Source: Hyphomicrobiales bacterium
GTDB taxonomy: Bacteria > Pseudomonadota > Alphaproteobacteria > Rhizobiales > Beijerinckiaceae
Length of the DNA stretch: 64,000 nucleotides
Reading direction: 5' to 3'
NCBI GenBank assembly: GCA_930633495.1
Contig: CAKNFJ010000001.1
Span: 3,867,001-3,931,000, forward strand
Part shown: one piece after another, positions 1-64,000 of the stretch
Layout of the letters: each line of letters opens with the position of its first letter
Numbering within the stretch: the stretch's first letter is position 1
Position numbers and translations under genes: made by a program
Notes under the pieces: model-generated
Databases searched by the model: none
What the model was told of the DNA's origin: nothing
The model's input: only the letters and a program-made list of their open reading frames with translations

Positions 1-363
1 CCGCTCTGGAACGTGCATCAGGCTTTCGAAACGCCCGATCGCATGCTCGTGCAGATCGCGGAGATGCCGGACGGGACGCGCTATCTCTCACTGGCGCAGG
101 CCATCACGAAAGCCGGGATCGGCCACAGCGCGGCGCGCCGGCGATACGCGATCGGCCTGGGCTGCGAACTGGCCGATGCCGGACAGCTTGTCTATGCCGA
201 CGAACTGGACACCGAGAACGTGAAGTCGATCGTCCATATCGGGACGAGCTGCCGTCTCTGCGAGCGGCCCAACTGCTCGCAACGGGCCTTCCCGCCGGCA
301 GGCGCATCGATCCGAATAGATGCGGATATCCGCGAAGCCGTGCCCTATCGGCTGGTGGATTGA
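1..363 (+). CDS. C-terminal part of an ScfR/RamB-type XRE-family transcriptional regulator (partial at window edge)
   Basis: The reading frame is open from base 1 and stops with TGA at 361-363, so the gene begins upstream of the window. The visible 120 residues match the C-terminal domain of short-chain fatty-acyl-CoA regulators (ScfR, DUF2083). The Cys-rich signature GTSCRLCERPNCSQRAFPP near the end is typical of that family, and the LWNVHQAFE start of the fragment also fits. Full proteins of this family are about 470 aa: an N-terminal XRE helix-turn-helix, a central IrrE-like peptidase fold, and this domain. Known members control glyoxylate or methylcitrate cycle genes. The DNA-binding part is outside the window, so the target cannot be inferred here. 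Confidence 0.85.
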   Translation, partial: PLWNVHQAFETPDRMLVQIAEMPDGTRYLSLAQAITKAGIGHSAARRRYAIGLGCELADAGQLVYADELDTENVKSIVHIGTSCRLCERPNCSQRAFPPAGASIRIDADIREAVPYRLVD

Positions 364-572
364 ACATGTGCCTTTCTTTATCCGAAGGAGGTATCGACAA
401 GCGCGCGGCCTGCCTTGGATTTCGAGACGCATATTTTCGCTCGGATCGTCCAGGTTGCCGGGGCGAGCGGGTTTTCGTCACGGTACCCAGCCTGCGAACT
501 GCTGACTTCGCTTCAGGCTGAGTCGCAGGGCATCGCTTCGGAAGGACGATAGGAAGGCGGCACCATCTTCGG

Positions 573-1265
573 TCAAATCATATGTTTCGGGCTCTGCCCG
601 TCATCGCGCACATAACGCCAGAGAATCTCGGCAATTTCTGCACGCCGGCGGGCTTTCGCCTCCGGGGACGACATGTCCCAGTGGAACTGCGCCTCGAAGG
701 TGTGCCGGTTGGCGACCGAAAAGATGGATAGGGCGTTCAGCGTCGCGTGGAGCTCAAGTGCGGTGATGCCGGGGCGGATGACGCCAAGGTTCCTGCCCTT
801 CGCGAGCACCCGCTCGATCTGGCCGACGACCGGCCGCGTCATCTGCATCAGCTTCTCGCTGCGCCCGATGTGGCGACCGCGATGGATATTCTCGATCGCG
901 ACAAGCCGGACGAATTCGGGATTGGCCTGGTGAAAGTCGAAGGTGAATTCGGCGAGCCGGCGGATCGCAGCCTCGGGCTCCAGCGCATCGAGATGGAGAT
1001 CCTCTTCCGCTGCACGCATCTTGCCGTAGGCCATCTCCAGCACGGCTTTGTAGAGCTCTTCCTTTGAGTTGAAGTAGTAGAAGATCAGCCGCTTCGTGAT
1101 GTTGGCCCGCGCGGCGATCGCGTCGGCATTGGCGCCGAGCAGCCCGTTCTCGGCAAATTCCTCGAAGGCGATCTGCAGGATTTCGCTCTTCGTCTTTTCG
1201 CGGTCGCGTCGACGGATCGGCGCATCCTCGCCCCGCATCGGCGCCTTCGCCTTGATGGGCTTCAT
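573..1265 (-). CDS. TetR/AcrR family transcriptional regulator
   Basis: A 230-aa protein with an N-terminal TetR helix-turn-helix (about residues 25-70, containing ITKRLIFYYFNSKEELYKAV) and an all-helical ligand-binding domain. It starts at ATG 1265 and is transcribed away from the sugar isomerase/ABC-transporter operon that begins near 1401. Two palindromic 20-bp elements lie between the divergent genes and overlap the likely forward promoter. The simplest reading is a local repressor of the downstream operon, and perhaps of itself, relieved by the operon's substrate or a pathway intermediate. Family membership is clear from the HTH. The ligand is unknown, and the regulatory target is inferred from layout only. 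Confidence 0.9.
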   Translation of the reverse strand: MKPIKAKAPMRGEDAPIRRRDREKTKSEILQIAFEEFAENGLLGANADAIAARANITKRLIFYYFNSKEELYKAVLEMAYGKMRAAEEDLHLDALEPEAAIRRLAEFTFDFHQANPEFVRLVAIENIHRGRHIGRSEKLMQMTRPVVGQIERVLAKGRNLGVIRPGITALELHATLNALSIFSVANRHTFEAQFHWDMSSPEAKARRRAEIAEILWRYVRDDGQSPKHMI

Positions 1266-1332
1266 GCCCGGTCCTCGCCTTTCCCGACACCCCGCAGCGG
1301 GTCCCCGCCTTCCCTAGCCGATTCAACGCCGC

Positions 1333-1387
1333 TTGACAGCAATTATCCTACAGGATAATTGTCTCGTAATTATCCTGTAGGTTAATA
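1333..1387 (+). promoter_or_regulatory. Promoter with tandem palindromic operators, probable TetR-repressor site
   Basis: A TTGACA -35 element at 1333-1338 is followed by GATAAT at 1354-1359 (15-bp spacing, slightly short). Two copies of a palindrome of the form AATTATCC-NNNN-GGATAATT occur at 1341-1360 (perfect 8-bp arms) and 1368-1387 (right arm GGTTAATA, degenerate). Their starts are 27 bp apart. The first copy covers the promoter core and the second lies just downstream, the usual arrangement for repression. The AT-rich arms stand out in a GC-rich neighbourhood. That the divergent TetR gene binds here is inference. Confidence 0.7.
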
Positions 1388-1400
1388 GTGGGGAGGGAAC

Positions 1401-1514
1401 ATGATCGCTCCTGCGCTTGCTCGCATTGCCCTGTCCGCTTCCGCCGCTTTGCGTGCGGGTAAGCCCGCCACGGGCGCGCCCTCCCTGCGGCCGCAGTGCG
1501 GCCAGCGCCGATGA
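1401..1514 (+). CDS. 37-aa leader ORF overlapping the start of the isomerase gene
   Basis: ATG 1401 follows a strong Shine-Dalgarno (GGGAGGG, 1391-1397) and is the first good start after the operator-promoter. The frame runs 37 codons and ends in TGA 1512-1514, overlapping ATG 1511 of the next gene in an ATGA arrangement. The isomerase ATG has no good ribosome site of its own, so translation of the leader may be needed to start it (translational coupling). The peptide begins MIAPALARIALSASAALR and shows no recognisable domain. It could be a real short peptide, a coupling device, or the remains of a longer N-terminus. Confidence 0.45.
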   Translation: MIAPALARIALSASAALRAGKPATGAPSLRPQCGQRR

Positions 1515-2374
1515 TCCATCTCGGCCTCGCCCATCTGACGGCATTGGAGCTGCCCCCGCCGGAACTGGCCCGGGAGGCGGCGAGGGCCGGCTTCCGATCG
1601 ATCGGCCTGCGCGTTCACCCGGCACTGACAGGCGGCATCGCTTATCCGCTCGCGGCTGGGACACAGGCGCAGCGTGAATTCGCCGCCCTTTTGATGTCCG
1701 AAGGTCTGCGCCTGAACGAGATCGAGTTCGTGCAGATCACGCCGGAGATCGACGTCCCGTCCTTTGCGCCGATGTTCGAAGTCGGCGCCGCGCTCGGCGC
1801 GGCCGCGGTGACGGTGTCCGGCGACGATCCTGACGGTGCGCGGCTTGCAGCGAACTTCGCGGCGCTCTGCGAGCTTGCCGGCTCCTTCGGTCTACGCGTC
1901 GATCTGGAATTCATGTGCTGGCGCGCCGTCGGAACCCTGGCACAGGCTTTGGCGGTCATTCGCCGGGCGGGAGCGGCGAACGCCGCCGTGCTCGTGGATG
2001 CGCTGCATCTCAGCCGCTCCGGCGGGAGCCCCGCGGATCTTCAGGCCGTGCCGGCGCAGCTTCTGCGCGCAGCCCAGCTCTGCGACGCCGGGGCGGACGT
2101 GCCCACGACCGATGCTGCCGTCATCGAAGAGGCCCGTGAGGGCAGGCTTCCGCCGGGCGAGGGCACCTTGCCGCTCGCCGCCTTGCTGGAGGCCTTGCCG
2201 GCCGATGCGGCGCTCAGTGTCGAATTGCCCATGCGGGGACCCGATGCGCGCCGGCGCATCGCGGTTGCCTATGAGACGACGCAACGCCTGCTGCGCGGCC
2301 TTCCGCATGGCGCCGCAGGCAGGACTTCGAACCCGACAGGCGGATTGCAAGAGCAGGGAACGGCAGGAGCATGA
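1511..2374 (+). CDS. Sugar phosphate isomerase/epimerase-like TIM-barrel protein
   Basis: A 287-aa protein of the xylose-isomerase-like TIM barrel family (AP_endonuc_2 fold; IolE and 3-dehydroshikimate dehydratase relatives). Supporting signs are the MIHLGLAHLTALELPP start, the conserved LRVDLEFMCWRAVGTL strand with its acidic metal ligand (about residue 125), VLVDALHLSRSGG (His/Asp ligands) and LSVELPMRG near the C-terminus. ATG 1511 is chosen over GTG 1496 because it overlaps the leader ORF stop and starts directly at the first barrel strand. The next gene overlaps by 4 bp (ATGA). With the Gfo/Idh/MocA dehydrogenase it probably forms a sugar, polyol or hydroxy-acid catabolic pair; the substrate cannot be read from sequence. 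Confidence 0.85.
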   Translation: MIHLGLAHLTALELPPPELAREAARAGFRSIGLRVHPALTGGIAYPLAAGTQAQREFAALLMSEGLRLNEIEFVQITPEIDVPSFAPMFEVGAALGAAAVTVSGDDPDGARLAANFAALCELAGSFGLRVDLEFMCWRAVGTLAQALAVIRRAGAANAAVLVDALHLSRSGGSPADLQAVPAQLLRAAQLCDAGADVPTTDAAVIEEAREGRLPPGEGTLPLAALLEALPADAALSVELPMRGPDARRRIAVAYETTQRLLRGLPHGAAGRTSNPTGGLQEQGTAGA

Positions 2375-3432
2375 CGAACATCGCAATCGGCGTCATCGGC
2401 GCGGGGCTGATCGGTCGCAAGCATCTGGCGAAGATCGCCGATCATCCCGATTTCGACCTTGTCGGAATCGCGGACGTCAACGCCGAACAGGTCGCCGCAC
2501 AGAACCCGGATGCGCGCGTCTTCGCCGACTACCGGCAGATGCTGGACGAGGCGCGGCCGGAGGCGGTGATCATCGCCTCGCCCAACCAGCTCCATGCCGA
2601 GAACGGCATCGAGTGTGCGCGGCGCGGTATCCATATCCTGGTCGAGAAGCCTGTCACCGACACGCTGGAATCGGCTTCGGCGCTGATCGCCGAGGTCCGC
2701 AAGGCCGGCATCCGATCCCTGGTCGGGCACCATCGGCGTCACCACCGGCAGGTCGCGACCTTGCGGTCCCTGCTGGGCGAGCAGCGGATCGGCAATCTCG
2801 TCGGCGTGTCCGCGATCTGGGCGGTCTACAAGCCCGATCCCTATTTCGCGATCGCGCCCTGGCGCACGCAGGCCGGCGGTGGGCCCGTCCTGATCAACCT
2901 CATCCACGAGATCGACTTCCTGCGCTTTGCCGTCGGCGAGATCGTCTCCGTCAGCGCCATCCTCTCGAACCGCCAGCGCGGTTTCGCGGTCGAGGATACG
3001 GCCGGCGTCTTGATCGAATTCGAGAACGGTGCGGTCGGCACCTTCCTGCTCAGCGACAGCGCGGTCTCGCCCTGGACGACCGAGCAGGGCGTAGGCGAGT
3101 CCCCCGAATTCCCGTTCAGCGGCGAGAGCAGCTACCGTTTCATCGGCAGCCGCGGCGCGCTCGAATTTCCCAATCTGGTGCTGTGGACGCAGGCGAATGG
3201 CGAGCCGAACTGGAACCAGCCGGCCCTGGCGCAGCGGATCCATGCGCCGTCGATCGATCCCTACATCGCCCAGCTCGATCATTTCCGCGACCTGATCCGT
3301 GGCGAGACGCCGTCCCTGCAGCCGGTCGAGGACGGAGCGCGCACGCTGATCGCGACGCTCGCCGTCGCCGAGGCGGCCGCAACCGGCAAGCGGATTGATT
3401 TGCGTGATCGCAACGCAGCCCTCGCCACATGA
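2371..3432 (+). CDS. Gfo/Idh/MocA family NAD(P)-dependent oxidoreductase
   Basis: A 353-aa protein with an N-terminal Rossmann fold (GVIGAGLIGRKHL, residues 8-20), the family motif VEKPVTDT (about residue 92, the EKP catalytic lysine) and a C-terminal alpha/beta domain with the LINLIHEIDFLRF segment carrying the usual His/Asp catalytic residues. Relatives are myo-inositol 2-dehydrogenases and other sugar or cyclitol dehydrogenases. It overlaps the upstream isomerase by 4 bp and precedes an ABC transporter after 170 bp that include a GC-rich imperfect hairpin near 3470-3500. The operon appears to import a small polar compound and oxidise or isomerise it. Family assignment is firm, substrate unknown. 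Confidence 0.93.
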   Translation: MTNIAIGVIGAGLIGRKHLAKIADHPDFDLVGIADVNAEQVAAQNPDARVFADYRQMLDEARPEAVIIASPNQLHAENGIECARRGIHILVEKPVTDTLESASALIAEVRKAGIRSLVGHHRRHHRQVATLRSLLGEQRIGNLVGVSAIWAVYKPDPYFAIAPWRTQAGGGPVLINLIHEIDFLRFAVGEIVSVSAILSNRQRGFAVEDTAGVLIEFENGAVGTFLLSDSAVSPWTTEQGVGESPEFPFSGESSYRFIGSRGALEFPNLVLWTQANGEPNWNQPALAQRIHAPSIDPYIAQLDHFRDLIRGETPSLQPVEDGARTLIATLAVAEAAATGKRIDLRDRNAALAT

Positions 3433-3602
3433 GGCGCGGCGGCGAACGGAGTTGATTGGGAGGCCGTGAAGGCGCGCCGGCCGATGCCGGCGGCCGCGCC
3501 GCAGGAGAGACGGGAGCGCCGAAACGAGGCGTCACCGGGGGAGCAGCTAGGCCAACGCGTTCGGATCGACCCCTTGAGAAGGTCGGCCGCTGGGGAGGAG
3601 CC

Positions 3603-4271
3603 ATGAATTACAAGCTCGATTTCACACCTGTGATCGAGGGGATGCCCGATCTGCTGATGGGCTGCCTCGGCACCTTCCTGCTGGCGATCTGCGGCATGGC
3701 GCTGGCGATCGTCATCGGCATCGGCGGCGTGGTGCTGCGGGATTCCCGCTTCGCCCCGATCCGCTTCCTGGTGCGGGCCTTCGTCGAGGTGATCCGCAAC
3801 ACGCCCTTCCTGGTGCAGATCTTCTTCATCTATTTCGCCCTGCCGCTGACCGGCCTCAGGCTCGATCCGACGCCGACCGCGATCATCGCGCTCGGCATCA
3901 ATGGCGGCGCCTATGCCATCGAGATCATCCGCGGCGGCGTGCAGTCGATCGGCAAGGGCCAGATCGAGGCCGGGCTGGCCCTTGGGCTGCACCGGGCGCA
4001 GGTCTTCCGGCTGATCGTATTGAAGCCGGCGCTGCGGGCGATCTTCCCGTCTTTGACCAGCCAGTTCGTGCTGCTGACCCTGACCACCTCGGTCGCCTCG
4101 GCGATCTCGGCCTATGAGCTGACCTCGGTGGCGCAGCGGATCGAGTCCGACAGTTTCCGCTCCTTCGAGGTCTACGGCACGATCACGCTGTTCTACCTCG
4201 TGATCTCCGGGGTGATGATGCGCTTCTTCTCGGCGATCTCGGCCCGCTACTTCAGCTATCCGGTGAAGTGA
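3603..4271 (+). CDS. Polar amino-acid-type ABC transporter permease (HisMQ family), subunit 1
   Basis: A 222-aa inner-membrane permease with several hydrophobic segments and the family coupling-loop signature (LALGLHRAQVFRLIVLKPALR, which contacts the ATPase). The HisM/GlnP signature VEVIRNTPFLVQIFFIYF lies near residue 62. ATG 3603 is chosen because it has a strong GGGGAGGAG Shine-Dalgarno and gives a normal N-terminus; the longer open frame from 3456 adds a non-homologous low-complexity stretch. It sits 7 bp before the second permease. Together with the binding protein and ATPase downstream it forms one importer of the polar amino acid (PAAT) family. Confidence 0.93.
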   Translation: MNYKLDFTPVIEGMPDLLMGCLGTFLLAICGMALAIVIGIGGVVLRDSRFAPIRFLVRAFVEVIRNTPFLVQIFFIYFALPLTGLRLDPTPTAIIALGINGGAYAIEIIRGGVQSIGKGQIEAGLALGLHRAQVFRLIVLKPALRAIFPSLTSQFVLLTLTTSVASAISAYELTSVAQRIESDSFRSFEVYGTITLFYLVISGVMMRFFSAISARYFSYPVK

Positions 4272-4278
4272 GGGCGCC

Positions 4279-4920
4279 ATGGGCTGGAACGAATTCCTCT
4301 TCCTCCTCACCGGCCTGAAGTGGACGGTGGCGCTCTCCGCGATCGGCTTCGTCTGCGGCTCGGCTTCGGGGCTCGGGATCGCGCTGATGCGCACCTCGGG
4401 CAAGCCTGTGCTGGAGCGCGGCACGGCCGGCTATATCGCCCTGTTCCAGGGCACGCCGCTGCTGATGCAGCTCTTCGTGGTCTATTACGGGCTGGCGCTG
4501 ATCGGGCTGAAGCTCGATGCCTGGGTCGCGGTCGCGATCGGCTTCACGCTGCATGCCAGCGCCTATCTCGGCGAGATCTGGCGCGGCTCGATCGAGGCCG
4601 TGCCGAAGGGCCAGACCGAGGCCGCCAAGGCGCTGAGCCTCAAATACGTCTCCCGGATGCGCGACGTCGTCCTGCCGCAGGCGATCCGGATCTCGCTGCC
4701 GGCGACGATCGGCTTCCTGGTGCAATTGATCAAGGGCACCTCGCTTGCCGCCATCGTCGGCTTCACCGAGCTGACCCGCGCCGGCAACATCGTCTCCAAC
4801 CAGACCTTCAAGCCGCTCCTCGTCTTCGGGATCGTCGGCATCCTCTACTTCCTGCTGTGCTGGCCGCTCTCGCTCTACGGCTCGCATCTCGAACGGCGCA
4901 TGGCCATCGCCTCGCGCTGA
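4279..4920 (+). CDS. Polar amino-acid-type ABC transporter permease, subunit 2
   Basis: A 213-aa HisMQ-family permease, paralogous to the preceding subunit. It shows the FQGTPLLMQLFVVYYGL signature near residue 55, the coupling-loop region AKALSLKYVSRMRDVVLPQA, and about five membrane segments. It starts at ATG 4279, 7 bp after the previous stop, consistent with translational coupling and a heterodimeric channel. The substrate is not determined by the permeases. The neighbouring isomerase and dehydrogenase suggest that a hydroxylated or cyclic carbon compound rather than a standard amino acid may be carried, which is inference. Confidence 0.93.
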   Translation: MGWNEFLFLLTGLKWTVALSAIGFVCGSASGLGIALMRTSGKPVLERGTAGYIALFQGTPLLMQLFVVYYGLALIGLKLDAWVAVAIGFTLHASAYLGEIWRGSIEAVPKGQTEAAKALSLKYVSRMRDVVLPQAIRISLPATIGFLVQLIKGTSLAAIVGFTELTRAGNIVSNQTFKPLLVFGIVGILYFLLCWPLSLYGSHLERRMAIASR

Positions 4921-4976
4921 GACACCCGTTCGCCGCCTGAACCAACCACCAAGCAAAGAGAAAGAGGGAGAGAAAC

Positions 4977-5810
4977 ATGACGACCATGACCGCCAATCGC
5001 AGAGACATCCTCCTGGCCGGTGCCGCAGCGCTCGCAGCGCCGATGCTGATCAGCAAACCGGCTCTGGCGGTGACGCCGGCCGAGATCAAGACCCGTGGCA
5101 AGGTCATCATCGGCATCCAGGGCGACAATCCGCCCTGGGGCTTCGTCAACTCCGTCGGCAAGCAGGAGGGGTTGGATGCCGACATTTCCGAACTCTTCGC
5201 CCGGGAGCTCGGCGTGCCGGTCGAATTCGTTCAGCTCGCCGTCGCCAACCGCATTCCGGCGCTGACATCGGGCCGCGTCGACGTGCTGTTCGCGACGATG
5301 GCGATGTTGCCGGAGCGCGCCAAGGCGGTGCAGTTCTCCAAGCCCTATGCCGCCAACGTCATCACCTTCATCGCGCCGAAGGACATGGTGGTGAAGACGC
5401 ATGCGGATATGGGCAAGTACACGATCGGTGTGGCGCGCGGCAGCGTGCAGGACAGCGACGTGACCCGGACCGCTCCTCCCGGCACGACGATCCGCCGTTT
5501 TGACGGCGACGCGCCGACGATCCAGGCACTCCTCTCCGGGCAGGTCCAGGCTGTCGGCGGCAACATCTTCTACATTCCCCGTCTCGAGGAAACGAAGCCG
5601 GGCGTGTTCGAGAACAAGCTCGAATTCACGACGCTCTACAACGGCGCCTGCACGCGGCTCGGCGAGAAGGAGATCAATGCCGCGGTCAATGCCTTCATCG
5701 ACAAGATCATAGCCAATGGCGAGCTGGCGAAGATCTATCCGAGGTGGATGAAGAACCCGCTGCCGACATTCCCGGACAGGGTGCCGGACATTTCGTTCAT
5801 CGCCAGCTGA
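4977..5810 (+). CDS. Periplasmic substrate-binding protein of the PAAT-type ABC transporter (Tat signal)
   Basis: A 277-aa SBP_bac_3 family protein. The N-terminus has a twin-arginine-like export signal ([16 protein letters not shown], then SKPALA), suggesting Tat rather than Sec export. The mature domain shows family features: [18 protein letters not shown] at the start of lobe 1, [16 protein letters not shown], and [15 protein letters not shown] at the hinge. A second ATG two codons later (4983) is an equally possible start. The protein would deliver its ligand to the two permeases upstream. The predicted Tat export is somewhat unusual for this family, where Sec signals dominate. Confidence 0.92.
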
Positions 5811-5836
5811 CGTCACAAAACCAAAAGGGGCTCGCC

Positions 5837-6601
5837 ATGACCGAACAAGCCGCCAAACAGGAAGCGTCGATGATCACGATGCAAGGCGTAAACAAGTGGT
5901 ATGGCGAGTTCCAGGCCCTGACCGATATCAGCCTCACGGTCCGCAAGGGCGAGCGCATCGTGCTGTGCGGCCCGTCGGGCTCCGGCAAATCGACGCTGAT
6001 CCGCTGCATCAACCATCTGGAGACCTACCAGAAGGGCGAGATCCGGGTCGGCGGCACCAGGCTGGGAGATGACGCGAAGACCATCGACGCGGTGCGCCGC
6101 GAGGTCGGCATGGTCTTCCAGCACTTCAACCTGTTCCCGCATATGACGGTCCTGCAGAACTGCATGCTGGCGCCGATGCGTTCGCTTGGCGTGAGCAAGG
6201 CGGAGGCCGAGGCCACCGCCCGCAAGCTGCTCGGCCGGGTCAAGATCCTGGAGCAGGCGGAGAAATATCCTGCCCAGCTCTCCGGTGGCCAGCAGCAGCG
6301 TGTCGCGATCGCACGCGCGCTCTGCATGAAGCCGAAGGTGATGCTGTTCGACGAGCCGACCTCGGCGCTCGACCCCGAGATGGTCAAGGAGGTGCTCGAC
6401 ACCATGATCGCGCTCGCCGACGAGGGCATGACCATGATCTGCGTCACCCATGAGATGGGCTTCGCCCGGCAGGTGGCGAACCGCGTCATCTTCATGGCCA
6501 ATGGCGCCATCGTCGAGGAAGCGCCGCCCGAGGAGTTCTTCCACAATCCCCGCCACGAGCGGACCCGGAAGTTCCTCGGCGAAATCCTCCACAAGCACTG
6601 A
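5837..6601 (+). CDS. ABC transporter ATP-binding protein, polar amino acid type (GlnQ/HisP-like)
   Basis: A 254-aa cytoplasmic ATPase with Walker [10 protein letters not shown] (about residue 47), the Q-loop [16 protein letters not shown] signature LSGGQQQR, Walker [15 protein letters not shown] and the switch His in CVTHEMGFA. These are all intact, so the subunit should be catalytically competent. ATG 5837 follows an AAAGGGG ribosome site; the longer frame from 5744 overlaps the binding-protein gene in another frame and is rejected. It completes the four-gene importer, and no further cistron follows in the same direction within 500 bp. Confidence 0.95.
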
Positions 6602-7112
6602 GGCAAAGCCGGAGCGCCTCCTGCCATCGGCACCCGTTGGATCGGTGAGTATCGCTTCCGGTCATTGCGCGATACCGAGAAGCGGATGTCCATGGCACTC
6701 GCGCCCTGGTTCGGGTCCCGACAACCCGGCATTTTGCGGCGTGAGCACGCGCTGACGGCATTCTGCCGGTTGTTGCAGCTGGCGCTGCTATGCTCATTGA
6801 CGCCTCACGAAAGTACCTTGTTTCCTTTCCGAGCGAGGCGAGGGCGCTCGCTGGCGACGAGCTCCAGTCGCACCCGCCGCTTACGGTCGTTTCCGCCCCC
6901 CTGTTCGACATTCCAACCGGAGAGACGCGCGGTCAGCCGGCGCCAGCAGCGGTAGCCGGCGTCTTGCCAGGAGCCGGATGCCGGTTTGTATTCACACGCG
7001 TTCGGCATCCAGCCAGAGGTATCGGCACAACATTCGGCTCTTGATTTAACACCGTTTAACCGCCGAGGTTGAACACTGTCCGGATCGAAGCAGAACTGGC
7101 ATTGGGAAGCGG
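6602..7112. other. Non-coding gap of about 510 bp
   Basis: Between the ABC ATPase and the TRAP-type binding protein I see no supported gene. Open frames of 84-141 codons exist on both strands (for example plus 6790-7044) but have no recognisable domain and no good ribosome site. The stretch just before 7113 is AT-richer (near 7040-7060) and probably carries the promoter of the next gene, but I cannot assign clear -35/-10 boxes. Confidence 0.5.
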
Positions 7113-8216
7113 ATGGATAAGGCCCGCGCAAATGCGGCAGCGTCTCGGCCGCACAAGAAGCGACGCCTGGCGGGTCGGCTCGCGGCCCTGATGCTCGCCC
7201 TTGCGAATTGCGGGGCCTTTGCCCAGGCACGCTCGGACGAAACGGTCAAATTGCAGATCATCGGCGGGCTCGCCGGCGTTACCCAGTACCTGAAAATCGA
7301 GGAGCCCTTCTGGCAGTCGGAGATCCGGGCGCTTTCCGCAGGGCGGATCAGCGCGACGATCCGGCCGTTGGATGCCGGTGGGCTGCGCAATCAGGAAATG
7401 CTCCAGCTCATGCGGCTCGGCGTGGTGTCGTTCGGCACCGCGCTGCTGAGTGTCGTCGCCGGGGAGGAGCCGGAACTGAGTGCCGTCGACCTGCCGGCCC
7501 TGAATCCGGACGTGGCCACGTTGCGTCGCACCGTGGGCGTTTTTCGGAACCATATGCAGACCGTGTTGCGCACTCGCTATGACATCGAACTGCTGGGGAT
7601 CTACGCCTATCCGGCTCAGGTTCTGTTCTGCACCAGGCCCTTCAAGGGACTCGATGATCTCGCCGGCCGGAAGATACGCACCTCTTCGGTCGGACAGTCG
7701 GAACTGATGGCCGCCATCGGCGCGGTGCCGGTGATCCTGCCCTTTGCGGAAATCCTGACCGCCCTGCGCGACGGTGTCGCCGATTGCGCCATCACCGGAA
7801 CGCTGAGCGGCTATGAGATCGGCCTGCCCCATGTCACCACCTCCGTCCATACCTTTGCATTGGGGTGGGGGGTTTCGATCTTTGCGGCAAACACCGCCTA
7901 TTGGGATACGCTGCCGGAGGACGCGCGCGGGATCATCCGGCGCGGCGTAAGCCAGCTCGAAACGAGGATCTGGTCGCAGGCGGAGGCCGATACGCAGCGC
8001 GGATTGGCTTGCAACGCCGGCGCGGTCGCGTGCTCGGGCCCACCCGAGCGGCCCATGACCATCGTGCCGGCCTCGCCTGCCGATGAGGCACGACGCCGGC
8101 AGCTTCTCGCCGAGGTCGTCTTGCCGCGCTGGTTTGAGCGTTGCGGGCAGGATTGCGTATCGTCCTGGAACACCTATCTCGAGCCGCTCCACGCCATCCG
8201 GGGCAAGGCACCATGA
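7113..8216 (+). CDS. TRAP-type (DctP family) solute-binding protein without transporter partners
   Basis: A 367-aa exported protein with a basic Sec-type signal (HKKRRLAGRLAALMLALANCGAFA, probable cleavage after AFA) and a DctP-like body: KIRTSSVGQSELMAAIGAVPVIL-type ligand loop (about residues 188-210) with the conserved arginine of TRAP binding proteins, then ADCAITGTLSGYEIGL. Four cysteines near the C-terminus (CNAGAVAC and CGQDC) may form disulfides. No TRAP permease genes (dctQ/dctM) lie nearby. Instead, 29 bp downstream begins a membrane-bound GGDEF-EAL protein with a periplasmic domain. This suggests ligand sensing rather than uptake, by analogy with other binding proteins co-opted by receptors. 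Confidence 0.88.
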   Translation: MDKARANAAASRPHKKRRLAGRLAALMLALANCGAFAQARSDETVKLQIIGGLAGVTQYLKIEEPFWQSEIRALSAGRISATIRPLDAGGLRNQEMLQLMRLGVVSFGTALLSVVAGEEPELSAVDLPALNPDVATLRRTVGVFRNHMQTVLRTRYDIELLGIYAYPAQVLFCTRPFKGLDDLAGRKIRTSSVGQSELMAAIGAVPVILPFAEILTALRDGVADCAITGTLSGYEIGLPHVTTSVHTFALGWGVSIFAANTAYWDTLPEDARGIIRRGVSQLETRIWSQAEADTQRGLACNAGAVACSGPPERPMTIVPASPADEARRRQLLAEVVLPRWFERCGQDCVSSWNTYLEPLHAIRGKAP

Positions 8217-8245
8217 CAGGCATCGCTTCGGATCGATGAGGATAG

Positions 8246-10966
8246 ATGCTCAATCGCCTTAAGCTCATGGTCGTGGCGGGAATGGCGGTTATCCTGGCGG
8301 CAGCGGCCGTCGGAGGAAGCCATCTCGTTCGCCAGAGGGAACAGGCGGCCTGGCGTGCCGCGGAGCAGTCTCTCGAATCCTCTGCGGTCGCGGTCGAGAA
8401 CGCTTTCGACCGACAGCTTCTGCAAGTCGACGGCGCGCTGGCGAGTTTCGCGACCCTGTTCGATCTCGCGCAGATCGATCCGCGGCAGAGAGAGCCTGCC
8501 AGCCGCCTGCTTCGTGGCCTCAACTTCCAGACGATGGCCTTTCGCGACCTGCTGCTCATCGGACCGGATGGGAGCATCATGGCGTCCGCCCGATCAAGCC
8601 GCTCCCGCCAACGGCTGCCGTTCGACGTCGCCGTGCTCGGGCACGCCCCGACGAATCTGATCGGCCCGCTTCGCAACGCCGCGACCGGAGATTGGTCGCT
8701 CTACGTCGCGCGCAAGATTCCCGGCTGGCAGGGCATCGTTCCTGTCGCAGAGGTTCCCTTGCATACCCTGATGAGATTGCTGGCGGAAACCGGCGTCGAC
8801 CCCGGCACGCGAATCTTCCTCGAACGCGCCAACGGGCAGCTCGTCGCAGCGTTGCCGCATGATGAATTGTTGATCGGCAAGTCCCGCGCTTCTGCTCTGC
8901 CGGAGCAGGCGGCGAACGGCAGAGCCTTCCTGGTCGAGGCAAGCACAGGCGAAGCCGCCACCCTGAACGTCGTGCGCTCCTCGCTCTATGGCGACATCCG
9001 TGTCGTTCTGTCGGCAGCGACTGCGACGCTCCTTGCCGATTGGCGCAAGGATCGCGGCCGGACGATACTGGCTGCCGCAATCGCCGCCCTGCTTCTCTCG
9101 GCCTTCGCGGGAGCGATCCTGCTCGCCATTCGTCAGCGAGAGCATGTGGACACCGAGCGAGCACGAGCCGCAGCCGTCCTCGACAATGCGATCGAGGCTA
9201 TGTCCGACGGCTTCGTGATGTGGGACGAGGCCGACCGCCTGGTGACATGCAACCAGCGCTATCGCGACCTCTATGTCGTCAGCGCGCCTTTCATGAAGGC
9301 GGGCGCGCATTTCGAGGAAATCATCCGCAAAGGCGTCGAGCTGGGCCAATATCCTCAGGCGACCGGGGATCCCGAGGAGTTCGTGAGGGATATCACCGCC
9401 TGGCATCGGCAGGGCAGCGGATCGATCGAGCGTCTGCTGCCGGACGGCCGCTGGCTTCTCATCACGGAGAGGCGAATGACGGATGGCGGGATCGTCGGAA
9501 TCCGGACCGACATCACCGCGCTGAAGGGCGCGCTCGCCGATCTGGCGGCCGCCAACGCACGCGCGAACGAGGCCATGGCGGAGGCGCGACAGCAGAATAC
9601 GGCCCTGATCGAACAGGAAAGCCGCATCCGTTTCCTGGCGCTCCATGACGATTTGACGGGCTTGCAGAACCGCTTCGCCTTCCGGGGCCAGATCGCACAA
9701 GCGCTGCTGCGGCCCCGCGCTCATATGTCGGTCGCCCTTCTCTTCCTCGACCTGGATCACTTCAAGGACGTCAACGACACGCTCGGGCACCCCGTCGGCG
9801 ATCTGCTGCTCCTGTCCGTTGCCGAGCGCCTGGCAGGCTGCGTCCAGGATGCGGGATGCGTCGCTCGCCTCGGCGGGGACGAGTTCGCGGTTCTCAGTCT
9901 CGATCAGGAGCAGCCACGGCAGGCGCAGGTGCTGGCAGCCCGCATCATCGAGGTGCTCAGCCAGCCCTATCTCATTCAGGAGCGGACGATCGCCATCTCG
10001 GCGAGCGTCGGCATCGCCATTGCCGAGGCTCCCGATTTCGATGCGGACCTCCTGCTGAAGCAGGCCGATCTCGCGCTCTATCAGGCCAAGGCCCAGGGGC
10101 GTGGGGTTTGCTGCGTGTTCACGGCCGAGATGGACGAGAAGCTGCGCGCACGCCTCGGCATGGAAGCGGATCTGCGCAGGGCCATCGAGGAGCAGCAATT
10201 CGAGCTGTCCTACCAGCCGATCTACGATCTGAGGTCGAGCAAACTATGCGGCTTCGAGACTTTGCTGCGCTGGCGTCATCCGAAGCGGGGGCTGGTCGGG
10301 CCTGCCGAATTCATCCCGCTGGCGGAGGAAACACGGCTCATCGTCGAGATCGGCCGGCATGTCCTTCGCCAAGCCTGCACCAACGCAGCCCAGTTGCCGG
10401 GCGATCTGCGGATCGCCGTCAACCTGTCCCCGGTGCAGTTGATCTTCGGAGATCCGATCGCAACTGTGCGCGACATCCTGAACGAAACCGGGCTCGATCC
10501 GGCCAGGCTGGAACTCGAGATCACCGAGACAGCGCTGCTGGCCAATGACAATCGGAACCTTGGGACGCTGCGCGGCCTCAAGGATCTCGGGGTTCGCATC
10601 GTGCTCGACGACTTCGGTACGGGCTATTCCAGCCTGAGCCATCTACGCCTCTTCCCGCTCGACAAGGTCAAGATAGACCGCTCGTTCGTGCGCGACATGA
10701 CGGTCCGCCCAGACAGTGCCGCCATCGTGGCGGCCATTGCGGCGCTGGCTGCCGAACTCGGCATGGCGACCACCGCGGAAGGCATCGAAAGGCTCGACCA
10801 GCTCGATGCCGTTCATCGGGCGGGTTGTACGGAAGCTCAAGGGTACTTGATGGGAAGGCCGCAGCCGATCCTGCAGGCCGTTCACACGACGCTCTTCAGA
10901 CGGTCTCATCGGAACCGCGGCGGCCGGCGACGAGCGCCGTCTGTCGGCTCGTCGGATGGATCGTGA
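8246..10966 (+). CDS. Membrane-bound PAS-GGDEF-EAL cyclic-di-GMP turnover protein
   Basis: A 906-aa protein: TM1 about residues 7-25, a periplasmic region about 30-270 (Cache-like length), TM2 about 273-295, a PAS-like domain about 305-425, a coiled linker, GGDEF about 460-625 with an intact GGDEF motif at 543-547, and an EAL domain at the C-terminus. The position of the diguanylate-cyclase inhibitory RxxD site reads QDAG, so product inhibition is probably absent. In the phosphodiesterase domain the signature is ETL rather than EAL, but the other hallmarks are present (RIAVNLSPVQL, LELEITETALL, VLDDFGTGYSS, DKVKIDRSFV, TTAEGIE), so it is probably active. It likely forms a two-gene unit with the binding protein 29 bp upstream. 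Confidence 0.93.
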   Translation: MLNRLKLMVVAGMAVILAAAAVGGSHLVRQREQAAWRAAEQSLESSAVAVENAFDRQLLQVDGALASFATLFDLAQIDPRQREPASRLLRGLNFQTMAFRDLLLIGPDGSIMASARSSRSRQRLPFDVAVLGHAPTNLIGPLRNAATGDWSLYVARKIPGWQGIVPVAEVPLHTLMRLLAETGVDPGTRIFLERANGQLVAALPHDELLIGKSRASALPEQAANGRAFLVEASTGEAATLNVVRSSLYGDIRVVLSAATATLLADWRKDRGRTILAAAIAALLLSAFAGAILLAIRQREHVDTERARAAAVLDNAIEAMSDGFVMWDEADRLVTCNQRYRDLYVVSAPFMKAGAHFEEIIRKGVELGQYPQATGDPEEFVRDITAWHRQGSGSIERLLPDGRWLLITERRMTDGGIVGIRTDITALKGALADLAAANARANEAMAEARQQNTALIEQESRIRFLALHDDLTGLQNRFAFRGQIAQALLRPRAHMSVALLFLDLDHFKDVNDTLGHPVGDLLLLSVAERLAGCVQDAGCVARLGGDEFAVLSLDQEQPRQAQVLAARIIEVLSQPYLIQERTIAISASVGIAIAEAPDFDADLLLKQADLALYQAKAQGRGVCCVFTAEMDEKLRARLGMEADLRRAIEEQQFELSYQPIYDLRSSKLCGFETLLRWRHPKRGLVGPAEFIPLAEETRLIVEIGRHVLRQACTNAAQLPGDLRIAVNLSPVQLIFGDPIATVRDILNETGLDPARLELEITETALLANDNRNLGTLRGLKDLGVRIVLDDFGTGYSSLSHLRLFPLDKVKIDRSFVRDMTVRPDSAAIVAAIAALAAELGMATTAEGIERLDQLDAVHRAGCTEAQGYLMGRPQPILQAVHTTLFRRSHRNRGGRRRAPSVGSSDGS

Positions 10967-11099
10967 AGCGACCAGCAGGGCCGGGCGCATGTTGATTTCC
11001 GCCGAGAAGCGCCCCGTTCGGCAAGGATTTCGCCGGACGCGCGATTCAAGACGCAACCGAAGGACGTCAGATCGACCGGGAGCGGCGGGCGGTGACGGG

Positions 11100-11390
11100 G
11101 GCTGCGCCTTCGCTTCACGCGGGTTTCTCCATCGAGTGCCTTGAACGACGCCGGAGCGGCGACCATCGCGATGCGCGGCGTCTGAAGGCCAACTGCTTCC
11201 GGGGTCGCTCCGAGACCGAGCAGGACACCAGCCCGGCGGCGCAAGGCTTCCAGCTTGTCCATGACGCCGGGTCTGGCCTCGATCTCGTCCGGTGTTTCCG
11301 CTCCCGTCAGGCCGAAGGCCGTGGCCGCTACATAGACGATGAGCGAGGTGGCATCGACGATCGAGACCCCGGCATAGAGGTGCAATCCGA
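11100..11390 (-). pseudogene. Internal fragment of a PrpF/4-oxalomesaconate tautomerase family gene
   Basis: On the minus strand the translation contains GVSIVDATSLIVYVAATAFG, then LTGAETPDEIEA, a spacer, LQTPRIAMVAAP and FKALDG. This is the order and spacing seen in the middle of PrpF-family isomerases (2-methylaconitate or 4-oxalomesaconate isomerases). The N-terminal third and the C-terminal half are missing. After ALDGE the frame reads into unrelated low-complexity sequence. It is a decayed remnant, not a working gene, and lies between two signalling genes unrelated to that pathway. The limits given are approximate. Confidence 0.7.
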
Positions 11391-11575
11391 GCTTGACCCA
11401 ACTGCCTGATTAGAGAAGCGGACTCTGGCGTCCCATCCGAAGGCGGACCTCCAAAGCGCGAAAGTACGACCGAAACTGATCCAACTCACGCGCGCGACCT
11501 ACCGCGCGACAGCAGCCGACGTTGGGACTGTCTCTTAGAAAGGGATATCCGAGCCTGCAGGCAAAGGAATCTCGG

Positions 11576-13549
11576 CTAAGCCGCGTCAAGTGTCCCGAAG
11601 AACTCGCTGACCTGATTCCTGATACGTCGCGCTTCGCCGTCGAGGTCGCGCGCCAGCGCCATCACGTCGGCCGCGCTGGTGTTGGACAAATCGGCCGCCT
11701 GGCGCACGGCGCTGGCGCTGGACAGGGCACCCTGTGCATCATGGGCCGCCGCGCGGATGGTAAGCGCGATCTGGGCGGTCGAGCGGCTCTGCCTGCCTAT
11801 CCCTTCGGAGACGCTCTGGCCGATCGTCCGTGCGTCCAGCATACGGCCCCGGATACTCTGGAGCGCCTCGATGCAGCGCTGGCTCGCCATCTGGATCGCC
11901 TCAATCTGGCGGCCGATCTCGCTGGTCGCGCCGCTCGTCTGGGCGGACAACGACTTGACCTCGGAGGCGACGACCGAAAAGCCGCGGCCGGCCTGGCCGG
12001 CGCGGGCCGCCTCGATCGTGGCATTGAGAGCCAAGAGATTGGTTTGGCTGGCGATCTCGCTGATCAGCGCCGAGACGTTGTCGATCTGGTTCGTCGCTTC
12101 CGCCAGTTGCGCAATAGCGAGGTCGGTCCGGTCGGCTTCTGCAATCACGTCAGCGGCAGTGCTGACCGAGGCCGCCACGCGTGCCGCGATCTCGTGTCCA
12201 GCACTGGACATGCTCTCAGCATCCGCGGCTACGCTGGCGACATGGTCGGCGGTGCGGCCGGAGGCAGCCTCGGCCCTCTCGCTGCCTTCGCGCGCCTGCT
12301 GGGCCGCCGCCATCATGCTCTCCGATAAGCTCGCCACGCTTTCGATCATCTGGCCGAGCCGGTCGAGAGAGCTGCGCAATTGCGCGTCGAAGGCCGTTAC
12401 GCGAGATTTTATGGCAGCGTCGCGCCGCAGCAGCGCCTCGCGCCCCTCGCGGATCTGCAGTTCCTGCATGTGGTCGGCGGCTGTCTTTTCGGAAGCCGCA
12501 AGTTCGGAAAGCATGACGCCGTGCTGCCGCAACAGCTTGGCGATCCAGAAGGTCAGGACGCTGATCAGGAAGACGAAGAAGGCCACGATGCAGCCGAGGA
12601 TCAGCGCGCGTTTCCTCCAGTAGTGAAAGACCAACTCTCCAGGCGCCGCGATACTGATCTGGAGTGGGTAGCCGCGAACAGCCTGCACGGAGATCAGCCC
12701 CTCCTCGCTGTCTTGAGGGCCGGCGATGTGGGGCCCGACAAACATGGCGCCACTGGATTCGGCCGCATCGGGCAGATCGCGGAACAGGGGAGAACGGCCG
12801 GCGGGCGAGCGGGCGACGGCGTCGTCATAGTTCGGCAGGCTAGCAAGCAACGCGCCATCGCGGCGGAACAGCGCGATATGGACGAGCGCATTGGCACGCG
12901 CCTTGTCGTAGAAGGCGCTTAGGAAGCCCGTCTCGATTTCGACCATGGCGAGGCCGACCACGGCCCCATTCCTGTTCCTGATGTTGCGGGACAGGGCCAT
13001 CGTCCTTCCTGCTGCGCTTGGGCCGGAGGCGGGCGCGGCCAAATACAGCCCAAGCGCGGGATCAGCCAGACGGACCAGGAAGGATCCCCTGTCCTTCAGG
13101 CTGGCCGGGGGCGGGGGGAAGGACCGTGTCGAGTTGACGACTTCGCCTTGGATGTCGACGATCGTCACCGCTGCGATCTGTGGGATAGTGCGGGAACGCT
13201 CAATCAAGGCGTCGAAATGCTGGCGCGTGCCGAACTTCGCGCGAAAGTCCTCCGGCGAAGCGATATCGGCCCCACTGGCGGCTTCAGACCAGCCGCGCAA
13301 CTCAAGATCTGCAGTCGCGAGCGTCTGGTGGGTCTGTTCGGAGAGCAGCGCAGCGAGTGTACTGAGTTGCTGCCGTGATACGTCGACTGCAGTCTGCCGC
13401 CCCTGCCAAAGCGCAAAGCCGGCAGTCCCGGCCATGATGGCGGCTGCGACCAGGCCGCTCCATGCGGCCAGGCGGGCGCGTTTGCCGATGGTTTCGCGCA
13501 TCTCGATCGCCAGGAATCGGCCAGCCGGCCTTGCAGTATCCGTCTTCAC
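11576..13549 (-). CDS. Methyl-accepting chemotaxis protein with periplasmic Cache-type sensor
   Basis: A 657-aa chemoreceptor: TM1 near residues 28-50, a periplasmic domain of about 250 residues (double-Cache-like, with [20 protein letters not shown]), TM2 near 315-335, and a cytoplasmic helical hairpin whose tip [20 protein letters not shown] is fully conserved. No clear HAMP domain follows TM2; instead there is a short predicted coiled coil. No CheR-binding pentapeptide is seen at the C-terminus. An internal Met at residue 17 is an alternative start. No che genes are adjacent, so it is an orphan receptor. The flagellar genes 40 kb away are the likely output. Confidence 0.95.
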
Positions 13550-13650
13550 TGGCGGGAGCTTTTGTCCAATTGAGAGCCTGGCTCGACGGCTGGGTCAGTT
13601 GAATATGGCGGAGAATGGTAACTCTCGCATTAAGGCTTTATGTACCTTGA

Positions 13651-13956
<306 letters not shown>

Positions 13957-14012
13957 TGAGGCGCTGCATTCGAGGATTTCGGGGTCGTTTTCCCTGATCC
14001 TCGGAGGTTTCC

Positions 14013-14876
14013 ATGACCGATGCCGTCACCGTCACTCCGCTGCGCCAGCGGATGATCGAGGACATGACCATCCGCCGGTTCGGCGAGCATACGCAGCGCG
14101 ACTATGTCCGGCAGGTCCGCGAGTTCACGGCCTTCCTCGGCCTGCCGCCGGACCGAGCCGAACCGGAGGATCTGCGGCGCTATCAGCTTTACCTGGCTTC
14201 GCTCGGCGCCAGCTATTCCCGGATGAACCAAGCCTGCACGGCGCTGCGGTTCTTCTTCCATGTCACGCTGGGCCGGACCGGCTTCGGTGACCGTATGGCG
14301 CGGATCCCGACACCTGATCGCCTGCCGGTGGTGCTGGACACGCAGGAGGTGGCGCTGCTGCTCGCGCACGCGCGGAGCCTGAAGGACCGGGCGGCGCTCA
14401 GCATCGCCTATGGCTGCGGACTGCGGGTTTCGGAGATCGCCAATCTCAAGGTCGCCGACATCGACAGCGCCCGCATGCTGATCCGGGTCGAGCAGGGCAA
14501 GGGCCGCAAGGACCGCTACGTCATGCTCGCGCCCGACCTGCTGGATCTCCTTCGGCAATGGTGGCGCGTGAAGCGGCCGCGCGGCTGGCTCTTCCCCGGC
14601 CAGCAGCCGGGACAGCCGATCACGACCCGCCAGCTCAACCGGGCCTGCCACGCGGCGGCCGTTGCGGCCAAGCTGGACAAGCGGGTGTCGATGCACACGC
14701 TGCGGCATAGCTTCGCCACGCATCTGCTGGAGCGGAAGACCGACATCCGGGTGATCCAGGTCCTGCTCGGCCACAGAAAGCTCGACACCACCGCCATCTA
14801 CACCCGTGTCGCACTCAAGACCCTGCGCAAGGTGACGAGCCCGCTCTCCCTGCTGGCGCCGCCGCCTCCGCCATAG
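14013..14876 (+). CDS. Tyrosine recombinase/integrase of the IS91-type element
   Basis: A 287-aa XerC/D-like protein. The N-terminal SAM-like core-binding domain spans about residues 10-95 (MTIRRFGEHTQRDYVRQV), and the catalytic domain follows. Catalytic residues are visible: Arg in GCGLRVSEIANLKV, Lys in GKGRKDRYVML, HTLRHSFATHLLE (His-x-x-Arg), GHRKLDTTAIYTRV (His, then the Tyr nucleophile). All are intact, so it should be active. It lies 16 bp upstream of the HUH transposase on the same strand. Some IS91-family elements are known to carry such an accessory recombinase; its role in transposition is not clear. Confidence 0.93.
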   Translation: MTDAVTVTPLRQRMIEDMTIRRFGEHTQRDYVRQVREFTAFLGLPPDRAEPEDLRRYQLYLASLGASYSRMNQACTALRFFFHVTLGRTGFGDRMARIPTPDRLPVVLDTQEVALLLAHARSLKDRAALSIAYGCGLRVSEIANLKVADIDSARMLIRVEQGKGRKDRYVMLAPDLLDLLRQWWRVKRPRGWLFPGQQPGQPITTRQLNRACHAAAVAAKLDKRVSMHTLRHSFATHLLERKTDIRVIQVLLGHRKLDTTAIYTRVALKTLRKVTSPLSLLAPPPPP

Positions 14877-14892
14877 CGGTCCCGCGCCGATC

Positions 14893-16107
14893 ATGGCGCG
14901 GCCTTCGCTGGAGGTCGCGGACATCCTGAACCGGCATGGCGAGGCCTATCTCGCGCGCCATCGGCTCAGCCGCGGCCAACTCAAGGTCATCGGTGCGATC
15001 CGGGCCTGCCGAACGGCCGCGTTCGGCGGCCATGTCATGCGCTGCGGCGACTGCGATCACGCGACGATCGCCTACAACTCCTGCCGCAACCGGCACTGCC
15101 CGCGCTGCCAGGGCGCCGCGGCGAAGGACTGGCTCGCGGACCGGCAAGCCGATCTCCTGCCCGTGGCCTATTACCATCTCGTCTTCACCCTGCCGGCGCC
15201 GATCGCGGCGATCACCTTCCAGAACAAGGCCGAGCTCTATGGTCTGCTGTTCAGGGCCGCGGCCGAGACGCTTGCCACCATCGCCGGCGACCCGAAGCAT
15301 CTCGGCGCGCGCATCGGCTTCACCTCGGTGCTACACACCTGGGGATCGGCGATGACGCACCATCCCCATCTCCACATCATCGCGCCCGGCGGCGGCCTGT
15401 CGCCCGACGGCGCGCGCTGGATCGCGTGCCGGCCCGGCTTCTTCCTGCCCGTTCGCGTGCTCTCGCGGCTGTTCCGACGGCTCTTCCTCGAAGGACTCGC
15501 TGCCCTGCACGCGGGTGGGCGGCTCGCCTTCCATGGCGATCTTCCCCATCTGGTCGAAGCGGATGCCTTCGCCGCTCTGCTGGCGCCGCTGCGCCGGGCC
15601 GACTGGGTCGTCTATGCCAAGCGGCCCTTCGGTGGCCCCGAGGCCGTGCTGGCCTATCTCGCTCGCTACACCCACCGCGTCGCCATTGCCAACAGCCGCC
15701 TCGTCGGCATGGACCGGCACGGGGTCACGTTCCGCTGGAAGGATTATCGCGCCCGCTCCGCCGGCAAGGCCTGGCGCAAGACCATGACGCTGACGGCGCA
15801 CGAGTTCATCCGCCGCTTCCTGCTCCACGTCCTGCCCGACGGCTTCCACCGAATCCGCCATTACGGCCTGCTGGCCTCCAGCCGGCGCGCCGGTACCATC
15901 GCCCGCATCAGGGAGATCATCGCGGCGGCGACGCCGGCCGCAACGACGGCAGATCGTGGAGCAGAGATCTCGGCCGAACAATCCGATCCGGTCGATGAGC
16001 GGAGGCCTCCTTGCCCCTGCTGCGGCGGTCGCATGATCCTCGTCGAGCGCTTCGCGCCGGGCACAGCGCCGCGCAACATCCTCGCCGTCAGGATCGACAC
16101 CTCATGA
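14893..16107 (+). CDS. IS91 family transposase (HUH/Y2 rolling-circle type)
   Basis: A 404-aa protein with an N-terminal zinc-binding domain (MRCGDCDHATIAYNSCRNRH followed by CPRC), the HUH metal-binding motif in MTHHPHLHIIAPGGG, and the tyrosine segment LAYLARYTHRVAIANSR expected to carry the nicking tyrosine. A second Cys pair (CPCCGGRM) lies near the C-terminus. Length and domain order match IS91/IS801-type transposases (about 370-430 aa). It begins at ATG 14893 in what looks like an operon with the tyrosine recombinase. Confidence 0.95.
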   Translation: MARPSLEVADILNRHGEAYLARHRLSRGQLKVIGAIRACRTAAFGGHVMRCGDCDHATIAYNSCRNRHCPRCQGAAAKDWLADRQADLLPVAYYHLVFTLPAPIAAITFQNKAELYGLLFRAAAETLATIAGDPKHLGARIGFTSVLHTWGSAMTHHPHLHIIAPGGGLSPDGARWIACRPGFFLPVRVLSRLFRRLFLEGLAALHAGGRLAFHGDLPHLVEADAFAALLAPLRRADWVVYAKRPFGGPEAVLAYLARYTHRVAIANSRLVGMDRHGVTFRWKDYRARSAGKAWRKTMTLTAHEFIRRFLLHVLPDGFHRIRHYGLLASSRRAGTIARIREIIAAATPAATTADRGAEISAEQSDPVDERRPPCPCCGGRMILVERFAPGTAPRNILAVRIDTS

Positions 16108-16365
16108 CGATGGCGCCGGGACGACACCCAGACGGACCACCACCGGTCTCAGCCAGAGAGCGGGCAATCCTGTTCGGCCCGATGGCGGAAACGGAGATTG
16201 CGGCGGGCCCGGATACGTTCGATGGGCAGCCAAGCGCGGGCTCCCGGGCATCCCGGACGGAGCATCGCGCCGCCGTCCCGCGTCTCGCACGATCCCGTCG
16301 ACCAGGCCGCGCGGCGAAATCCCCATAGCGCACGGCCCCGGGCCGCGACTTCCTCCACTGGAGGC

Positions 16366-16423
16366 TTTCGGACGCCGGCCCTCAGCCCGGTCCGAACACG
16401 CTCGCAAGGGCCGGCATCCGAAA
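16366..16423. repeat. 17-bp inverted repeat downstream of the IS91-type transposase
   Basis: TTTCGGACGCCGGCCCT at 16366-16382 is complementary at 16 of 17 positions to AGGGCCGGCATCCGAAA at 16407-16423, with a 24-nt loop. IS91-type elements carry subterminal stem-loops at their ori and ter ends, and this one lies about 260 bp after the transposase stop, where an origin end would be expected. It could also act as a transcription terminator, although no T-run follows. Confidence 0.55.
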
Positions 16424-16545
16424 CCCTTCACACTAGCGGCAATTGGCGCACCGGCAAAAACCGGACGTTCCCCATCGATAGGCGCAACGGCCATTCCCGA
16501 CCCAATCGGGACTGGCGAAGGTCTGCTCCTGGGAGCGTTACCTGT

Positions 16546-16563
16546 TCGGCCCTTTCGGGCCGA
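16546..16563. repeat. Short GC-rich hairpin
   Basis: TCGGCCC at 16546-16552 pairs perfectly with GGGCCGA at 16557-16563 across a 4-nt TTTC loop. No T-tract follows. It may end transcription leaving the mobile element or be a structural repeat; its function is undetermined. Confidence 0.4.
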
Positions 16564-16723
16564 CTCGACAAGCTGCTCAAGTCTTGTCCTCAAGTACAGT
16601 AGCGCGACGCCCGACCTCGGGCGTCATCTGACAGGCCTGTCCGTGCGCGCGAGGCAGCCTTGGTCGACGGCCTCTCGTCTCATCGGGCAGGTGCGCGTGA
16701 AAACGTGTCTGACGGAGGGGAAA

Positions 16724-16981
16724 ATGAAGCTCCCAATTCTGTTGGCGACCTTTGCCGCCTCGATGACCCTGGCAGGCACCGGAGAAGTCCGGGCGGTGGT
16801 CTATTGCCAATATGTCGGCTATCCGGTCGGCTGCATCGCAAGGCCAGGTGTCGTGTTGCATCCACGGCCGGTCGCTCGCGCGGCCGTGGCGACCCCGGGT
16901 GTCGGGGCGCCGGGCGTTGGAGTACGCCCCGGAACGCCGATGAATCGCGGTGGCCCGGTCAACCGCGCCGGCCGCCGCTGA
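16724..16981 (+). CDS. Small secreted Gly/Pro/Val-rich protein of rhizobial type
   Basis: An 85-aa protein with a Sec signal peptide (MKLPILLATFAASMTLAGTG, cleavage near residue 25) followed by VVYCQYVGYPVGCIARPGVV with two cysteines, and a Pro/Gly/Arg-rich tail ending GTPMNRGGPVNRAGRR. Similar small exported proteins are common in Bradyrhizobium and relatives, but no function is established. ATG 16724 is preferred over earlier in-frame starts because of the strong GGAGGGG ribosome site and the clean signal peptide. It lies between the IS91-type element and a STAS-like gene. Confidence 0.75.
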   Translation: MKLPILLATFAASMTLAGTGEVRAVVYCQYVGYPVGCIARPGVVLHPRPVARAAVATPGVGAPGVGVRPGTPMNRGGPVNRAGRR

Positions 16982-17171
16982 TGCGATCGCCTTCCGCTTG
17001 AGAAGGCGCCATACATCGTCGAAGCCACCGACCTGATCTGGAATGTCGACGTGCTTCAGCTCGCCGGCAAGGTCGGGCCGAAGGAGGCCGTCGGCGCCTG
17101 CAATGTGGAGCGCGTGCCGACATGCAACTGGCGGTGGTTTTGCCGGACTTCGTCACGGGTGGAGAGGAAGA

Positions 17172-17543
17172 ATGCTCCAGATCGATCTTCTCGAAGACGA
17201 GGGAATCGTGACGCTGACGCCTCACGGGCCGCTTAGGAAGGCGGATTTCGAGCGGCTGTCCGGCATCGTCGATCCCTACATCAACGCCGAAGGGTCGCTC
17301 AAAGGCCTGATGGTCGATGCAGCTTCCTTCCCAGGCTGGGATGGCATCGGAGCGCTCATGTCCCATCTGGAGTTCGTGATGGGGCACCACAGCAAGGTCG
17401 AGCGCGTCGCGATCGTCTCGGACAGTGAACTCCTGAAATTCGCTCCCCATGTCGCGAAGCATTTCGTGGCCGCCGATATCCGTCGATTTCCGGCGAATGA
17501 GAAAGCCGGCGCATTGGCCTGGCTGAAGGAAAGCTCGGCCTAG
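17172..17543 (+). CDS. STAS/SEC14-fold (SpoIIAA-like) protein
   Basis: A 123-aa cytoplasmic protein beginning MLQIDLLEDEGIVTLTPHGP. The alternating strand/helix pattern and the segments LKGLMVDAASFPGWDGIGAL and VERVAIVSDSELLKF match the SpoIIAA-like STAS/SEC14 family (DUF3478). Members are small lipid-binding-like proteins of unclear function. ATG 17172 follows AGAGGAAG and is preferred over the longer frame from 17043. The preceding 150 bp translate in one frame to EKAPYIVEATDLIWNVDVLQ and look like a short coding remnant that I could not identify. Confidence 0.8.
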   Translation: MLQIDLLEDEGIVTLTPHGPLRKADFERLSGIVDPYINAEGSLKGLMVDAASFPGWDGIGALMSHLEFVMGHHSKVERVAIVSDSELLKFAPHVAKHFVAADIRRFPANEKAGALAWLKESSA

Positions 17544-17774
17544 CGAGCTTTGGCAGACGGTCGGTGATGTCCGTGCGCGGTGCGGCCTGACGGGTCGTTT
17601 TGCCAAAGCAAGCTGTTCCTAAGGACAATACGCCAACGCCGCCCGATATGGTGGTGTGAGTGTCGTAGGCAGTGGAGCCGCCCGGCAGAGGCAGCACCAC
17701 ATGTCGGGGGAAATGCGCGCTGGGCTAAGACTGAACAGCGACGTGGCGTTGGGCGTGCTCCAACATCAGTTTTG

Positions 17775-20045
17775 ATGGATGATCCCCCGACAGCGACGTC
17801 GAAAGTCCGTTCAAACCTGAAACAGCTCCGGAGTGCGGCCATGGCACAAAAACCCTCGGACGCCTTCGCCGACGCGCTCTCCTACGCGACCGATGCCGGG
17901 CAGCGCCTTGTTCTGTTCCTGGACGCGTTGCGGCAGCGCGGCCTCCAATATGAGGAGCACCTGGCTCAGCTCGCGCCCAATGTCCTGGATTACGATGCGG
18001 AACTGGTTTGCGACGGGCGCAACCTTGCTCGGCCGGTGAATTACGTCCTGGTGCGAATCGTGCCGCCCCAGGGCACGGTCATCGACACGTCTAGGCGTCC
18101 CTTCGTCATCGTCGATCCGCGCGCCGGCCATGGACCGGGCATCGGCGGCTTCAAGGCCGACAGCGAGATCGGCGTGGCGATGAAGGCAGGGCATCCCTGC
18201 TATTTCGTTGGTTTCCTGCCCGAAGCCGTGCCCGGGCAGACCATCGAGGATATCGCGCTCGCCGAGGCGGTTTTTCTCGAGGCCGTCATCGCGCGCCATC
18301 CGGAAGCGGACGGCAAGCCATGCGTGGTCGGGAACTGCCAGGCCGGCTGGGCCGTCATGATCCTGGCGGCTCTCAGGCCCGAGCTCTTCGGGCCGATCAT
18401 TCTGGCTGGCTCGCCCTTGTCCTATTGGGCGGGGGTGAAGGGCCAGAACCCGATGCGCTATGCCGGTGGTCTGCTGGGCGGGAGCTGGTTGACCGCCCTC
18501 ACCAGCGATCTCGGCGCGGGGACCTTCGACGGCGCATGGCTGGTCCAGAATTTCGAGAACCAGAACCCGGCCAACACGCTCTGGAGCAAGCAGTACAACC
18601 TCTATTCGAAGATCGACACGGAGGTGGAGCGCTATCTCGGCTTCGAGAAATGGTGGGGCGGCCATGTCACGCTGAACGCCGAGGAAATCCAGTTCATCGT
18701 CGATGAGCTCTTCATCGGCAACCGATTGGCCTGCGGCGAGATCCGGGCCTCGGACGGCACGGCCATCGACCTTCGCAACATCCGCTCGCCGATCGTCGTC
18801 TTCTGCTCGAAAGGCGACAATATCACTCCGCCCCAGCAGGCGCTGGACTGGATCCTCGACCTCTATGGCAGCGTCGACGAGATCCGTTCCTATGGGCAGA
18901 CGATCGTCTACGCCATCCACGACAAGATCGGGCATCTCGGCATCTTTGTATCGGCCGGGGTGGCGCGGAAGGAGCATGACGAATTCGCCTCCAATATCGA
19001 CTTCATCGATGTCCTGCCGCCCGGCCTCTACGAGGCGGTGTTCGAGCCGAAGGGCGGGGCCGAGGCCAACCCGGATCTGGTGAGCGGCGAATGGGTGATG
19101 CGCTGCGAGGCGCGAACCCTCGACGACATCCGCGCGCTCGGCGGGAACGACCTCGACGACGAGCGCCGCTTCGCGACCGCCGCCCGCGTGTCGGAGGTCA
19201 ACCTGTCGCTCTACCGGGCGCTGGTTCAGCCATGGGTCCAGGCGACTGCCAATCCCGTCATGGCGCAGGCGATGCGCGCGCTGCACCCGCTGCGCTTGCA
19301 GTACGAGGTGTTCGGCACGCGGAATCCGTTCCTGTCCTGGCTCGACATGGCGGCACCGCAGGCGCGCCTGGAGCGCCAGCCAGTGGCTGACGACAACGTC
19401 TTCCTCAAGATGCAGGAAGCCGCCTCCGAGCAGATCGTCAGCGCGCTCGACAGCTGGCGCCAGATGGTCGAGCAGATGTCCGAGCAGGTCTTCCGTGGCG
19501 TCTATGGATCGCCGCTCCTGCAATCGGCCGTGGGCATCGATGCGAATGTCAAACACCGTCCGCGAAGTGCGCCCAAGAGCAAGCTACACGCAGAACTCCT
19601 GGCAAAGCGGATCGACGAGCTGCGCACCGGCATGGCATCCGGTGACATGCTCCATGCCTGCGTGCGGGCGCTGCTCTATGTCGGCATGGCACGCGAAAGC
19701 GCGGACGAGCGCAGTTTCGAGGCGATCCGGCGGCTGCGCAGGCAGGGCGAGCATGCCCGCCGCCTGACGCTGAGCGAGTTCAAATCGCTGACGCGCGAAC
19801 AGTTCTTCATGCTGCTGATCGATCAGGCTGAGGCCCTGCGGACATTGCCGGGCCTGCTGCCGCCCGACCGCGATGCCCGTGCGGCCGCATTCAAGCTCGT
19901 CGAGCAAGTAGCGACGGCACGAGGGCCGCTTTCGGGCGAGGCCGCGGAGCGCCTCGAGGAAGTCCGGCGGCTGTTCGAGCTGGCTTCGCCGATGGGGGCC
20001 AATCCGCCCGGCAAGCTGCATGTCGCCGCGCGGCGGGGGGCCTAG
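17775..20045 (+). CDS. DUF3141 family PHA-synthase-like alpha/beta hydrolase
   Basis: A protein of about 756 aa (from ATG 17775; ATG 17841 is an alternative) belonging to the DUF3141 family related to poly(3-hydroxyalkanoate) synthases. The putative triad is visible: Cys in the nucleophile-elbow-like VVGNCQAGWAVMI, Asp in FCSKGDNITPP, and His in KIGHLGIFVS. Cys instead of Ser is as in PhaC. It is the first gene of a tightly spaced operon (gaps of 2, 4 and 12 bp) with phosphate acyltransferase, acetate-type kinase and enoyl-ACP reductase. That grouping recurs in rhizobia and points to acyl-CoA or hydroxyacyl metabolism, perhaps polymer turnover. Its biochemical activity is not established, so no symbol is given. 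Confidence 0.85.
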   Translation: MDDPPTATSKVRSNLKQLRSAAMAQKPSDAFADALSYATDAGQRLVLFLDALRQRGLQYEEHLAQLAPNVLDYDAELVCDGRNLARPVNYVLVRIVPPQGTVIDTSRRPFVIVDPRAGHGPGIGGFKADSEIGVAMKAGHPCYFVGFLPEAVPGQTIEDIALAEAVFLEAVIARHPEADGKPCVVGNCQAGWAVMILAALRPELFGPIILAGSPLSYWAGVKGQNPMRYAGGLLGGSWLTALTSDLGAGTFDGAWLVQNFENQNPANTLWSKQYNLYSKIDTEVERYLGFEKWWGGHVTLNAEEIQFIVDELFIGNRLACGEIRASDGTAIDLRNIRSPIVVFCSKGDNITPPQQALDWILDLYGSVDEIRSYGQTIVYAIHDKIGHLGIFVSAGVARKEHDEFASNIDFIDVLPPGLYEAVFEPKGGAEANPDLVSGEWVMRCEARTLDDIRALGGNDLDDERRFATAARVSEVNLSLYRALVQPWVQATANPVMAQAMRALHPLRLQYEVFGTRNPFLSWLDMAAPQARLERQPVADDNVFLKMQEAASEQIVSALDSWRQMVEQMSEQVFRGVYGSPLLQSAVGIDANVKHRPRSAPKSKLHAELLAKRIDELRTGMASGDMLHACVRALLYVGMARESADERSFEAIRRLRRQGEHARRLTLSEFKSLTREQFFMLLIDQAEALRTLPGLLPPDRDARAAAFKLVEQVATARGPLSGEAAERLEEVRRLFELASPMGANPPGKLHVAARRGA

Positions 20046-20047
20046 CC

Positions 20048-21025
20048 ATGCGCTCATCCAATGACAGCACGGCGGACGCCGGCACCATGCCGGCGGGCTC
20101 CAAATACGACAGGCTGATCGCGGCGGCCCGCAGCAGCGCCCCGGCGCTGACGGTGATCGCCCATCCATGCGACGCGACCTCGCTTCGCGGCGCGCTCGAA
20201 GCGCGCGACGAGGGGCTGATCACACCGATTTTGGTGGGGCCGCGTCAGAGAATCCTCGACGTCGCCACGGCCGAGGGACTTGATCTTGCGGGCGTCGAGA
20301 TCATCGACACGCCGCATAGCCATGCTTCGGCGGCGGAGGCCGTGAAGCTCGTAAGGGAAGGGCGCGGCGAACTGCTGATGAAGGGGAGCCTGCATACCGA
20401 CGAATTGATGCGGGAGGTTGCAGCCTCCGCGACGGGCTTGCGCACCGAACGGCGCATCAGCCACGTCTTCATCATGGACGTGCCGGGCCATGCCGAGACG
20501 CTCTTCATCACGGACGCGGCGATCAACATCTTCCCCGATGTCGATGCGAAGCGGGACATCGTCCAGAACGCCGTCGATCTTTGGGCCGGGATCGGCCTTG
20601 GCGTGCCGCGGGTCGCGATCCTGTCGGCCGTCGAGACCGTGACGACCAAGATCCCGTCCACGATGGAGGCGGCGGCGCTATGCAAGATGGCCGATCGCGG
20701 CCAGATCACGGGCGCTCTGGTCGACGGTCCGCTCGCCTTCGACAACGCCATCTCGCCGGAAGCGGCCGCCATCAAGGGCATCGAATCGCCGGTGGCGGGG
20801 CGTGCGCAAATCCTGGTCGTCCCCGATCTCGAGGCCGGCAACATGCTCGCCAAGAACCTGACCTTCCTCTCCCATGCCGATGCCGCCGGCATCGTCCTGG
20901 GAGCGCGCGTGCCGATCGTGCTGACCTCGCGAGCCGACTCGGTCCGGACGCGACTGGCGTCATGCGCCGTGGCCGCGCTCTACGCCGCCGCCCGGCGGAG
21001 AACGTCCTCCGTGGCGGCGGTCTGA
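20048..21025 (+). CDS. Phosphate acetyl/butyryltransferase
   Basis: A 325-aa PTA_PTB family enzyme (acyl-CoA + phosphate to acyl phosphate + CoA). Family segments include [15 protein letters not shown], the [14 protein letters not shown] region, IFIMDVPG-like [20 protein letters not shown], and [18 protein letters not shown]. Relatives are often annotated as bifunctional enoyl-CoA hydratase/phosphate acetyltransferase, but here the MaoC-like hydratase domain is absent and only the transferase remains. The gene lies 2 bp after the DUF3141 gene and 4 bp before the kinase. Whether acetyl- or a longer acyl-CoA is used cannot be read from sequence. Confidence 0.92.
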
Positions 21026-21029
21026 GCCC

Positions 21030-22211
21030 ATGGACGCGATCCTTGTGGTGAATGCAGGCTCGTCGAGCCTCAAATTCCAGATCTTCACGGTTTCGCAATC
21101 GCAGCTGACGCGCCAGATTCGAGGGCAGCTCGACGGCATCGGGCAACGGCCGCGTCTTCGTGCCTCGGATGCCAAGGGCACGTCCCTGATCGACCTGACC
21201 TTCCAGCGCGAGGAGGTTCTTGACCTCCCGGTCGCGATCGACAGGACGCGAAGCTGGCTGCGCAGCCTGGAGGGCTTCAACCTGCTGGCGATCGGCCATC
21301 GCGTCGTGCATGGCGGGCCCGACTACGCCGCGCCGACCATCATCGATCACGCGCTTCTCGACAAGCTGGCGACCTATGCCGAGCTGGCGCCGCTGCACCA
21401 GCCCAACAATCTGCTGCCGATCCGGCTTGCGATGGAGATCAACCCGGACGTGCCGCAGATCGCCTGCTTCGACACGGCTTTCCATCGCAATCACCCCGAT
21501 CTGGCCGATTTTTACGCTCTGCCTCTGGCGTTTCACGGCGAGGGCATACGGCGTTACGGCTTCCATGGGCTGTCGTACGAGTATGTCGCCGGGCGCCTCC
21601 GTCAGATCGCGCCGCAGCTTTCCGCCGGGCGGGTGATCGTCGCCCATCTCGGCAGCGGCGCCTCGATGTGCGCCTTGCTGGACGGACACAGCGTCGAGAG
21701 CACGATGGGGTTCACGGCGCTCGATGGCCTGCCGATGGGGACACGCCCCGGGCAGCTCGACCCCGGAGTTGTCCTGCACCTGATCATGCAGAAGGGAATG
21801 TCCGCCGAGGCCGTTTCGAAGCTGCTCTATCACGAGGCGGGCCTCAAGGGCCTGTCGGGCATCTCCAACGACATGCGCGATCTGCTGGCGAGCGAAGACC
21901 CGCGCGCCGCCTTCGCGATCGAGCATTTCGTCTATCGCTGCGCTCTCAACATCGGCTCGCTGACGGCAGCGCTCGGGGGGCTCGACGCCTTCGTCTTCAC
22001 GGCGGGTATCGGCGAAAACGCGCCGGAGCTGCGGGAACGGATCGTGCGTCGCATGGCGTGGCTGGGGGCGGAGCTCGATCCGAAGGCCAACACCGCCGGC
22101 TCATCGCTGATCTCGACGCCCGGCAGTCGCATCGGCCTCTACATCGTTCCGACCGACGAAGAGCTGATGATAGCCGGCCACACCCTGAGACTGATCACCG
22201 CCACTCACTGA
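21030..22211 (+). CDS. ackA: Acetate/propionate family kinase
   Basis: A 393-aa ASKHA-fold kinase converting acyl phosphate + ADP to carboxylate + ATP. The N-terminal phosphate loop [13 protein letters not shown], substrate-site segments [11 protein letters not shown] and [21 protein letters not shown], the nucleotide loop [13 protein letters not shown], and [13 protein letters not shown] near the C-terminus are all intact, and length is normal (about 400 aa). With the upstream phosphotransacylase it forms a complete acyl-CoA to acid plus ATP route. Its operon partners suggest overflow or polymer-linked metabolism. Confidence 0.95.
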
Positions 22212-22223
22212 GCCGAGGCCGCC

Positions 22224-23009
22224 ATGACCATTCCCACCGTGAAGGCGAAACTGCTGGAGGGCAAAAGGGGCCTGATCGTTGGAATAGCCAACGAGAATTC
22301 CATCGCATGGGGCTGCGCCCGGGCGTTCCGCGCTTTCGGCGCCGAGCTGGCCGTGACCTATCTCAACGAGAAAGCGCGACCCCATGTCGAACCGCTCGCC
22401 CGACAGCTGGACGCTCCGATCGTGCTGCCGCTGGACGTCGCCGTTCCCGGGCAGATGGAGAAGGTCTTCGAGCAGATTTCCGAGACCTGGGGCGAACTCG
22501 ACTTCGTCATCCATTCGATTGCCTTCGCGCCGCGCGACACGCTGGCCGGGCGCGTCACCGATGCGCCGCTCGAAGGTTTCCTGAAGACGATGGAGGTCTC
22601 CTGCTGGTCGTTCATCCGCATGGCGCAACTGGCCGAGCCGCTGATGAAGAACGGCGGGACACTCTTCACCATGACCTATTACGGTTCGCAGATGGTGGTG
22701 GAGAACTACAACATCATGGGGGTGGCGAAGGCGGCGCTCGAATCCGCCGTCCGCTACATGGCCGCCGAATTGGGGCCGAAGGGAATCCGCGTGCACGCGA
22801 TTTCGCCCGGCCCGCTGGCGACGCGCGCCGCGTCGGGTATCCCCGAATTCGACGCCCTGCTGGAGAAGGCCAAGCGCAAGGCGCCAGCCCGCGAGCTCGT
22901 CGCCATCGACGATGTCGGCGCCGCAACCGCCTTTCTCGCGCATGACGCGGCCCGGCTCATCACCGGCCAGGTACTCTACATCGACGGCGGCTATCACATC
23001 GTCGATTGA
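22224..23009 (+). CDS. fabI: Enoyl-[acyl-carrier-protein] reductase FabI
   Basis: A 261-aa SDR-fold enzyme of the FabI type, reducing trans-2-enoyl-ACP with NADH. The divergent glycine motif GIANENSIAWG (instead of the usual TGxxxGxG), the FVIHSIAFAPRD strand, the catalytic pair in ENYNIMGVAKAALE (Tyr-x6-Lys) and TGQVLYIDGGYHIVD at the end are diagnostic. It lies 12 bp after ackA as the last gene of the DUF3141 operon. A second fabI elsewhere for housekeeping synthesis is likely, with this copy dedicated to the operon. That is inference. Confidence 0.93.
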   Translation: MTIPTVKAKLLEGKRGLIVGIANENSIAWGCARAFRAFGAELAVTYLNEKARPHVEPLARQLDAPIVLPLDVAVPGQMEKVFEQISETWGELDFVIHSIAFAPRDTLAGRVTDAPLEGFLKTMEVSCWSFIRMAQLAEPLMKNGGTLFTMTYYGSQMVVENYNIMGVAKAALESAVRYMAAELGPKGIRVHAISPGPLATRAASGIPEFDALLEKAKRKAPARELVAIDDVGAATAFLAHDAARLITGQVLYIDGGYHIVD

Positions 23010-23489
23010 GCCGGTTCTCGATGCATTAGTCTGCATTTCGGCACAACCGCGGAGTGAACCGTCCTGCTGCGCCCGGGCATTTTGCTCAACTCGATAGCGC
23101 CCCTCGAAGAGCTATTTGTCCGACTGGGCTACCGCGAGCCTCCAACGAAATTGGGGGACGAGGTTGCCGTCCAAAAACCCAGTAGAGATGGCGGCCAGCC
23201 TGTCGGACCCACTATAATAGCGCTCCAGTACCCAAGTAACATGCCTCGACTCGGCGTTCGTATTTGCAAGTCGCGGACTCTGCCAAGGCGGAGCGAACAA
23301 GCTCTTCACCGCACGCAGGCTGTGCCTCGCTCCGAAATTTTGACGTCGCCTCCAGATGCGCCTTCACCAAGGCCTAGAGAAATTGGCGCGGCTGAGGCGA
23401 TTTCCCCAATCCTCGCCTTCCAGAGAGTAGTGATGGCACGATTCCTGATTGAGTGATGCCGGATCACTCCAAAGGAACGATCGAAAGGC
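23010..23489. other. Non-coding gap of 480 bp upstream of nasT
   Basis: No supported gene. A 124-codon plus-strand frame (23082-23456) and a 65-codon minus-strand frame (23112-23309) have no recognisable domain, and base composition is noticeably less GC-rich than the flanking genes. The last 60 bp contain a sigma54-like promoter (listed separately). Confidence 0.5.
23434..23450 (+). promoter_or_regulatory. Sigma54-like promoter upstream of nasT
   Basis: TGGCACG at 23434-23440 is a perfect -24 element. With a 12-bp G-to-G spacing the -12 element reads CTGA instead of TTGC, so the match is partial. The start point would be near 23460, leaving a 30-nt leader to the nasT ATG at 23490. The same -24 heptamer recurs before nrtA, which raises the likelihood of a shared RpoN/NtrC-controlled regulon. 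Confidence 0.45.
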
Positions 23490-24074
23490 ATGGTGCCCAA
23501 TCTGCGAATCCTGATCGTCGATGCGAACCAGATTCGAGCCACCATCATCGAGGAAGGCCTGCGGGAAGCGGGCTACCAACAGCTCGTCCGCCTCTCCGCA
23601 ACGACGGGCCTCATCGCCGCCATCGAAGCCCATGATCCTGATGTCGTGGTGATCGACCTCGAAGACCCCAGCCGCGATGCTTTGGCTGATATGTTCCTCG
23701 TCAGCCGCCATGTCCGCCGTCCGATCACCATGTTCGTCGACCAATCGGATTCGGCCTCGATCGAAGCGGCCGTCGAGGCCGGCGTTTCCGCCTACATCGT
23801 CGACGGGCTGAAGAAGGAGCGGATGCAGCCGATCCTGCAGACCTGCATCAGCCGCTTCAACGCCTTTCGCAAGCTGCGCGAGGAACTCGACGAGGCCCGC
23901 TCGCAACTGGAGGACCGCAAGACGATCGATCGCGCCAAGAGCATCGTCATGCGGCTGAAGGGCCTCTCGGAAGACGAGGCCTATGCCCTGATGCGCCGCA
24001 CCGCGATGAACGAGAAGCGCAAGCTCGTCGACATCGCCCGCTCCCTCATCACCGCCGCGGAGATGCTGAAATGA
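23490..24074 (+). CDS. nasT: NasT, ANTAR-domain antitermination response regulator
   Basis: A 194-aa protein with a receiver-like domain (RILIVDANQIRATIIEEG; VVVIDLEDPSRDAL carries the phospho-acceptor-like Asp) and a C-terminal ANTAR RNA-binding domain (about residues 135-190: LEDRKTIDRAKSIVMRLKG, then LSEDEAYALMRRTAM). Known NasT proteins bind tandem hexaloop hairpins in nitrate-assimilation leaders and prevent termination, held inactive by NasS when nitrate is absent. It overlaps nasS by 4 bp (ATGA). A matching leader RNA lies 1.2 kb downstream before nrtA. Confidence 0.93.
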   Translation: MVPNLRILIVDANQIRATIIEEGLREAGYQQLVRLSATTGLIAAIEAHDPDVVVIDLEDPSRDALADMFLVSRHVRRPITMFVDQSDSASIEAAVEAGVSAYIVDGLKKERMQPILQTCISRFNAFRKLREELDEARSQLEDRKTIDRAKSIVMRLKGLSEDEAYALMRRTAMNEKRKLVDIARSLITAAEMLK

Positions 24075-25132
24075 CGACGCTGCACCTGCGGGTTGGCTTC
24101 ATGCCGCTGGTCGATTGCGCACTGGTCGTTCTGGCGAAGGACGAAGGCTTCGCCGAGGCTGAAGGGCTGAATCTCGAACTGGTCCGTGAGGTCTCGTGGT
24201 CCAACTTGCGTGACAAGTTGAATGTGCGCCTGTTCGACGCCGCCCATATGCTCGGCCCCGCGGCCATCGCCGCGACGCTCGGCATCGGCGGGGTAAAAGC
24301 CCCCATGGCGGCGCCGCTGGCGCTCAATCGCGACGGGGCCGCGATCACCGTCTCGCTGCGGCGCTTCGAGGAATTGTCGCGCCTCGCCGATGGCGATCTG
24401 GGTGACACCGCCGTCTCGGCCCGCGCGCTCGCTGCGCTGGTCGCGCGTCGCCACGCCGCCGGCCTGCCGCCCCTGACCTTCGCGGCGGTCTTCGGCTTCT
24501 CGACGCATATCTACCTGCTCGGCGAATGGCTGGAAAAGGGCGGTCTCCAGCTCGGCGAAGACATCCGGTTCGAGGTCGTTCCGCCTCCACAGACCGTCGA
24601 GGCGCTGGCCAGCGGGCGGATCGACGGCTTCTGCGCGGGCGCGCCCTGGAATTCGGCCGCCGTGGCGGCCGGTGTCGGCGCCATGGTCCATGCCAGCGTC
24701 GACCTGCGCCGCGACTGCCACGACAAGGTACTGGCCTGGCGCGCCGACGACGCTCAGCGGCGCCCTGTCGCCGTTTCTAAGCTCGGCGCCGCGATCCTGA
24801 AGGCCAGCGCCTGGGCCTGCCGCCCGGAGAATTTTTCGCGCATGGCGCATCATCTCTCAGCGCCGGACCGGCTCGCCCTGCCTGCAGAGCTCATCGAACG
24901 CATCCTGCGTGGCGAGCTGATCCAGGGCGCCGACCGGCCGACACGCAAGGTCGAGCGGTTCATCCGTTTCGACCGGGAAGCCTTGCGCCCCGATCCTGAT
25001 GATGCCGAGTGGGTGCTTGCGGGAATGGAGCGGGCCGGGCAGGTCGCGGTGACGCCGCAGACGCGCGATATCGCGCGGGGCGTATTCCTGCCTGCCTCTT
25101 TCGCGAGCATTCTTGCTGCAAGCGAGACGTAG
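24071..25132 (+). CDS. nasS: NasS, cytoplasmic nitrate/nitrite sensor (NrtA-like)
   Basis: A 353-aa protein of the NrtA/CmpA nitrate-binding family lacking any signal peptide (it starts MTTLHLRVGFMPLVDCALVV), so it stays in the cytoplasm. Shared segments with NrtA are FDAAHMLGPAAIA, VFGFSTHIYLLGEWL and ASGRIDGFCAGAPWNS. In known systems NasS binds NasT and releases it on nitrate binding. Translational coupling to nasT (4-bp overlap) fits a stoichiometric complex. Confidence 0.92.
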   Translation: MTTLHLRVGFMPLVDCALVVLAKDEGFAEAEGLNLELVREVSWSNLRDKLNVRLFDAAHMLGPAAIAATLGIGGVKAPMAAPLALNRDGAAITVSLRRFEELSRLADGDLGDTAVSARALAALVARRHAAGLPPLTFAAVFGFSTHIYLLGEWLEKGGLQLGEDIRFEVVPPPQTVEALASGRIDGFCAGAPWNSAAVAAGVGAMVHASVDLRRDCHDKVLAWRADDAQRRPVAVSKLGAAILKASAWACRPENFSRMAHHLSAPDRLALPAELIERILRGELIQGADRPTRKVERFIRFDREALRPDPDDAEWVLAGMERAGQVAVTPQTRDIARGVFLPASFASILAASET

Positions 25133-25149
25133 CTCAATAATTGTGCAGA

Positions 25150-25166
25150 TGCGCCTCTATTGTGCG
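25150..25166. promoter_or_regulatory. Possible NtrC-type enhancer site
   Basis: TGCGCC-TCTAT-TGTGCG resembles the NtrC consensus TGCACC-N5-GGTGCA (9 of 12 positions). It lies about 100 bp upstream of the sigma54-like promoter of nrtA, a normal enhancer distance. The match is partial and the call is tentative. Confidence 0.3.
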
Positions 25167-25251
25167 CCGCAGCAAAGCAGTCGAACCGCGGCCCGCGCGC
25201 ACTCGGCCCGCAATCTATTGCAATTCAAGACTGAGGCGGCCGTACAGCGGT

Positions 25252-25267
25252 TGGCACGATCCTTGTA
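25252..25267 (+). promoter_or_regulatory. Sigma54 (RpoN) type promoter of the nrtA-nasA operon
   Basis: TGGCACG-ATCC-TTGT has a perfect -24 element and correct 12-bp spacing; the -12 GC is GT, one mismatch. The predicted start (about 25278) falls 3 nt before the first hairpin of the ANTAR-type leader, which strongly supports the placement. Nitrate assimilation operons in related bacteria are commonly RpoN/NtrC dependent. Confidence 0.65.
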
Positions 25268-25280
25268 AAGAATGACGTGA

Positions 25281-25372
25281 CGCGGCCAACGCTGCCCGCG
25301 CCCCCCGATCCGGACGATACAGCAACGCCGCTGTCGAATGCGCCTGCCGAGGCGTCTTTCGCGCGGCGTTTT
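25281..25372 (+). ncRNA. Tandem-hexaloop ANTAR (NasT) target leader overlapping a terminator-like stem
   Basis: Hairpin P1: CGCGGCC (25281-25287), loop AACGCT, GCCCGCG (25294-25300), with one C-C mismatch. Hairpin P2: ACAGC (25319-25323), loop AACGCC, GCTGT (25330-25334). Both loops are six bases with A at position 1 and G at position 4, the known ANTAR signature. The P2 loop and 3' arm also form the 5' arm of an alternative stem, AACGCCGC (25324-25331) with GCGGCGTT (25363-25370), followed by a short T-run. P2 and this terminator-like stem exclude each other, as in described ANTAR antiterminators. The T-run is only four bases, so termination strength is uncertain. Confidence 0.75.
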
Positions 25373-25426
25373 ACGCGTTCGGGGCTGGATCAGACAGGCG
25401 GCTTTTCAGCAACCGAGAGGCGATCG

Positions 25427-26755
25427 ATGACGCAGAGCTTCAAGACCGGTACCAAGGCGGCCGTACTTCCCGCGGTCGACGCCGGCCGGCGGCATTTCCT
25501 CCAGCTGTCCGGTACGGCCGCCCTGTTCGCGGCGGCCAAGGCCGCCTTGCCCTCGGGAGCCTTCGCGCAGGGCACCGGTCCCGAGGTCAAGGGCACGCGC
25601 CTCGGCTATATCGCACTCACCGATGCCTCGCCGCTGATCATCGCCAAGGAAAAGGGGCTCTTCGCCAAGCACGGCCTGCCCGACATGGACATTGCCAAGC
25701 AGGCGAGCTGGGGCGCGACGCGCGACAACATGGCGCTCGGCTTCAAGAACAACGGCATCGACGGCGGGCACATCCTGCGCCCGAAGACGCATCTCTATGC
25801 GACCGGCAAGGTGATGCAGAACGGCCAGCCGCTGCCGATGTACACGCTGCTCAACCTCAACGAGGACGGGCAGGCGATCTCGGTCTCCAACGAGTACAAG
25901 GACCTCAACGTCCAGAAGGACGCCTCGCCGCTGAAGCAGGCCTTCGAGCGCAAGAAGGCCGCCGGCAAGGAACTGACCGCCGCCATGACCTTCCCGGGTG
26001 GCACCCACGACCTCTGGATCCGCTACTGGCTCGCGGCCGGCGGCATCGATCCCGATACCGATATCAAGGTCATCGTCGTGCCGCCGCCCCAGATGGTGGC
26101 GAATATGAAGGTCGGCACCATGGACTGCTTCTGCGTCGGCGAGCCGTGGAACGAGCAGCTCGTCAACCAGAACATCGGCTACACCGCACTGACCACGGGC
26201 GAGCTCTGGGCCCGCCATCCCGAGAAGATCCTCGGCATGCGCGCCGATTTCGTCGACGCGAACCCGAAGGCGACGCAGGCCATGCTGATGGCCGTCATGG
26301 AAGCCCAGCAATGGGCGGACAAGATGGAGAACCGCCAGGAACTCGCCGAGATCGTCGGCAAGCGCCAGTGGTTCAACGTTCCCACCAACGACATCAACAA
26401 GCGCCTGCTCGGCGACGTCAACTACGGCAACGGCCGCGAGGCGAAGGGCACCAATCTCTACATGAAGTTCTGGGGCGAAGGCGGCACGACCTCCTATCCC
26501 TGGAAGAGCCTCGACACCTGGTTCGTCACCGAGAATATCCGCTGGGGCAAGTTCGATCCGACGATCGACATCAAGGCGCTGGTCGACAAGACCAACCGCG
26601 CCGATCTCTGGCGCGAGGCCGCGAAGATGCTGGGCGTGGCCGGTGCTCCGACTGCCGATTCCCGCGGCGTCGAGACCTTCTTCGACGGCACGAAGTTCGA
26701 TCCCGCAGCGCCGATGGACTACCTCAAGGCGCTGAAGATCAAGCGGGTGGCCTGA
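25427..26755 (+). CDS. nrtA: Nitrate ABC transporter periplasmic substrate-binding protein
   Basis: A 442-aa NrtA/CmpA-family protein. ATG 25427 follows GAGAGG and gives a Tat-type signal (GRRHFLQLSGTAALFAAAKA, cleavage near AFAQG). The longer GTG frame from 25277 runs through the regulatory leader and is rejected. Ligand-binding segments include LGYIALTDASPLIIAKEKGL, QASWGATRDNMALG, AMTFPGGTHDLWIRYWLAAG and MDCFCVGEPWNEQL. It delivers nitrate to NrtB/NrtD encoded downstream; the permease and ATPase genes are separated from it by the reductase genes. Confidence 0.95.
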   Translation: MTQSFKTGTKAAVLPAVDAGRRHFLQLSGTAALFAAAKAALPSGAFAQGTGPEVKGTRLGYIALTDASPLIIAKEKGLFAKHGLPDMDIAKQASWGATRDNMALGFKNNGIDGGHILRPKTHLYATGKVMQNGQPLPMYTLLNLNEDGQAISVSNEYKDLNVQKDASPLKQAFERKKAAGKELTAAMTFPGGTHDLWIRYWLAAGGIDPDTDIKVIVVPPPQMVANMKVGTMDCFCVGEPWNEQLVNQNIGYTALTTGELWARHPEKILGMRADFVDANPKATQAMLMAVMEAQQWADKMENRQELAEIVGKRQWFNVPTNDINKRLLGDVNYGNGREAKGTNLYMKFWGEGGTTSYPWKSLDTWFVTENIRWGKFDPTIDIKALVDKTNRADLWREAAKMLGVAGAPTADSRGVETFFDGTKFDPAAPMDYLKALKIKRVA

Positions 26756-26759
26756 CGCC

Positions 26760-27974
26760 ATGGCCGAGCCCCTGATCATCGTCGGCAACGGCATGGCCGC
26801 GACGCGGCTGGCTGACGAACTCAGCCAGCATGCGCTCGGACGCTACTCCATCGCGGTGATCGGGGACGAGCCGCGGCTGGCCTATAACCGCGTCCTGCTA
26901 TCGCCCTTGCTGGCGGGCGAGATCGTGGAAGGCGAGATCGAACTCAAGCCTGCTGCCTGGTGGCGCATGCGCGGCATCTCGACCTTCTACGGCCGTTCCG
27001 TCGAGAGCATCGACCGCGCGGCGCAAACGGTTACGCTTCGTGGCGGCCCGACGCTGACCTATGGCAAGCTCGTGCTCGCGACGGGCTCGACGCCGCTCAG
27101 GCCGCCCTTCCCCGGCGGCGATCTCACCGGCGTCGTCACCTTCCGCGATACGGCCGATGTCGGCGCGATGCAGGCCTATGCACGGCGCGGCGCCCGCATC
27201 GTCGTCATCGGCGGCGGGCTGCTCGGGCTCGAGGCGGCCTATGGGCTCGCCCGCGCCGGAGGATCGGTGACGCTGCTGCACCTCGTCGATCGGCTGATGG
27301 AACGGCAGCTCGACCATGAGGGCGCCGGCCTGCTCGCCGCGGCGATGGCGGTGCGCGGCATCGACGTGCGTCTCCGCGTCGAAACGAAGGGCTTCCGCGG
27401 CGAGAACCATGTCGAGGCGGTCGAGCTGACGGATGGCAGCGAAATCCCTGCCGATCTCGTGGTCATCGCCATCGGCGTGCGGCCGAATGTCGGACTCGCC
27501 CGCGCCGCCGGGCTCGGCGTGGGGCGGGGTATCCTGGTCGATGACGGCCTCGCTACCGACGACCCCGCCATCTTCGCCATCGGCGAATGTGCGGAGCATC
27601 GCGGCCTCGCCTATGGGCTGGTCGAGCCGGCCTATGAGCAGGCGCGGGTGCTGGCCGCGCGGCTTGCCGGCCGCGAGGGCGCCTATCGGGGCTCGCTGCT
27701 CGCGACCAATCTCAAGGTCTCCGGCGTCGGCGTCTTCTCGGCGGGGGAATTCGAGGCCGGCGACGGCGCCGAGACGGTCGTGCTGCGCGACCCGGCCGCG
27801 GGCATCTACCGCAAGTTCGTGCTGCGCGATGGCCGCCTCGCCGGCTGCGTGCTGGTCGGCGATACGCAGGGCGCGCTGTTCTATCTCCGGCTGATCCGCT
27901 CAGGCCAGAATATCAGCGCTATCCGCGCCGACCTGCCCTTCGGCGAAAGCTATTGCGTCGGGGAGGCGGCCTGA
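26760..27974 (+). CDS. nasB: FAD/NAD(P)H-dependent electron-transfer subunit of assimilatory nitrate reductase
   Basis: A 404-aa pyridine nucleotide-disulfide-type reductase. The FAD-binding fold starts at LIIVGNGMAATRLADEL, the NAD(P)H fold at RIVVIGGGLLGLEAAYGLAR, and the second FAD segment is TDDPAIFAIGECAEHRG. It resembles the N-terminal half of NirB/NasB and rubredoxin reductases, but lacks siroheme and Fe-S domains. Placed between nrtA and nasA and overlapping nasA by one base (TGATG), it probably passes electrons from NAD(P)H to the nitrate reductase via its BFD-like domain. Confidence 0.85.
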   Translation: MAEPLIIVGNGMAATRLADELSQHALGRYSIAVIGDEPRLAYNRVLLSPLLAGEIVEGEIELKPAAWWRMRGISTFYGRSVESIDRAAQTVTLRGGPTLTYGKLVLATGSTPLRPPFPGGDLTGVVTFRDTADVGAMQAYARRGARIVVIGGGLLGLEAAYGLARAGGSVTLLHLVDRLMERQLDHEGAGLLAAAMAVRGIDVRLRVETKGFRGENHVEAVELTDGSEIPADLVVIAIGVRPNVGLARAAGLGVGRGILVDDGLATDDPAIFAIGECAEHRGLAYGLVEPAYEQARVLAARLAGREGAYRGSLLATNLKVSGVGVFSAGEFEAGDGAETVVLRDPAAGIYRKFVLRDGRLAGCVLVGDTQGALFYLRLIRSGQNISAIRADLPFGESYCVGEAA

Positions 27975-30661
27975 TGCGCCACGACGCTCCCCTCGCGCCG
28001 GCTGCGACATGCACCACCTGCGCTTATTGCGGGGTCGGCTGCGGCGTGCGGGCGACGCCGGACGGGCTGGGCGGCGCGACCATCGCGGGCGATGCAGAGC
28101 ATCCGGCCAATCGCGGACGGCTCTGCTCCAAGGGCTCGGCGCTCGGCGAGACCCTCGGGCTGAGCAGCCGCGTGCTGCACCCGCTGAAGCGCAATGCCGC
28201 TGGAGGCTATGACAGGGTCGGCTGGAACGAGGCGCTCGATGCCGTCGCTGCCGGGCTGCGCAGCATTGCCGCCGAACACGGCCCCGAAGCGATCGCCTTC
28301 TACCTGTCCGGCCAGCTCCTGACGGAGGACTATTACGTCGCCAACAAGCTGGCGAAGGGTTTCGTCGGCACGCCCCATGTCGATACCAATTCGCGGCTGT
28401 GCATGTCGTCGACAGTGGCGGCGCAGCGCCGGGTCTTCGGCTCGGACACCGTGCCCGGCGCCTATGAGGATTTCGACAGCGCCGACCTGATCGTCCTCGT
28501 CGGCTCGAACACCGTCTGGTGCCATCCGATCCTGTTCCGGCGGATGCAGGACAACCGGCGCGAGCGCGGCGCGCGCCTCGTCGTGCTCGATCCGCGCGTC
28601 ACCGCCACGGCGGAAGACGCCGACATGATGCTGGCCCTGAAGCCCGGCTCCGATGCGGCGCTTTTCGCGGGGTTGCTCGCCCACCTCGCCAACCGCGGCC
28701 TGATCGACCGCACCTATATCGCGCACCATGTCACGGGATTTGACGAGACGCTCGCCAATGCGCGCGAGATCGCGCCCGACATGGCTACGGTCGCCACCCT
28801 GACCGGCCTGCCGGTTGAGCAGATTTCAGGCTTCTACGAACTCTGGGCCAGCACGCCGCATGTCGTCACGGCCTGGAGCCAGGGCGTCAACCAGTCGGCA
28901 CAAGGAACCGACAAGGTCACCGCGATCCTGAACTGCCATCTCGCCGCCGGCCGGATCGGACGGCCCGGCTGCGGCCCCTTCTCCCTGACCGGACAGCCCA
29001 ACGCCATGGGCGGGCGCGAGGTTGGCGGACTCGCCAACATGCTCGCCGCGCATATGGGCTACGCAGCCGACGAGACTGACCGCGTCCGGCGCTTCTGGCG
29101 GGCGCCAAACATTGCTCGCCGCGAGGGCCTGAAGGCCGTCCAGATGCTCGAGGCGGTCGCCGAGGGCAGCATTCGCGCGATGTGGGTTATGGCGACCAAC
29201 CCGGCCGTCTCCCTGCCGGATGCTGACAAGGTGCGTGCCGCGCTCGCCGGCCTCGACCTCTTCATCGTCTCCGAGAACGTGCTCTCGAACGATACGCTCG
29301 CCGCCAAACCGCATTACATCCTGCCGGCGGCCGCCTGGGGCGAAAAGGACGGCACCGTCACCAATTCCGAGCGCTGCATCTCGCGCCAACGTGCCTTCCT
29401 GCCGCTGCCCGGCGAGGTGAAGCCGGATTGGTGGATCGTCTGCGAGGTCGCGAAGCGCCTCGGCTTCGGCGCAGCTTTTACTTTCACCGGCCCGCACCAG
29501 ATTTATGCCGAGCATGCGGCACTCTCTGCCTTCGAGAACGAGGGCACGCGCGATTTCGACATCGGCGCCCATGCCGGTCTCGACAAGGTGGCCTATGATG
29601 CGCTGCGGCCGGTGCAGTGGCCCGCCCCAGCCCATCGCCCCGAGGGCACGGCGCGGCTTTTCGGCGACGGAAATTTCTTCGGCCCCGGTGGCCGCGCGCA
29701 GATGCGCCCGGTCGCCGCTCCGAAGCTTGCAGCGACCGTGAGCGAGGCCTTCCCGCTGCTGCTCAACACCGGCCGCGTTCGCGATCACTGGCACACCATG
29801 ACCCGGACCGGCCTCAGCCCGCGGCTCAGCGCGCATATCGCGGAGCCCTCGGTCCATGCGCATCCGGCCGACATCGCCCATTTCGGATTGGCCGAGGGCG
29901 GCTTCGCCCGCCTCGCCAGCGGCCATGGCGGTGCGGTGCTCAAGGTCGTAGCCGATGCAGGCGTCCGCGAAGGCTCGCTTTTCGCGCCGATCCACTGGTC
30001 GGGCGAGACCGCCTCGGACGCCCGGATCGGCGCGCTGACCCAGCCGGCCTGCGATCCCTTCTCCGGCCAGCCCGAGATGAAGGCGACGCCGGTTTCCATA
30101 GCGCCGGTCGCCTACCGTTTCGAGGGCTTCGTCCTCTCGCGCGATGCCTTCGCGCTGCCGGAGCAGAGCTGGTGGGCGCGACTTGCCGTGCAGGGCGGCG
30201 AGGGCCGGTTATTCGGCACGGACGCTTCCATCGATGCCATAGCGGCTCTGATGCGCGAGCGTTTCGGCGCGGAGGGGCTCACCGAGCTGATCGACCGCGA
30301 TGGCGGCAGCTATCGTTGTGCCGTCCTCCGGGATGGCCGGCTTCAGGCCACCCTCTTCCTCGCACCAGCTGGGCGCGCGCCGCTCTGGGATACGGTCAAG
30401 GCCGTCTTCGCCGATCCTACGGCCACCGTGGAAAGCAGGCTTGCCCTGCTCTCGGGACGCAATCCCGGTGGTACCGATCCCGGACCGACCGTCTGCGCCT
30501 GCTTCGGCGTCGGCCTCAACGCCGTCCGCGCCGCCTTCGAGGCCGGCGCCGCGACGGCCGAGGAGGTCGGCCAGCAACTCAAGGCGGGGACCAATTGCGG
30601 CTCCTGCCTCCCCGAAATCCGCCGCATCGGCGCGCAGACGCGCGCGAGCGAGGCGGCATGA
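27974..30661 (+). CDS. nasA: Assimilatory nitrate reductase, molybdopterin catalytic subunit
   Basis: An 895-aa bis-MGD molybdoenzyme reducing nitrate to nitrite in the cytoplasm; no Tat signal. The N-terminal [4Fe-4S] site CTTCAYCGVGCGV plus Cys in GRLCSKGSALGET is intact. The Mo-ligand region is TNSRLCMSS, where Cys coordinates Mo as in NasA/NapA. A C-terminal BFD-like [2Fe-2S] domain (VCACFGVGLNAVRAA, then NCGSCLPEIRRI) provides the electron entry point, typical of the NasA subgroup that works with a separate FAD subunit. ATG 27974 overlaps the nasB stop; the frame from 27953 is a shadow. Confidence 0.95.
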   Translation: MRHDAPLAPAATCTTCAYCGVGCGVRATPDGLGGATIAGDAEHPANRGRLCSKGSALGETLGLSSRVLHPLKRNAAGGYDRVGWNEALDAVAAGLRSIAAEHGPEAIAFYLSGQLLTEDYYVANKLAKGFVGTPHVDTNSRLCMSSTVAAQRRVFGSDTVPGAYEDFDSADLIVLVGSNTVWCHPILFRRMQDNRRERGARLVVLDPRVTATAEDADMMLALKPGSDAALFAGLLAHLANRGLIDRTYIAHHVTGFDETLANAREIAPDMATVATLTGLPVEQISGFYELWASTPHVVTAWSQGVNQSAQGTDKVTAILNCHLAAGRIGRPGCGPFSLTGQPNAMGGREVGGLANMLAAHMGYAADETDRVRRFWRAPNIARREGLKAVQMLEAVAEGSIRAMWVMATNPAVSLPDADKVRAALAGLDLFIVSENVLSNDTLAAKPHYILPAAAWGEKDGTVTNSERCISRQRAFLPLPGEVKPDWWIVCEVAKRLGFGAAFTFTGPHQIYAEHAALSAFENEGTRDFDIGAHAGLDKVAYDALRPVQWPAPAHRPEGTARLFGDGNFFGPGGRAQMRPVAAPKLAATVSEAFPLLLNTGRVRDHWHTMTRTGLSPRLSAHIAEPSVHAHPADIAHFGLAEGGFARLASGHGGAVLKVVADAGVREGSLFAPIHWSGETASDARIGALTQPACDPFSGQPEMKATPVSIAPVAYRFEGFVLSRDAFALPEQSWWARLAVQGGEGRLFGTDASIDAIAALMRERFGAEGLTELIDRDGGSYRCAVLRDGRLQATLFLAPAGRAPLWDTVKAVFADPTATVESRLALLSGRNPGGTDPGPTVCACFGVGLNAVRAAFEAGAATAEEVGQQLKAGTNCGSCLPEIRRIGAQTRASEAA

Positions 30662-30702
30662 CGAACGCGACGGATAATCTCGGTCAGAGGAGAGAGCGGA
30701 AC

Positions 30703-31611
30703 ATGGGTCAGCCTGTCTTGAAAGGCGCGACGGCGGGTGCAGCGGTCGTCACGCTTCCCGCCAAGCCGCCGGAGGTCGTCGTCTTGCCCGCCGCTCCGGT
30801 GAAGCCCTTCGCGGCGAAGCTCGCTCCCTGGGGGAAGAATGTGCTCTTCAACCTGCTGCCGCCGCTGATCACGGTCGCACTGATCCTGCTGTTCTGGCAG
30901 CTCGCTGCCTCCGGTCCGCAATCCTCTCTGCCGCCGCCGACGAAGATCTGGGAGGAGGCGAAGGATCTGATCGTCGCGCCGTTCTACTGGGCGGGTTCGC
31001 AGGATATCGGGCTGGGTTGGCGCATCCTCGTCTCGCTCCAGCGCGTCGCCATCGGCTTCAGCCTGGCGGCGGTGGTCGGCGTGCTGCTCGGCGCGCTGGT
31101 CGGCCAGTCGGCTTGGGCGATGCGCGGCCTCGATCCCGTCTTCCAGGTGCTGCGCACCGTGCCGCCGCTCGCCTGGCTGCCGCTGTCGCTCGCCGCCTTC
31201 CGCGACAGCCAGCCCTCGGCGATCTTCGTGATCTTCATCACCGCGATCTGGCCGGTGATCATCAACACGGCCGTCGGCATCCGCAACATCCCGCAGGACT
31301 ACCGCAATGTCGCGCAGGTTCTGCGGCTGAACCAGATCGAGTTCTTCTTCAAGATTATGGTGCCCTCGGCCGCGCCCTACATCTTCACGGGGCTCCGGAT
31401 CGGCGTCGGCCTGTCATGGCTCGCCATCGTCGCGGCGGAAATGCTGACCGGCGGCGTCGGCATCGGCTTCTTCATCTGGGATGCGTGGAACTCGTCCCGC
31501 CTGTCCGACATCATCGTGGCGCTGGTCTATATCGGCGTGGTCGGCTTCCTGCTCGACCGCCTCGTCGCTCTCGTCGGCCATGTCGTCACCCGCGGCACCG
31601 CAACCAACTGA
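30703..31611 (+). CDS. nrtB: Nitrate ABC transporter permease
   Basis: A 302-aa BPD_transp_1 permease. A Pro/Val-rich cytoplasmic N-terminus is followed by about six membrane segments; the coupling-loop region reads VAQVLRLNQIEFFFKIMVPS. WLPLSLAAFRDSQPSAIFVI and WDAWNSSRLSDIIVAL are typical of NrtB/CmpB. ATG 30703 has a good GGAGAG ribosome site; the in-frame ATG at 30658, which overlaps the nasA stop as ATGA, is an equally credible start and would add 15 residues. It forms the membrane channel for the NrtA/NrtD system. Confidence 0.93.
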   Translation: MGQPVLKGATAGAAVVTLPAKPPEVVVLPAAPVKPFAAKLAPWGKNVLFNLLPPLITVALILLFWQLAASGPQSSLPPPTKIWEEAKDLIVAPFYWAGSQDIGLGWRILVSLQRVAIGFSLAAVVGVLLGALVGQSAWAMRGLDPVFQVLRTVPPLAWLPLSLAAFRDSQPSAIFVIFITAIWPVIINTAVGIRNIPQDYRNVAQVLRLNQIEFFFKIMVPSAAPYIFTGLRIGVGLSWLAIVAAEMLTGGVGIGFFIWDAWNSSRLSDIIVALVYIGVVGFLLDRLVALVGHVVTRGTATN

Positions 31612-31621
31612 GGGCGAGGCA

Positions 31622-32413
31622 ATGAGCTATCTCAAGATCGACCATGTCGACAAACGCTTCCAGCGCGGCGCCGCCACCACCGAAGTGCTCAAGGATGTCA
31701 GCCTCGTCATCGACAAGGGCGAGTTCGTCTCGATCATCGGCCATTCCGGCTGCGGCAAGTCGACCCTGCTCAACATCATCGCGGGGCTGACGCCGGTCAG
31801 CGCGGGCGCGATCCTGCTCGAGGGCAAGGAGGTCAATGCGCCCGGCCCCGACCGCGCGGTCGTCTTCCAGAACCACTCGCTGCTGCCCTGGCTCACCGTC
31901 TATGACAATGTCGCGCTCGCCGTGAACAAGGTCTTCGGAGCTAAGAAGAGCAAGGCCGAGCGGCATGACTGGATCATGCACAATCTCGACCTCGTCCAGA
32001 TGGCTCATGCCAGGGACAGGCGGCCCGGCGAAATCTCCGGCGGCATGAAGCAGCGCGTCGGCATCGCGCGCGGGCTCGCCATGGAGCCGAAAATCCTGCT
32101 GCTCGACGAGCCCTTCGGCGCGCTCGATGCTTTGACCCGTGCGCATCTGCAGGACTCGGTGATGCAGATCCATGCCGCGCTCGGCAACACCATGATCATG
32201 ATCACCCATGACGTGGACGAGGCCGTGCTGCTCTCGGACCGGATCGTGATGATGACCAATGGCCCCTCCGCCCGCATCGGCGAGGTGCTGGACGTGCGCC
32301 TCGCCCGCCCGCGCAAGCGGCTGGAACTGGTCTCGGACCGCACCTACATCGCCGCGCGCGAGGCGGTGCTGAAATTCCTCTACGAGCGCCATCGCTTCGT
32401 CGAGGCGGCGTGA
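31622..32413 (+). CDS. nrtD: Nitrate ABC transporter ATP-binding protein
   Basis: A 263-aa ATPase with Walker A GHSGCGKST, ABC signature ISGGMKQRVGIARGLAM, Walker B ILLLDEPFGALDAL and the switch His in MITHDVDEAVLLSDR. The C-terminal RPRKRLELVSDRTYIAAREA region is characteristic of NrtD/CmpD. It lacks the NrtA-like C-terminal fusion seen in NrtC, so this is the single-domain form. ATG 31622 is 10 bp after nrtB. Downstream nirA begins within a few bases. Confidence 0.94.
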   Translation: MSYLKIDHVDKRFQRGAATTEVLKDVSLVIDKGEFVSIIGHSGCGKSTLLNIIAGLTPVSAGAILLEGKEVNAPGPDRAVVFQNHSLLPWLTVYDNVALAVNKVFGAKKSKAERHDWIMHNLDLVQMAHARDRRPGEISGGMKQRVGIARGLAMEPKILLLDEPFGALDALTRAHLQDSVMQIHAALGNTMIMITHDVDEAVLLSDRIVMMTNGPSARIGEVLDVRLARPRKRLELVSDRTYIAAREAVLKFLYERHRFVEAA

Positions 32414-32424
32414 CGGCGCCGGCG

Positions 32425-34221
32425 ATGAGCGACGATTTCACCCCCGACCAGAAGCGCTATCTCGAAGGCTTCGTCAGCGGCATGCAGTCGGCCCGCACGG
32501 CGCGAGGCCTGGGACCGCTCGGCGGCGCGCCCGGCAACGCTCCGGCGAAGCCTAGCGGCCCCGACCGGGAGCATGCCGAGGCGCAGGCGCGGACGGTCGC
32601 GGCCGGCGGCAAGCTCGTCGATCAGGAGAAATGGAAGGCAGCCGAACATCCCTTCGACGCCTATGCCCGCTTCAAGGAGCAGGCGACCTCCGGTGCCTAC
32701 CCGAAGCCGGAGGACAATTTCCGCTGGCGCTATCACGGGCTGTTCTATGTGGCACCTGCGCAGAACAGCTACATGTGCCGGCTGCGTATCCCGAACGGCA
32801 TCCTCAAGGCCTGGCAGCTCGCCGGTGTTGCCGACATCGCCGAGAGCTTCGGCGGCGGCTATAGCCATGTCACCACCCGCGCCAATCTCCAGGTCCGCGA
32901 GATCACAGCCGAGAACGCGCCGCTGCTGCTGGAGGGGCTTGCGGATCTCGGGCTCACGGCGAAAGGCTCGGGCGCTGACAATATCCGCAACGTCACGGGC
33001 TCGGCGACAGCCGGCATCGACCCGCTGGAACTACTTGACACGCGCCCCCATGCCCGCGCCTGGCACCATCACATCCTGAACGACCGCTCGCTCTACGGGC
33101 TGCCGCGCAAGTTCAACGTCGCCTTCGACGGCGCCGGCTCCATCGCGACGCTGGAGGACACCAACGACATCGGCTTCCAGGCGATCGAGGTTGAGGAAGG
33201 CGCGTCGTTCGAAGAGCAGCCGGTCGCGCCCGGCATCTGGTATCGCCTCGCGCTCGGCGGCATCACCGGCCACAAGGACCTCGCGCGCGATACCGGCGTG
33301 ATCGTCGCCCCGTCAGACGCGATTGCGGTCGCAGATGCGATCGTGCGCATATTCATCGCCAACGGGAACCGCACGGATCGGAACAGGTCCCGGCTCAAAT
33401 ATGTGCTCGATGCCTGGGGCTTCGACACATTCCTCGCCGCCGTCGAGGAGAAGCTCGGCTGCCGGCTGATCCGGCTCGACGGCGCCTTCGTCAGGCCGCG
33501 CCCGGTCTATGACCGGCTCGCCCATATCGGCGTTCATCCCCAAATCCAACCCGGCCTCAATTGGATCGGCGTGGCGCTGCCCGTCGGCAAGCTGACCGTG
33601 CAGCAGATGCGCGTCATCGCCGCCATCGCCAGTCAATGCGGCGACGGCGACATCCGCCTGACCGTCTGGCAGAACCTGCTGATCTCCGGTGTGCCGGACG
33701 CGAAGGTCGACGACGTGCTCGCCAATCTCGAAGCCATCGGTCTCTCCGCCGAGACCTCTGTGCTGCGTGCCGGGCTGATCGCCTGCACCGGCGCGACTGG
33801 CTGCAAGTTCGCCGGCGCCCACACAAAAGAGGATGCGCTCGCCATCGCCGCCCATTGCGAGCCGCGCATCACGCTCGACACGGCCGTCAATATCCACCTG
33901 ACCGGCTGCCATAATTCCTGCGCTCAGCATTATATCGGCGATCTCGGGCTGATCGGCGCCAAGGTCCCCGTCAATGACGAGGGGGACACCGTGCCTGGCT
34001 ACCATGTGTTCGTTGGCGGCGGCTTCGGCGCGGAGGGCGGGATGGGCCGCGAATTCCGAACCAATGTGAAGGCGGAGGATGCACCGGCCCTGGTCGAGGC
34101 GATCCTGCGCAGCTGGCAGACGCATCGCGCCGCGCCGGACGAGAGCTTCGTCGCCTTCGCCCGCCGCCATGACATCGCGGCGCTGCAAGCCATGGTCGCG
34201 CAAATCGGAGACGCGGCATGA
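32425..34221 (+). CDS. nirA: Ferredoxin-type assimilatory nitrite reductase (siroheme, [4Fe-4S])
   Basis: A protein of about 598 aa of the nitrite/sulfite reductase family, reducing nitrite to ammonium with six electrons. The siroheme-[4Fe-4S] ligands are present as CTGATGCKFAGAH and TGCHNSCAQHYIGDLG. The N-terminal half has the ferredoxin-like repeats (RLRIPNGILKAWQLAGVADI, VTTRANLQVREI). ATG 32425 gives the usual MSDDFTPDQKRYLEGF start; GTG 32410, overlapping the nrtD stop, is an alternative. The next gene overlaps by 4 bp and probably supplies electrons. Confidence 0.94.
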   Translation: MSDDFTPDQKRYLEGFVSGMQSARTARGLGPLGGAPGNAPAKPSGPDREHAEAQARTVAAGGKLVDQEKWKAAEHPFDAYARFKEQATSGAYPKPEDNFRWRYHGLFYVAPAQNSYMCRLRIPNGILKAWQLAGVADIAESFGGGYSHVTTRANLQVREITAENAPLLLEGLADLGLTAKGSGADNIRNVTGSATAGIDPLELLDTRPHARAWHHHILNDRSLYGLPRKFNVAFDGAGSIATLEDTNDIGFQAIEVEEGASFEEQPVAPGIWYRLALGGITGHKDLARDTGVIVAPSDAIAVADAIVRIFIANGNRTDRNRSRLKYVLDAWGFDTFLAAVEEKLGCRLIRLDGAFVRPRPVYDRLAHIGVHPQIQPGLNWIGVALPVGKLTVQQMRVIAAIASQCGDGDIRLTVWQNLLISGVPDAKVDDVLANLEAIGLSAETSVLRAGLIACTGATGCKFAGAHTKEDALAIAAHCEPRITLDTAVNIHLTGCHNSCAQHYIGDLGLIGAKVPVNDEGDTVPGYHVFVGGGFGAEGGMGREFRTNVKAEDAPALVEAILRSWQTHRAAPDESFVAFARRHDIAALQAMVAQIGDAA

Positions 34222-35798
34222 CCGTCCAGAGCCCGAGCCCGATCGTCCAGGTGCTGCCCGAGACCGCTCCCTTCAGCGAGGAGCAGCGCTCCTGGCTCAA
34301 CGGCTTCTTCGCCGGGCTGCTCTCGCTCGACAACACCGGCGCGACGGCGCTGTCGCTGGCCGAAAACGCCGTCGTCATGGCGGAGGCGGAAGACGGCGCG
34401 CCCTGGCACGATCCGTCGATGGAGATGCCCGAGCGCATGAAGCTTGCCGAGGGCAAGCCGCTGCCGCGCAAGCTCTACGCCGCCATGGCCCAGCAGGATT
34501 GCGGGCAATGTGGCTATGTCTGCGAGACCTATTCCGCCGCCATCGCCTCAGGTGCCGAGGGCCGGCTCAATCTCTGTGCGCCCGGCGGCAAGGAGACGCT
34601 GCGCCAGATCAAGAGCCTGATGGAAGAGCCCGGCGCATCCGCCCCGGCCGTCCCCACCGAGACCGCATCGGCCACGAAGCTGGGGCCGAAGGGACGCTGT
34701 CGCGAGAACCCGGCGTTCGCAACCTTCCTCTCGCGTCGCAAGCTCAATGGCGAGGGTTCCGAGAAGGAGACCTGGCATATCGAATTCGGCCTCTCCGAAT
34801 GCGGGCTCGACTATGTCGTCGGCGACGCGTTCGGCATCGTCGCGCAGAACGATGCCCGCCTTGTCGACGCGGTCATCGCACTCTTGGGCGCGCGGCCGGA
34901 TGCCGAGATCGGCGGCAAGTCCCTGCGTGACAAGCTCGTCGCCGATTGCGCGCTCGGCCCGGCGCCCGACGCCTTGTTCCAGCTTATCTCCTACGTCACC
35001 GGAGGCGAGGCGCGCGCCAAGGCGAGGCGTCTTGCCGTCGGCGAAGACCCGGACGGCGATCTCGACCGGCTCGACGTGCTCGGCACGCTGCACAAGTTCT
35101 CGCAGGCCCGCCTCTCGGCCGAGGCCTTTGTCGAGGCGCTCGATCCCCTCCAGCCGCGGCTCTACTCGATCTCCTCGTCGCACAACGCCACGCCCGGCCG
35201 CATCACGCTGACGGTCGATGCGGTGCGCTACAGGATCGGCTCCCGCCCGCGCTGGGGCGTGGCCTCGACCTTCCTCGCCGAACGCGTCGCGCCCGGCGAC
35301 AAGGTGCCGGTCTATGTCCAGCGGGCCCATGGCTTCGGCCTGCCCGCCGACCCGGCGACGCCGATCATCATGTGCGGCCCGGGCACGGGCGTCGCGCCGT
35401 TCCGTGCCTTCCTGCATGACCGGCAGGCGACGAAGGCGCCGGGCCGCAACTGGCTGTTCTTCGGCCATCAGCGTCGTAGCTGCGACTTCTTCTACGAAGA
35501 CGAATTGCAGACGATGAAAGATGCCGGCTTCCTCACCAATCTGACGCTGGCCTGGTCGCGCGATGGCGAGAAGATTTATGTCCAGGACCGCATGCGCGAG
35601 CGCGGCAGCGAGCTATGGTCGTGGCTCGAACAAGGCGCGCATTTCTACATCTGCGGCGACGCCAAGCGCATGGCAAAGGATGTCGAGCGCGCCCTGGTCG
35701 ATGTCGTCGTGGAGCAGGGCAGGCGCTCCGCCGAAGACGCGACCGCCTATATCGCGGCTCTGCGGAAGGCCGGACGCTATCAGGCGGATGTCTATTAG
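34218..35798 (+). CDS. CysJ-like FAD/NAD(P)H reductase fused to an N-terminal [4Fe-4S] domain
   Basis: A 526-aa protein. Residues about 90-125 contain DCGQCGYVCETYSAAIASG and a fourth Cys in NLCAPGG, matching the small FeS domain of PF04060 type. The remainder is the FAD/NADPH module of diflavin reductases: RLYSISSSHNA (FAD site, about residue 313), GVASTFLAERV, MCGPGTGVAPFRAFL (pyridine nucleotide site), HFYICGDAKRMAKDVERAL. The FMN flavodoxin domain of true CysJ is missing. It overlaps nirA by 4 bp, so it is likely a dedicated NAD(P)H:nitrite reductase electron donor in which the Fe-S domain replaces FMN. Often labelled sulfite reductase alpha; that label is probably misleading here. Confidence 0.85.
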   Translation: MTVQSPSPIVQVLPETAPFSEEQRSWLNGFFAGLLSLDNTGATALSLAENAVVMAEAEDGAPWHDPSMEMPERMKLAEGKPLPRKLYAAMAQQDCGQCGYVCETYSAAIASGAEGRLNLCAPGGKETLRQIKSLMEEPGASAPAVPTETASATKLGPKGRCRENPAFATFLSRRKLNGEGSEKETWHIEFGLSECGLDYVVGDAFGIVAQNDARLVDAVIALLGARPDAEIGGKSLRDKLVADCALGPAPDALFQLISYVTGGEARAKARRLAVGEDPDGDLDRLDVLGTLHKFSQARLSAEAFVEALDPLQPRLYSISSSHNATPGRITLTVDAVRYRIGSRPRWGVASTFLAERVAPGDKVPVYVQRAHGFGLPADPATPIIMCGPGTGVAPFRAFLHDRQATKAPGRNWLFFGHQRRSCDFFYEDELQTMKDAGFLTNLTLAWSRDGEKIYVQDRMRERGSELWSWLEQGAHFYICGDAKRMAKDVERALVDVVVEQGRRSAEDATAYIAALRKAGRYQADVY

Positions 35799-36056
35799 AG
35801 GTCTCCGTCCCGAAGCCCTCTAAAAGATAGCCGAACTGGTGCCGGTGCTCCCTTCAATCATGAAGGATCGCATGGCCGACGTGACGCAAGGGCCTGATCT
35901 TTCACTTCATTTACCGCGCCCGACAATGTGGTTAGGAGCGGTCCGCGCTCAGAGGCGTCGTCTTACGCTTCCAATGTGAGATCGCCTGCAATGTTGGCCC
36001 CGTGAGGGGCGGCTATCGCTTTGAAGGTTAGCCCCCTGTTATCGGCTGCGGCTGAT

Positions 36057-36076
36057 CCTTCCGTCTTTTCGGAAGG
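36057..36076 (+). promoter_or_regulatory. Hairpin just upstream of a small gene start
   Basis: CCTTCCG (36057-36063) and CGGAAGG (36070-36076) form a perfect 7-bp stem with a TCTTTT loop. The 3' arm is the only purine-rich ribosome-site candidate for ATG 36085, so the stem could hide it. It might equally be a terminator remnant. Confidence 0.35.
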
Positions 36077-36084
36077 GGCCGGGG

Positions 36085-36342
36085 ATGACGCGTGTGGTAG
36101 GATTTGGTCCGTCGGCGGTCGCGAGAGGGTTCATGGACAAGGCTTGGCAATTCGAAAAGGACCTCGCGGAGGTCCGCGTGTTTGCGCTGTCGGTTGGGGT
36201 GACCGCTGCTGAGTTCGAGACCATCCTGGCGAAGGTCAGAAACCTCGCAGCCCGGGACCCGGGCTGGGGATCCGGGGAACGAGACATCCGCATGATCAAG
36301 TCGATCATCAACAAGGGCCGGCCCTACGGGGGCGACCTCTGA
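36085..36342 (+). CDS. Small hypothetical protein
   Basis: An 85-aa soluble protein rich in charged and aliphatic residues (FMDKAWQFEKDLAEVRVFAL, then TAAEFETILAKVRNLAARDP), with no domain I recognise. An internal ATG at 36133 is an alternative start. It is followed after 10 bp by another small gene on the same strand. The pair lies between the nitrate locus and the left end of the tRNA-Met island, outside the island's direct repeats, and may be left over from an earlier insertion at the same site. Confidence 0.5.
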   Translation: MTRVVGFGPSAVARGFMDKAWQFEKDLAEVRVFALSVGVTAAEFETILAKVRNLAARDPGWGSGERDIRMIKSIINKGRPYGGDL

Positions 36343-36352
36343 GGGGGCGTGG

Positions 36353-36574
36353 ATGTCGCTGACCATCAATCTTGAGGCGCGGCTGGAGCTGCGGGACGAG
36401 GGCTGGTGGGTGACCCGCTCCGTGAACGGCAGTCCAGGCCTCGCCTCATGGGGGCCGTTCGCGGTCCGCGTCGCTGCCGATGAGGCAGCCAAAGTCATTC
36501 TCCGGGATATGGCCGAGGAGCTGGAGCGGGCGAAGACCGACTCGCTCCACCATCTCCGCGGCTTGCTGCAGTGA
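36353..36574 (+). CDS. Small hypothetical protein
   Basis: A 73-aa protein with beta-rich start (MSLTINLEARLELRDEGWWV) and helical end (RDMAEELERAKTDSLHHL). It begins 10 bp after the preceding small gene, with GAGGGGGCG as ribosome site, suggesting one transcript. No function recognised. About 30 bp after it the sequence TTTTGTACGGATTTTGTACA contains a short direct repeat of TTTTGTAC. Confidence 0.5.
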   Translation: MSLTINLEARLELRDEGWWVTRSVNGSPGLASWGPFAVRVAADEAAKVILRDMAEELERAKTDSLHHLRGLLQ

Positions 36575-36778
36575 ACAGGCCTAGAGCATCCGGGCTCGAT
36601 TTTGTACGGATTTTGTACAGGCGCGCTGCGGGCAACTACGGGCGGGCCCGGATTTGAGACGCAATCAGCCGGGCAGAGCCGGAACGGCCGAAAGCGGCAT
36701 CTGGCGCTAGATGCGCCGAAATTCGGCCAAAGCGGGCCGATTTTGCCGGATTATCGGGGATTTCGAGGAGGAGGGTAG

Positions 36779-36798
36779 TGGTAGCGGGAGAGGGACTT
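36779..36798 (+). repeat. Left attachment site (copy of tRNA-Met 3' end)
   Basis: TGGTAGCGGGAGAGGGACTT, identical over 20 bp to the tRNA-Met 3' end at 48941-48960 and in the same orientation. The next bases differ (TTAAAGTC here, GAACCCCC in the tRNA), marking the inner border. Expected as the att copy left at the far end after integration. Confidence 0.88.
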
Positions 36799-37058
36799 TT
36801 AAAGTCAGCATAAGTGCCTGTTAGAAAAGTATTTTTCAATTTTTATGATCTATTGAGGCCAGCAAAAAGGCCAACTTTTATCTCGCCTGCGCGTGAACGC
36901 TGGTGAGCGCCTCTGCGCCGATTTGGACAGATTGTCGCACCTCCCATTATTCGGTCGCTTCGGTGCCTCATGCCCGATCGCGCCGCGCATTCCACAGTGC
37001 GGCACTCGGATTTGGAACGACGAGCTGCCTCCCGTGTTTGCATGGGAGGAGGGCGGCC

Positions 37059-37265
37059 ATGAAAGCCAAGACCGACCATCAGCAAGACGGTAGGCCAAGC
37101 GAGCCTGCTCCGCGTTTCGAACTGGAGACACAGGAGGACTATGCGCTTGCAGTCGACCGATTGAACGCACTGGAAGCGGGGCAGCAGTCCGAGGGTGAGG
37201 TGGCGGAAGCCGACGCTCTACGGGCCGCTATCAAGGCTTGGGATGGGCGGCACGCCGAACTGTAA
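37059..37265 (+). CDS. Small helical protein, island family member 1
   Basis: A 68-aa protein; ATG 37059 follows a very strong GGGAGGAGGG ribosome site. The core ETQEDYALAVDRLNALEAG, then a spacer and ADALRAAIKAWDGRHAEL, has the pattern [short strand]-acidic-hydrophobic helix-acidic spacer-second helix. The same pattern appears in two other nearby products (37304 and 37788). It vaguely resembles the N-terminal helical part of HigA-like antitoxins, but no HTH follows. Function unknown. It is the first gene inside the left island end. Confidence 0.7.
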   Translation: MKAKTDHQQDGRPSEPAPRFELETQEDYALAVDRLNALEAGQQSEGEVAEADALRAAIKAWDGRHAEL

Positions 37266-37303
37266 TTCTGGCAGTCAATGCTTCGGCTGCGTGTGGAGGA
37301 CCA

Positions 37304-37525
37304 ATGATGCCTCGCCTCGTGATCCGCAACGAAGACGACCTGAACGCTGCGCTTGACCGCGCCATTTCCCTTGCTGGCCACAAAGAAAGTGGCGAAGTCG
37401 AACGGGAACTGGCGGAGATCAATGCTGCCGTGAAGGTCTACGAAGAGTCGCTAGCCGTAATCACCGCATCCGGCCGCGGGCCAGGCAGCTCTGACGATGT
37501 CCCCCGCGGCGACGGTAGCGAGTAG
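37304..37525 (+). CDS. Small helical protein, island family member 2
   Basis: A 73-aa protein starting at ATG 37304 (or 37307) after GGAGGA. Core: LVIRNEDDLNAALDRAISLA, acidic spacer HKESGEVERE, then LAEINAAVKVYEESLAVI, followed by a Gly/Ser-rich acidic tail. It aligns by eye with the products at 37059 and 37788. Only 38 bp separate it from member 1, and it ends just before a one-TM protein gene. Confidence 0.7.
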   Translation: MMPRLVIRNEDDLNAALDRAISLAGHKESGEVERELAEINAAVKVYEESLAVITASGRGPGSSDDVPRGDGSE

Positions 37526-37529
37526 TCGG

Positions 37530-37739
37530 ATGCCAATCGACAAACCACCTCCGCGCGAGAAAGCCACGAAAGTCGCGATAGGCGTTGTTGCGATTATTGC
37601 TTTCGTCATCGTTGCAATTTTCGTCGGCTTCAACCTGAACCACCTGCAGACGCAACGCGAGTTGCAGTCCGGACAGGTCGACCCCAGAGATGCTCCTAAA
37701 AGCCCGACGGATCTACAGGCGCCGCGGCCTAAGCCCTGA
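37530..37739 (+). CDS. Small single-pass membrane protein
   Basis: A 69-aa protein: a short basic N-terminus (MPIDKPPPREKATK), one membrane helix (VAIGVVAIIAFVIVAIFVGF, about residues 15-34), and a polar C-terminal tail rich in Pro, Asp and Arg. It starts 4 bp after the previous stop but lacks a strong ribosome site, which suggests coupling. No family recognised. It lies in the middle of the cluster of three related small proteins, so a shared role is possible. Confidence 0.6.
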   Translation: MPIDKPPPREKATKVAIGVVAIIAFVIVAIFVGFNLNHLQTQRELQSGQVDPRDAPKSPTDLQAPRPKP

Positions 37740-37787
37740 CCGACCGGAAATCGAGGCGATGCTTTGGCTCGCTATCAGGAGGCTACC

Positions 37788-38033
37788 ATGCGAATTGCCA
37801 ACCACGAGGAATATCAGGCAGCCGTCCATCGCGCGGCGGCATTGAGCGATGCTCTTCCCGATTCCGAGCAAGGCCGGGAATATCAGCGCCTGATATCCGA
37901 GATTCGAGAGTGGGATGATGCACACAAGTGTCAAAATGCCCATGGCCCTGAGCGGGATGAGGGCTTGCTCACGCCTGACGATGTTGCAGTGACAGGGCTG
38001 CCGGGAAATCTGGGAAAGCTTCACAAGGACTGA
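37788..38033 (+). CDS. Small helical protein, island family member 3
   Basis: An 81-aa protein; ATG 37788 has an AGGAGG ribosome site. Core: MRIANHEEYQAAVHRAAALS, then DALPDSEQGREYQ and RLISEIREWDDAHKC, the clearest copy of the pattern shared with the products at 37059 and 37304 (helix, acidic/Gly spacer, helix ending Trp/Tyr-Asp/Glu). The C-terminal extension is specific to this copy. Function unknown. Confidence 0.7.
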   Translation: MRIANHEEYQAAVHRAAALSDALPDSEQGREYQRLISEIREWDDAHKCQNAHGPERDEGLLTPDDVAVTGLPGNLGKLHKD

Positions 38034-38197
38034 CGAAGGGCAGGGCAAACTCACCGACATGCCGCGCCGCGCGTGTACTCGACCAAAATCGATGCGAGAA
38101 ATGATGATCGACGGCCCCAGACCCGTCATATGTTATTTCGCGCCCTTCCATTTTGTAGTCTACTGGAAACGGCTGAGGGGTCAGGCTGGAGACAGTG

Positions 38198-38491
38198 ATG
38201 CTCTCTCTCGACGCTGCTTTCGACAAACTTGTCGAATCCGCAACCCTCAGCAAGGAGCGGAAAAACTATCAGACGACTACTTCGCTTGCTCCAGAGCTTG
38301 GCCTCAGAGAGATGGAGCCGCATAAGCGGCAGCGGGCCTACGAGCGCCACGACGGCGGCCGGTCGCTTCTTCTCGCATGGAGGCAATCAGACGTCGAGAA
38401 CGATCATCCTCATTCTCAGCACCGGTTGACCATGACGCTCTTGGAAGAAGGGGTGGTTTCACGGCGCCACGTCGCGGAGTTCGAGGCCTGA
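38198..38491 (+). CDS. Hypothetical protein
   Basis: A 97-aa charged protein starting at ATG 38198 (GTG 38195 is in frame) with GGAG upstream. Composition is His/Arg/Glu-rich (ELGLREMEPHKRQRAYERHD). No domain recognised. It is convergent with the DNA ligase gene, whose end is 69 bp away. Confidence 0.45.
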   Translation: MLSLDAAFDKLVESATLSKERKNYQTTTSLAPELGLREMEPHKRQRAYERHDGGRSLLLAWRQSDVENDHPHSQHRLTMTLLEEGVVSRRHVAEFEA

Positions 38492-38560
38492 GAGGACGAT
38501 CGGCCTCAATCGTGCCCACCACTACGATGATACCAGATGAAGCCCGGAGCCGGTCTAGTG

Positions 38561-39598
38561 TCAGTTCATCTCGAACACATTGGCCTCATCGGCTTGGTCC
38601 CGCACACCCTTAAACGACGCATGGCGGAGCTTTCCGTCGTCTGTCCAGGCGCGGAATGCGACCTCTGCGACAAGCTGGGGGGAAATCCATCGGGCTTTCT
38701 TGCGCTTGCCGGCCATCGTGACGACAGGCTCACGGATGGCTATCCGGTCCATCATCTTTCGCAGGGCCGTCGCGTCGGCGTGGCTGAAGCCAGAGCCGAC
38801 ACCGCCGACATAAATGAGAGCGTCGCCCTGGCGCGCGGCAAGCAGCAATCGTCCAATCCCGCCGAGTGCGCTCGTAGATGGTTCGTAGCCGACAATGACA
38901 AAGCTCTCCGACTGGCTGCACTTGATCTTGAGCCATTCGCCGCCTCGCCCTGAATGATAAGACGCATCACGGCGCTTCGCGATGATGCCTTCCAGGCCGA
39001 GATTGCAGGCCTGCTGCAGGAACGGCTCGCCCTGGGCGTCGATCTCTTCGCTGAATCGGATTGCTCCGTGAGGAGTGCGTCCGATCAACTGTTCGAGCAT
39101 CTGACGCCGTTCCTCCAGTTCGAGAATGCGCAGATCCTGGCCGTCCAGATAGAGCAGATCGAAGACGTAGAGCACGGCTTCAGCCGCCGGTCGCTTGCCG
39201 CCACGGCCGCCGAGCGCCCGTTGTAATGCACCGAAGTCTGCGGCGCCGCGCTCATCCAGCACGACTGCCTCGCCGTCGAGAATGGCGCTATCGACGCCCA
39301 GATCGAGGACATCACGGGCAATGGTCGGGAACCGGTTGGTCCAGTCATGGCCGGCGCGGGTGATGATGCGGACGTGTCTCCGCTCGATGTGTACAGCCAG
39401 CCGATAGCCGTCCCATTTCACTTCGAATGCCCAATCGGCACCGGCCGGCGCCTTACTGGCGAGGCGGGCTAGGCAGGGCTCAACGCGATCAGGCATCGGG
39501 TCGCTGAAGAGGTCGCGCTGGATCTTCCGCCGCCGGGTGAGCGGCCCCTTGAGCTTATCTCCGCTCAACCCGGCCCTGAGAACCTGACGCGCACACAT
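38561..39598 (-). CDS. ATP-dependent DNA ligase, LigD-ligase/LigC type
   Basis: A 345-aa single-module ligase (from ATG 39598; a Met 33 residues later is an alternative). The nucleotidyltransferase motifs are in order: motif I EVKWDGYRLAVH with the adenylated Lys, motif III LDGEAVVL, FDLLYLDGQDLRILELEERR, motif IV EGIIAKRRDA, motif V GEWLKIKC. An OB-fold domain follows (SFVIVGYEPSTSALGGIGRL). The polymerase and phosphoesterase domains of full LigD are absent and no ku gene is in the island. In bacteria such ligases act in non-homologous end joining; carriage on a mobile island suggests accessory repair. The long frame extending to 39829 is rejected as non-homologous. Confidence 0.92.
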   Translation of the reverse strand: MCARQVLRAGLSGDKLKGPLTRRRKIQRDLFSDPMPDRVEPCLARLASKAPAGADWAFEVKWDGYRLAVHIERRHVRIITRAGHDWTNRFPTIARDVLDLGVDSAILDGEAVVLDERGAADFGALQRALGGRGGKRPAAEAVLYVFDLLYLDGQDLRILELEERRQMLEQLIGRTPHGAIRFSEEIDAQGEPFLQQACNLGLEGIIAKRRDASYHSGRGGEWLKIKCSQSESFVIVGYEPSTSALGGIGRLLLAARQGDALIYVGGVGSGFSHADATALRKMMDRIAIREPVVTMAGKRKKARWISPQLVAEVAFRAWTDDGKLRHASFKGVRDQADEANVFEMN

Positions 39599-39728
39599 GG
39601 AACGCAACTCCGCAACGCACCGAGTCGCAAACCGCGCCCGAGGCGATTCGTTCCAGTTTGGCTTTCGACAGTTGCGGCCGGAACATGCCCCGCCTTGGCG
39701 GGGTTCCATACCCTGAGGAAGGTATGAA

Positions 39729-40091
39729 ATGGCCCGGCAACTCACCGTAAAGCGGATCGGCGAAGAGTGGGTCGCCCGCGACGCTACTGGGGCGATGTAC
39801 GGACAGTCGCCGGACCTATTTGAAACCATTGAAGCCGCTGAGCATTTGGCAAAAAGACTAGGAGCGACCGTTGCACTTGGCCGAGAGGCTCAGAATTACC
39901 TCCTCACCCAAGCTGCCAAGCTGCCGCGGCGGCCCCAGCGCGACTTAATCTCTGCCCCTGAGGCGCAAACGGCAGACGCTAAGAGCGGCGGCCCTCAAGA
40001 CCGCTCGCGCATCAACCTCATTGAAGACGACGAGGTGCGATTTTGGACCGACAAGTTCGGGGTATCCAAGCCGCAGCTTGAAGAGTGTTGA
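39729..40091 (+). pseudogene. DUF2188-like/DUF3606-type small protein gene truncated by the IS21 element
   Basis: The remaining 120 codons begin after a GAGGAAGG ribosome site with a strand-rich part (MARQLTVKRIGEEWVARDAT). The end is DRSRINLIEDDEVRFWTDKF, the start of a DUF3606 domain. The domain stops abruptly after SKPQLEE: the last codon TGT and stop TGA are the first bases of the IS21 terminal repeat (40086). About half of the DUF3606 helix bundle is lost, and no continuation appears beyond the element. Confidence 0.7.
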
Positions 40092-40198
40092 TTTCCGTCG
40101 AGAATTGACCCGTTAGGCGGGGATTTTTCCATCGAGAATTGACCCATGTTTTGACCACGTCTCACGCGGGCTATGCGGGGGACCTCGGAGTGATCGAC

Positions 40199-41728
40199 AT
40201 GGAGTTATTGAGTGTCATCCGCCGCTGGCATGGGCGGAATCATCTTTCGATCCGGGAGATTTCCCGGCGCACGGGGCTCTCGCGGAATACGGTTCGCAAG
40301 TATCTGCGTGCGGATAGCGTCGAGCCCCGGTTTCATGTTCCCGACCGGCCGAGCAAACTCGATCCCTATGCCGACAAGCTCTCGGCGATGCTTCGGATCG
40401 AAGGCGGCAAGTCGCGCAAGCACAAGCGCACGGTCCGCCAGTTGCATGCCGATCTGATTTTGCTCGGTTATGAGGGCTCCTACAATCGGGTCGCGGCCTT
40501 TGCCCGGGACTGGAAGGCAGCCCGCCTGCGCGAGCAGCAGACCAGCGGCCGTGGCACCTTCGTCCCCCTGGCCTTTGTGCCGGGTGAAGCGTTCCAGTTC
40601 GACTGGTCGGAGGACTGGGCGATCATCGCTGGCGAGCGCACCAAGCTGCAGGTGGCGCATGTGAAGCTGTCCTACAGCCGCGCCTTCACACTGCGAGCCT
40701 ACCCGCTGCAGACCCATGAGATGCTGTTCGACGCCCATAACCACGCCTTCCGGGCGCTGGGCGGCGTGCCGCGGCGGGGCATTTACGACAATATGAAAAC
40801 GGCCGTAGACAAGGTCGGCCGCGGCAAGGACCGCCAGGTCAATATCCGCTTCTCGGCCATGGTCAGCCACTTCCTGTTCGAAGCCGAGTTCTGCAATCCG
40901 GCATCAGGCTGGGAGAAGGGGCAGATCGAGAAGAACGTCCAGGATGCCAGGCATCGACTCTGGCAGCCTCTGCCGAACTTCCCGTCGCTGGAGGCACTGA
41001 ACGACTGGCTGGAGACCCGGTGTCGGGAGTTATGGTCGCAGACCGCGCACGGCACCCAACCTGGAACGGTTGCCGATGTCTGGACTGAAGAGATCCGGCA
41101 CCTGATGGCGATGCCGCGCCCCTTCGATGGCTTCGTCGAGTACGCCAAGCGCGTCTCCCCAACCTGCCTGGTCCATCTGGAACGCAATCGTTACAGCGTG
41201 CCGGCGTCCTTCGCGAACCGCCCGGTCAGCTTGCGCGTCTATCCCGATCGCATCCTCATTGTCGCTGAGGGACAGGTGATCTGCGAACATCGCCGGGTCT
41301 TCACCCGCTCGCATGATCGTCTCAGCCGGACAGTCTACGACTGGCGACATTATCTGGCGGTCCTCCAGCGCAAACCCGGGGCTCTGCGTAACGGTGCTCC
41401 CTTTGCCGAGATGCCGCCAGCCTTCCGATCCCTGCAGCAGCATCTGCTCAAGAGCCCGGGTGGCGAGCGGGAGGTGGTCGAGATCCTGGCTCTGGTCCTG
41501 CAGCATGACGAACACATCGTGCTGACGGCGGTCGAACTGGCCCTGAAGGCCGGCGTGCCGACCAAGACCCACATCATCAACCTCCTTCACCGGCTGGTCG
41601 ACGGCACGCCGTTGACCACGCCGACGGTCGACACCCCTTCGGTCCTTGCGTTGACCACCGAGCCGCGCGCCAATGTCGAACGCTATGACGCCCTGCGCCA
41701 AGCCGAGGACGTGCGCCATGCGTCATAA
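40199..41728 (+). CDS. istA: IS21 family transposase IstA
   Basis: A 509-aa transposase: N-terminal HTH ([20 protein letters not shown]), then an RNase H-fold core with [14 protein letters not shown] (first Asp), [15 protein letters not shown] (second Asp region) and [17 protein letters not shown] (Glu). The C-terminal beta domain [20 protein letters not shown] is also typical. ATG 40199 has GGAG eight bases upstream; GTG 40190 and TTG 40139 are in frame. It overlaps istB by 11 bp. Confidence 0.95.
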
Positions 41729-42512
41729 CCCTGCGAGCGGCGCCATCGCCATCATGCTGCGTAGCCTCAAGATGCACGGCATGGCCCAGGCCGTCGGCGA
41801 ACTGACGGAGCAGGGATCGCCGGCCTTCGAGGCCGCCGTGCCGATCCTCTCGCAACTCCTGAAGGCGGAGATGGCCGAAAGAGAGGTCCGATCAACGGCC
41901 TACCAACTCAAGGCCGCGCGCTTCCCGGCCTATCGCGACCTCAACGGCTTCGACTTCGCCAGCAGTGAGATCAACGAGGCGCTCGTTCGCCAACTGCATT
42001 GTTGCGAGTTCCTCCAGGACGCCGACAACGTCGTCCTGGTGGGAGGGCCGGGCACCGGCAAGACCCACGTCGCCACGGCTCTCGGCGTCCAGGCCATCGA
42101 GCACCATCACAAGCGGGTCCGCTTCTTCTCCACGGTCGAACTCGTCAATGCCCTCGAGCAGGAAAAGGCCCAGGGCAAGGCTGGACAGATGGCCGCCGGG
42201 CTCGCTTACGCCGATCTCGTCATCCTCGATGAGCTCGGATACCTGCCCTTCAGCGCGTCGGGTGGTGCCTTGCTCTTCCACTTGCTGAGCAAGCTCTACG
42301 AGCGCACCAGCGTCGTCATCACCACCAATCTCAGCTTCTCCGAATGGGCCACCGTCTTCGGCGATGCCAAGATGACCACCGCCTTGCTCGATCGGCTCAC
42401 GCACCACTGCCACATCATCGAAACCGGAAACGACAGCTTCCGCTTCAGGAACAGCTCCGCGAAACCCGACAAGCCAGCCAGGGAGAAAGCCAAAAACTTG
42501 ACCGCAACCTGA
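41718..42512 (+). CDS. istB: IS21 family helper ATPase IstB
   Basis: A 264-aa AAA+ protein assisting IstA in target capture. Walker A is [16 protein letters not shown], Walker [16 protein letters not shown], with sensor residues in [15 protein letters not shown] and [16 protein letters not shown] 41718 overlaps the istA end. Length and motifs are complete, so the element is probably still active. Confidence 0.95.
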
Positions 42513-42582
42513 ACCACAAACACCATCTGGGCGGGTCACTTCTCAGTGGAAACCCCGGGTCACTTCTCGGCGGAAATCAACA

Positions 42583-43019
42583 GAATCGAGTTCAGCCCGA
42601 AGCGGTTCGAGCGATGCGGGGCGCAAGACTCACGAGGAACGGAGCCACCCGCAGCCGCCAGAGCTTCTGCGGCGGCGGCAAAGCCCGAGTTACCGTTGCA
42701 GCGCGGCTATTATGTTGCTGACGAAACGCCCTGCGGGGACGCGTCAAACGGCACACTCAGCCTTTTGCGGCGCAACGCCATGGGGGTGGCGAGGCAGTTA
42801 TGTAATTTCGTTGCGATCGAAAGCTTGGGGCCTGCACGTTACCGGGTGGTCCAGAACTGCGGCGAAGGCGGCACGCGAACGGACATCTACGAAATTCGAA
42901 GCCCACGGAGCTTCAGGATGATCGCTCCTGACGGCTTTCGCTATGGTGCGCGCTACTGCGCCCAAAGCGAGTTGCCTCTCCCCTGGAAAACAAACGCCAT
43001 TGGCGATCTGATTCGTTAG
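42583..43019 (+). pseudogene. 3' part of a gene of unknown function truncated by IS21
   Basis: From the IS21 right end an open frame runs to TAG 43017-43019. It encodes an Ala/Pro-rich linker and then a compact domain LPLQRGYYVADETPCGD, SNGTLSLLRRNAMG, YRVVQNCGEGGTRTDIYEI and GFRYGARYCAQSELP with several cysteines, suggestive of an exported protein whose signal peptide was removed by the insertion. No start codon with a ribosome site remains outside the IS. Family not identified. Confidence 0.55.
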
Positions 43020-43101
43020 GGCTCGGCCCCTCCGCACTGATCGCAGGCTTGCCTACCCCATTTCAGGAGGTGTCGCGCCCCCTCCCGGCCTTTGGCGATC
43101 A

Positions 43102-43653
43102 TCAACACCACGGTCGGCGTCGGCCTTGCCATGGTCGAGCCAATCCCTCGGCTACTAGGATTTGGCCTACGGAGCGTCCGTTCTGGTAAACCACACGCAG
43201 CAGGCGGCCATACTGATCCCGATCTCGGGAGCCATAGCCTTCGAGCGAGAAAGGCGCTTCTGCCAGTAGCTGGGCCAAGCGGTACTTTGCCCGGTCGCCC
43301 AACGCTCTTTCACTGGCGCACTTGGCCTGCTCAGTTTCCGGGGCGTCGATGTCGGCAATTCTGATTTTCTCCGCGCGATACCAGAATGTGTCTCCGTCAA
43401 CGACGCAGTCGCCAGTCCCGCGACCGCATATCCTGAACGGTACCTGCCGGGTTTCGCTGAGAGATCGCGAGCCTGGGCGGATAACTACCGCCTGAGGTTC
43501 GGCAGGTAGAAATTCTCTTCGAATCTGATCCATTCGCTCCGGCGAAGGCGTCAACAGTCCGAGCCCTGCTCCCAGAGCGACGATGAACGAGCACCCGCAC
43601 ACCACGGCCCACTGGACCGTGCTCATCCCGGCAATGTCTCGTCGAAACGACAT
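43102..43653 (-). CDS. Thermonuclease family (SNase-like) nuclease, membrane-anchored or secreted
   Basis: A 183-aa protein with an N-terminal hydrophobic segment (VQWAVVCGCSFIVALGAGLG, about residues 13-32) and a staphylococcal-nuclease fold: CVVDGDTFWYRAEKIRIADI, then DAPETEQAKC. The later segment YGSRDRDQYGRLLRVVYQNG contains the Arg-rich active-site strand. The DGDT and DAPE motifs are intact. It probably cleaves nucleic acid outside the cytoplasm. Similar small nucleases are frequent on rhizobial plasmids and islands. Confidence 0.9.
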   Translation of the reverse strand: MSFRRDIAGMSTVQWAVVCGCSFIVALGAGLGLLTPSPERMDQIRREFLPAEPQAVVIRPGSRSLSETRQVPFRICGRGTGDCVVDGDTFWYRAEKIRIADIDAPETEQAKCASERALGDRAKYRLAQLLAEAPFSLEGYGSRDRDQYGRLLRVVYQNGRSVGQILVAEGLARPWQGRRRPWC

Positions 43654-43787
43654 GCGCTGCCCCTCGGCAGCGACATTGGCATCGACGATCTAAGAATTGG
43701 CAAACTTCCGCGCCGCAAATGGAACGATGCCGCAGGTTGCTCATGAAATCGGTAGCGAAATCCAAGGCCCTGCCGCAAGGCAGCCGC

Positions 43788-44504
43788 CTATTTCGTCGAG
43801 ACTTCAAGCCCAGAAAGCTGTTCAAGGCTTCCAGTGTCGAGCAGCCGTACACCCTCGGGAACTAGCAAGATGATCCCGTCGCGCGCAAACCGGGCCAACG
43901 TCCGGCTGACCGTTTCCATGGAAACTCCGAGATAGTCGGCGATATCGCGACGACACATCGGCAAATGCACTGTTACCGACCGTTTCCCCAATCGCGCCCA
44001 CCGTTCGCGCATCGTGAGAAGAAAACAAGCGATCTTCTCTTCAGAGCGTCGGCGTCCGAGCAGCAGCATGTGCTCCTCGGCTGCCGCCAATTCAGCATGT
44101 GCTAGATCGTGAAAGCGAGCCAAGACCTCTGGTTGCCCGACAAGCAAGGCGATCACCGAATCACGGGTGAAGGAATACGCTCGGACCGCATCAACTGCGT
44201 CGGCGGAAAAGCTGAACTCTTCTCCGAGCGAAGATGCGATCCAGTCTCCCGGTATCGAAAATCCGAGGATTTGGCGGCGACCATCCGCGAGGGTCTTGTA
44301 TCTCCTCACCATCCCTGAAGAGACAAGGAGACGATATTGATTAGGCTTTCCCGCCTTGAAGATAACCTCATTGGGGTTGAAAGATTTTTTGCACGCAAGA
44401 TCAGGCCAAAACACCAAAGATTCCTCGGTCAACTTCGGCAAATTCTGCGACTCACCTAGAGCATTACATTCATTCTGAATCTCACAAATGCGCTTCAATT
44501 GCAC
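43788..44504 (-). CDS. Crp/Fnr family transcriptional regulator
   Basis: A 238-aa regulator: cNMP-binding beta-roll (NPNEVIFKAGKPNQYRLLVS, then GRRQILGFSIPGDWI), long dimer helix, and a C-terminal HTH CRRDIADYLGVSMETVSRTL that is very close to FixK/FnrN-type recognition helices. Two cysteines near the N-terminus (CEIQNEC) are not in the FNR cluster spacing, so oxygen sensing by Fe-S is not supported. It may be part of oxygen/stress control brought by the island. Its target is unknown. Confidence 0.9.
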   Translation of the reverse strand: MQLKRICEIQNECNALGESQNLPKLTEESLVFWPDLACKKSFNPNEVIFKAGKPNQYRLLVSSGMVRRYKTLADGRRQILGFSIPGDWIASSLGEEFSFSADAVDAVRAYSFTRDSVIALLVGQPEVLARFHDLAHAELAAAEEHMLLLGRRRSEEKIACFLLTMRERWARLGKRSVTVHLPMCRRDIADYLGVSMETVSRTLARFARDGIILLVPEGVRLLDTGSLEQLSGLEVSTK

Positions 44505-44884
44505 TGCCCAAGTCGGCCTCTCCGAATCTCATGACGATAGCGGCGGGCCATGTGTTGCGAAACCCTTCTGGTGATTTCGCTTCTCTGAAGTCGCGATCGC
44601 GCCGAGGACGACGGAGAACTCTCTGCTGTTCCACGCGCGATCAGCGAGCCAGTGCCGATGCTCCTGTTCTGAACCCGTCGTCGAACGCCGGATCGCGTCG
44701 GCGGGCGTTCCCGTCACCACCGAACCATCGCGATCGCCACCCTCTCACAAACGGTCGTTTCCGCGACGCTGGTGATGGCGGCGTGATCGTCCGGGATTAT
44801 GCTGGCGACGGTGTCGCAAAATTCGATTGCAAAACCTCTTTCTCATGAGAGCGTCATCTCGACGAGTTTTGCGAGGGAGGCGGG
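44505..44884. other. Divergent intergenic region of 380 bp between crp-like and resolvase genes
   Basis: No supported gene; the plus-strand 105-codon frame (44531-44848) has no recognisable content. The part before the resolvase contains an inverted repeat, TCGCAAAA (44814-44821) and TTTTGCGA (44867-44874), plus a related TTGCAAAAC at 44827-44835. These may be a recombinase recognition site. Confidence 0.5.
44814..44874. repeat. Possible resolvase/invertase site (res-like inverted repeats)
   Basis: TCGCAAAA and TTTTGCGA form perfect 8-bp inverted arms 45 bp apart, with a third similar half-site at 44827-44835, ending 10 bp before the resolvase ATG at 44885. Position and AT-rich character fit a recombinase binding site or autoregulatory operator. 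No second copy to recombine with was noticed in the window. Confidence 0.4.
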
Positions 44885-45451
44885 ATGCAGATCGGATACG
44901 CGCGGTGTTCACAAGCGTCGCAGGACCATGCCTTGCAGATCGACGCGCTGACGGCAGCCGGATGCGAGAAGCTGTACATCGAGACGGCGAGCGGCCTGAA
45001 GGCTGACCGCCCCGAACTGAAGAAGTTGCTCGACCATGCTCGCCCAGGCGACGTGATCACGATCTACTCGTTGTCGCGGTTGGCGAGGTCGATCCGCCAC
45101 CTGCTCGATGTCGCCGAAGACCTGCGGGCGCGCGAGATCGGCCTGAGGAGCATCACCGAGGGCTTCGACACGACCAGCCCGGCGGGCCGCTTCATGTTCA
45201 ACGTGCTCGGGGCCTTGGGCCAGATGGAGGTCGAGCTTCTCCGCGAGCGTACCCAGGCCGGTCTTCGCGCAGCCCGTGCCCGTGGTCGCGTCGGCGGACG
45301 CCCGAAAGCCCTCGACCCGGTGAAGCTGACCGTCGCGAAGACGCTGCTTAGCGAAGGGACGCTGACGGTCGGCGAGATCGCCGAGCATGTCGGCGTCGCG
45401 CCCAGCACGATCTATCGAGCCGTGAAGGGCGGGCGGAGCGCACTGGCCTGA
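44885..45451 (+). CDS. Serine recombinase, small resolvase/invertase type
   Basis: A 188-aa Tn3-resolvase/Hin-like protein. It has an N-terminal catalytic domain (MQIGYARCSQASQDHALQID with the nucleophilic Ser near residue 9, DVITIYSLSRLARSIRHLLD with the Arg cluster, SPAGRFMFNVLGALGQMEVE), the E-helix with ERTQAGLRAARARGRVGGRP, and a C-terminal HTH (LTVGEIAEHVGVAPSTIYRA). All catalytic signatures are present. ATG 44885 has GGGAGG upstream. It is one of two serine recombinases in the island and could resolve or invert a local segment. Confidence 0.94.
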   Translation: MQIGYARCSQASQDHALQIDALTAAGCEKLYIETASGLKADRPELKKLLDHARPGDVITIYSLSRLARSIRHLLDVAEDLRAREIGLRSITEGFDTTSPAGRFMFNVLGALGQMEVELLRERTQAGLRAARARGRVGGRPKALDPVKLTVAKTLLSEGTLTVGEIAEHVGVAPSTIYRAVKGGRSALA

Positions 45452-45757
45452 CGGTCCGGGAGATCATCGCGCTGCGATCTCGCACACACGAGTCAGTCAA
45501 AAAGCGCCCCTCGACGGATGACCAGGACAGGCCACCGATGTGCTCTGCCCTGGCCCGTTCACCCGGTCGCGCGGCTCTCTTCATCCCGGAGGCAGGGCCG
45601 ACGTAGTGCGGTTTAGTGTTCGTATCGAGCGAAGCGAGGACGAACCGCTTTATATCGAGCGGCCCATCCGGGAGGCTCTAGTGTTAGTATAATGCTATTG
45701 ATACTGATTGTGTTGGTGCTTGTGTTTTTGCTCATGCGAGATGAGATCACACAGACA
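45452..45757. other. Non-coding gap of about 300 bp
   Basis: No gene recognised. The 3' half is clearly AT-rich compared with its surroundings (45680-45740, with TAGTATAATGCTATTGATAC), which could hold a promoter, but no downstream gene on the plus strand is supported. Confidence 0.45.
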
Positions 45758-46054
45758 TCAACCCAACCTCCGCTCATCCGCCTCGACGATCTTCATCAGA
45801 GCATCCCGATTGGGTGACCAGGACGTTCCCAGGCCACGACGTTCAACGACCTGTTCGAGATCGTCCTGACGCTTCTCCAGAACGGTCATGCTGCCGCCCA
45901 GGGCCTCCAAGAACTCGATGACCACCTGGGGCGTGTCCTCGGTCAGGGCAAAGCGCTCTTCAGCCTCGACCTTTGCCAGACGACGCTCCAGCACCTCGAT
46001 GATGAGGCGCTGCTCGTTGAGCGCTGCGACCAGCGCCTGCTCGACCTCCGTCAT
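45758..46054 (-). CDS. Small coiled-coil protein of unknown function
   Basis: A 98-aa acidic protein with a predicted coiled coil over most of its length (VAALNEQRLIIEVLERRLAK, then LEKRQDDLEQVVERRG). It starts at ATG 46054, overlapping the stop of the upstream 223-aa gene as ATGA, so the two are co-translated. No family recognised. The pair is unique to the island in this window and may form a complex. Confidence 0.6.
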   Translation of the reverse strand: MTEVEQALVAALNEQRLIIEVLERRLAKVEAEERFALTEDTPQVVIEFLEALGGSMTVLEKRQDDLEQVVERRGLGTSWSPNRDALMKIVEADERRLG

Positions 46055-46722
46055 GACTTGGCCTTCCGGCCCTTACGGTTCAGCCAGAGCCGGTGCGGAT
46101 CATGGCTGGCCCGCATAATGGGCTTCATCGGGATTTTGGGCAGGATCGTGAAGTTCTGGAACGTGATGGTCCCGCCCGGCAGGATCAAATCGAGCAAGAA
46201 CCCGCTATGCGTGGTCTCTTGGGCGAGGGCGATCGAGCCGAACTCGTAGTAGGTGCCCGAGCCATCCATCTGCACCTGCCCCAGACGAGGCCATTCCCCG
46301 TTGACCGGCATAGAGGCGGTCTGGCGAAGTACCGGCATGTAGGCCGCGTCCCAGAGGTCAGCGGGCAACATCGTCGGATTGTCGTAGGCGTACTTCTCCA
46401 TCACGTTGGAGAACACGTCGGGGTGCCGCAAGACGGCATTACCTTCCCAGGCCGCGTTCTGGTGGCTGGGCGTGAAGGGCGTGGTCTCGGTGAAGACCTG
46501 GAAGGTCGCCCGCCACCACATCCACTCGAAGTTCTTACCCCGGTCGGAGTTGTCGAAGATGTAGGCGTTGGCCAGCGTGATCTCGTCGAAGGCAGGCAAC
46601 CGCGACAGAGGCCGTCCGGCCGGGGCAGCCGGAGATGCCTGCGCCGAAGCCGAGATCGTCGCGGGAATGGCAGTGGCGTTGGCGAGCTTGTTGAGCGCGT
46701 CGAGCGCTGAGAATGGGGTCAT
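46051..46722 (-). CDS. Protein of unknown function, operon partner of the coiled-coil protein
   Basis: A 223-aa protein rich in aromatic residues with predicted beta structure (FEWMWWRATFQVFTETTPFT; GSGTYYEFGSIALAQETTH; LLDLILPGGTITFQNFTILP) and an Ala/Pro/Ser-rich N-terminal linker without a clear signal peptide. The aromatic beta-rich make-up recalls virion or secreted structural proteins, but I recognise no family. It overlaps the downstream 98-aa coiled-coil gene by 4 bp. Confidence 0.6.
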   Translation of the reverse strand: MTPFSALDALNKLANATAIPATISASAQASPAAPAGRPLSRLPAFDEITLANAYIFDNSDRGKNFEWMWWRATFQVFTETTPFTPSHQNAAWEGNAVLRHPDVFSNVMEKYAYDNPTMLPADLWDAAYMPVLRQTASMPVNGEWPRLGQVQMDGSGTYYEFGSIALAQETTHSGFLLDLILPGGTITFQNFTILPKIPMKPIMRASHDPHRLWLNRKGRKAKS

Positions 46723-46979
46723 GGCAATGGTCCAAATATCGATCTGAAATGAGGTCTGCGCGCGCCGCCTCGCTCTTCGAGCCAGCGCGACCGGCTAATG
46801 CTCCGGCCTCATCAGAAGGGCACAGCAGCCCTCGGAATGTCGAAATTAAAATGCTGGCCAACAGGGACGATCCTGCGGTCGGGCCGCAAGATCGGTGACC
46901 CCAAGCTGCTCGTCAGGCATCGCCCGTCAACGGCGCGACCAACGAAAATGACGGCAGATCGAGAGCTTCGCCCCGGACG

Positions 46980-47313
46980 AGTCCCTCTCCCGCTACCATC
47001 GCTCCCCCCGACAGGCCCGATCTATCCGGGCGTCGGCAGAGGGGGCGCAATCGAGCCGTTATCTCGATCATGGGAGCATCTTCGGCACGCTTTGGAATGA
47101 TCGCGACGGACTTCATCAGCGACCGAACCAAGACCGCTGCGGGGCTATCGGCTTCCACAGTCCCCAGCTTTGCTCGCGCACGAAGCTCTTGAACTGTCCC
47201 GAGATAGTTCGACACGGTTTCCGGGTTAATCTCCAGATCGTCAGACGTATGGTCCAGGGCCAACAATTCCCCTCGGAGCGTTTCCTCTTCGATTCGCCCT
47301 TGTTGGCAGCGCT
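46980..47313. repeat. Left arm of a perfect 334-bp inverted repeat flanking the large serine recombinase
   Basis: This segment is the exact reverse complement of 48626-48959. It contains an inverted copy of the recombinase C-terminal coding sequence (about 110 codons) and, at its outer end (46980-46998), the 19-bp tRNA-Met 3' sequence. On the minus strand the copied reading frame stays open to 46913, so it would give an alternative C-terminal tail if the central segment were inverted. Confidence 0.95.
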
Positions 47314-47341
47314 TCCGACCGCTCCAATGGGGCGGTCGGAA
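47313..47341 (+). promoter_or_regulatory. Hairpin at the inner edge of the inverted repeat, upstream of the recombinase
   Basis: TTCCGACCGC (47313-47322) and GCGGTCGGAA (47332-47341) form a perfect 10-bp stem with a 9-nt loop. It begins exactly where the 334-bp left arm ends and stops 20 bp before the recombinase ATG. It could be an operator for the recombinase, an attenuator, or the scar of the event that made the inverted duplication. Confidence 0.55.
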
Positions 47342-47361
47342 GCCTACAGATATGGAGTACC

Positions 47362-48984
47362 ATGCGAAAAGCGGTCATTTATGCGCGATACAGCACCGAT
47401 CTTCAGAATGAGCGGTCGATTGCAGATCAGGTAGCGCTTTGCCGTGGGTATGCCCGGAAGGAGCGGCTTTCGATCCTGTCAGTCTATGAAGATCGAGCAA
47501 CCTCAGGGGCATCGATTGCTGGTCGTCCTGGATTGCTGACGCTGCTTGCCCAGGCGAACCTCGGGGCGTTCGACGTGCTCGTTGTTGAGGCTCTTGATCG
47601 GCTGTCGCGCGATATAGCCGACTTGGGTCAAATCCATAAGATATTCACGTTCCTGGGTATCGAGATCATCGGAGTGAACGACGGCGGTCGCCCCGCTGAT
47701 ACCGTGCTTATCGGACTTCGGGGGCTCGTTGCTCAACTGTTCCGCGAAGACGGGGCGAAGAAGGTTAGGCGAGGCATGCTTGGACTCGTCAGTGCGGGAA
47801 GGCACGCAGGAGGCCGAGCCTACGGTTATCGGCCTTGTCCAACCCGTCGTGGCGAGCCGGAGATCATCGCGGATGAGGCCGCGATCGTCAGACGGATTTT
47901 TGCTGACTATCTTTCGGGCCAAACGCCTCGACAAATTGCTCATGCGCTGAACGAGGACGGCGTGCCTCCGCCCCGAGGAAAGGGCTGGAACGCCTCGACG
48001 ATCAACGGCTCTTCGGCACGAGGCAACGGGATTATCCAGAATGAACTTTATGCGGGCCGCCTCGTCTGGAACAAAGTGAGGATGGTCAAGAATCCGGCCA
48101 ATGGTCGTCGAGTATCCCGGCCCAATCCCCGAGACGCCTGGATACGCGCCGAGCGCCCAGACCTTGTTATCATCCCAGCCGATACGTTTGAGTTGGCCAA
48201 TGCGCTGAAGCACGACCGATCGATCAAGCAACCTGAGCAAACACGACGTAATATCCGGCTTCTGTCAGGGCTTCTGCGCTGCTCCTGCTGCGGCGGAGGC
48301 TTCTCGACAGCAGGAGTTGATAAGAGCGGACGTGTACGTATCCGATGCTCACGTCATGTAGAAAGCGGGACCTGCCCTGAGCCCCGTACCTACTATCTGA
48401 CATGGGTTGAGAGTACGGTTCTGTCGGCGCTTGTGCAGGAGCTTAAGGGCCAGACTGTCATCCGGCAGGCTCATTTCGACTACAGGCAAGAGCGATCGTC
48501 CCGCCTTCAGGCCGCGCAGATTCGGCGAAACGAGGTTCACGAGCGTCTCAAGAAAGTAGCGGAGGAGATGGACCGCCTGACAGATTTTCTGGCCCGAGGT
48601 GTCGGCGACCCGATCAGAATTGACCAGCGCTGCCAACAAGGGCGAATCGAAGAGGAAACGCTCCGAGGGGAATTGTTGGCCCTGGACCATACGTCTGACG
48701 ATCTGGAGATTAACCCGGAAACCGTGTCGAACTATCTCGGGACAGTTCAAGAGCTTCGTGCGCGAGCAAAGCTGGGGACTGTGGAAGCCGATAGCCCCGC
48801 AGCGGTCTTGGTTCGGTCGCTGATGAAGTCCGTCGCGATCATTCCAAAGCGTGCCGAAGATGCTCCCATGATCGAGATAACGGCTCGATTGCGCCCCCTC
48901 TGCCGACGCCCGGATAGATCGGGCCTGTCGGGGGGAGCGATGGTAGCGGGAGAGGGACTTGAACCCCCGACACGCGGATTATGA
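47362..48984 (+). CDS. Large serine recombinase, probable island integrase
   Basis: A 540-aa protein: resolvase catalytic domain (VIYARYSTDLQNERSIADQV with the nucleophilic Ser at residue 10, VLVVEALDRLSRDIADLGQI with the Arg motif), recombinase domain (about 160-270, ADEAAIVRRIFADYLSGQTP), a zinc ribbon (LLRCSCCGGGF, then RCSRHVESGTC) and a coiled-coil C-terminus (about 370-450). ATG 47362 has GGAG upstream. The 3' end crosses the tRNA-derived core, and the last residues GEGLEPPTRGL plus the stop are encoded by antisense tRNA-Met sequence. No tyrosine integrase exists in the island, so this is the best candidate for integration and excision. Confidence 0.93.
   Translation: MRKAVIYARYSTDLQNERSIADQVALCRGYARKERLSILSVYEDRATSGASIAGRPGLLTLLAQANLGAFDVLVVEALDRLSRDIADLGQIHKIFTFLGIEIIGVNDGGRPADTVLIGLRGLVAQLFREDGAKKVRRGMLGLVSAGRHAGGRAYGYRPCPTRRGEPEIIADEAAIVRRIFADYLSGQTPRQIAHALNEDGVPPPRGKGWNASTINGSSARGNGIIQNELYAGRLVWNKVRMVKNPANGRRVSRPNPRDAWIRAERPDLVIIPADTFELANALKHDRSIKQPEQTRRNIRLLSGLLRCSCCGGGFSTAGVDKSGRVRIRCSRHVESGTCPEPRTYYLTWVESTVLSALVQELKGQTVIRQAHFDYRQERSSRLQAAQIRRNEVHERLKKVAEEMDRLTDFLARGVGDPIRIDQRCQQGRIEEETLRGELLALDHTSDDLEINPETVSNYLGTVQELRARAKLGTVEADSPAAVLVRSLMKSVAIIPKRAEDAPMIEITARLRPLCRRPDRSGLSGGAMVAGEGLEPPTRGL
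48626..48959. repeat. Right arm of the 334-bp inverted repeat
   Basis: Perfect reverse complement of 46980-47313. It spans the last 112 codons of the recombinase up to, and including, 19 bp of the tRNA-Met 3' end. Identity stops at the next base on both sides (48960 and 48625), which sharply defines the duplication. Confidence 0.95.
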
Positions 48985-49017
48985 TTCCGCTGCTCTAACC
49001 AGCTGAGCTACCCCGCC
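48941..49017 (-). tRNA. tRNA-Met (anticodon CAT)
   Basis: On the minus strand the 77-nt sequence begins GGCGGGGTAGCTCAGCTGG and ends in encoded CCA (complement of 48941-48943). The anticodon stem GCGGA/TCCGC encloses loop ATCATAA, giving anticodon CAT. The D arm GCTC/GAGC and T loop TTCAAGT are normal. The acceptor stem has two G-U pairs. Strong pairing at the top of the initiator type is lacking, so it reads as elongator tRNA-Met; an Ile2 tRNA with modified C34 cannot be excluded. Its 3' end is the attachment site of the island to the left. Confidence 0.95.
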
Positions 49018-49085
49018 ACAGACATCCTAGCCGGCTGGGCCGGCCCGTCGTCGAGGCGCGATATAGGCGCCGCGGCGTGGTCGCG

Positions 49086-49742
49086 TCAAGCCTTCGATCG
49101 CGCGTTATCCGCAGAGGCGAATTTGCGCAGCCGGACGACCTTGAAATAGCCGCGCCCGACATGGACCGTTTCGTAGCGGCCGGTCGCCTTCGCCCAGTCC
49201 GTCAGGCGGCTGACCTTGAAATCCGAGCTCCAGCCGACAGCCTTCGACAAGGGCGCGAGCGCGCTCCAGAAAGGCGCCAGGATGCCGCCGTCATCGACGA
49301 GGCGGCTGGATATGATGATCTCGCCACCCGGCTTCAGGACGCGGTCCATCTCCGTCAAAGCCTGTTCGGGATCGGGGACGAGAGTGATGACGAACTGCGC
49401 GGTGACGGCATCGAAGCGCTCGTCGCCGAAGCCGAGGCGGCAGGCGTCCATCACCATCAGGCCGCGGACATGATCGAGCTTCTGTGTGACGACCTTGCGG
49501 TGCGCCACCTTGAGCATATCGAGCGAGAGATCGGCGCCGAGGACGCGCGTGCCCGGCGTGAAGTAAGGCAGGGTGAGGCCCGTGCCGACGCCGATCTCAA
49601 GAATGTCCGGCCCGCAGCCGCAGGCTGCCGCAACCGCCTCGCGTTGGGGGCGGGCCAGCATGCGCTGATAGATCCGGTCATAGAACTTGGCCCAGGTCGC
49701 GTAGACGCGCTTCTGGCCGTCGAGATCGTAGGTCACCGGCAT
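49086..49742 (-). CDS. Class I SAM-dependent methyltransferase, PmtA-like
   Basis: A 218-aa methyltransferase with motif I ILEIGVGTGLTLPYF, motif II-like LGADLSLDMLKVAHRK, FDAVTAQFVITLVPDPEQAL and the post-motif RVLKPGGEIIISSRL. Sequence style and length match the Rhodobacter/rhizobial phosphatidylethanolamine N-methyltransferase PmtA (phosphatidylcholine synthesis) and UbiE relatives. The N-terminal KVYATWAKFYD-like YATWAKFYDRIYQR segment supports PmtA. It is 33 bp from mnmA on the same strand. Substrate assignment is from resemblance only. Confidence 0.8.
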   Translation of the reverse strand: MPVTYDLDGQKRVYATWAKFYDRIYQRMLARPQREAVAAACGCGPDILEIGVGTGLTLPYFTPGTRVLGADLSLDMLKVAHRKVVTQKLDHVRGLMVMDACRLGFGDERFDAVTAQFVITLVPDPEQALTEMDRVLKPGGEIIISSRLVDDGGILAPFWSALAPLSKAVGWSSDFKVSRLTDWAKATGRYETVHVGRGYFKVVRLRKFASADNARSKA

Positions 49743-49775
49743 GGTTGAGGAATCCGAGAGAAAAGCGAGGGCCTG

Positions 49776-50960
49776 TCAGGACAGGGCGAGGGCCGCCGGC
49801 GCGGCGGCGGCCGGCATTGCGAGCGGCCGGCGCTGGATGGTGCCGCCGCCGAGGACGCGCGAACCGGGGCCGGCATCGGCATAGATCACGCAGGCCTGGC
49901 CGGGCGATACGCCCTCCTCATCGCCGGCAAGCTCGATGCGCAGGCCCTCCGCGTCGCGGAACAATCGGGCTTCGCGCGGGGCGCGGGTCGAGCGGACGCG
50001 CACGGCGACCTCGAGCCCTTCGGCCGGGAGGGCGTCGAGGGAGGCTTCGCCGAGCCAGTTGAGATCGCGCAGGCGCACCTCGCGCACGCTCAGTGCCTCG
50101 CGCGGTCCGACGATGACGCGCGCGGCATCGGCATCCAGACGCAGCACATAGAGCGGCTCGGCCGCGCTGATGCCGAGACCCTTGCGCTGGCCGACGGTGT
50201 AGTGGAGCACGCCGTCATGGTGGCCGAGGATGCGGCCGTCGAGATGGACGATATCACCGGGCCGGGCGGCACCGGGCTTCAACCGTTCGATGACGTCGGC
50301 ATAGCGCCCGTTCGGCACGAAGCAGATGTCCTGGCTGTCCGGCTTGTCGGCGATGGCGAGGCCGAGTTCGGCGGCGAGCGCGCGGGTCTGGGTCTTGTCG
50401 ATGTGGCCGAGCGGGAAGCGCAGCAGGTCGAGCTGTTCCTGCGTCGTGGCATAGAGGAAATAGCTCTGGTCGCGGCTCGTGTCGGTGGCCCGGAAGAGGC
50501 CGCGATGGCCGTTGCCGAGATCGCGGCTGACGACATAGTGGCCCGTCGCCAGCGCATCGGCGCCGAGTTCCTTCGCCAGATCGAGCAGGTCGCGGAACTT
50601 GACGGTGCGGTTGCACTCGACGCAAGGGATCGGCGTCTCCCCGGCCAGATAGCTCTCGGCGAAGCGCTCGATCACCGCGTCGCGGAAGCGGCTCTCGTAG
50701 TCGAGGACGTAATGCGGGATGCCGATGGCCTCGGCGACGCGGCGTGCGTCATGGATGTCCTGTCCGGCGCAGCAGGCACCGGCGCGATGGACGGCCGCGC
50801 CGTGGTCGTAGAGCTGCAGCGTGACGCCGATGACGTCGTAGCCCTCCCGCTTGAGCAGGGCGGCCACCACAGAGGAGTCGACGCCACCGGACATCGCCGC
50901 GACGACGCGCGTGGCCGCGGGCGGCTTGGCGATGTCGAGGGAGTTGCGGGGCGTGGTCAT
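49776..50960 (-). CDS. mnmA: tRNA-specific 2-thiouridylase MnmA
   Basis: A 394-aa PP-loop enzyme that thiolates U34 of tRNA-Lys/Glu/Gln with persulfide sulfur and ATP. The PP-loop is [16 protein letters not shown]; catalytic Cys residues are in [16 protein letters not shown] and [10 protein letters not shown]; the C-terminal barrel includes [12 protein letters not shown] and GQACVIYAD. Length and motifs are complete. An N-terminal [15 protein letters not shown] extension is usual in alphaproteobacteria. The gene is divergent from the flagellar fliK operon. Confidence 0.96.
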
Positions 50961-51136
50961 CGTCGGCGGAGGTGTCCGTGGCTCGGAATGGCGGCTTTCG
51001 CGCGTCAGCCGGCTCTATACCGGCTTTGGCCGGATGCTGCCAGCGGGATCGGCAAATCCTGCCGGCCCGTCGGCGCTTCTTGCCGCCGCGTGATCGGGCT
51101 TTCTGGCTAAGCCCTTGATTCCGAAAGGCCTGTTTC

Positions 51137-51153
51137 TGGCGCGCGACTTGCTA
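51137..51153 (+). promoter_or_regulatory. Sigma54 promoter of fliK-flgD
   Basis: TGGCGCG-CGAC-TTGCTA matches the consensus TGGCACG-N4-TTGCW at all but one position with correct 12-bp spacing. The start point would be near 51163, 33 nt before the fliK ATG at 51196, which also rules out the upstream TTG start at 51115. Dependence on RpoN with FlbD is expected from the Caulobacter-type flagellar hierarchy, and flbD lies 6 kb downstream. Confidence 0.75.
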
Positions 51154-51195
51154 GCGATGAGCGGGCGCGTCGCCCTCCGCGCCACGGAACCGTTC

Positions 51196-52647
51196 ATGTC
51201 GATCCAGCCCGTCTTTACCAATCAGCGCGTTTCGGAAGCTCCCGCTCCGCGCCGCCGTGCCGAGGGCGGGGAGGGCGAAGCCTTCGCCCTGCCGGAGCGG
51301 CAGGATGCGAGTTCGGTAGCGACGAACAAAAGCGCGGACGCCAAGCCGGCCGAAGAGGCCAGCGCAGAGGCTTCGGGCGCGGAGGCCGCGGCGAAGCCGG
51401 CGGCCGTCGAGGGGAAGGGCGAGGGCGTGGTGAAACCGGGCGATGTCGTTGCCAAATCGCCAGCCCCGCCGCCGGCGGATAACAGGTTCGACGCGGCTGT
51501 CTCGGGCACGGGGATCGATTTTCTGATCGCCATGGCGGCTGCGCAGGCGGAAGTCGCTGCGGTGCCGGGCAGCGAGGACAAGCCGAAGCCCGATGGCAAA
51601 ACCGCATCCGGCGAGGGCGATCAGCCGTCCAGCGAGGCCAAGGCCGATGATGGTACTGCCGGTGCGGCCGATCCGCAGCCGGGCGTCGACCAGATCAAGA
51701 CCGGCGTCGGGATGCCGCATCCTATGCCGATGCTCCCGTTGCCGGTCGCGACGGCTGGGGCCGATGCTGCCGGGGACACCCAATTGGCGGATGCTTCCAC
51801 GATCGTCGCGGGTGATCGGGCCAAGTCGCAGGGGTTGCCGCTGCCGCTTCCCGGTTTCGCCAAGGCTGGGGCGCATTCGGCAGGGGACGGTGAAGCCATC
51901 GCCGCGGACGATGTGAAGCTCGTGGACGGCAAGATGCCGCCAGCAACTGGCGCGCATGGCGAGATCAAGGGAGCGGAAGACAAGTTGCTCGCCGGCGCGG
52001 CGCCGCAGGCCGATGCAACAGCCGCCACTCCCGCCGGCACAGATCCGAAGCCGCTCGACAGTTTGCAGCAGGCGCTCGGTCCCCTCGATCTTTCCGCCAT
52101 GCTGCAGCAGGGTGCCGGCAAGCCGGGTCATGACCGCCTGGTCCAGCCGCTCGATCCGAACCCGATGCCGGGCGGCGCCGGCAATGCGCCGGGGCAGGCG
52201 GCGGCCGGTCAGCCGACGCCGATCCATGTGGTGCCGATCGAGATCGGCCTGCGCGCGATGACGGGGGCCAAGCAGTTCGACATCCGGCTCGATCCCGGTG
52301 AGCTCGGGCGCGTCGACGTCAATCTCTCGATCTCCGACAAGGGCGAGGTCAGCGCGAAGCTCGTGGTCGACCGGGTCGAGACCCTGCACCTCCTGCAGCG
52401 CGATGCCCGCACGCTGGAACGCGCCTTCGAGCAGGCCGGACTGAAGCCGTCGGATGGCGGCGTCGACATCAGCCTGCGCGATCCGTCCGATCAGTCGGCC
52501 TTCCGCCAGAACCGCCAGCACGACGAGACGCCGCAGCGCCCGCGTTCGCAGCAGGGCGCTGAGCGGGCGGAAGAGACACAGCCTTCAAACGATCCCGCCC
52601 CGCAGCGTCGCCTGGTGCGGCTTGGCGGCGTCGATCTCAGCATTTGA
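51196..52647 (+). CDS. fliK: Flagellar hook-length control protein FliK
   Basis: A 483-aa protein. The N-terminal two thirds are low-complexity, Ala/Gly/Pro/Asp-rich and disordered, as in FliK rulers. The C-terminal Flg_hook domain (about residues 350-440) contains KQFDIRLDPGELGRVDVNLS and SAKLVVDRVETLHLLQRDAR. FliK is exported, measures the hook and switches the export gate from hook to filament substrates. ATG 51196 is used because it lies just after the sigma54 promoter. flgD follows after 15 bp. Confidence 0.9.
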   Translation: MSIQPVFTNQRVSEAPAPRRRAEGGEGEAFALPERQDASSVATNKSADAKPAEEASAEASGAEAAAKPAAVEGKGEGVVKPGDVVAKSPAPPPADNRFDAAVSGTGIDFLIAMAAAQAEVAAVPGSEDKPKPDGKTASGEGDQPSSEAKADDGTAGAADPQPGVDQIKTGVGMPHPMPMLPLPVATAGADAAGDTQLADASTIVAGDRAKSQGLPLPLPGFAKAGAHSAGDGEAIAADDVKLVDGKMPPATGAHGEIKGAEDKLLAGAAPQADATAATPAGTDPKPLDSLQQALGPLDLSAMLQQGAGKPGHDRLVQPLDPNPMPGGAGNAPGQAAAGQPTPIHVVPIEIGLRAMTGAKQFDIRLDPGELGRVDVNLSISDKGEVSAKLVVDRVETLHLLQRDARTLERAFEQAGLKPSDGGVDISLRDPSDQSAFRQNRQHDETPQRPRSQQGAERAEETQPSNDPAPQRRLVRLGGVDLSI

Positions 52648-52662
52648 GCGAGGACAAGCGTC

Positions 52663-53334
52663 ATGGCGGTTTCCGGGACAAGCGGCACATCCGGCACGTC
52701 GACCACCAGCAGCAGCACGGTCACCGGCAGTTCGTCCGGTATCGCCAACAATTTCGACCAGTTCCTGACGCTGCTGACCACGCAGCTCAAGAACCAGTCG
52801 CCGTTGGACCCGCTCGACACCAACCAGTTCACGGCCCAGCTCGTGCAGTTCGCGGGCGTCGAACAGCAGCTCAAGACCAACGAGACGCTGGGCTCCCTGC
52901 TCAGCCTGAGCGCGGCCGGCACGGCCACCAACGCGGTCGGCTTCATCGGCGCCAGCATCACGGCGGACGGCGCCACGACGCGGCTGATCGGCGGCAAGGC
53001 CGATTGGAAGGTCAATATGGCCTCGGCGGGAACCGCCACCATCACGATCAAGGATTCGAAGGGCAACGTCGTCCAGACCGCGACCAAGACCCTGGTCGCG
53101 GGCGACCAGACCTATAGCTGGGACGGCACGACCTCGACCGGCTCCAAGGCGTCGGATGGCGAGTATACGATCACGATCGATGCCAAGAACGTCGCCGGCG
53201 AGTCCGTCACGGCGAAGACGCAGATCACCGGCATCGTCGACGGCGTCGATTTCACCTCCTCGATCCCGATGCTGAAGATCGGTTCGATCGGCGTGCCGAT
53301 CGACAAGGTGAAGAGCGTGGTGCGCAGCGAGTGA
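52663..53334 (+). CDS. flgD: Flagellar hook assembly scaffold FlgD
   Basis: A 223-aa hook-cap protein. The N-terminal Ser/Thr/Gly-rich linker is followed by FDQFLTLLTTQLKNQSPLDP and LDTNQFTAQLVQFAGVEQQL, the FlgD signature. The C-terminal FlgD Ig/Tudor-like region contains TYSWDGTTSTGSKASDGEYT. It lies 15 bp after fliK under the same sigma54-type promoter, a common pairing. Confidence 0.95.
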   Translation: MAVSGTSGTSGTSTTSSSTVTGSSSGIANNFDQFLTLLTTQLKNQSPLDPLDTNQFTAQLVQFAGVEQQLKTNETLGSLLSLSAAGTATNAVGFIGASITADGATTRLIGGKADWKVNMASAGTATITIKDSKGNVVQTATKTLVAGDQTYSWDGTTSTGSKASDGEYTITIDAKNVAGESVTAKTQITGIVDGVDFTSSIPMLKIGSIGVPIDKVKSVVRSE

Positions 53335-53373
53335 GGGCGGGGCGAATCGCTCGTGCACATGCGAACGATCATC

Positions 53374-53388
53374 TTAGCCAAATTTTAA
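53374..53388 (+). promoter_or_regulatory. CtrA-type box upstream of sciP
   Basis: TTAG-CCAAATT-TTAA fits the CtrA recognition sequence TTAA-N7-TTAA with one mismatch, 54 bp before the sciP ATG. In Caulobacter sciP is itself a CtrA target whose product blocks CtrA activation, so this supports a feedback loop. The site is short and needs functional proof. Confidence 0.6.
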
Positions 53389-53441
53389 AGCCACCGACCT
53401 AAGCTGCCCTCAGTAGCTCTGTTGAGTTGTGTGAGAGTACC

Positions 53442-53717
53442 ATGACCGAGCCATTGCGACCGCGGGTGAAGTATGTGATCGGACCGGACGGAAGTCCGCT
53501 GACGATCGCGGACTTGCCCCCGATGAATACAAGGCGCTGGGTCATCCGGCGGAAGGCGGAGGTGGTGGCCGCGGTGCGCGGCGGGCTGCTGAGCCTTGAG
53601 GAAGCCTGCCAGCGCTACACGCTGACGGTCGATGAGTTTCTGAGCTGGCAGATGTCGATCGACCAGCACGGCCTTGCCGGGTTGCGGACGACCCGGATCC
53701 AGCACTATCGTCAATAA
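53442..53717 (+). CDS. sciP: SciP/DUF1153 family CtrA-inhibitory protein
   Basis: A 91-aa small helical DNA-binding protein. The sequence VKYVIGPDGSPLTIADLPP, MNTRRWVIRRKAEVVAAVRG and LSLEEACQRYTLTVDEFLSW is diagnostic of DUF1153. The Caulobacter member SciP binds CtrA or CtrA-regulated promoters and represses them in G1. ATG 53442 is chosen over TTG/GTG starts upstream because it yields the standard length. A CtrA box precedes it, a strong terminator follows, and it sits between flagellar operons that are CtrA targets. Confidence 0.92.
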   Translation: MTEPLRPRVKYVIGPDGSPLTIADLPPMNTRRWVIRRKAEVVAAVRGGLLSLEEACQRYTLTVDEFLSWQMSIDQHGLAGLRTTRIQHYRQ

Positions 53718-53744
53718 GCCGCAGATTTTCTTTTTGTTTTCGAA

Positions 53745-53780
53745 GGCGTTGGACTGAACCAGTCCGGCGCCTTTTTCTTT
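53745..53780 (+). terminator. Rho-independent terminator after sciP
   Basis: GGCGTTGGACT (53745-53755), loop GAACC, AGTCCGGCGCC (53761-53771), then TTTTTC. The 11-bp stem includes two G-T pairs (wobble in RNA) and is followed directly by a T-run, separating sciP from the fliF promoter. Confidence 0.9.
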
Positions 53781-53825
53781 GGTCCGCCGTCGTCGGATGG
53801 AAAGTTAACGGCACGCCCCCAAAAA

Positions 53826-53840
53826 TTAACCGGCTGCTAA
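53826..53840 (+). promoter_or_regulatory. CtrA-type box upstream of the fliF operon
   Basis: TTAA-CCGGCTG-CTAA, one mismatch to TTAA-N7-TTAA, 77 bp before the fliF GTG at 53917. A further GTTAAC lies at 53804-53809. Placement at an expected -35 region fits CtrA-activated class II flagellar promoters. Confidence 0.65.
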
Positions 53841-53916
53841 CCATGCACTGGGAAAAACTTGCCTAGTGGGCCGGGCAAGTGCGCCGTCCCTTCGATTCTG
53901 TGGGGCGGATGGCGGC

Positions 53917-55596
53917 GTGAACGGCCTGATCGAGCAGTTTGCCAAATTCGGCGCGGCGCGGCTGGCGGCCATGCTGGCGGTGACGCTGGCGCTCGTCGGC
54001 TTCTTCGGCTTCGTGATGCTGAAGATGTCCCAGCCGGCGATGAGCGTGCTGTTCACCGACCTTTCGAGCCAGGACGTCAGCGCAATCATGCGGGATCTCG
54101 ATACGCGCGGCATCAAATACGAGCTGCGCGGCGACGGGCAGACCGTGCTCGTGCCGAAGGCCGACGTGCCGCGCCTGCGTCTCGACCTCGCCAGCAAGGG
54201 CATTCCGGCCGGCGGAGGCGTCGGCTACGAGATCTTCGACAAGGGCGACGCCTTCTCCTCGACCAGCTTCGTCCAGAACATCAACCATCTGCGTGCGCTG
54301 GAAGGCGAGCTTTCCCGCTCGATCCGCTCGATCGGCCGGGTGCAGGCGGCGCGCGTGCATCTCGTCATCCCGGAGCGGCGGCTGTTCGAGCGCGACCGCG
54401 AGCCGCCCCGCGCCTCGATCGCGCTCAAGCTCGCCGGCGATCTCGATGCGGCCCAGGTTCGCGCCGTGCGCCATCTCGTCGCCTCGGCGGTCGACGGGCT
54501 GCGGCCCGAGCGCGTCTCGATCGTCGATGAGCGCGGGCGGTTGCTGGCGGACGGCGCCCAGAGCGACCAGGGCCTGATCGGGCTCGGCATCGAGGAGCGC
54601 CAGACCGCGATCGAGAAACGCATCAAGTCGCAGGTCGAGGATATCGTCGCGAGCGTCGTCGGCTACGGGCGGGCGCGCGTGCAGGTCTCGGCGGCGCTGG
54701 ACACCAATCGCGTCGAGAGCCGTTCCGAGAGCTTCGATCCGGAAGGCCGGGTCCTGCGCTCCAGCCAGAACCGGACCGAGGCTTCTACGACGAACGAGGG
54801 CGGCAATGGTGCGGTCACGGTCGGCAACGAGCTGCCGGGCGCCCAGCAGGCCCAGGGCGCGCAGCAGGCCCAGCGCGAGAACTCCTCGAAGAACGAGGAG
54901 GTCGCCAATTACGAGATTTCCCGGACGACGCGCACCGAAGTGCTCGAAGGCGGGCGGATCAGGAAACTCTCGGTCGCGGTGCTCGTGGACGGCAATTACA
55001 GCCGCGCGGCGGGTGGCGAGATGTCGTACCAGCCGCGCAATGCGGAGGAGCTCGACCGGATCGGGGAGCTGGTGCGGACCGCGGTCGGGTTCGATCAGGG
55101 ACGCGGCGACAAGGTCGAAGTGGTGAATCTGCGCTTTGCCGAGGCGCCGCCACCGCCGAACGAACTGACCGAGCAGTCGCTGATGCAGCAGCTCACCTCC
55201 TTCACCCGGGAGGACCTGGTTCGCTTCGCCGAGCTCGGCGTGATCTCGCTGCTGACGCTGATCGTCCTGATGACGGTGGTGCGGCCGCTGCTGAAGCAGG
55301 TTCTGGCGTCCGACAACAGCGCGGTGCGCGCGATGCCGTCCTTCGTGCGCAACGGCACGCTGGTGGGGCCGGACGCGGCGACGGGCGATCCGGGCCGGGC
55401 GGTGACGACGGTCGGGCCGGGCGGCGAGGTGCTGGCGGATGTCGAGGCGCCCGCCGAGCGCATGCTCGCGATCGCGCAGATCAAGGGCCAGCTCAAGGCG
55501 CAGTCGGTCGAGAAGATCGGGGCGATGGTGTCGCAGAATCCGGCCGATTCGGTCGCGGTGCTGCGGAGCTGGATCCACGAGAAAGCTCCGGCGTGA
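53917..55596 (+). CDS. fliF: Flagellar MS-ring protein FliF
   Basis: A 559-aa inner-membrane protein: TM1 about residues 19-38 (MLAVTLALVGFFGFVML), YscJ-like ring domains with VLFTDLSSQDVSAIMRDLD, GYEIFDKGDAFSSTSFVQNI and AARVHLVIPERRLFERD, a low-complexity Gln/Ala insert (QQAQGAQQAQ), TM2 near 440-460 (LGVISLLTLIVLMTVVRPLL), and the C-terminal FliG-binding tail. GTG 53917 gives MNGLIEQFAKFG, the normal family start. The frame could be extended upstream to 53866, but that would leave almost no leader after the CtrA-type promoter. Confidence 0.93.
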   Translation: MNGLIEQFAKFGAARLAAMLAVTLALVGFFGFVMLKMSQPAMSVLFTDLSSQDVSAIMRDLDTRGIKYELRGDGQTVLVPKADVPRLRLDLASKGIPAGGGVGYEIFDKGDAFSSTSFVQNINHLRALEGELSRSIRSIGRVQAARVHLVIPERRLFERDREPPRASIALKLAGDLDAAQVRAVRHLVASAVDGLRPERVSIVDERGRLLADGAQSDQGLIGLGIEERQTAIEKRIKSQVEDIVASVVGYGRARVQVSAALDTNRVESRSESFDPEGRVLRSSQNRTEASTTNEGGNGAVTVGNELPGAQQAQGAQQAQRENSSKNEEVANYEISRTTRTEVLEGGRIRKLSVAVLVDGNYSRAAGGEMSYQPRNAEELDRIGELVRTAVGFDQGRGDKVEVVNLRFAEAPPPPNELTEQSLMQQLTSFTREDLVRFAELGVISLLTLIVLMTVVRPLLKQVLASDNSAVRAMPSFVRNGTLVGPDAATGDPGRAVTTVGPGGEVLADVEAPAERMLAIAQIKGQLKAQSVEKIGAMVSQNPADSVAVLRSWIHEKAPA

Positions 55597-55610
55597 CGGG
55601 GCGCTGAACC

Positions 55611-56690
55611 ATGGCCGAGAACCGATCGATCGCAACGCGCAGCACGGCTCTCCTGGGAGGGGTCGAGGGCGGCGGCTTCGGCGCGATGAGCGCGGCCGAG
55701 ATGACCGGCCCGCAGCGCGCGGCGGTGATCCTGCTCGTGCTCGGCGAGGATTTCGGCCGCTCCATCTGGCGGGAATTCGACGACGACGAAATCCGCATCA
55801 TCACCCGCGCCATGGCCGAGCTCGGCACCGTCGATGCCGACGAGGTGGAGCGGCTGATGCTGGATTTCGTCGGCAAGCTCTCGGGCGCGGGCGCGGTGAC
55901 CGGCTCCTTCGACCGGACGATCTCGCTGCTCGAAAAGATCCTGCCGACCGAGCAGGTCGCGCTCATCATGGAGGAGATCCGCGGGCCTGCCGGCCGCAAC
56001 ATGTGGCAGAAGCTCGGCAATATCGACGCGGTCGTGCTCGCGAACTTCCTCAAGAACGAATATCCGCAGACGATCGCCGTGATCCTGTCGAAGATCAAAC
56101 CCGACCATGCCGCCAACGTGCTGCGCAACCTGCCGAACGATCTGTCGATCGAGGTGGTCGGGCGCATGCTCAGGCTGGAATCGGTGCAGAAGGAGGCGCT
56201 CGACCACATCGAGAACACGCTGCGCACCGAATTCGTCTCGACCCTGACCCAGACGCGCCGGCGCGACCCGCACGAGATGATGGCCGAGATCTTCAACGGT
56301 TTCGACCGGCAGACGGAGATCCGCTTCCTGTCGGCGCTCGATGCCTCGAACCAGGACGCGGCGGAGCGCATCCGGGCGCTGATGTTCACCTTCGAGGATC
56401 TCGGCAAGCTCGACTCCGCCGGACTGCAGACGCTGGTGAGTCAAGCCGACAAGAGTACGCTGGCGCGCGCGCTCAAGGGCGCGAGCCAGTCGATGCGCGA
56501 TTTCTTCTTCGGCGCGATGTCGCAGCGTGCCGCCAAGAACATGCAGGACGACATGGAGGGGCTGGGTCCGTTGCGCCTGAAGGAAGTGGACGAAGCCCAG
56601 ACCAAGCTGGTCCAGATGACCAAGGATCTCGCGGACAAGGGCGAGATCATTCTGTCCAAGGGCAATGCCGACGACGAGCTGGTGTACTGA
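55611..56690 (+). CDS. fliG: Flagellar motor switch protein FliG
   Basis: A 359-aa C-ring protein. N-terminal domain: [20 protein letters not shown]; middle domain with the EHPQ-like site ([20 protein letters not shown]); C-terminal torque helix [20 protein letters not shown], then [20 protein letters not shown]. The charged torque residues appear present. It begins 14 bp after fliF and is followed by fliH after one base. Alphaproteobacterial fliF-fliG-fliH-fliN-flbD order is conserved here. Confidence 0.96.
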
Positions 56691-56691
56691 G

Positions 56692-57282
56692 ATGGCGTCC
56701 GCGACCAAGTTCATGTTCGGAACCGATTTCCGCGAAGGTGGCCGCAAGGCGGCGAGCGAGGCCGATCTCGCCGCGGCCCGGGCGGAAGGCGTTCGCGCCG
56801 GGCAGGAGCAGGCGCATCGCGAGGCGCAGACGCAGTTGGCCGGCATGACCGCCCAGCTCGCCCGTTCGGCCGAAAGGCTGTTCATGCAAGAGGCGGTGCG
56901 GATGGAGGCAATCGAGGAGCAGGCGGTGCATGTCGCGCTCGCGACGGCAAACGCCCTGGCGAGCGCGGCGCTGGCGGAGAAGCCGCTGGCGGCGCTGGCG
57001 GGCGCCGTGCGCGAATGCCTGAACCATGCGCGGAGCGCGCCGCATCTCGTGCTGCGCGTCAACGAGGCGATGGTCGAGGCGGCGGAGGAGCTGACCCGCA
57101 AACTGGCGACGGAGCACGGCTTCGCGGGCAAGCTGATGGTGCTCGGCCAACCGGATATCGCGCTCGGCGACGGGCGCATCGAATGGGCGGAGGGCGGCTT
57201 CGTCCTCGACAGCCGGCAGCTTTCTACCCTGATCGAGCAGGCGGTCGCCCATGTGTTCGGGCAGGCCGAAACGGAACGATGA
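56692..57282 (+). CDS. fliH: Flagellar export ATPase regulator FliH (FlbE-like)
   Basis: A 196-aa protein with an Ala/Glu/Gln-rich N-terminal helix (KAASEADLAAARAEGVRAGQ) typical of FliH and a C-terminal globular part (HLVLRVNEAMVEAAEEL, VLGQPDIALGDGRIEWAEGG). The IALGDGRIEW segment is common to FliH/YscL proteins. ATG 56692 starts one base after the fliG stop, so the two are coupled. It corresponds to flbE in Caulobacter. Confidence 0.88.
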   Translation: MASATKFMFGTDFREGGRKAASEADLAAARAEGVRAGQEQAHREAQTQLAGMTAQLARSAERLFMQEAVRMEAIEEQAVHVALATANALASAALAEKPLAALAGAVRECLNHARSAPHLVLRVNEAMVEAAEELTRKLATEHGFAGKLMVLGQPDIALGDGRIEWAEGGFVLDSRQLSTLIEQAVAHVFGQAETER

Positions 57283-57293
57283 AAGTCTGAGCC

Positions 57294-57644
57294 ATGAGCC
57301 AGGAGAACGACCTCAACCTGCCGCCGCTGAACCAGGCCGACCTGTCCTTCGACCAGAACCAGAACTCGGTCGCACGCTCCGGTCCGGTGCCGGTCAAGAC
57401 GGCGGAGGACCTGGAACAGGTCTTCGACGTGCCGGTCACCGTTTCGGCCGTGCTCGGCTCCTCGAAGGTGGCGGTAGGCGACCTGCTCCAGATCGTGCCC
57501 GGCGCCGTGCTGGAGCTCGACCGGCGCGTCGGCGAGGCGATCGACATCTTCGTCAACGAGCGCCTGGTGGCGCGCGGCGAGGTCGTCGTGGTCGAGGACC
57601 GGCTCGGCGTGACCATGACGGAAATCATCAAGGCGGATCGGTGA
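57294..57644 (+). CDS. fliN: Flagellar motor switch protein FliN
   Basis: A 116-aa protein with a disordered N-terminus (NLPPLNQADLSFDQNQNS) and one SpoA domain (VFDVPVTVSAVLGSSKVAVG, LLQIVPGAVLELDRRVGEAI, then DIFVNERLVARGEVVVVEDR). Motifs and length match alphaproteobacterial FliN. It lies 11 bp after fliH and before flbD. Confidence 0.95.
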   Translation: MSQENDLNLPPLNQADLSFDQNQNSVARSGPVPVKTAEDLEQVFDVPVTVSAVLGSSKVAVGDLLQIVPGAVLELDRRVGEAIDIFVNERLVARGEVVVVEDRLGVTMTEIIKADR

Positions 57645-57688
57645 GAGCCCGTTCCGCCGTCGTGACGCAGAACGAAAGGACCTGAGCC

Positions 57689-59053
57689 ATGCGCCTTATC
57701 ATCGCCGGCGGTCTCAAGGGACAGATCATCGCCGCGGCCAAGATCGCGATGTCGCATGGCGCGGCCGTGACGCATACCGAGGGTCTGGAGCAGACGCTCG
57801 CGGTGCTGCGCGCCAAGGGCGCCGACCTGCTGATGGTCGACGTCGCGCAGCCGATCGCGGCCTATGTCGCCGCGCTCGACGGCGAACGCATCCGCACCCC
57901 GATCGTCGCCTGCGGCACCTCGACCGATACGCGCGCTGCCGTCGCGGCGATCCAGGCCGGCGCGAGGGAATATGTGCCGCTGCCGCCCGATCCCGAGCTG
58001 ATCGCGGCAGTGCTGGAGGCGGTCGCCGCCGACCAGTCCAGCCTGATCTGGCGCGACCCGGCGATGGAGCGCGTCGTGCAGCTGGCCTCGCAGATCGCGC
58101 GCTCGGAGGCTCCGGTTCTCGTCACCGGCGAGAGCGGCACCGGCAAGGAGATGATCGCCCGTCACCTTCACCAGAAATCGGCGCGCAAGGACCGGCCGTT
58201 CGTCGCGGTGAACTGCGCGGCCATTCCCGACAACCTGCTCGAATCCGAGCTGTTCGGCCATGAGAAGGGGGCCTTCACCGGCGCCATCGCCCGCCGCATC
58301 GGCAAGTTCGAGGAGGCCAATGGCGGCACGCTGCTGCTCGACGAGATTTCCGAGATGGATGTGCGCCTGCAGGCCAAGCTGCTGCGCGCCTTGCAGGAGC
58401 GGATGATCGACCGCGTCGGCGGTTCGCAGCCCGTCAAGGTCGACATCCGCATCATCGCGACCTCGAACCGCAACCTCACTGATGCGGTGCGCGAGGGCTC
58501 CTTCCGCGAGGACCTGCTCTATCGCCTCAACGTCGTGCATCTGCGCCTGCCGGCGTTGCGCGAGCGGCCGGGCGACATCCTGGTTCTGGCTGAGCATTTC
58601 GCGAAGAAATACGCCGATATGAACGGTCTGCCGCAGCGGCCGATCGCCACCGATGCGCGTAAGCTGCTCGTCGGCAGCGCCTGGCGCGGCAATGTTCGCG
58701 AGCTGGAAAACACGATGCACCGGGCGGTGCTGCTGGCGAGCGGGCCGGAGATCGCGGCGACCGCGGTGCTGACGCCCGAGGGGGAGGCGCTGTCTTCGGC
58801 CCCCGCGCGCGATCCCGCCGCGCGTGCGGCGCAGACTGCGGAAGCCATGACCAGATCGCTGGTGGGGAACACCGTGGCCGATGTCGAGCGCGAGCTGATC
58901 CTCGATACGCTCGACCATTGTCTCGGCAATCGCACGCATGCGGCCAAGATCCTCGGGATCTCGATCCGCACGCTGCGCAACAAGCTCAGCGAATATACCG
59001 CCGCCGGCGTCACCGTGGCGGAGCCGGGTCAGACGCGCATCAGCGCCGCCTGA
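57689..59053 (+). CDS. flbD: Sigma54-dependent transcriptional activator FlbD
   Basis: A 454-aa NtrC-family activator. The N-terminal 120 residues are receiver-like, but the phospho-acceptor segment reads [14 protein letters not shown] and lacks the usual acidic pocket at the N-terminus ([13 protein letters not shown]), as known for FlbD, which is not a standard phosphorylated regulator. The AAA+ core has Walker [16 protein letters not shown], the sigma54-contact loop GAFTGA, Walker [13 protein letters not shown], and an Arg finger region. A Fis-type HTH ([20 protein letters not shown]) ends the protein. It should activate class III/IV flagellar genes such as fliK-flgD. Confidence 0.94.
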
Positions 59054-59065
59054 TCCGAGCAGGCA

Positions 59066-59380
59066 TCACCAATAGCGCCGGCGGTAATAGTAGCGCGGCC
59101 GGGCGTAGTAGCGCGGGCGATAATAATACCGGGGCCGGTAGTAGTAGCGCGGCCGGGCATAGTAGCGCGGGCGGCGATAGTAATAGTACTGGCTGAATTC
59201 GGCGTCGGTCTTGTCCAGCGCCTCCTTCATCTCGGCCGGAACCGCCTCGTCGCCGCGGGCGGGCTCCGCCTCCGGCTTCAGGGCCGGCTTGGGCTGGGCT
59301 GCTTCGGCGGTGGCGATGCCAGCCATGCCGGCAGCGGCAAAACCTCCGACCAGCGTCATCAGGAATGAACGTCTGTCCAC
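59066..59380 (-). CDS. Small Tat-exported protein with Tyr/Arg repeat tail
   Basis: A 104-aa protein. The N-terminus MDRRSFLMTLVGGFAAAGMA is a twin-arginine signal; a Lys/Pro/Glu-rich mid-part (KPALKPEAEPARGDEAVPAE) follows. The last 40 residues are near-tandem repeats of RPRYY with Ala or Tyr as spacer. Such Tyr/Arg-rich tails occur in small exported rhizobial proteins of unknown function. The tail is highly basic and aromatic, suggesting binding to envelope polymers or cross-linking. It is convergent with flbD, 12 bp away. Confidence 0.8.
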   Translation of the reverse strand: MDRRSFLMTLVGGFAAAGMAGIATAEAAQPKPALKPEAEPARGDEAVPAEMKEALDKTDAEFSQYYYYRRPRYYARPRYYYRPRYYYRPRYYARPRYYYRRRYW

Positions 59381-59521
59381 AACGACCTCCAGGCTGTTCG
59401 CACCACTTTCTTCCCACGCATTCCTAAAGCGGGAATGCGGTTGGATAGTAATGCATTTAAATGATCCCTGGTTCCCTCGGGCACGTTTTCCGTCCCTATG
59501 GTTACGACGGGCGCGTTCCGC

Positions 59522-60970
59522 TCAATCCACGGCGTTGAGCGGGCGGGCGACGCTTTCGAGCGGCCGGCGTTCGGCGCGGACGGCGAAGCGCCCCGCGATG
59601 GCGGCTGCCGCCAGCATCAGCGCGGCACCGAGCAGGTAGCCGCCGAAGACGCTGCCGCGCGATCCGGTGTCGATCAGGATGCCGAAAAGCCACGGGCCGG
59701 CGATGCCGCCCGCGCCGGTGCCGATCGCATAGAACACCGCGATGGCGAGTGCGCGCATCTCGACCGGGAAGGTTTCCGAGACCGTGAGATAGGCCGAGCT
59801 CGCGGCGGCCGAAGCGAAGAAGAAGACCACGCTCCAGCACAGGGTGAGCTGTGAGGCGGTGAGCCAGTCCTTCCAGAAGAGATAGCCGGTGCCGGTCAGC
59901 AGCAGCCCCGACAAAGCATAGGTCGCGGCGATCATCACGCGCCGGCCGATCGTGTCGAACAACCGTCCGATCAGTAGCGGGCCGAGGAAGTTGCCGGCGG
60001 CGAAGGGCAGGATGAACCAGCCGATCTGTTGCGCGGGCACGTTGTAGAAGTCGGTGAGGATCAGCGCGTAGGTGAAGAAGATCGCGTTGTAGAAGAAGGC
60101 CTGCGACAGCATCAGGGCGAGCCCGACGAGCGCGCGTTCGCGGTGGACGACGAACAGGGCATGGAAGACCTCGCCGAGCGGGGTCGCGTTGCGCGGGCGC
60201 AGCCGGGTCGGAGCCAGCGCCTCGCCGGCCGGTGCGACGAAGCCGGCGCGGCGCTCGATGTCGGCGACGATGGCGGCAGCGCGCTCCGGCTGGCCGTGGC
60301 TGATCAGCCAGCGCGGGCTCTCGGGGATCCATTGCCGCAGGAACAGGATGATCAGGCCCAGCGCGGCGCCGATGAAGAAGGCGAGGCGCCAGCCATGTTC
60401 GGGATCGATCCGGGCCGGATCGAGCAGGACGATGGCACCGAGCGCGCCCAGCGCCGCGCCGACCCAGAACGAGCCGTTGATGACGAGATCGGTCCAGCCG
60501 CGAACCCTCGCCGGGATGAGTTCCTGAATGGTGGAATTGATGGCGGTGTATTCGCCGCCGATGCCCATGCCGGTCAGGAAGCGGAAGGCGATGAAGCTCG
60601 CGACGTTCCAGGAGAAGGCGGTCGCGGCCGTGGCGGTGAGATAGACCAGGACTGTGATCGTGAAGAGCTTCTTGCGGCCGAGACGGTCCGTGAGCCAACC
60701 GAAGAGGACGGCACCGAGCACGGCGCCGGCGATATAGGCGGCGCCCGCGAGGCCGATCTCGGTATTGGTGAATTTGAGGACGGGACTTTCCTTCAGCGCG
60801 CCGGCTACGGAGCCGGCGAGCGTTACCTCGAGCCCATCCAGGATCCAGGTGACGCCGAGCGCGACGACGACGAGCGTGTGGAAGCGGGACCACGGCAAGC
60901 GATCGAGGCGCGCCGGGACATCGGTTTCGATGACGGGGCGATCCTGCTTGGACAAGGTTGCCGACACCAT
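59522..60970 (-). CDS. MFS transporter, sugar-porter/metabolite:H+ symporter type
   Basis: A 482-aa protein with about 12 membrane segments. Signature loops: GWLTDRLGRKKLF after TM2, RFLTGMGIGGEYTAINSTIQ in TM4 and its loop, PARVRGWTDLVINGSFW, and RLFDTIGRRVMIA in the second half. The long loop between TM6 and TM7 contains PESPRWLISHGQPERAA, the PESPR sugar-porter motif. ATG 60970 has GAGGAG upstream on the minus strand; a longer open frame extends through the REP-like palindrome and is rejected. Likely a proton symporter for an organic acid, aromatic acid or sugar; substrate unknown. Confidence 0.92.
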   Translation of the reverse strand: MVSATLSKQDRPVIETDVPARLDRLPWSRFHTLVVVALGVTWILDGLEVTLAGSVAGALKESPVLKFTNTEIGLAGAAYIAGAVLGAVLFGWLTDRLGRKKLFTITVLVYLTATAATAFSWNVASFIAFRFLTGMGIGGEYTAINSTIQELIPARVRGWTDLVINGSFWVGAALGALGAIVLLDPARIDPEHGWRLAFFIGAALGLIILFLRQWIPESPRWLISHGQPERAAAIVADIERRAGFVAPAGEALAPTRLRPRNATPLGEVFHALFVVHRERALVGLALMLSQAFFYNAIFFTYALILTDFYNVPAQQIGWFILPFAAGNFLGPLLIGRLFDTIGRRVMIAATYALSGLLLTGTGYLFWKDWLTASQLTLCWSVVFFFASAAASSAYLTVSETFPVEMRALAIAVFYAIGTGAGGIAGPWLFGILIDTGSRGSVFGGYLLGAALMLAAAAIAGRFAVRAERRPLESVARPLNAVD

Positions 60971-61000
60971 CCGCTCCTCACTTGCAGTGCTCGCGGGCGC

Positions 61001-61101
61001 CGTCATTGCGAGGAGCGCAGCGACGAAGCAATCCAGGGAGGACCGGGTTGGACGGTTCAACCCGGTCCTCCCTGGATTGCTTCGCTCCGCTCGCAATGAC
61101 G
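61001..61101. repeat. 101-bp REP-like palindrome
   Basis: The outer arms CGTCATTGCGAG (from 61001) and CTCGCAATGACG (to 61101) are perfect inverted repeats. Inside, AAGCAATCCAGGGAGGACC pairs with its complement up to the centre near 61052. The whole can form one long hairpin with small mismatches. Sequences beginning CGTCATTGCGAG are a known type of dispersed extragenic palindrome in rhizobia and relatives. It lies between the divergent MFS and flhA genes. Confidence 0.85.
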
Positions 61102-61193
61102 CTCGCTTCGAACGAACCGGGCTCGAAACGCTAACGGTGCGCGCCCGTGAAGGTTCCGATGGCGCATTCGGGGACAGACGCTCCCGGCTGGAC

Positions 61194-61208
61194 TTAACCA
61201 ATCGTTCA
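61194..61208 (+). promoter_or_regulatory. CtrA-type box upstream of flhA
   Basis: TTAA-CCAATCG-TTCA, one mismatch to TTAA-N7-TTAA. With the box in the -35 region the transcript would start near 61230, so the in-frame start at 61211 is unlikely and ATG 61295 is favoured. Confidence 0.5.
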
Positions 61209-61294
61209 CCATGAACCCGGCAAGAATTGCCGGGTCGCGCTCCGCTTCGGAGCGCGTGCTGCCATGGGCAGGCATCAGGCGGGCGGAGCGGTCG

Positions 61295-63424
61295 ATGACC
61301 GATGTGACGGCGGGTCAGGGACGAGGGTTCAGCATTCCCGATCGCAGCGCGATGGGAAAGCTGCTCAACCGGCCGGACCTGTTCCTCGCCATCGGCGTCA
61401 TGGGCATCCTCGTGGTGCTGATCTTCCCGCTGCCGGCGCTGCTGCTCGACCTGATGCTGGCGCTCTCGATCATCCTGTCGGTGCTGGTGCTGATGACCGC
61501 GCTCTTCATCGAGGAGCCGCTGGAGTTCTCGGCCTTTCCGACGGTTCTGCTGATCGTCACCATGTTCCGGCTCGCGCTGAACCTCGCCTCGACGCGCCTC
61601 ATCCTCGCGCATGGCCACGAGGGCACGGCGGCGGCGGGCCATGTCATCGAGGCCTTCGCCGGCTTCGTCATGAGCGGCAATTTCGTGATCGGGGTGATCG
61701 TCTTCACCATCCTGATCATCGTGAACTTTGTCGTCATCACCAAGGGTTCGGGCCGCATCGCCGAAGTCGCGGCACGCTTCACCCTCGACGCCATGCCCGG
61801 CAAGCAGATGGCGATCGATGCCGACCTCTCGGCCGGGCTGATCGACCAGGACACCGCCAAGGTGCGGCGCAAGGCCCTGGAGGACGAATCCTCCTTCTTC
61901 GGCTCGATGGACGGTGCCTCGAAATTCGTGCGCGGCGACGCCATCGCCGGCCTGCTGATCACCTTTATCAACGTGCTCGGCGGCATCATCATCGGCGTCG
62001 CGCAGCAGGGGCTGAGCTTCGGCCAGGCGGCGACCAACTACACGCAGCTCACCGTCGGCGATGGCCTTGTCAGCCAGATCCCGGCGCTGATCGTCTCGAC
62101 AGCCGCCGGCCTGCTCGTCTCGAAGGCGGGCGTGCGCGGCGCCGCCGACAAGGCGCTCGGCAAGCAGCTCTCCGGCTATCCCAAGGCGCTCGGCATGTCG
62201 GCGGCGGTGATGCTGCTGATCGCGCTGCTACCCGGCATTCCGATGATGCCCTTCCTGGCGCTGGCGGCCGGCGCCGGCTTTCTGGCCCGCCATTTCGCCC
62301 GTGCGGCCAAGGCACGCGCGGCGGAGCAGGCGCGGGCCGGGGCGACGCAGCCCGGTATGGCGACCGCGGCCGATGGCTCGCCGCGTGAGGAGACGCTGAA
62401 CGACCTCCTCAAGATGGACGAGCTCAAGATCGAGATCGGCTACGGGCTCCTGCCGTTGGTGAACGCCACCAGCGGGCAGGACCGGCTGACCGATCAGGTT
62501 AAGGCGCTGCGCCGCCAGCTTGCGGCCGAGCTCGGCTTCGTCATGCCGGCGGTGCGCATCGTCGACAACGTCCAGCTCGAGGCGAACCACTACTTCATCA
62601 AGATCAAGGAGATCGATGCCGGCCACGGCATCGTCTATGCCGGCCAGTACATGGCGATGGACCCGATGGGCGGCTCGGTGAACCTGCCCGGTCACAACGT
62701 GCTGGAACCCACTTTCGGCCTGCCGGCGACCTGGATCGACGCTGCCCTGCAGGACGAGGCGCAGCTGCGCGGCTTCACCGTGGTCGATGCCGCGACGGTG
62801 ATCTCGACGCATCTGACGGAAGTGCTGAAGTCGAACATGCCGGAGCTGCTCTCGCATGGCGAGGTGCAGAAGCTCCTGCGCGAGCTGCCGAAGGACCATG
62901 CCGATCTCGTCAAGGAGATCGTGCCGAGCCAGATCTCGACCACCGGCATCCAGCGCGTGCTCCAGCTGCTGCTGTCCGAACGCATCTCGATCCGCGACCT
63001 GCCGACCATCATGGAGGGCATCGCCGAGGTTTCCGCCAGCGCCCGCAACCCGCGGGATATCGCGGAGCATGTCCGGGCCCGGCTCGCCCGCCAGATCTGC
63101 GCGCAGTTCTCGGACGCCAACGGGGTCCTGCCGATCATCACGCTTTCCGCGGCCTGGGAGAGCGTCTTCGCGGAATCGATCATCGGCCAGGGCGAGGATC
63201 GCCATCTCGCCATGCAGCCGTCGCGGCTGCAGGAATTCGTCCGCCATGTCCGCGACAAGTTCGAGGATGCGGCCCGCATCGGCGAGATGCCGGCGCTCGT
63301 CACCTCGGCCATGGCGCGCCCCTTCGCACGCCAGATCATCGAGCGTTTCCGGCGCGAGACGCCGGTGCTGTCACAGGCCGAGATCCATCCGCGCATGCGG
63401 CTGAAGACGGTTGGGAGCGTCTAG
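61295..63424 (+). CDS. flhA: Flagellar export gate protein FlhA
   Basis: A 709-aa membrane protein, the largest export-gate subunit. Eight or so membrane segments occupy residues 20-310 (FPLPALLLDLMLALSIILSV; TVLLIVTMFRLALNLASTRL with the FHIPEP-like core; MPGKQMAIDADLSAGLI). A long cytoplasmic domain (LLKMDELKIEIGYGLLPLVN; LSEVLKSNM-like LTEVLKSNMPELLSHGEVQK; ERISIRDLPTIMEGIAEVSA) recruits export substrates and chaperones. ATG 61295 is chosen; the upstream in-frame extension overlaps the CtrA-type promoter. It stands apart from the fliF operon but shares its CtrA-type control. Confidence 0.96.
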   Translation: MTDVTAGQGRGFSIPDRSAMGKLLNRPDLFLAIGVMGILVVLIFPLPALLLDLMLALSIILSVLVLMTALFIEEPLEFSAFPTVLLIVTMFRLALNLASTRLILAHGHEGTAAAGHVIEAFAGFVMSGNFVIGVIVFTILIIVNFVVITKGSGRIAEVAARFTLDAMPGKQMAIDADLSAGLIDQDTAKVRRKALEDESSFFGSMDGASKFVRGDAIAGLLITFINVLGGIIIGVAQQGLSFGQAATNYTQLTVGDGLVSQIPALIVSTAAGLLVSKAGVRGAADKALGKQLSGYPKALGMSAAVMLLIALLPGIPMMPFLALAAGAGFLARHFARAAKARAAEQARAGATQPGMATAADGSPREETLNDLLKMDELKIEIGYGLLPLVNATSGQDRLTDQVKALRRQLAAELGFVMPAVRIVDNVQLEANHYFIKIKEIDAGHGIVYAGQYMAMDPMGGSVNLPGHNVLEPTFGLPATWIDAALQDEAQLRGFTVVDAATVISTHLTEVLKSNMPELLSHGEVQKLLRELPKDHADLVKEIVPSQISTTGIQRVLQLLLSERISIRDLPTIMEGIAEVSASARNPRDIAEHVRARLARQICAQFSDANGVLPIITLSAAWESVFAESIIGQGEDRHLAMQPSRLQEFVRHVRDKFEDAARIGEMPALVTSAMARPFARQIIERFRRETPVLSQAEIHPRMRLKTVGSV

Positions 63425-63508
63425 AACTTCCGAAGCCTCCGCTTTCCACGGGGGGCCGATGCCCGCGGCGCAATGGTCAGCGCCCTGGGCCGCGGCTAAG
63501 CGGAAGCC

Positions 63509-64000
63509 ATGTCGCGCAATGCCGCTCTCTTCGCCGTGATGTGCCTCGTCTGGGGGCTGACCTGGCTGCCGGTCAAGGTCGGGGCGTCGCATGTGCCGCC
63601 GGTGTTCCTCGCGGCTGCGCGCTTCACCATCGCCGGCTTCCTGATGCTGCTCTGGGCCGGGCGCGACGTGCCGAAAGTGCCGCGCGCGGCCTGGCCGCGC
63701 CTGATCGGCACGGCGCTGCTGCTCAACACCGGCAACTACGCTCTGCTGTTCTGGGGCACGGCGCATGCGCCGAGCGGGCTTGCCGCCATCGTCAACTTCG
63801 CGACGATTCCGATCTTCACCTTGCTGGCGAGCCGTGCCTTCGAGGGCGAGCCGATCGCCGGGCGCAAGCTCGCCGCCATCGCGCTCGGCACCGTCGGCCT
63901 CGGTCTTCTGTTCGCGACGCGGGCGCTTGGCGGGCTCTCGGCCGCGCAGGGCGATCCGCTCGAAGCATGGGGGCTGGCCGCCGTGGCGGCCGGAACGCTG
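63509..64000 (+). CDS. EamA/DMT family transporter (partial, runs off the window)
   Basis: ATG 63509 opens a frame that stays open to the window end (164 codons visible). The start MSRNAALFAVMCLVWGLTWL, then ARFTIAGFLMLLWAG, NTGNYALLFWGTAHAPSGLA and NFATIPIFTLLASRAF, is typical of drug/metabolite transporter (EamA) proteins with ten membrane segments in two repeats. Only the first repeat is inside the window. Substrate unknown. Confidence 0.9.
   Translation, partial: MSRNAALFAVMCLVWGLTWLPVKVGASHVPPVFLAAARFTIAGFLMLLWAGRDVPKVPRAAWPRLIGTALLLNTGNYALLFWGTAHAPSGLAAIVNFATIPIFTLLASRAFEGEPIAGRKLAAIALGTVGLGLLFATRALGGLSAAQGDPLEAWGLAAVAAGTL

Follow-up and report, generated by a model that had tools for sequence, protein, structure and literature searches.

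Large serine integrases of the phiC31, Bxb1 and Tn4451 type share their Resolvase, Recombinase and zinc-ribbon domains with the recombinase described here, and the att sites of its family are likewise dyads around a short centre. The family differs from that type in its deduced target, the 3′ end of a tRNA-Met gene, and in that the gene reads through the att core. According to the excerpted text of a 2014 article, no serine integrase is known to use a tRNA gene (PMC4383910), and the word tRNA is absent from the main text of a 2022 survey of large serine recombinases (PMC10083194). An integrase of the Mesorhizobium tripartite ICEs acts at tRNA-Met(a), according to a 2021 survey that also lists elements located at tRNA-Met and six that carry serine integrases (PMC8627217). 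By our reading the integrase acting there is IntM, given as a tyrosine recombinase in an extract of a further paper (PMC5882170). IntM resembles the present recombinase in its tRNA-Met site and differs in recombinase type (tyrosine versus serine); being of the tyrosine type, it was rejected as a relative.

Three other systems invite comparison. In phage integration-dependent switches, where attP lies in a reading frame, integration rewrites the C-terminus of an element protein; the excerpts cited concern a repressor and a degradation tag (PMC9934374, PMC6109161), whereas here the tail of the integrase itself would be rewritten. In the Rin and Min shufflons, as here, inversion would swap a C-terminus. 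The shufflons, as far as the excerpt describes them, have several crossover sites and observed orientations (PMC6109161), whereas our locus has one half site and is known from one assembled orientation. Palindrome-induced duplications in Escherichia coli are also inverted duplications beside a hairpin-forming sequence. As the abstract describes them, they are large, centered on a 246-bp palindrome and found where SbcCD and RecA are absent (PMC3315005); the arm described below is short and displaced. A literature search for the tRNA-Met-ending serine recombinase family, and another on integrase-gene inversion or duplication and integration-dependent tails, both at the level of titles and the starts of abstracts, found no published account of the family.

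The window is the whole stretch of DNA that was analyzed, 64 kb in length. The features on which the analysis turns are as follows.

36779 to 36942, plus strand: left island end, a 20-bp core and a flank also present in three further genomes of the genus
46980 to 47313, minus strand: left arm, holding inverted recombinase codons ~422 to 533, the P-left half site and, at its outer end, 19 bp of the tRNA 3′ end
46980 to 46998, minus strand: inverted 19-bp core, att-like on its P-left side only, with a background-like outer side (46979 leftwards)
47311 to 47343, no strand: near-perfect hairpin of 33 nt at the left arm's inner edge, with 18 bp between it and the start codon
47314 to 48625, no strand: unique core between the arms (1,312 bp), inverted by a flip
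47362 to 48984, plus strand: large serine recombinase of 540 aa (Resolvase, Recombinase, Zn_ribbon_recom), with its stop inside the antisense tRNA-Met
48626 to 48959, plus strand: right arm, the native 3′ part of the recombinase gene running into the tRNA 3′ end
48920 to 48975, plus strand: attR, with the P-left half, a deduced dyad center AG at 48951-48952 and the tRNA half on the right
48941 to 49017, minus strand: tRNA-Met (CAT), the gene that the integrase family is deduced to target

The encoded protein carries all three domains of a large serine integrase (Pfam PF00239, PF07508 and PF13408) and matches the integrase family phrog_95. The two arms are complementary at 334 of 334 positions, spaced 1312 nt apart (blastn E 3e-174), and the left arm is a backwards copy of the last fifth of the recombinase gene, placed 48 bp upstream of its start codon. 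A preliminary description of this DNA had reported exact inverted arms that carry the recombinase C-terminal coding sequence and, at the outer edge, the tRNA-Met 3′ end, and both statements were borne out. Within the window they are the sole inverted pair that reaches 45 nt. As a control, twelve further 20-kb stretches of this genome (240 kb in all) contain three such pairs, confined to two of the stretches, 81-90% alike and none perfect; one stretch (L221, G000:C1:3200001-3220000) has inverted repeats that are imperfect, with lengths of 355 nt (81% alike) and 79 nt (90% alike) and a spacing of ~6-7 kb. A genome search (5.94 Mb, 3 contigs) returned no third copy of the arm, and 46980-47361 had no match among plasmids.

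Each arm carries the 19-bp tRNA 3′ end (TGGTAGCGGGAGAGGGACT) at its outer end, and this sequence recurs in direct orientation at 36779; attR shares 20 bp of core with 36779 and 19 bp with the inverted copy. At their other termini the arms end in the 6-bp palindrome AGCGCT (47308-47313 and 48626-48631), which overlaps the foot of the hairpin. The stem at this inner edge had been placed at 47313-47341 and given as 10 bp; a stem is present, with its size understated, since the hairpin spans 33 nt. Most of it falls within the 48 bp between the left arm and the start codon, and the RNA fold energy of 47301-47362 is -33.4. Sigma-70-type promoters and terminators were sought at 46700-47450 and none was found.

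Inverting the core by script yields a minus-strand ORF of 554 aa with its stop at 46913, in which GEGLVRGEALDLPSFSLVAPLTGDA replaces the tail GEGLEPPTRGL, in agreement with the earlier claim that a flip would leave a full-length gene with another tail. The two orientations have the first 533 residues and 382 bases upstream of the start in common; a flip would therefore alter only the tail of the protein and none of the signals within those 382 bp.

The window gene is a member of a mostly alphaproteobacterial family of large serine recombinases. A scan with one genome per species yielded 80 loci, 74 of them with a usable start; by record title, a single locus (L086) lies outside the Alphaproteobacteria. 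Full-length relatives are at most ~50% identical to the window protein, with best segments of up to 62%. As in the window, the frame stops in an opposite-strand tRNA-Met in 56 of the 74 loci (e.g., L010:7583-7659), so that the tRNA writes the last residues. The commonest tail written in this way is GEGLEPPTPGL (35 of the 56); L038, counted among the 56, reads the tRNA-Met in another frame. The remaining 18 loci have broken or short frames or other tails, and some members (L033, L034, L055) carry a whole attP followed by a different tail. Elsewhere in the genus, close relatives of the gene were found in 15 of 66 other genomes at E 1e-60. One genome (G064) has, ~24 kb from a full copy at tRNA-Met, a second relative (L138, C1:2530873-2531898) that is 55% identical over residues 1-342 only. 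One genome sample took in 46 relatives' genomes plus 4 from the genus, without loci L014, L015, L029, L040, L061, L077 and L083.

The left ends of the relatives' elements display the other attP half, and the deduced family attP is a dyad, for example GTGTGGGGAAAGG-TGGTAGCG-GGGGAG-CGCTACCG-CCTTTCCCCACAC, centered on core positions 11-12, which correspond to 48951-48952 in the window. A family half-site matrix describing attP halves (67 training sequences, without L038 and L065; 11 P-right halves) gives the P-left half a score of 20.8 in both the attR core and the inverted core. The outer half of the inverted core scores -18.4, within a window background whose median is -23.9 and whose 95th percentile is -10.3, and this flank was rejected as an attP-right half. 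Because the matrix was trained on the family, its scores for family sites provide no independent check. It assigns -12.6 to the genuine tRNA half, and -1.7 and -1.0 to two right halves from the same genus that are likewise genuine, and -18.4 is therefore a hint and no proof. The preliminary description had named an inverted extra att core; the 19-bp core and its P-left half are there, and the outer half is background-like.

Partner sites of serine integrases, whether attP and attB or attL and attR, do not normally share the same half. Both cores here carry an identical P-left half and are therefore neither an attP/attB nor an attL/attR pair. An exact 14-mer search for a serine-type attL, made in 27 genomes, found only the three known cores in the window's genome, and at three or fewer mismatches the window contains 8 matches against 7 expected by chance. 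The recombinase thus has an attR and no recognizable attL, with the proviso that a strongly diverged attL would escape such a search. Its absence bears on the mobility of this copy and not on the family to which the protein belongs.

The core at 36779 was considered as the recombinase's own attL and rejected: its right flank scores -15.8, lacks the C-run of family P-right halves and recurs in genomes without the recombinase. These are G065, G078 and G022, in which the flank is 72-77% identical, each match begins at the first base of the core, and this serine recombinase was not found at E 1e-60. The stretch bounded by the flank in G065 measures ~14 kb and encodes, beside tRNA-Met, an Arm-DNA-bind_3/Phage_integrase protein; its counterpart in G078 measures ~8 kb, with no integrase recognized by eye among frames of at least 150 aa; in G022 each end is on a contig of its own. 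The 36779 core thus probably belongs to a different element, apparently of tyrosine-integrase type, whose end it marks, and the island looks composite, with a serine-type right end and, apparently, a left end of the other type (the integrase being seen in one of the three genomes). To the left of ~36 kb lie chromosomal genes of nitrate/nitrite-assimilation type, a function suggested by their domains. The island itself also encodes an ATP-dependent DNA ligase as cargo (38561-39829), an IS21-type istA/istB pair (40139-42512, with imperfect inverted ends at ~40086-40145 and 42533-42582), a staphylococcal-nuclease-like protein (43102-43653), a Crp-type regulator (43788-44504) and a second, small serine resolvase with its own helix-turn-helix (44885-45451).

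The preliminary description had proposed looking for the same inverted arms in related genomes. None of the 80 related loci has a partial inverted C-terminal copy beside the gene (L078 has almost no upstream sequence). At one locus (L034, 6001-9362) the recombinase gene is faced by a second, complete one that shares 36% identity with that of the window, and the pair has diverged inverted flanks. Among the matches listed for 60 other genomes of the genus and order, most of them without a close relative of the recombinase gene, there was no long match to the arm, and only half-site matches of 33-35 bp, in G012 and G031. When 45700-47000 was compared with 397 genomes of the family, 28 had matches, and those in the 27 other genomes were short. 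The arms were accordingly rejected as a normal architecture of the family, being absent from the related loci and genus genomes searched.

What precedes the gene also sets the window apart. In a set of 75 upstream regions of 700 bp, those of 67 loci cluster into a single group by similarity at E 1e-3, and the region from the window falls outside it. In 56 of 74 loci (e.g., L007:5697-6047), a small ORF of LARxLARxAAREDH or EALAIADARRDH type leads into the start of the recombinase gene and stops at +1, +47 or +59 relative to it, which suggests translational coupling. This count is a lower bound, as the motif was written by eye after viewing the sequences and misses, for example, L027 (judged by eye); the position scan found 57, one of which, 303 bp off, is excluded from the 56. 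The window gene has no recognizable small ORF upstream, and the left arm occupies that stretch. When 57 of these small ORFs were compared with the window, 20 of 779 matches touched 46500-47500, which is noise level, the best having E 0.11 (46810-46974). One small ORF scanned against NCBIfam and PHROGs gave no match; its position alone suggests a candidate directionality factor or regulator.

Three relatives, L022 (~5571), L027 (~5579) and L044 (~3694), carry a full inverted att-like dyad ~430 bp upstream of the recombinase. The dyads score 36.6, 27.6 and 23.8, respectively, against a largest value of 9.9 in plain base shuffles covering 74 relatives and the window; L025 also exceeds that value (10.9), through one half only. 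The L027 site includes 75 bp that match the P-right arm at 77%, as a diverged copy. Such an inverted upstream dyad might serve as an operator, act as a decoy or be a genuine second site. The three sites were rejected as ancestors of the window arm, their outer half being unlike the window's.

We consider the 334-bp inverted repeat to be probably a scar, left by an illegitimate, inverted partial duplication at a deletion junction. This junction would lie between the remains of a tyrosine-integrase-type island (36779 to ~46979) and the end of a serine-integrase element at tRNA-Met. There, a 3′ piece of the recombinase gene with its attP-left half may have been inserted in reverse, by copying or joining, at a point 48 bp ahead of the start codon, and this step, or the event that it was part of, would have replaced the gene's native upstream region and removed the left end of the element. 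Four observations underlie this reading: the arms, an upstream region unlike that of the relatives, a search that found no serine-type left att site, and a left end common to other elements. From them we infer that DNA was replaced or lost, by what route and in what order. The most likely route would be template switching during replication, or fold-back, acting at AGCGCT and the strong hairpin of the inner edge, and the position of AGCGCT at the hairpin foot fits either process. A purely illegitimate join leaves one coincidence unexplained. The outer edge of arm identity lies only 7 bp beyond the deduced att dyad center, a placement that a random breakpoint within 2 kb would reach in <1% of cases by rough estimate, and it hints at a possible initiating cut at the att site. 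Either route, template switching or an att cut, would leave a scar and no switch.

That same outer edge is an argument for a different, unlikely origin in which the recombinase made the repeat: either another copy of the element or the attR of the gene itself would have recombined in inverted orientation with a secondary site at 46979, followed by a deletion between AGCGCT copies. The next two bases, C and G, match the tRNA halves of many relatives, and the later deletion would account for the arbitrary inner edge within the gene. The outer half of the supposed secondary site is nevertheless inside the background (a genuine tRNA half, as noted, is also low), and identity extends 7 bp past the deduced crossover, unlike the product of a simple crossover. 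An artefact of assembly, in the form of a chimeric inverted join, would suit perfect identity seen in a single genome, and is very improbable for a 5.94 Mb genome in just 3 contigs, where the window has no further inverted pair of this size, the control pairs are all imperfect, the outer flanks of the arms are unlike each other and a repeat of only 334 bp is within the span of most long-read types. Comparably remote is the programmed cassette of the preliminary description, in which the gene would flip between two C-terminal tails by homologous exchange or through its own action on the cores. The arms are indeed long, perfect inverted repeats around a unique core (334 bp, 100%), a flip retains the full-length gene with only the tail differing, and three relatives also have an inverted att-like site ~430 bp upstream. 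These sites are not C-terminal copies, however, nor are they independent of one another, because they come from similar upstream regions. Arms were found in no relative examined, and site-specific inversion calls for two full inverted recombination sites, of which the inverted core resembles a half site only, so that the cassette claim was not upheld. With an outer half that scores like background, flipping driven by the recombinase is unlikely; RecA-type exchange between the arms may possibly invert the repeat now and then.

Understood as a scar, the repeat suggests how the ends of islands at a tRNA hotspot may decay by inverted duplication, stranding an integrase that has lost its partner site. 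Of greater interest are two by-products, the tRNA-Met-targeting family with a state-dependent tail and the inverted att-like site of three relatives. A more far-reaching proposal, which we regard as improbable, is that the integrase senses its own state: integration would give it a tRNA-written tail (EGLEPPTPGL and variants) and the free form an attP-written one, the two differing in activity, the inverted arm here would add a third tail reachable by a flip, and in some relatives the inverted upstream att-like site would do the flipping. The window repeat would offer a natural test, pairing a third tail with an otherwise identical gene and 382 identical upstream bases. The family runs counter to the statement on serine integrases and tRNA genes in the 2014 excerpt (PMC4383910) and, if the tail matters, would represent a simple integration sensor built from a tRNA gene.
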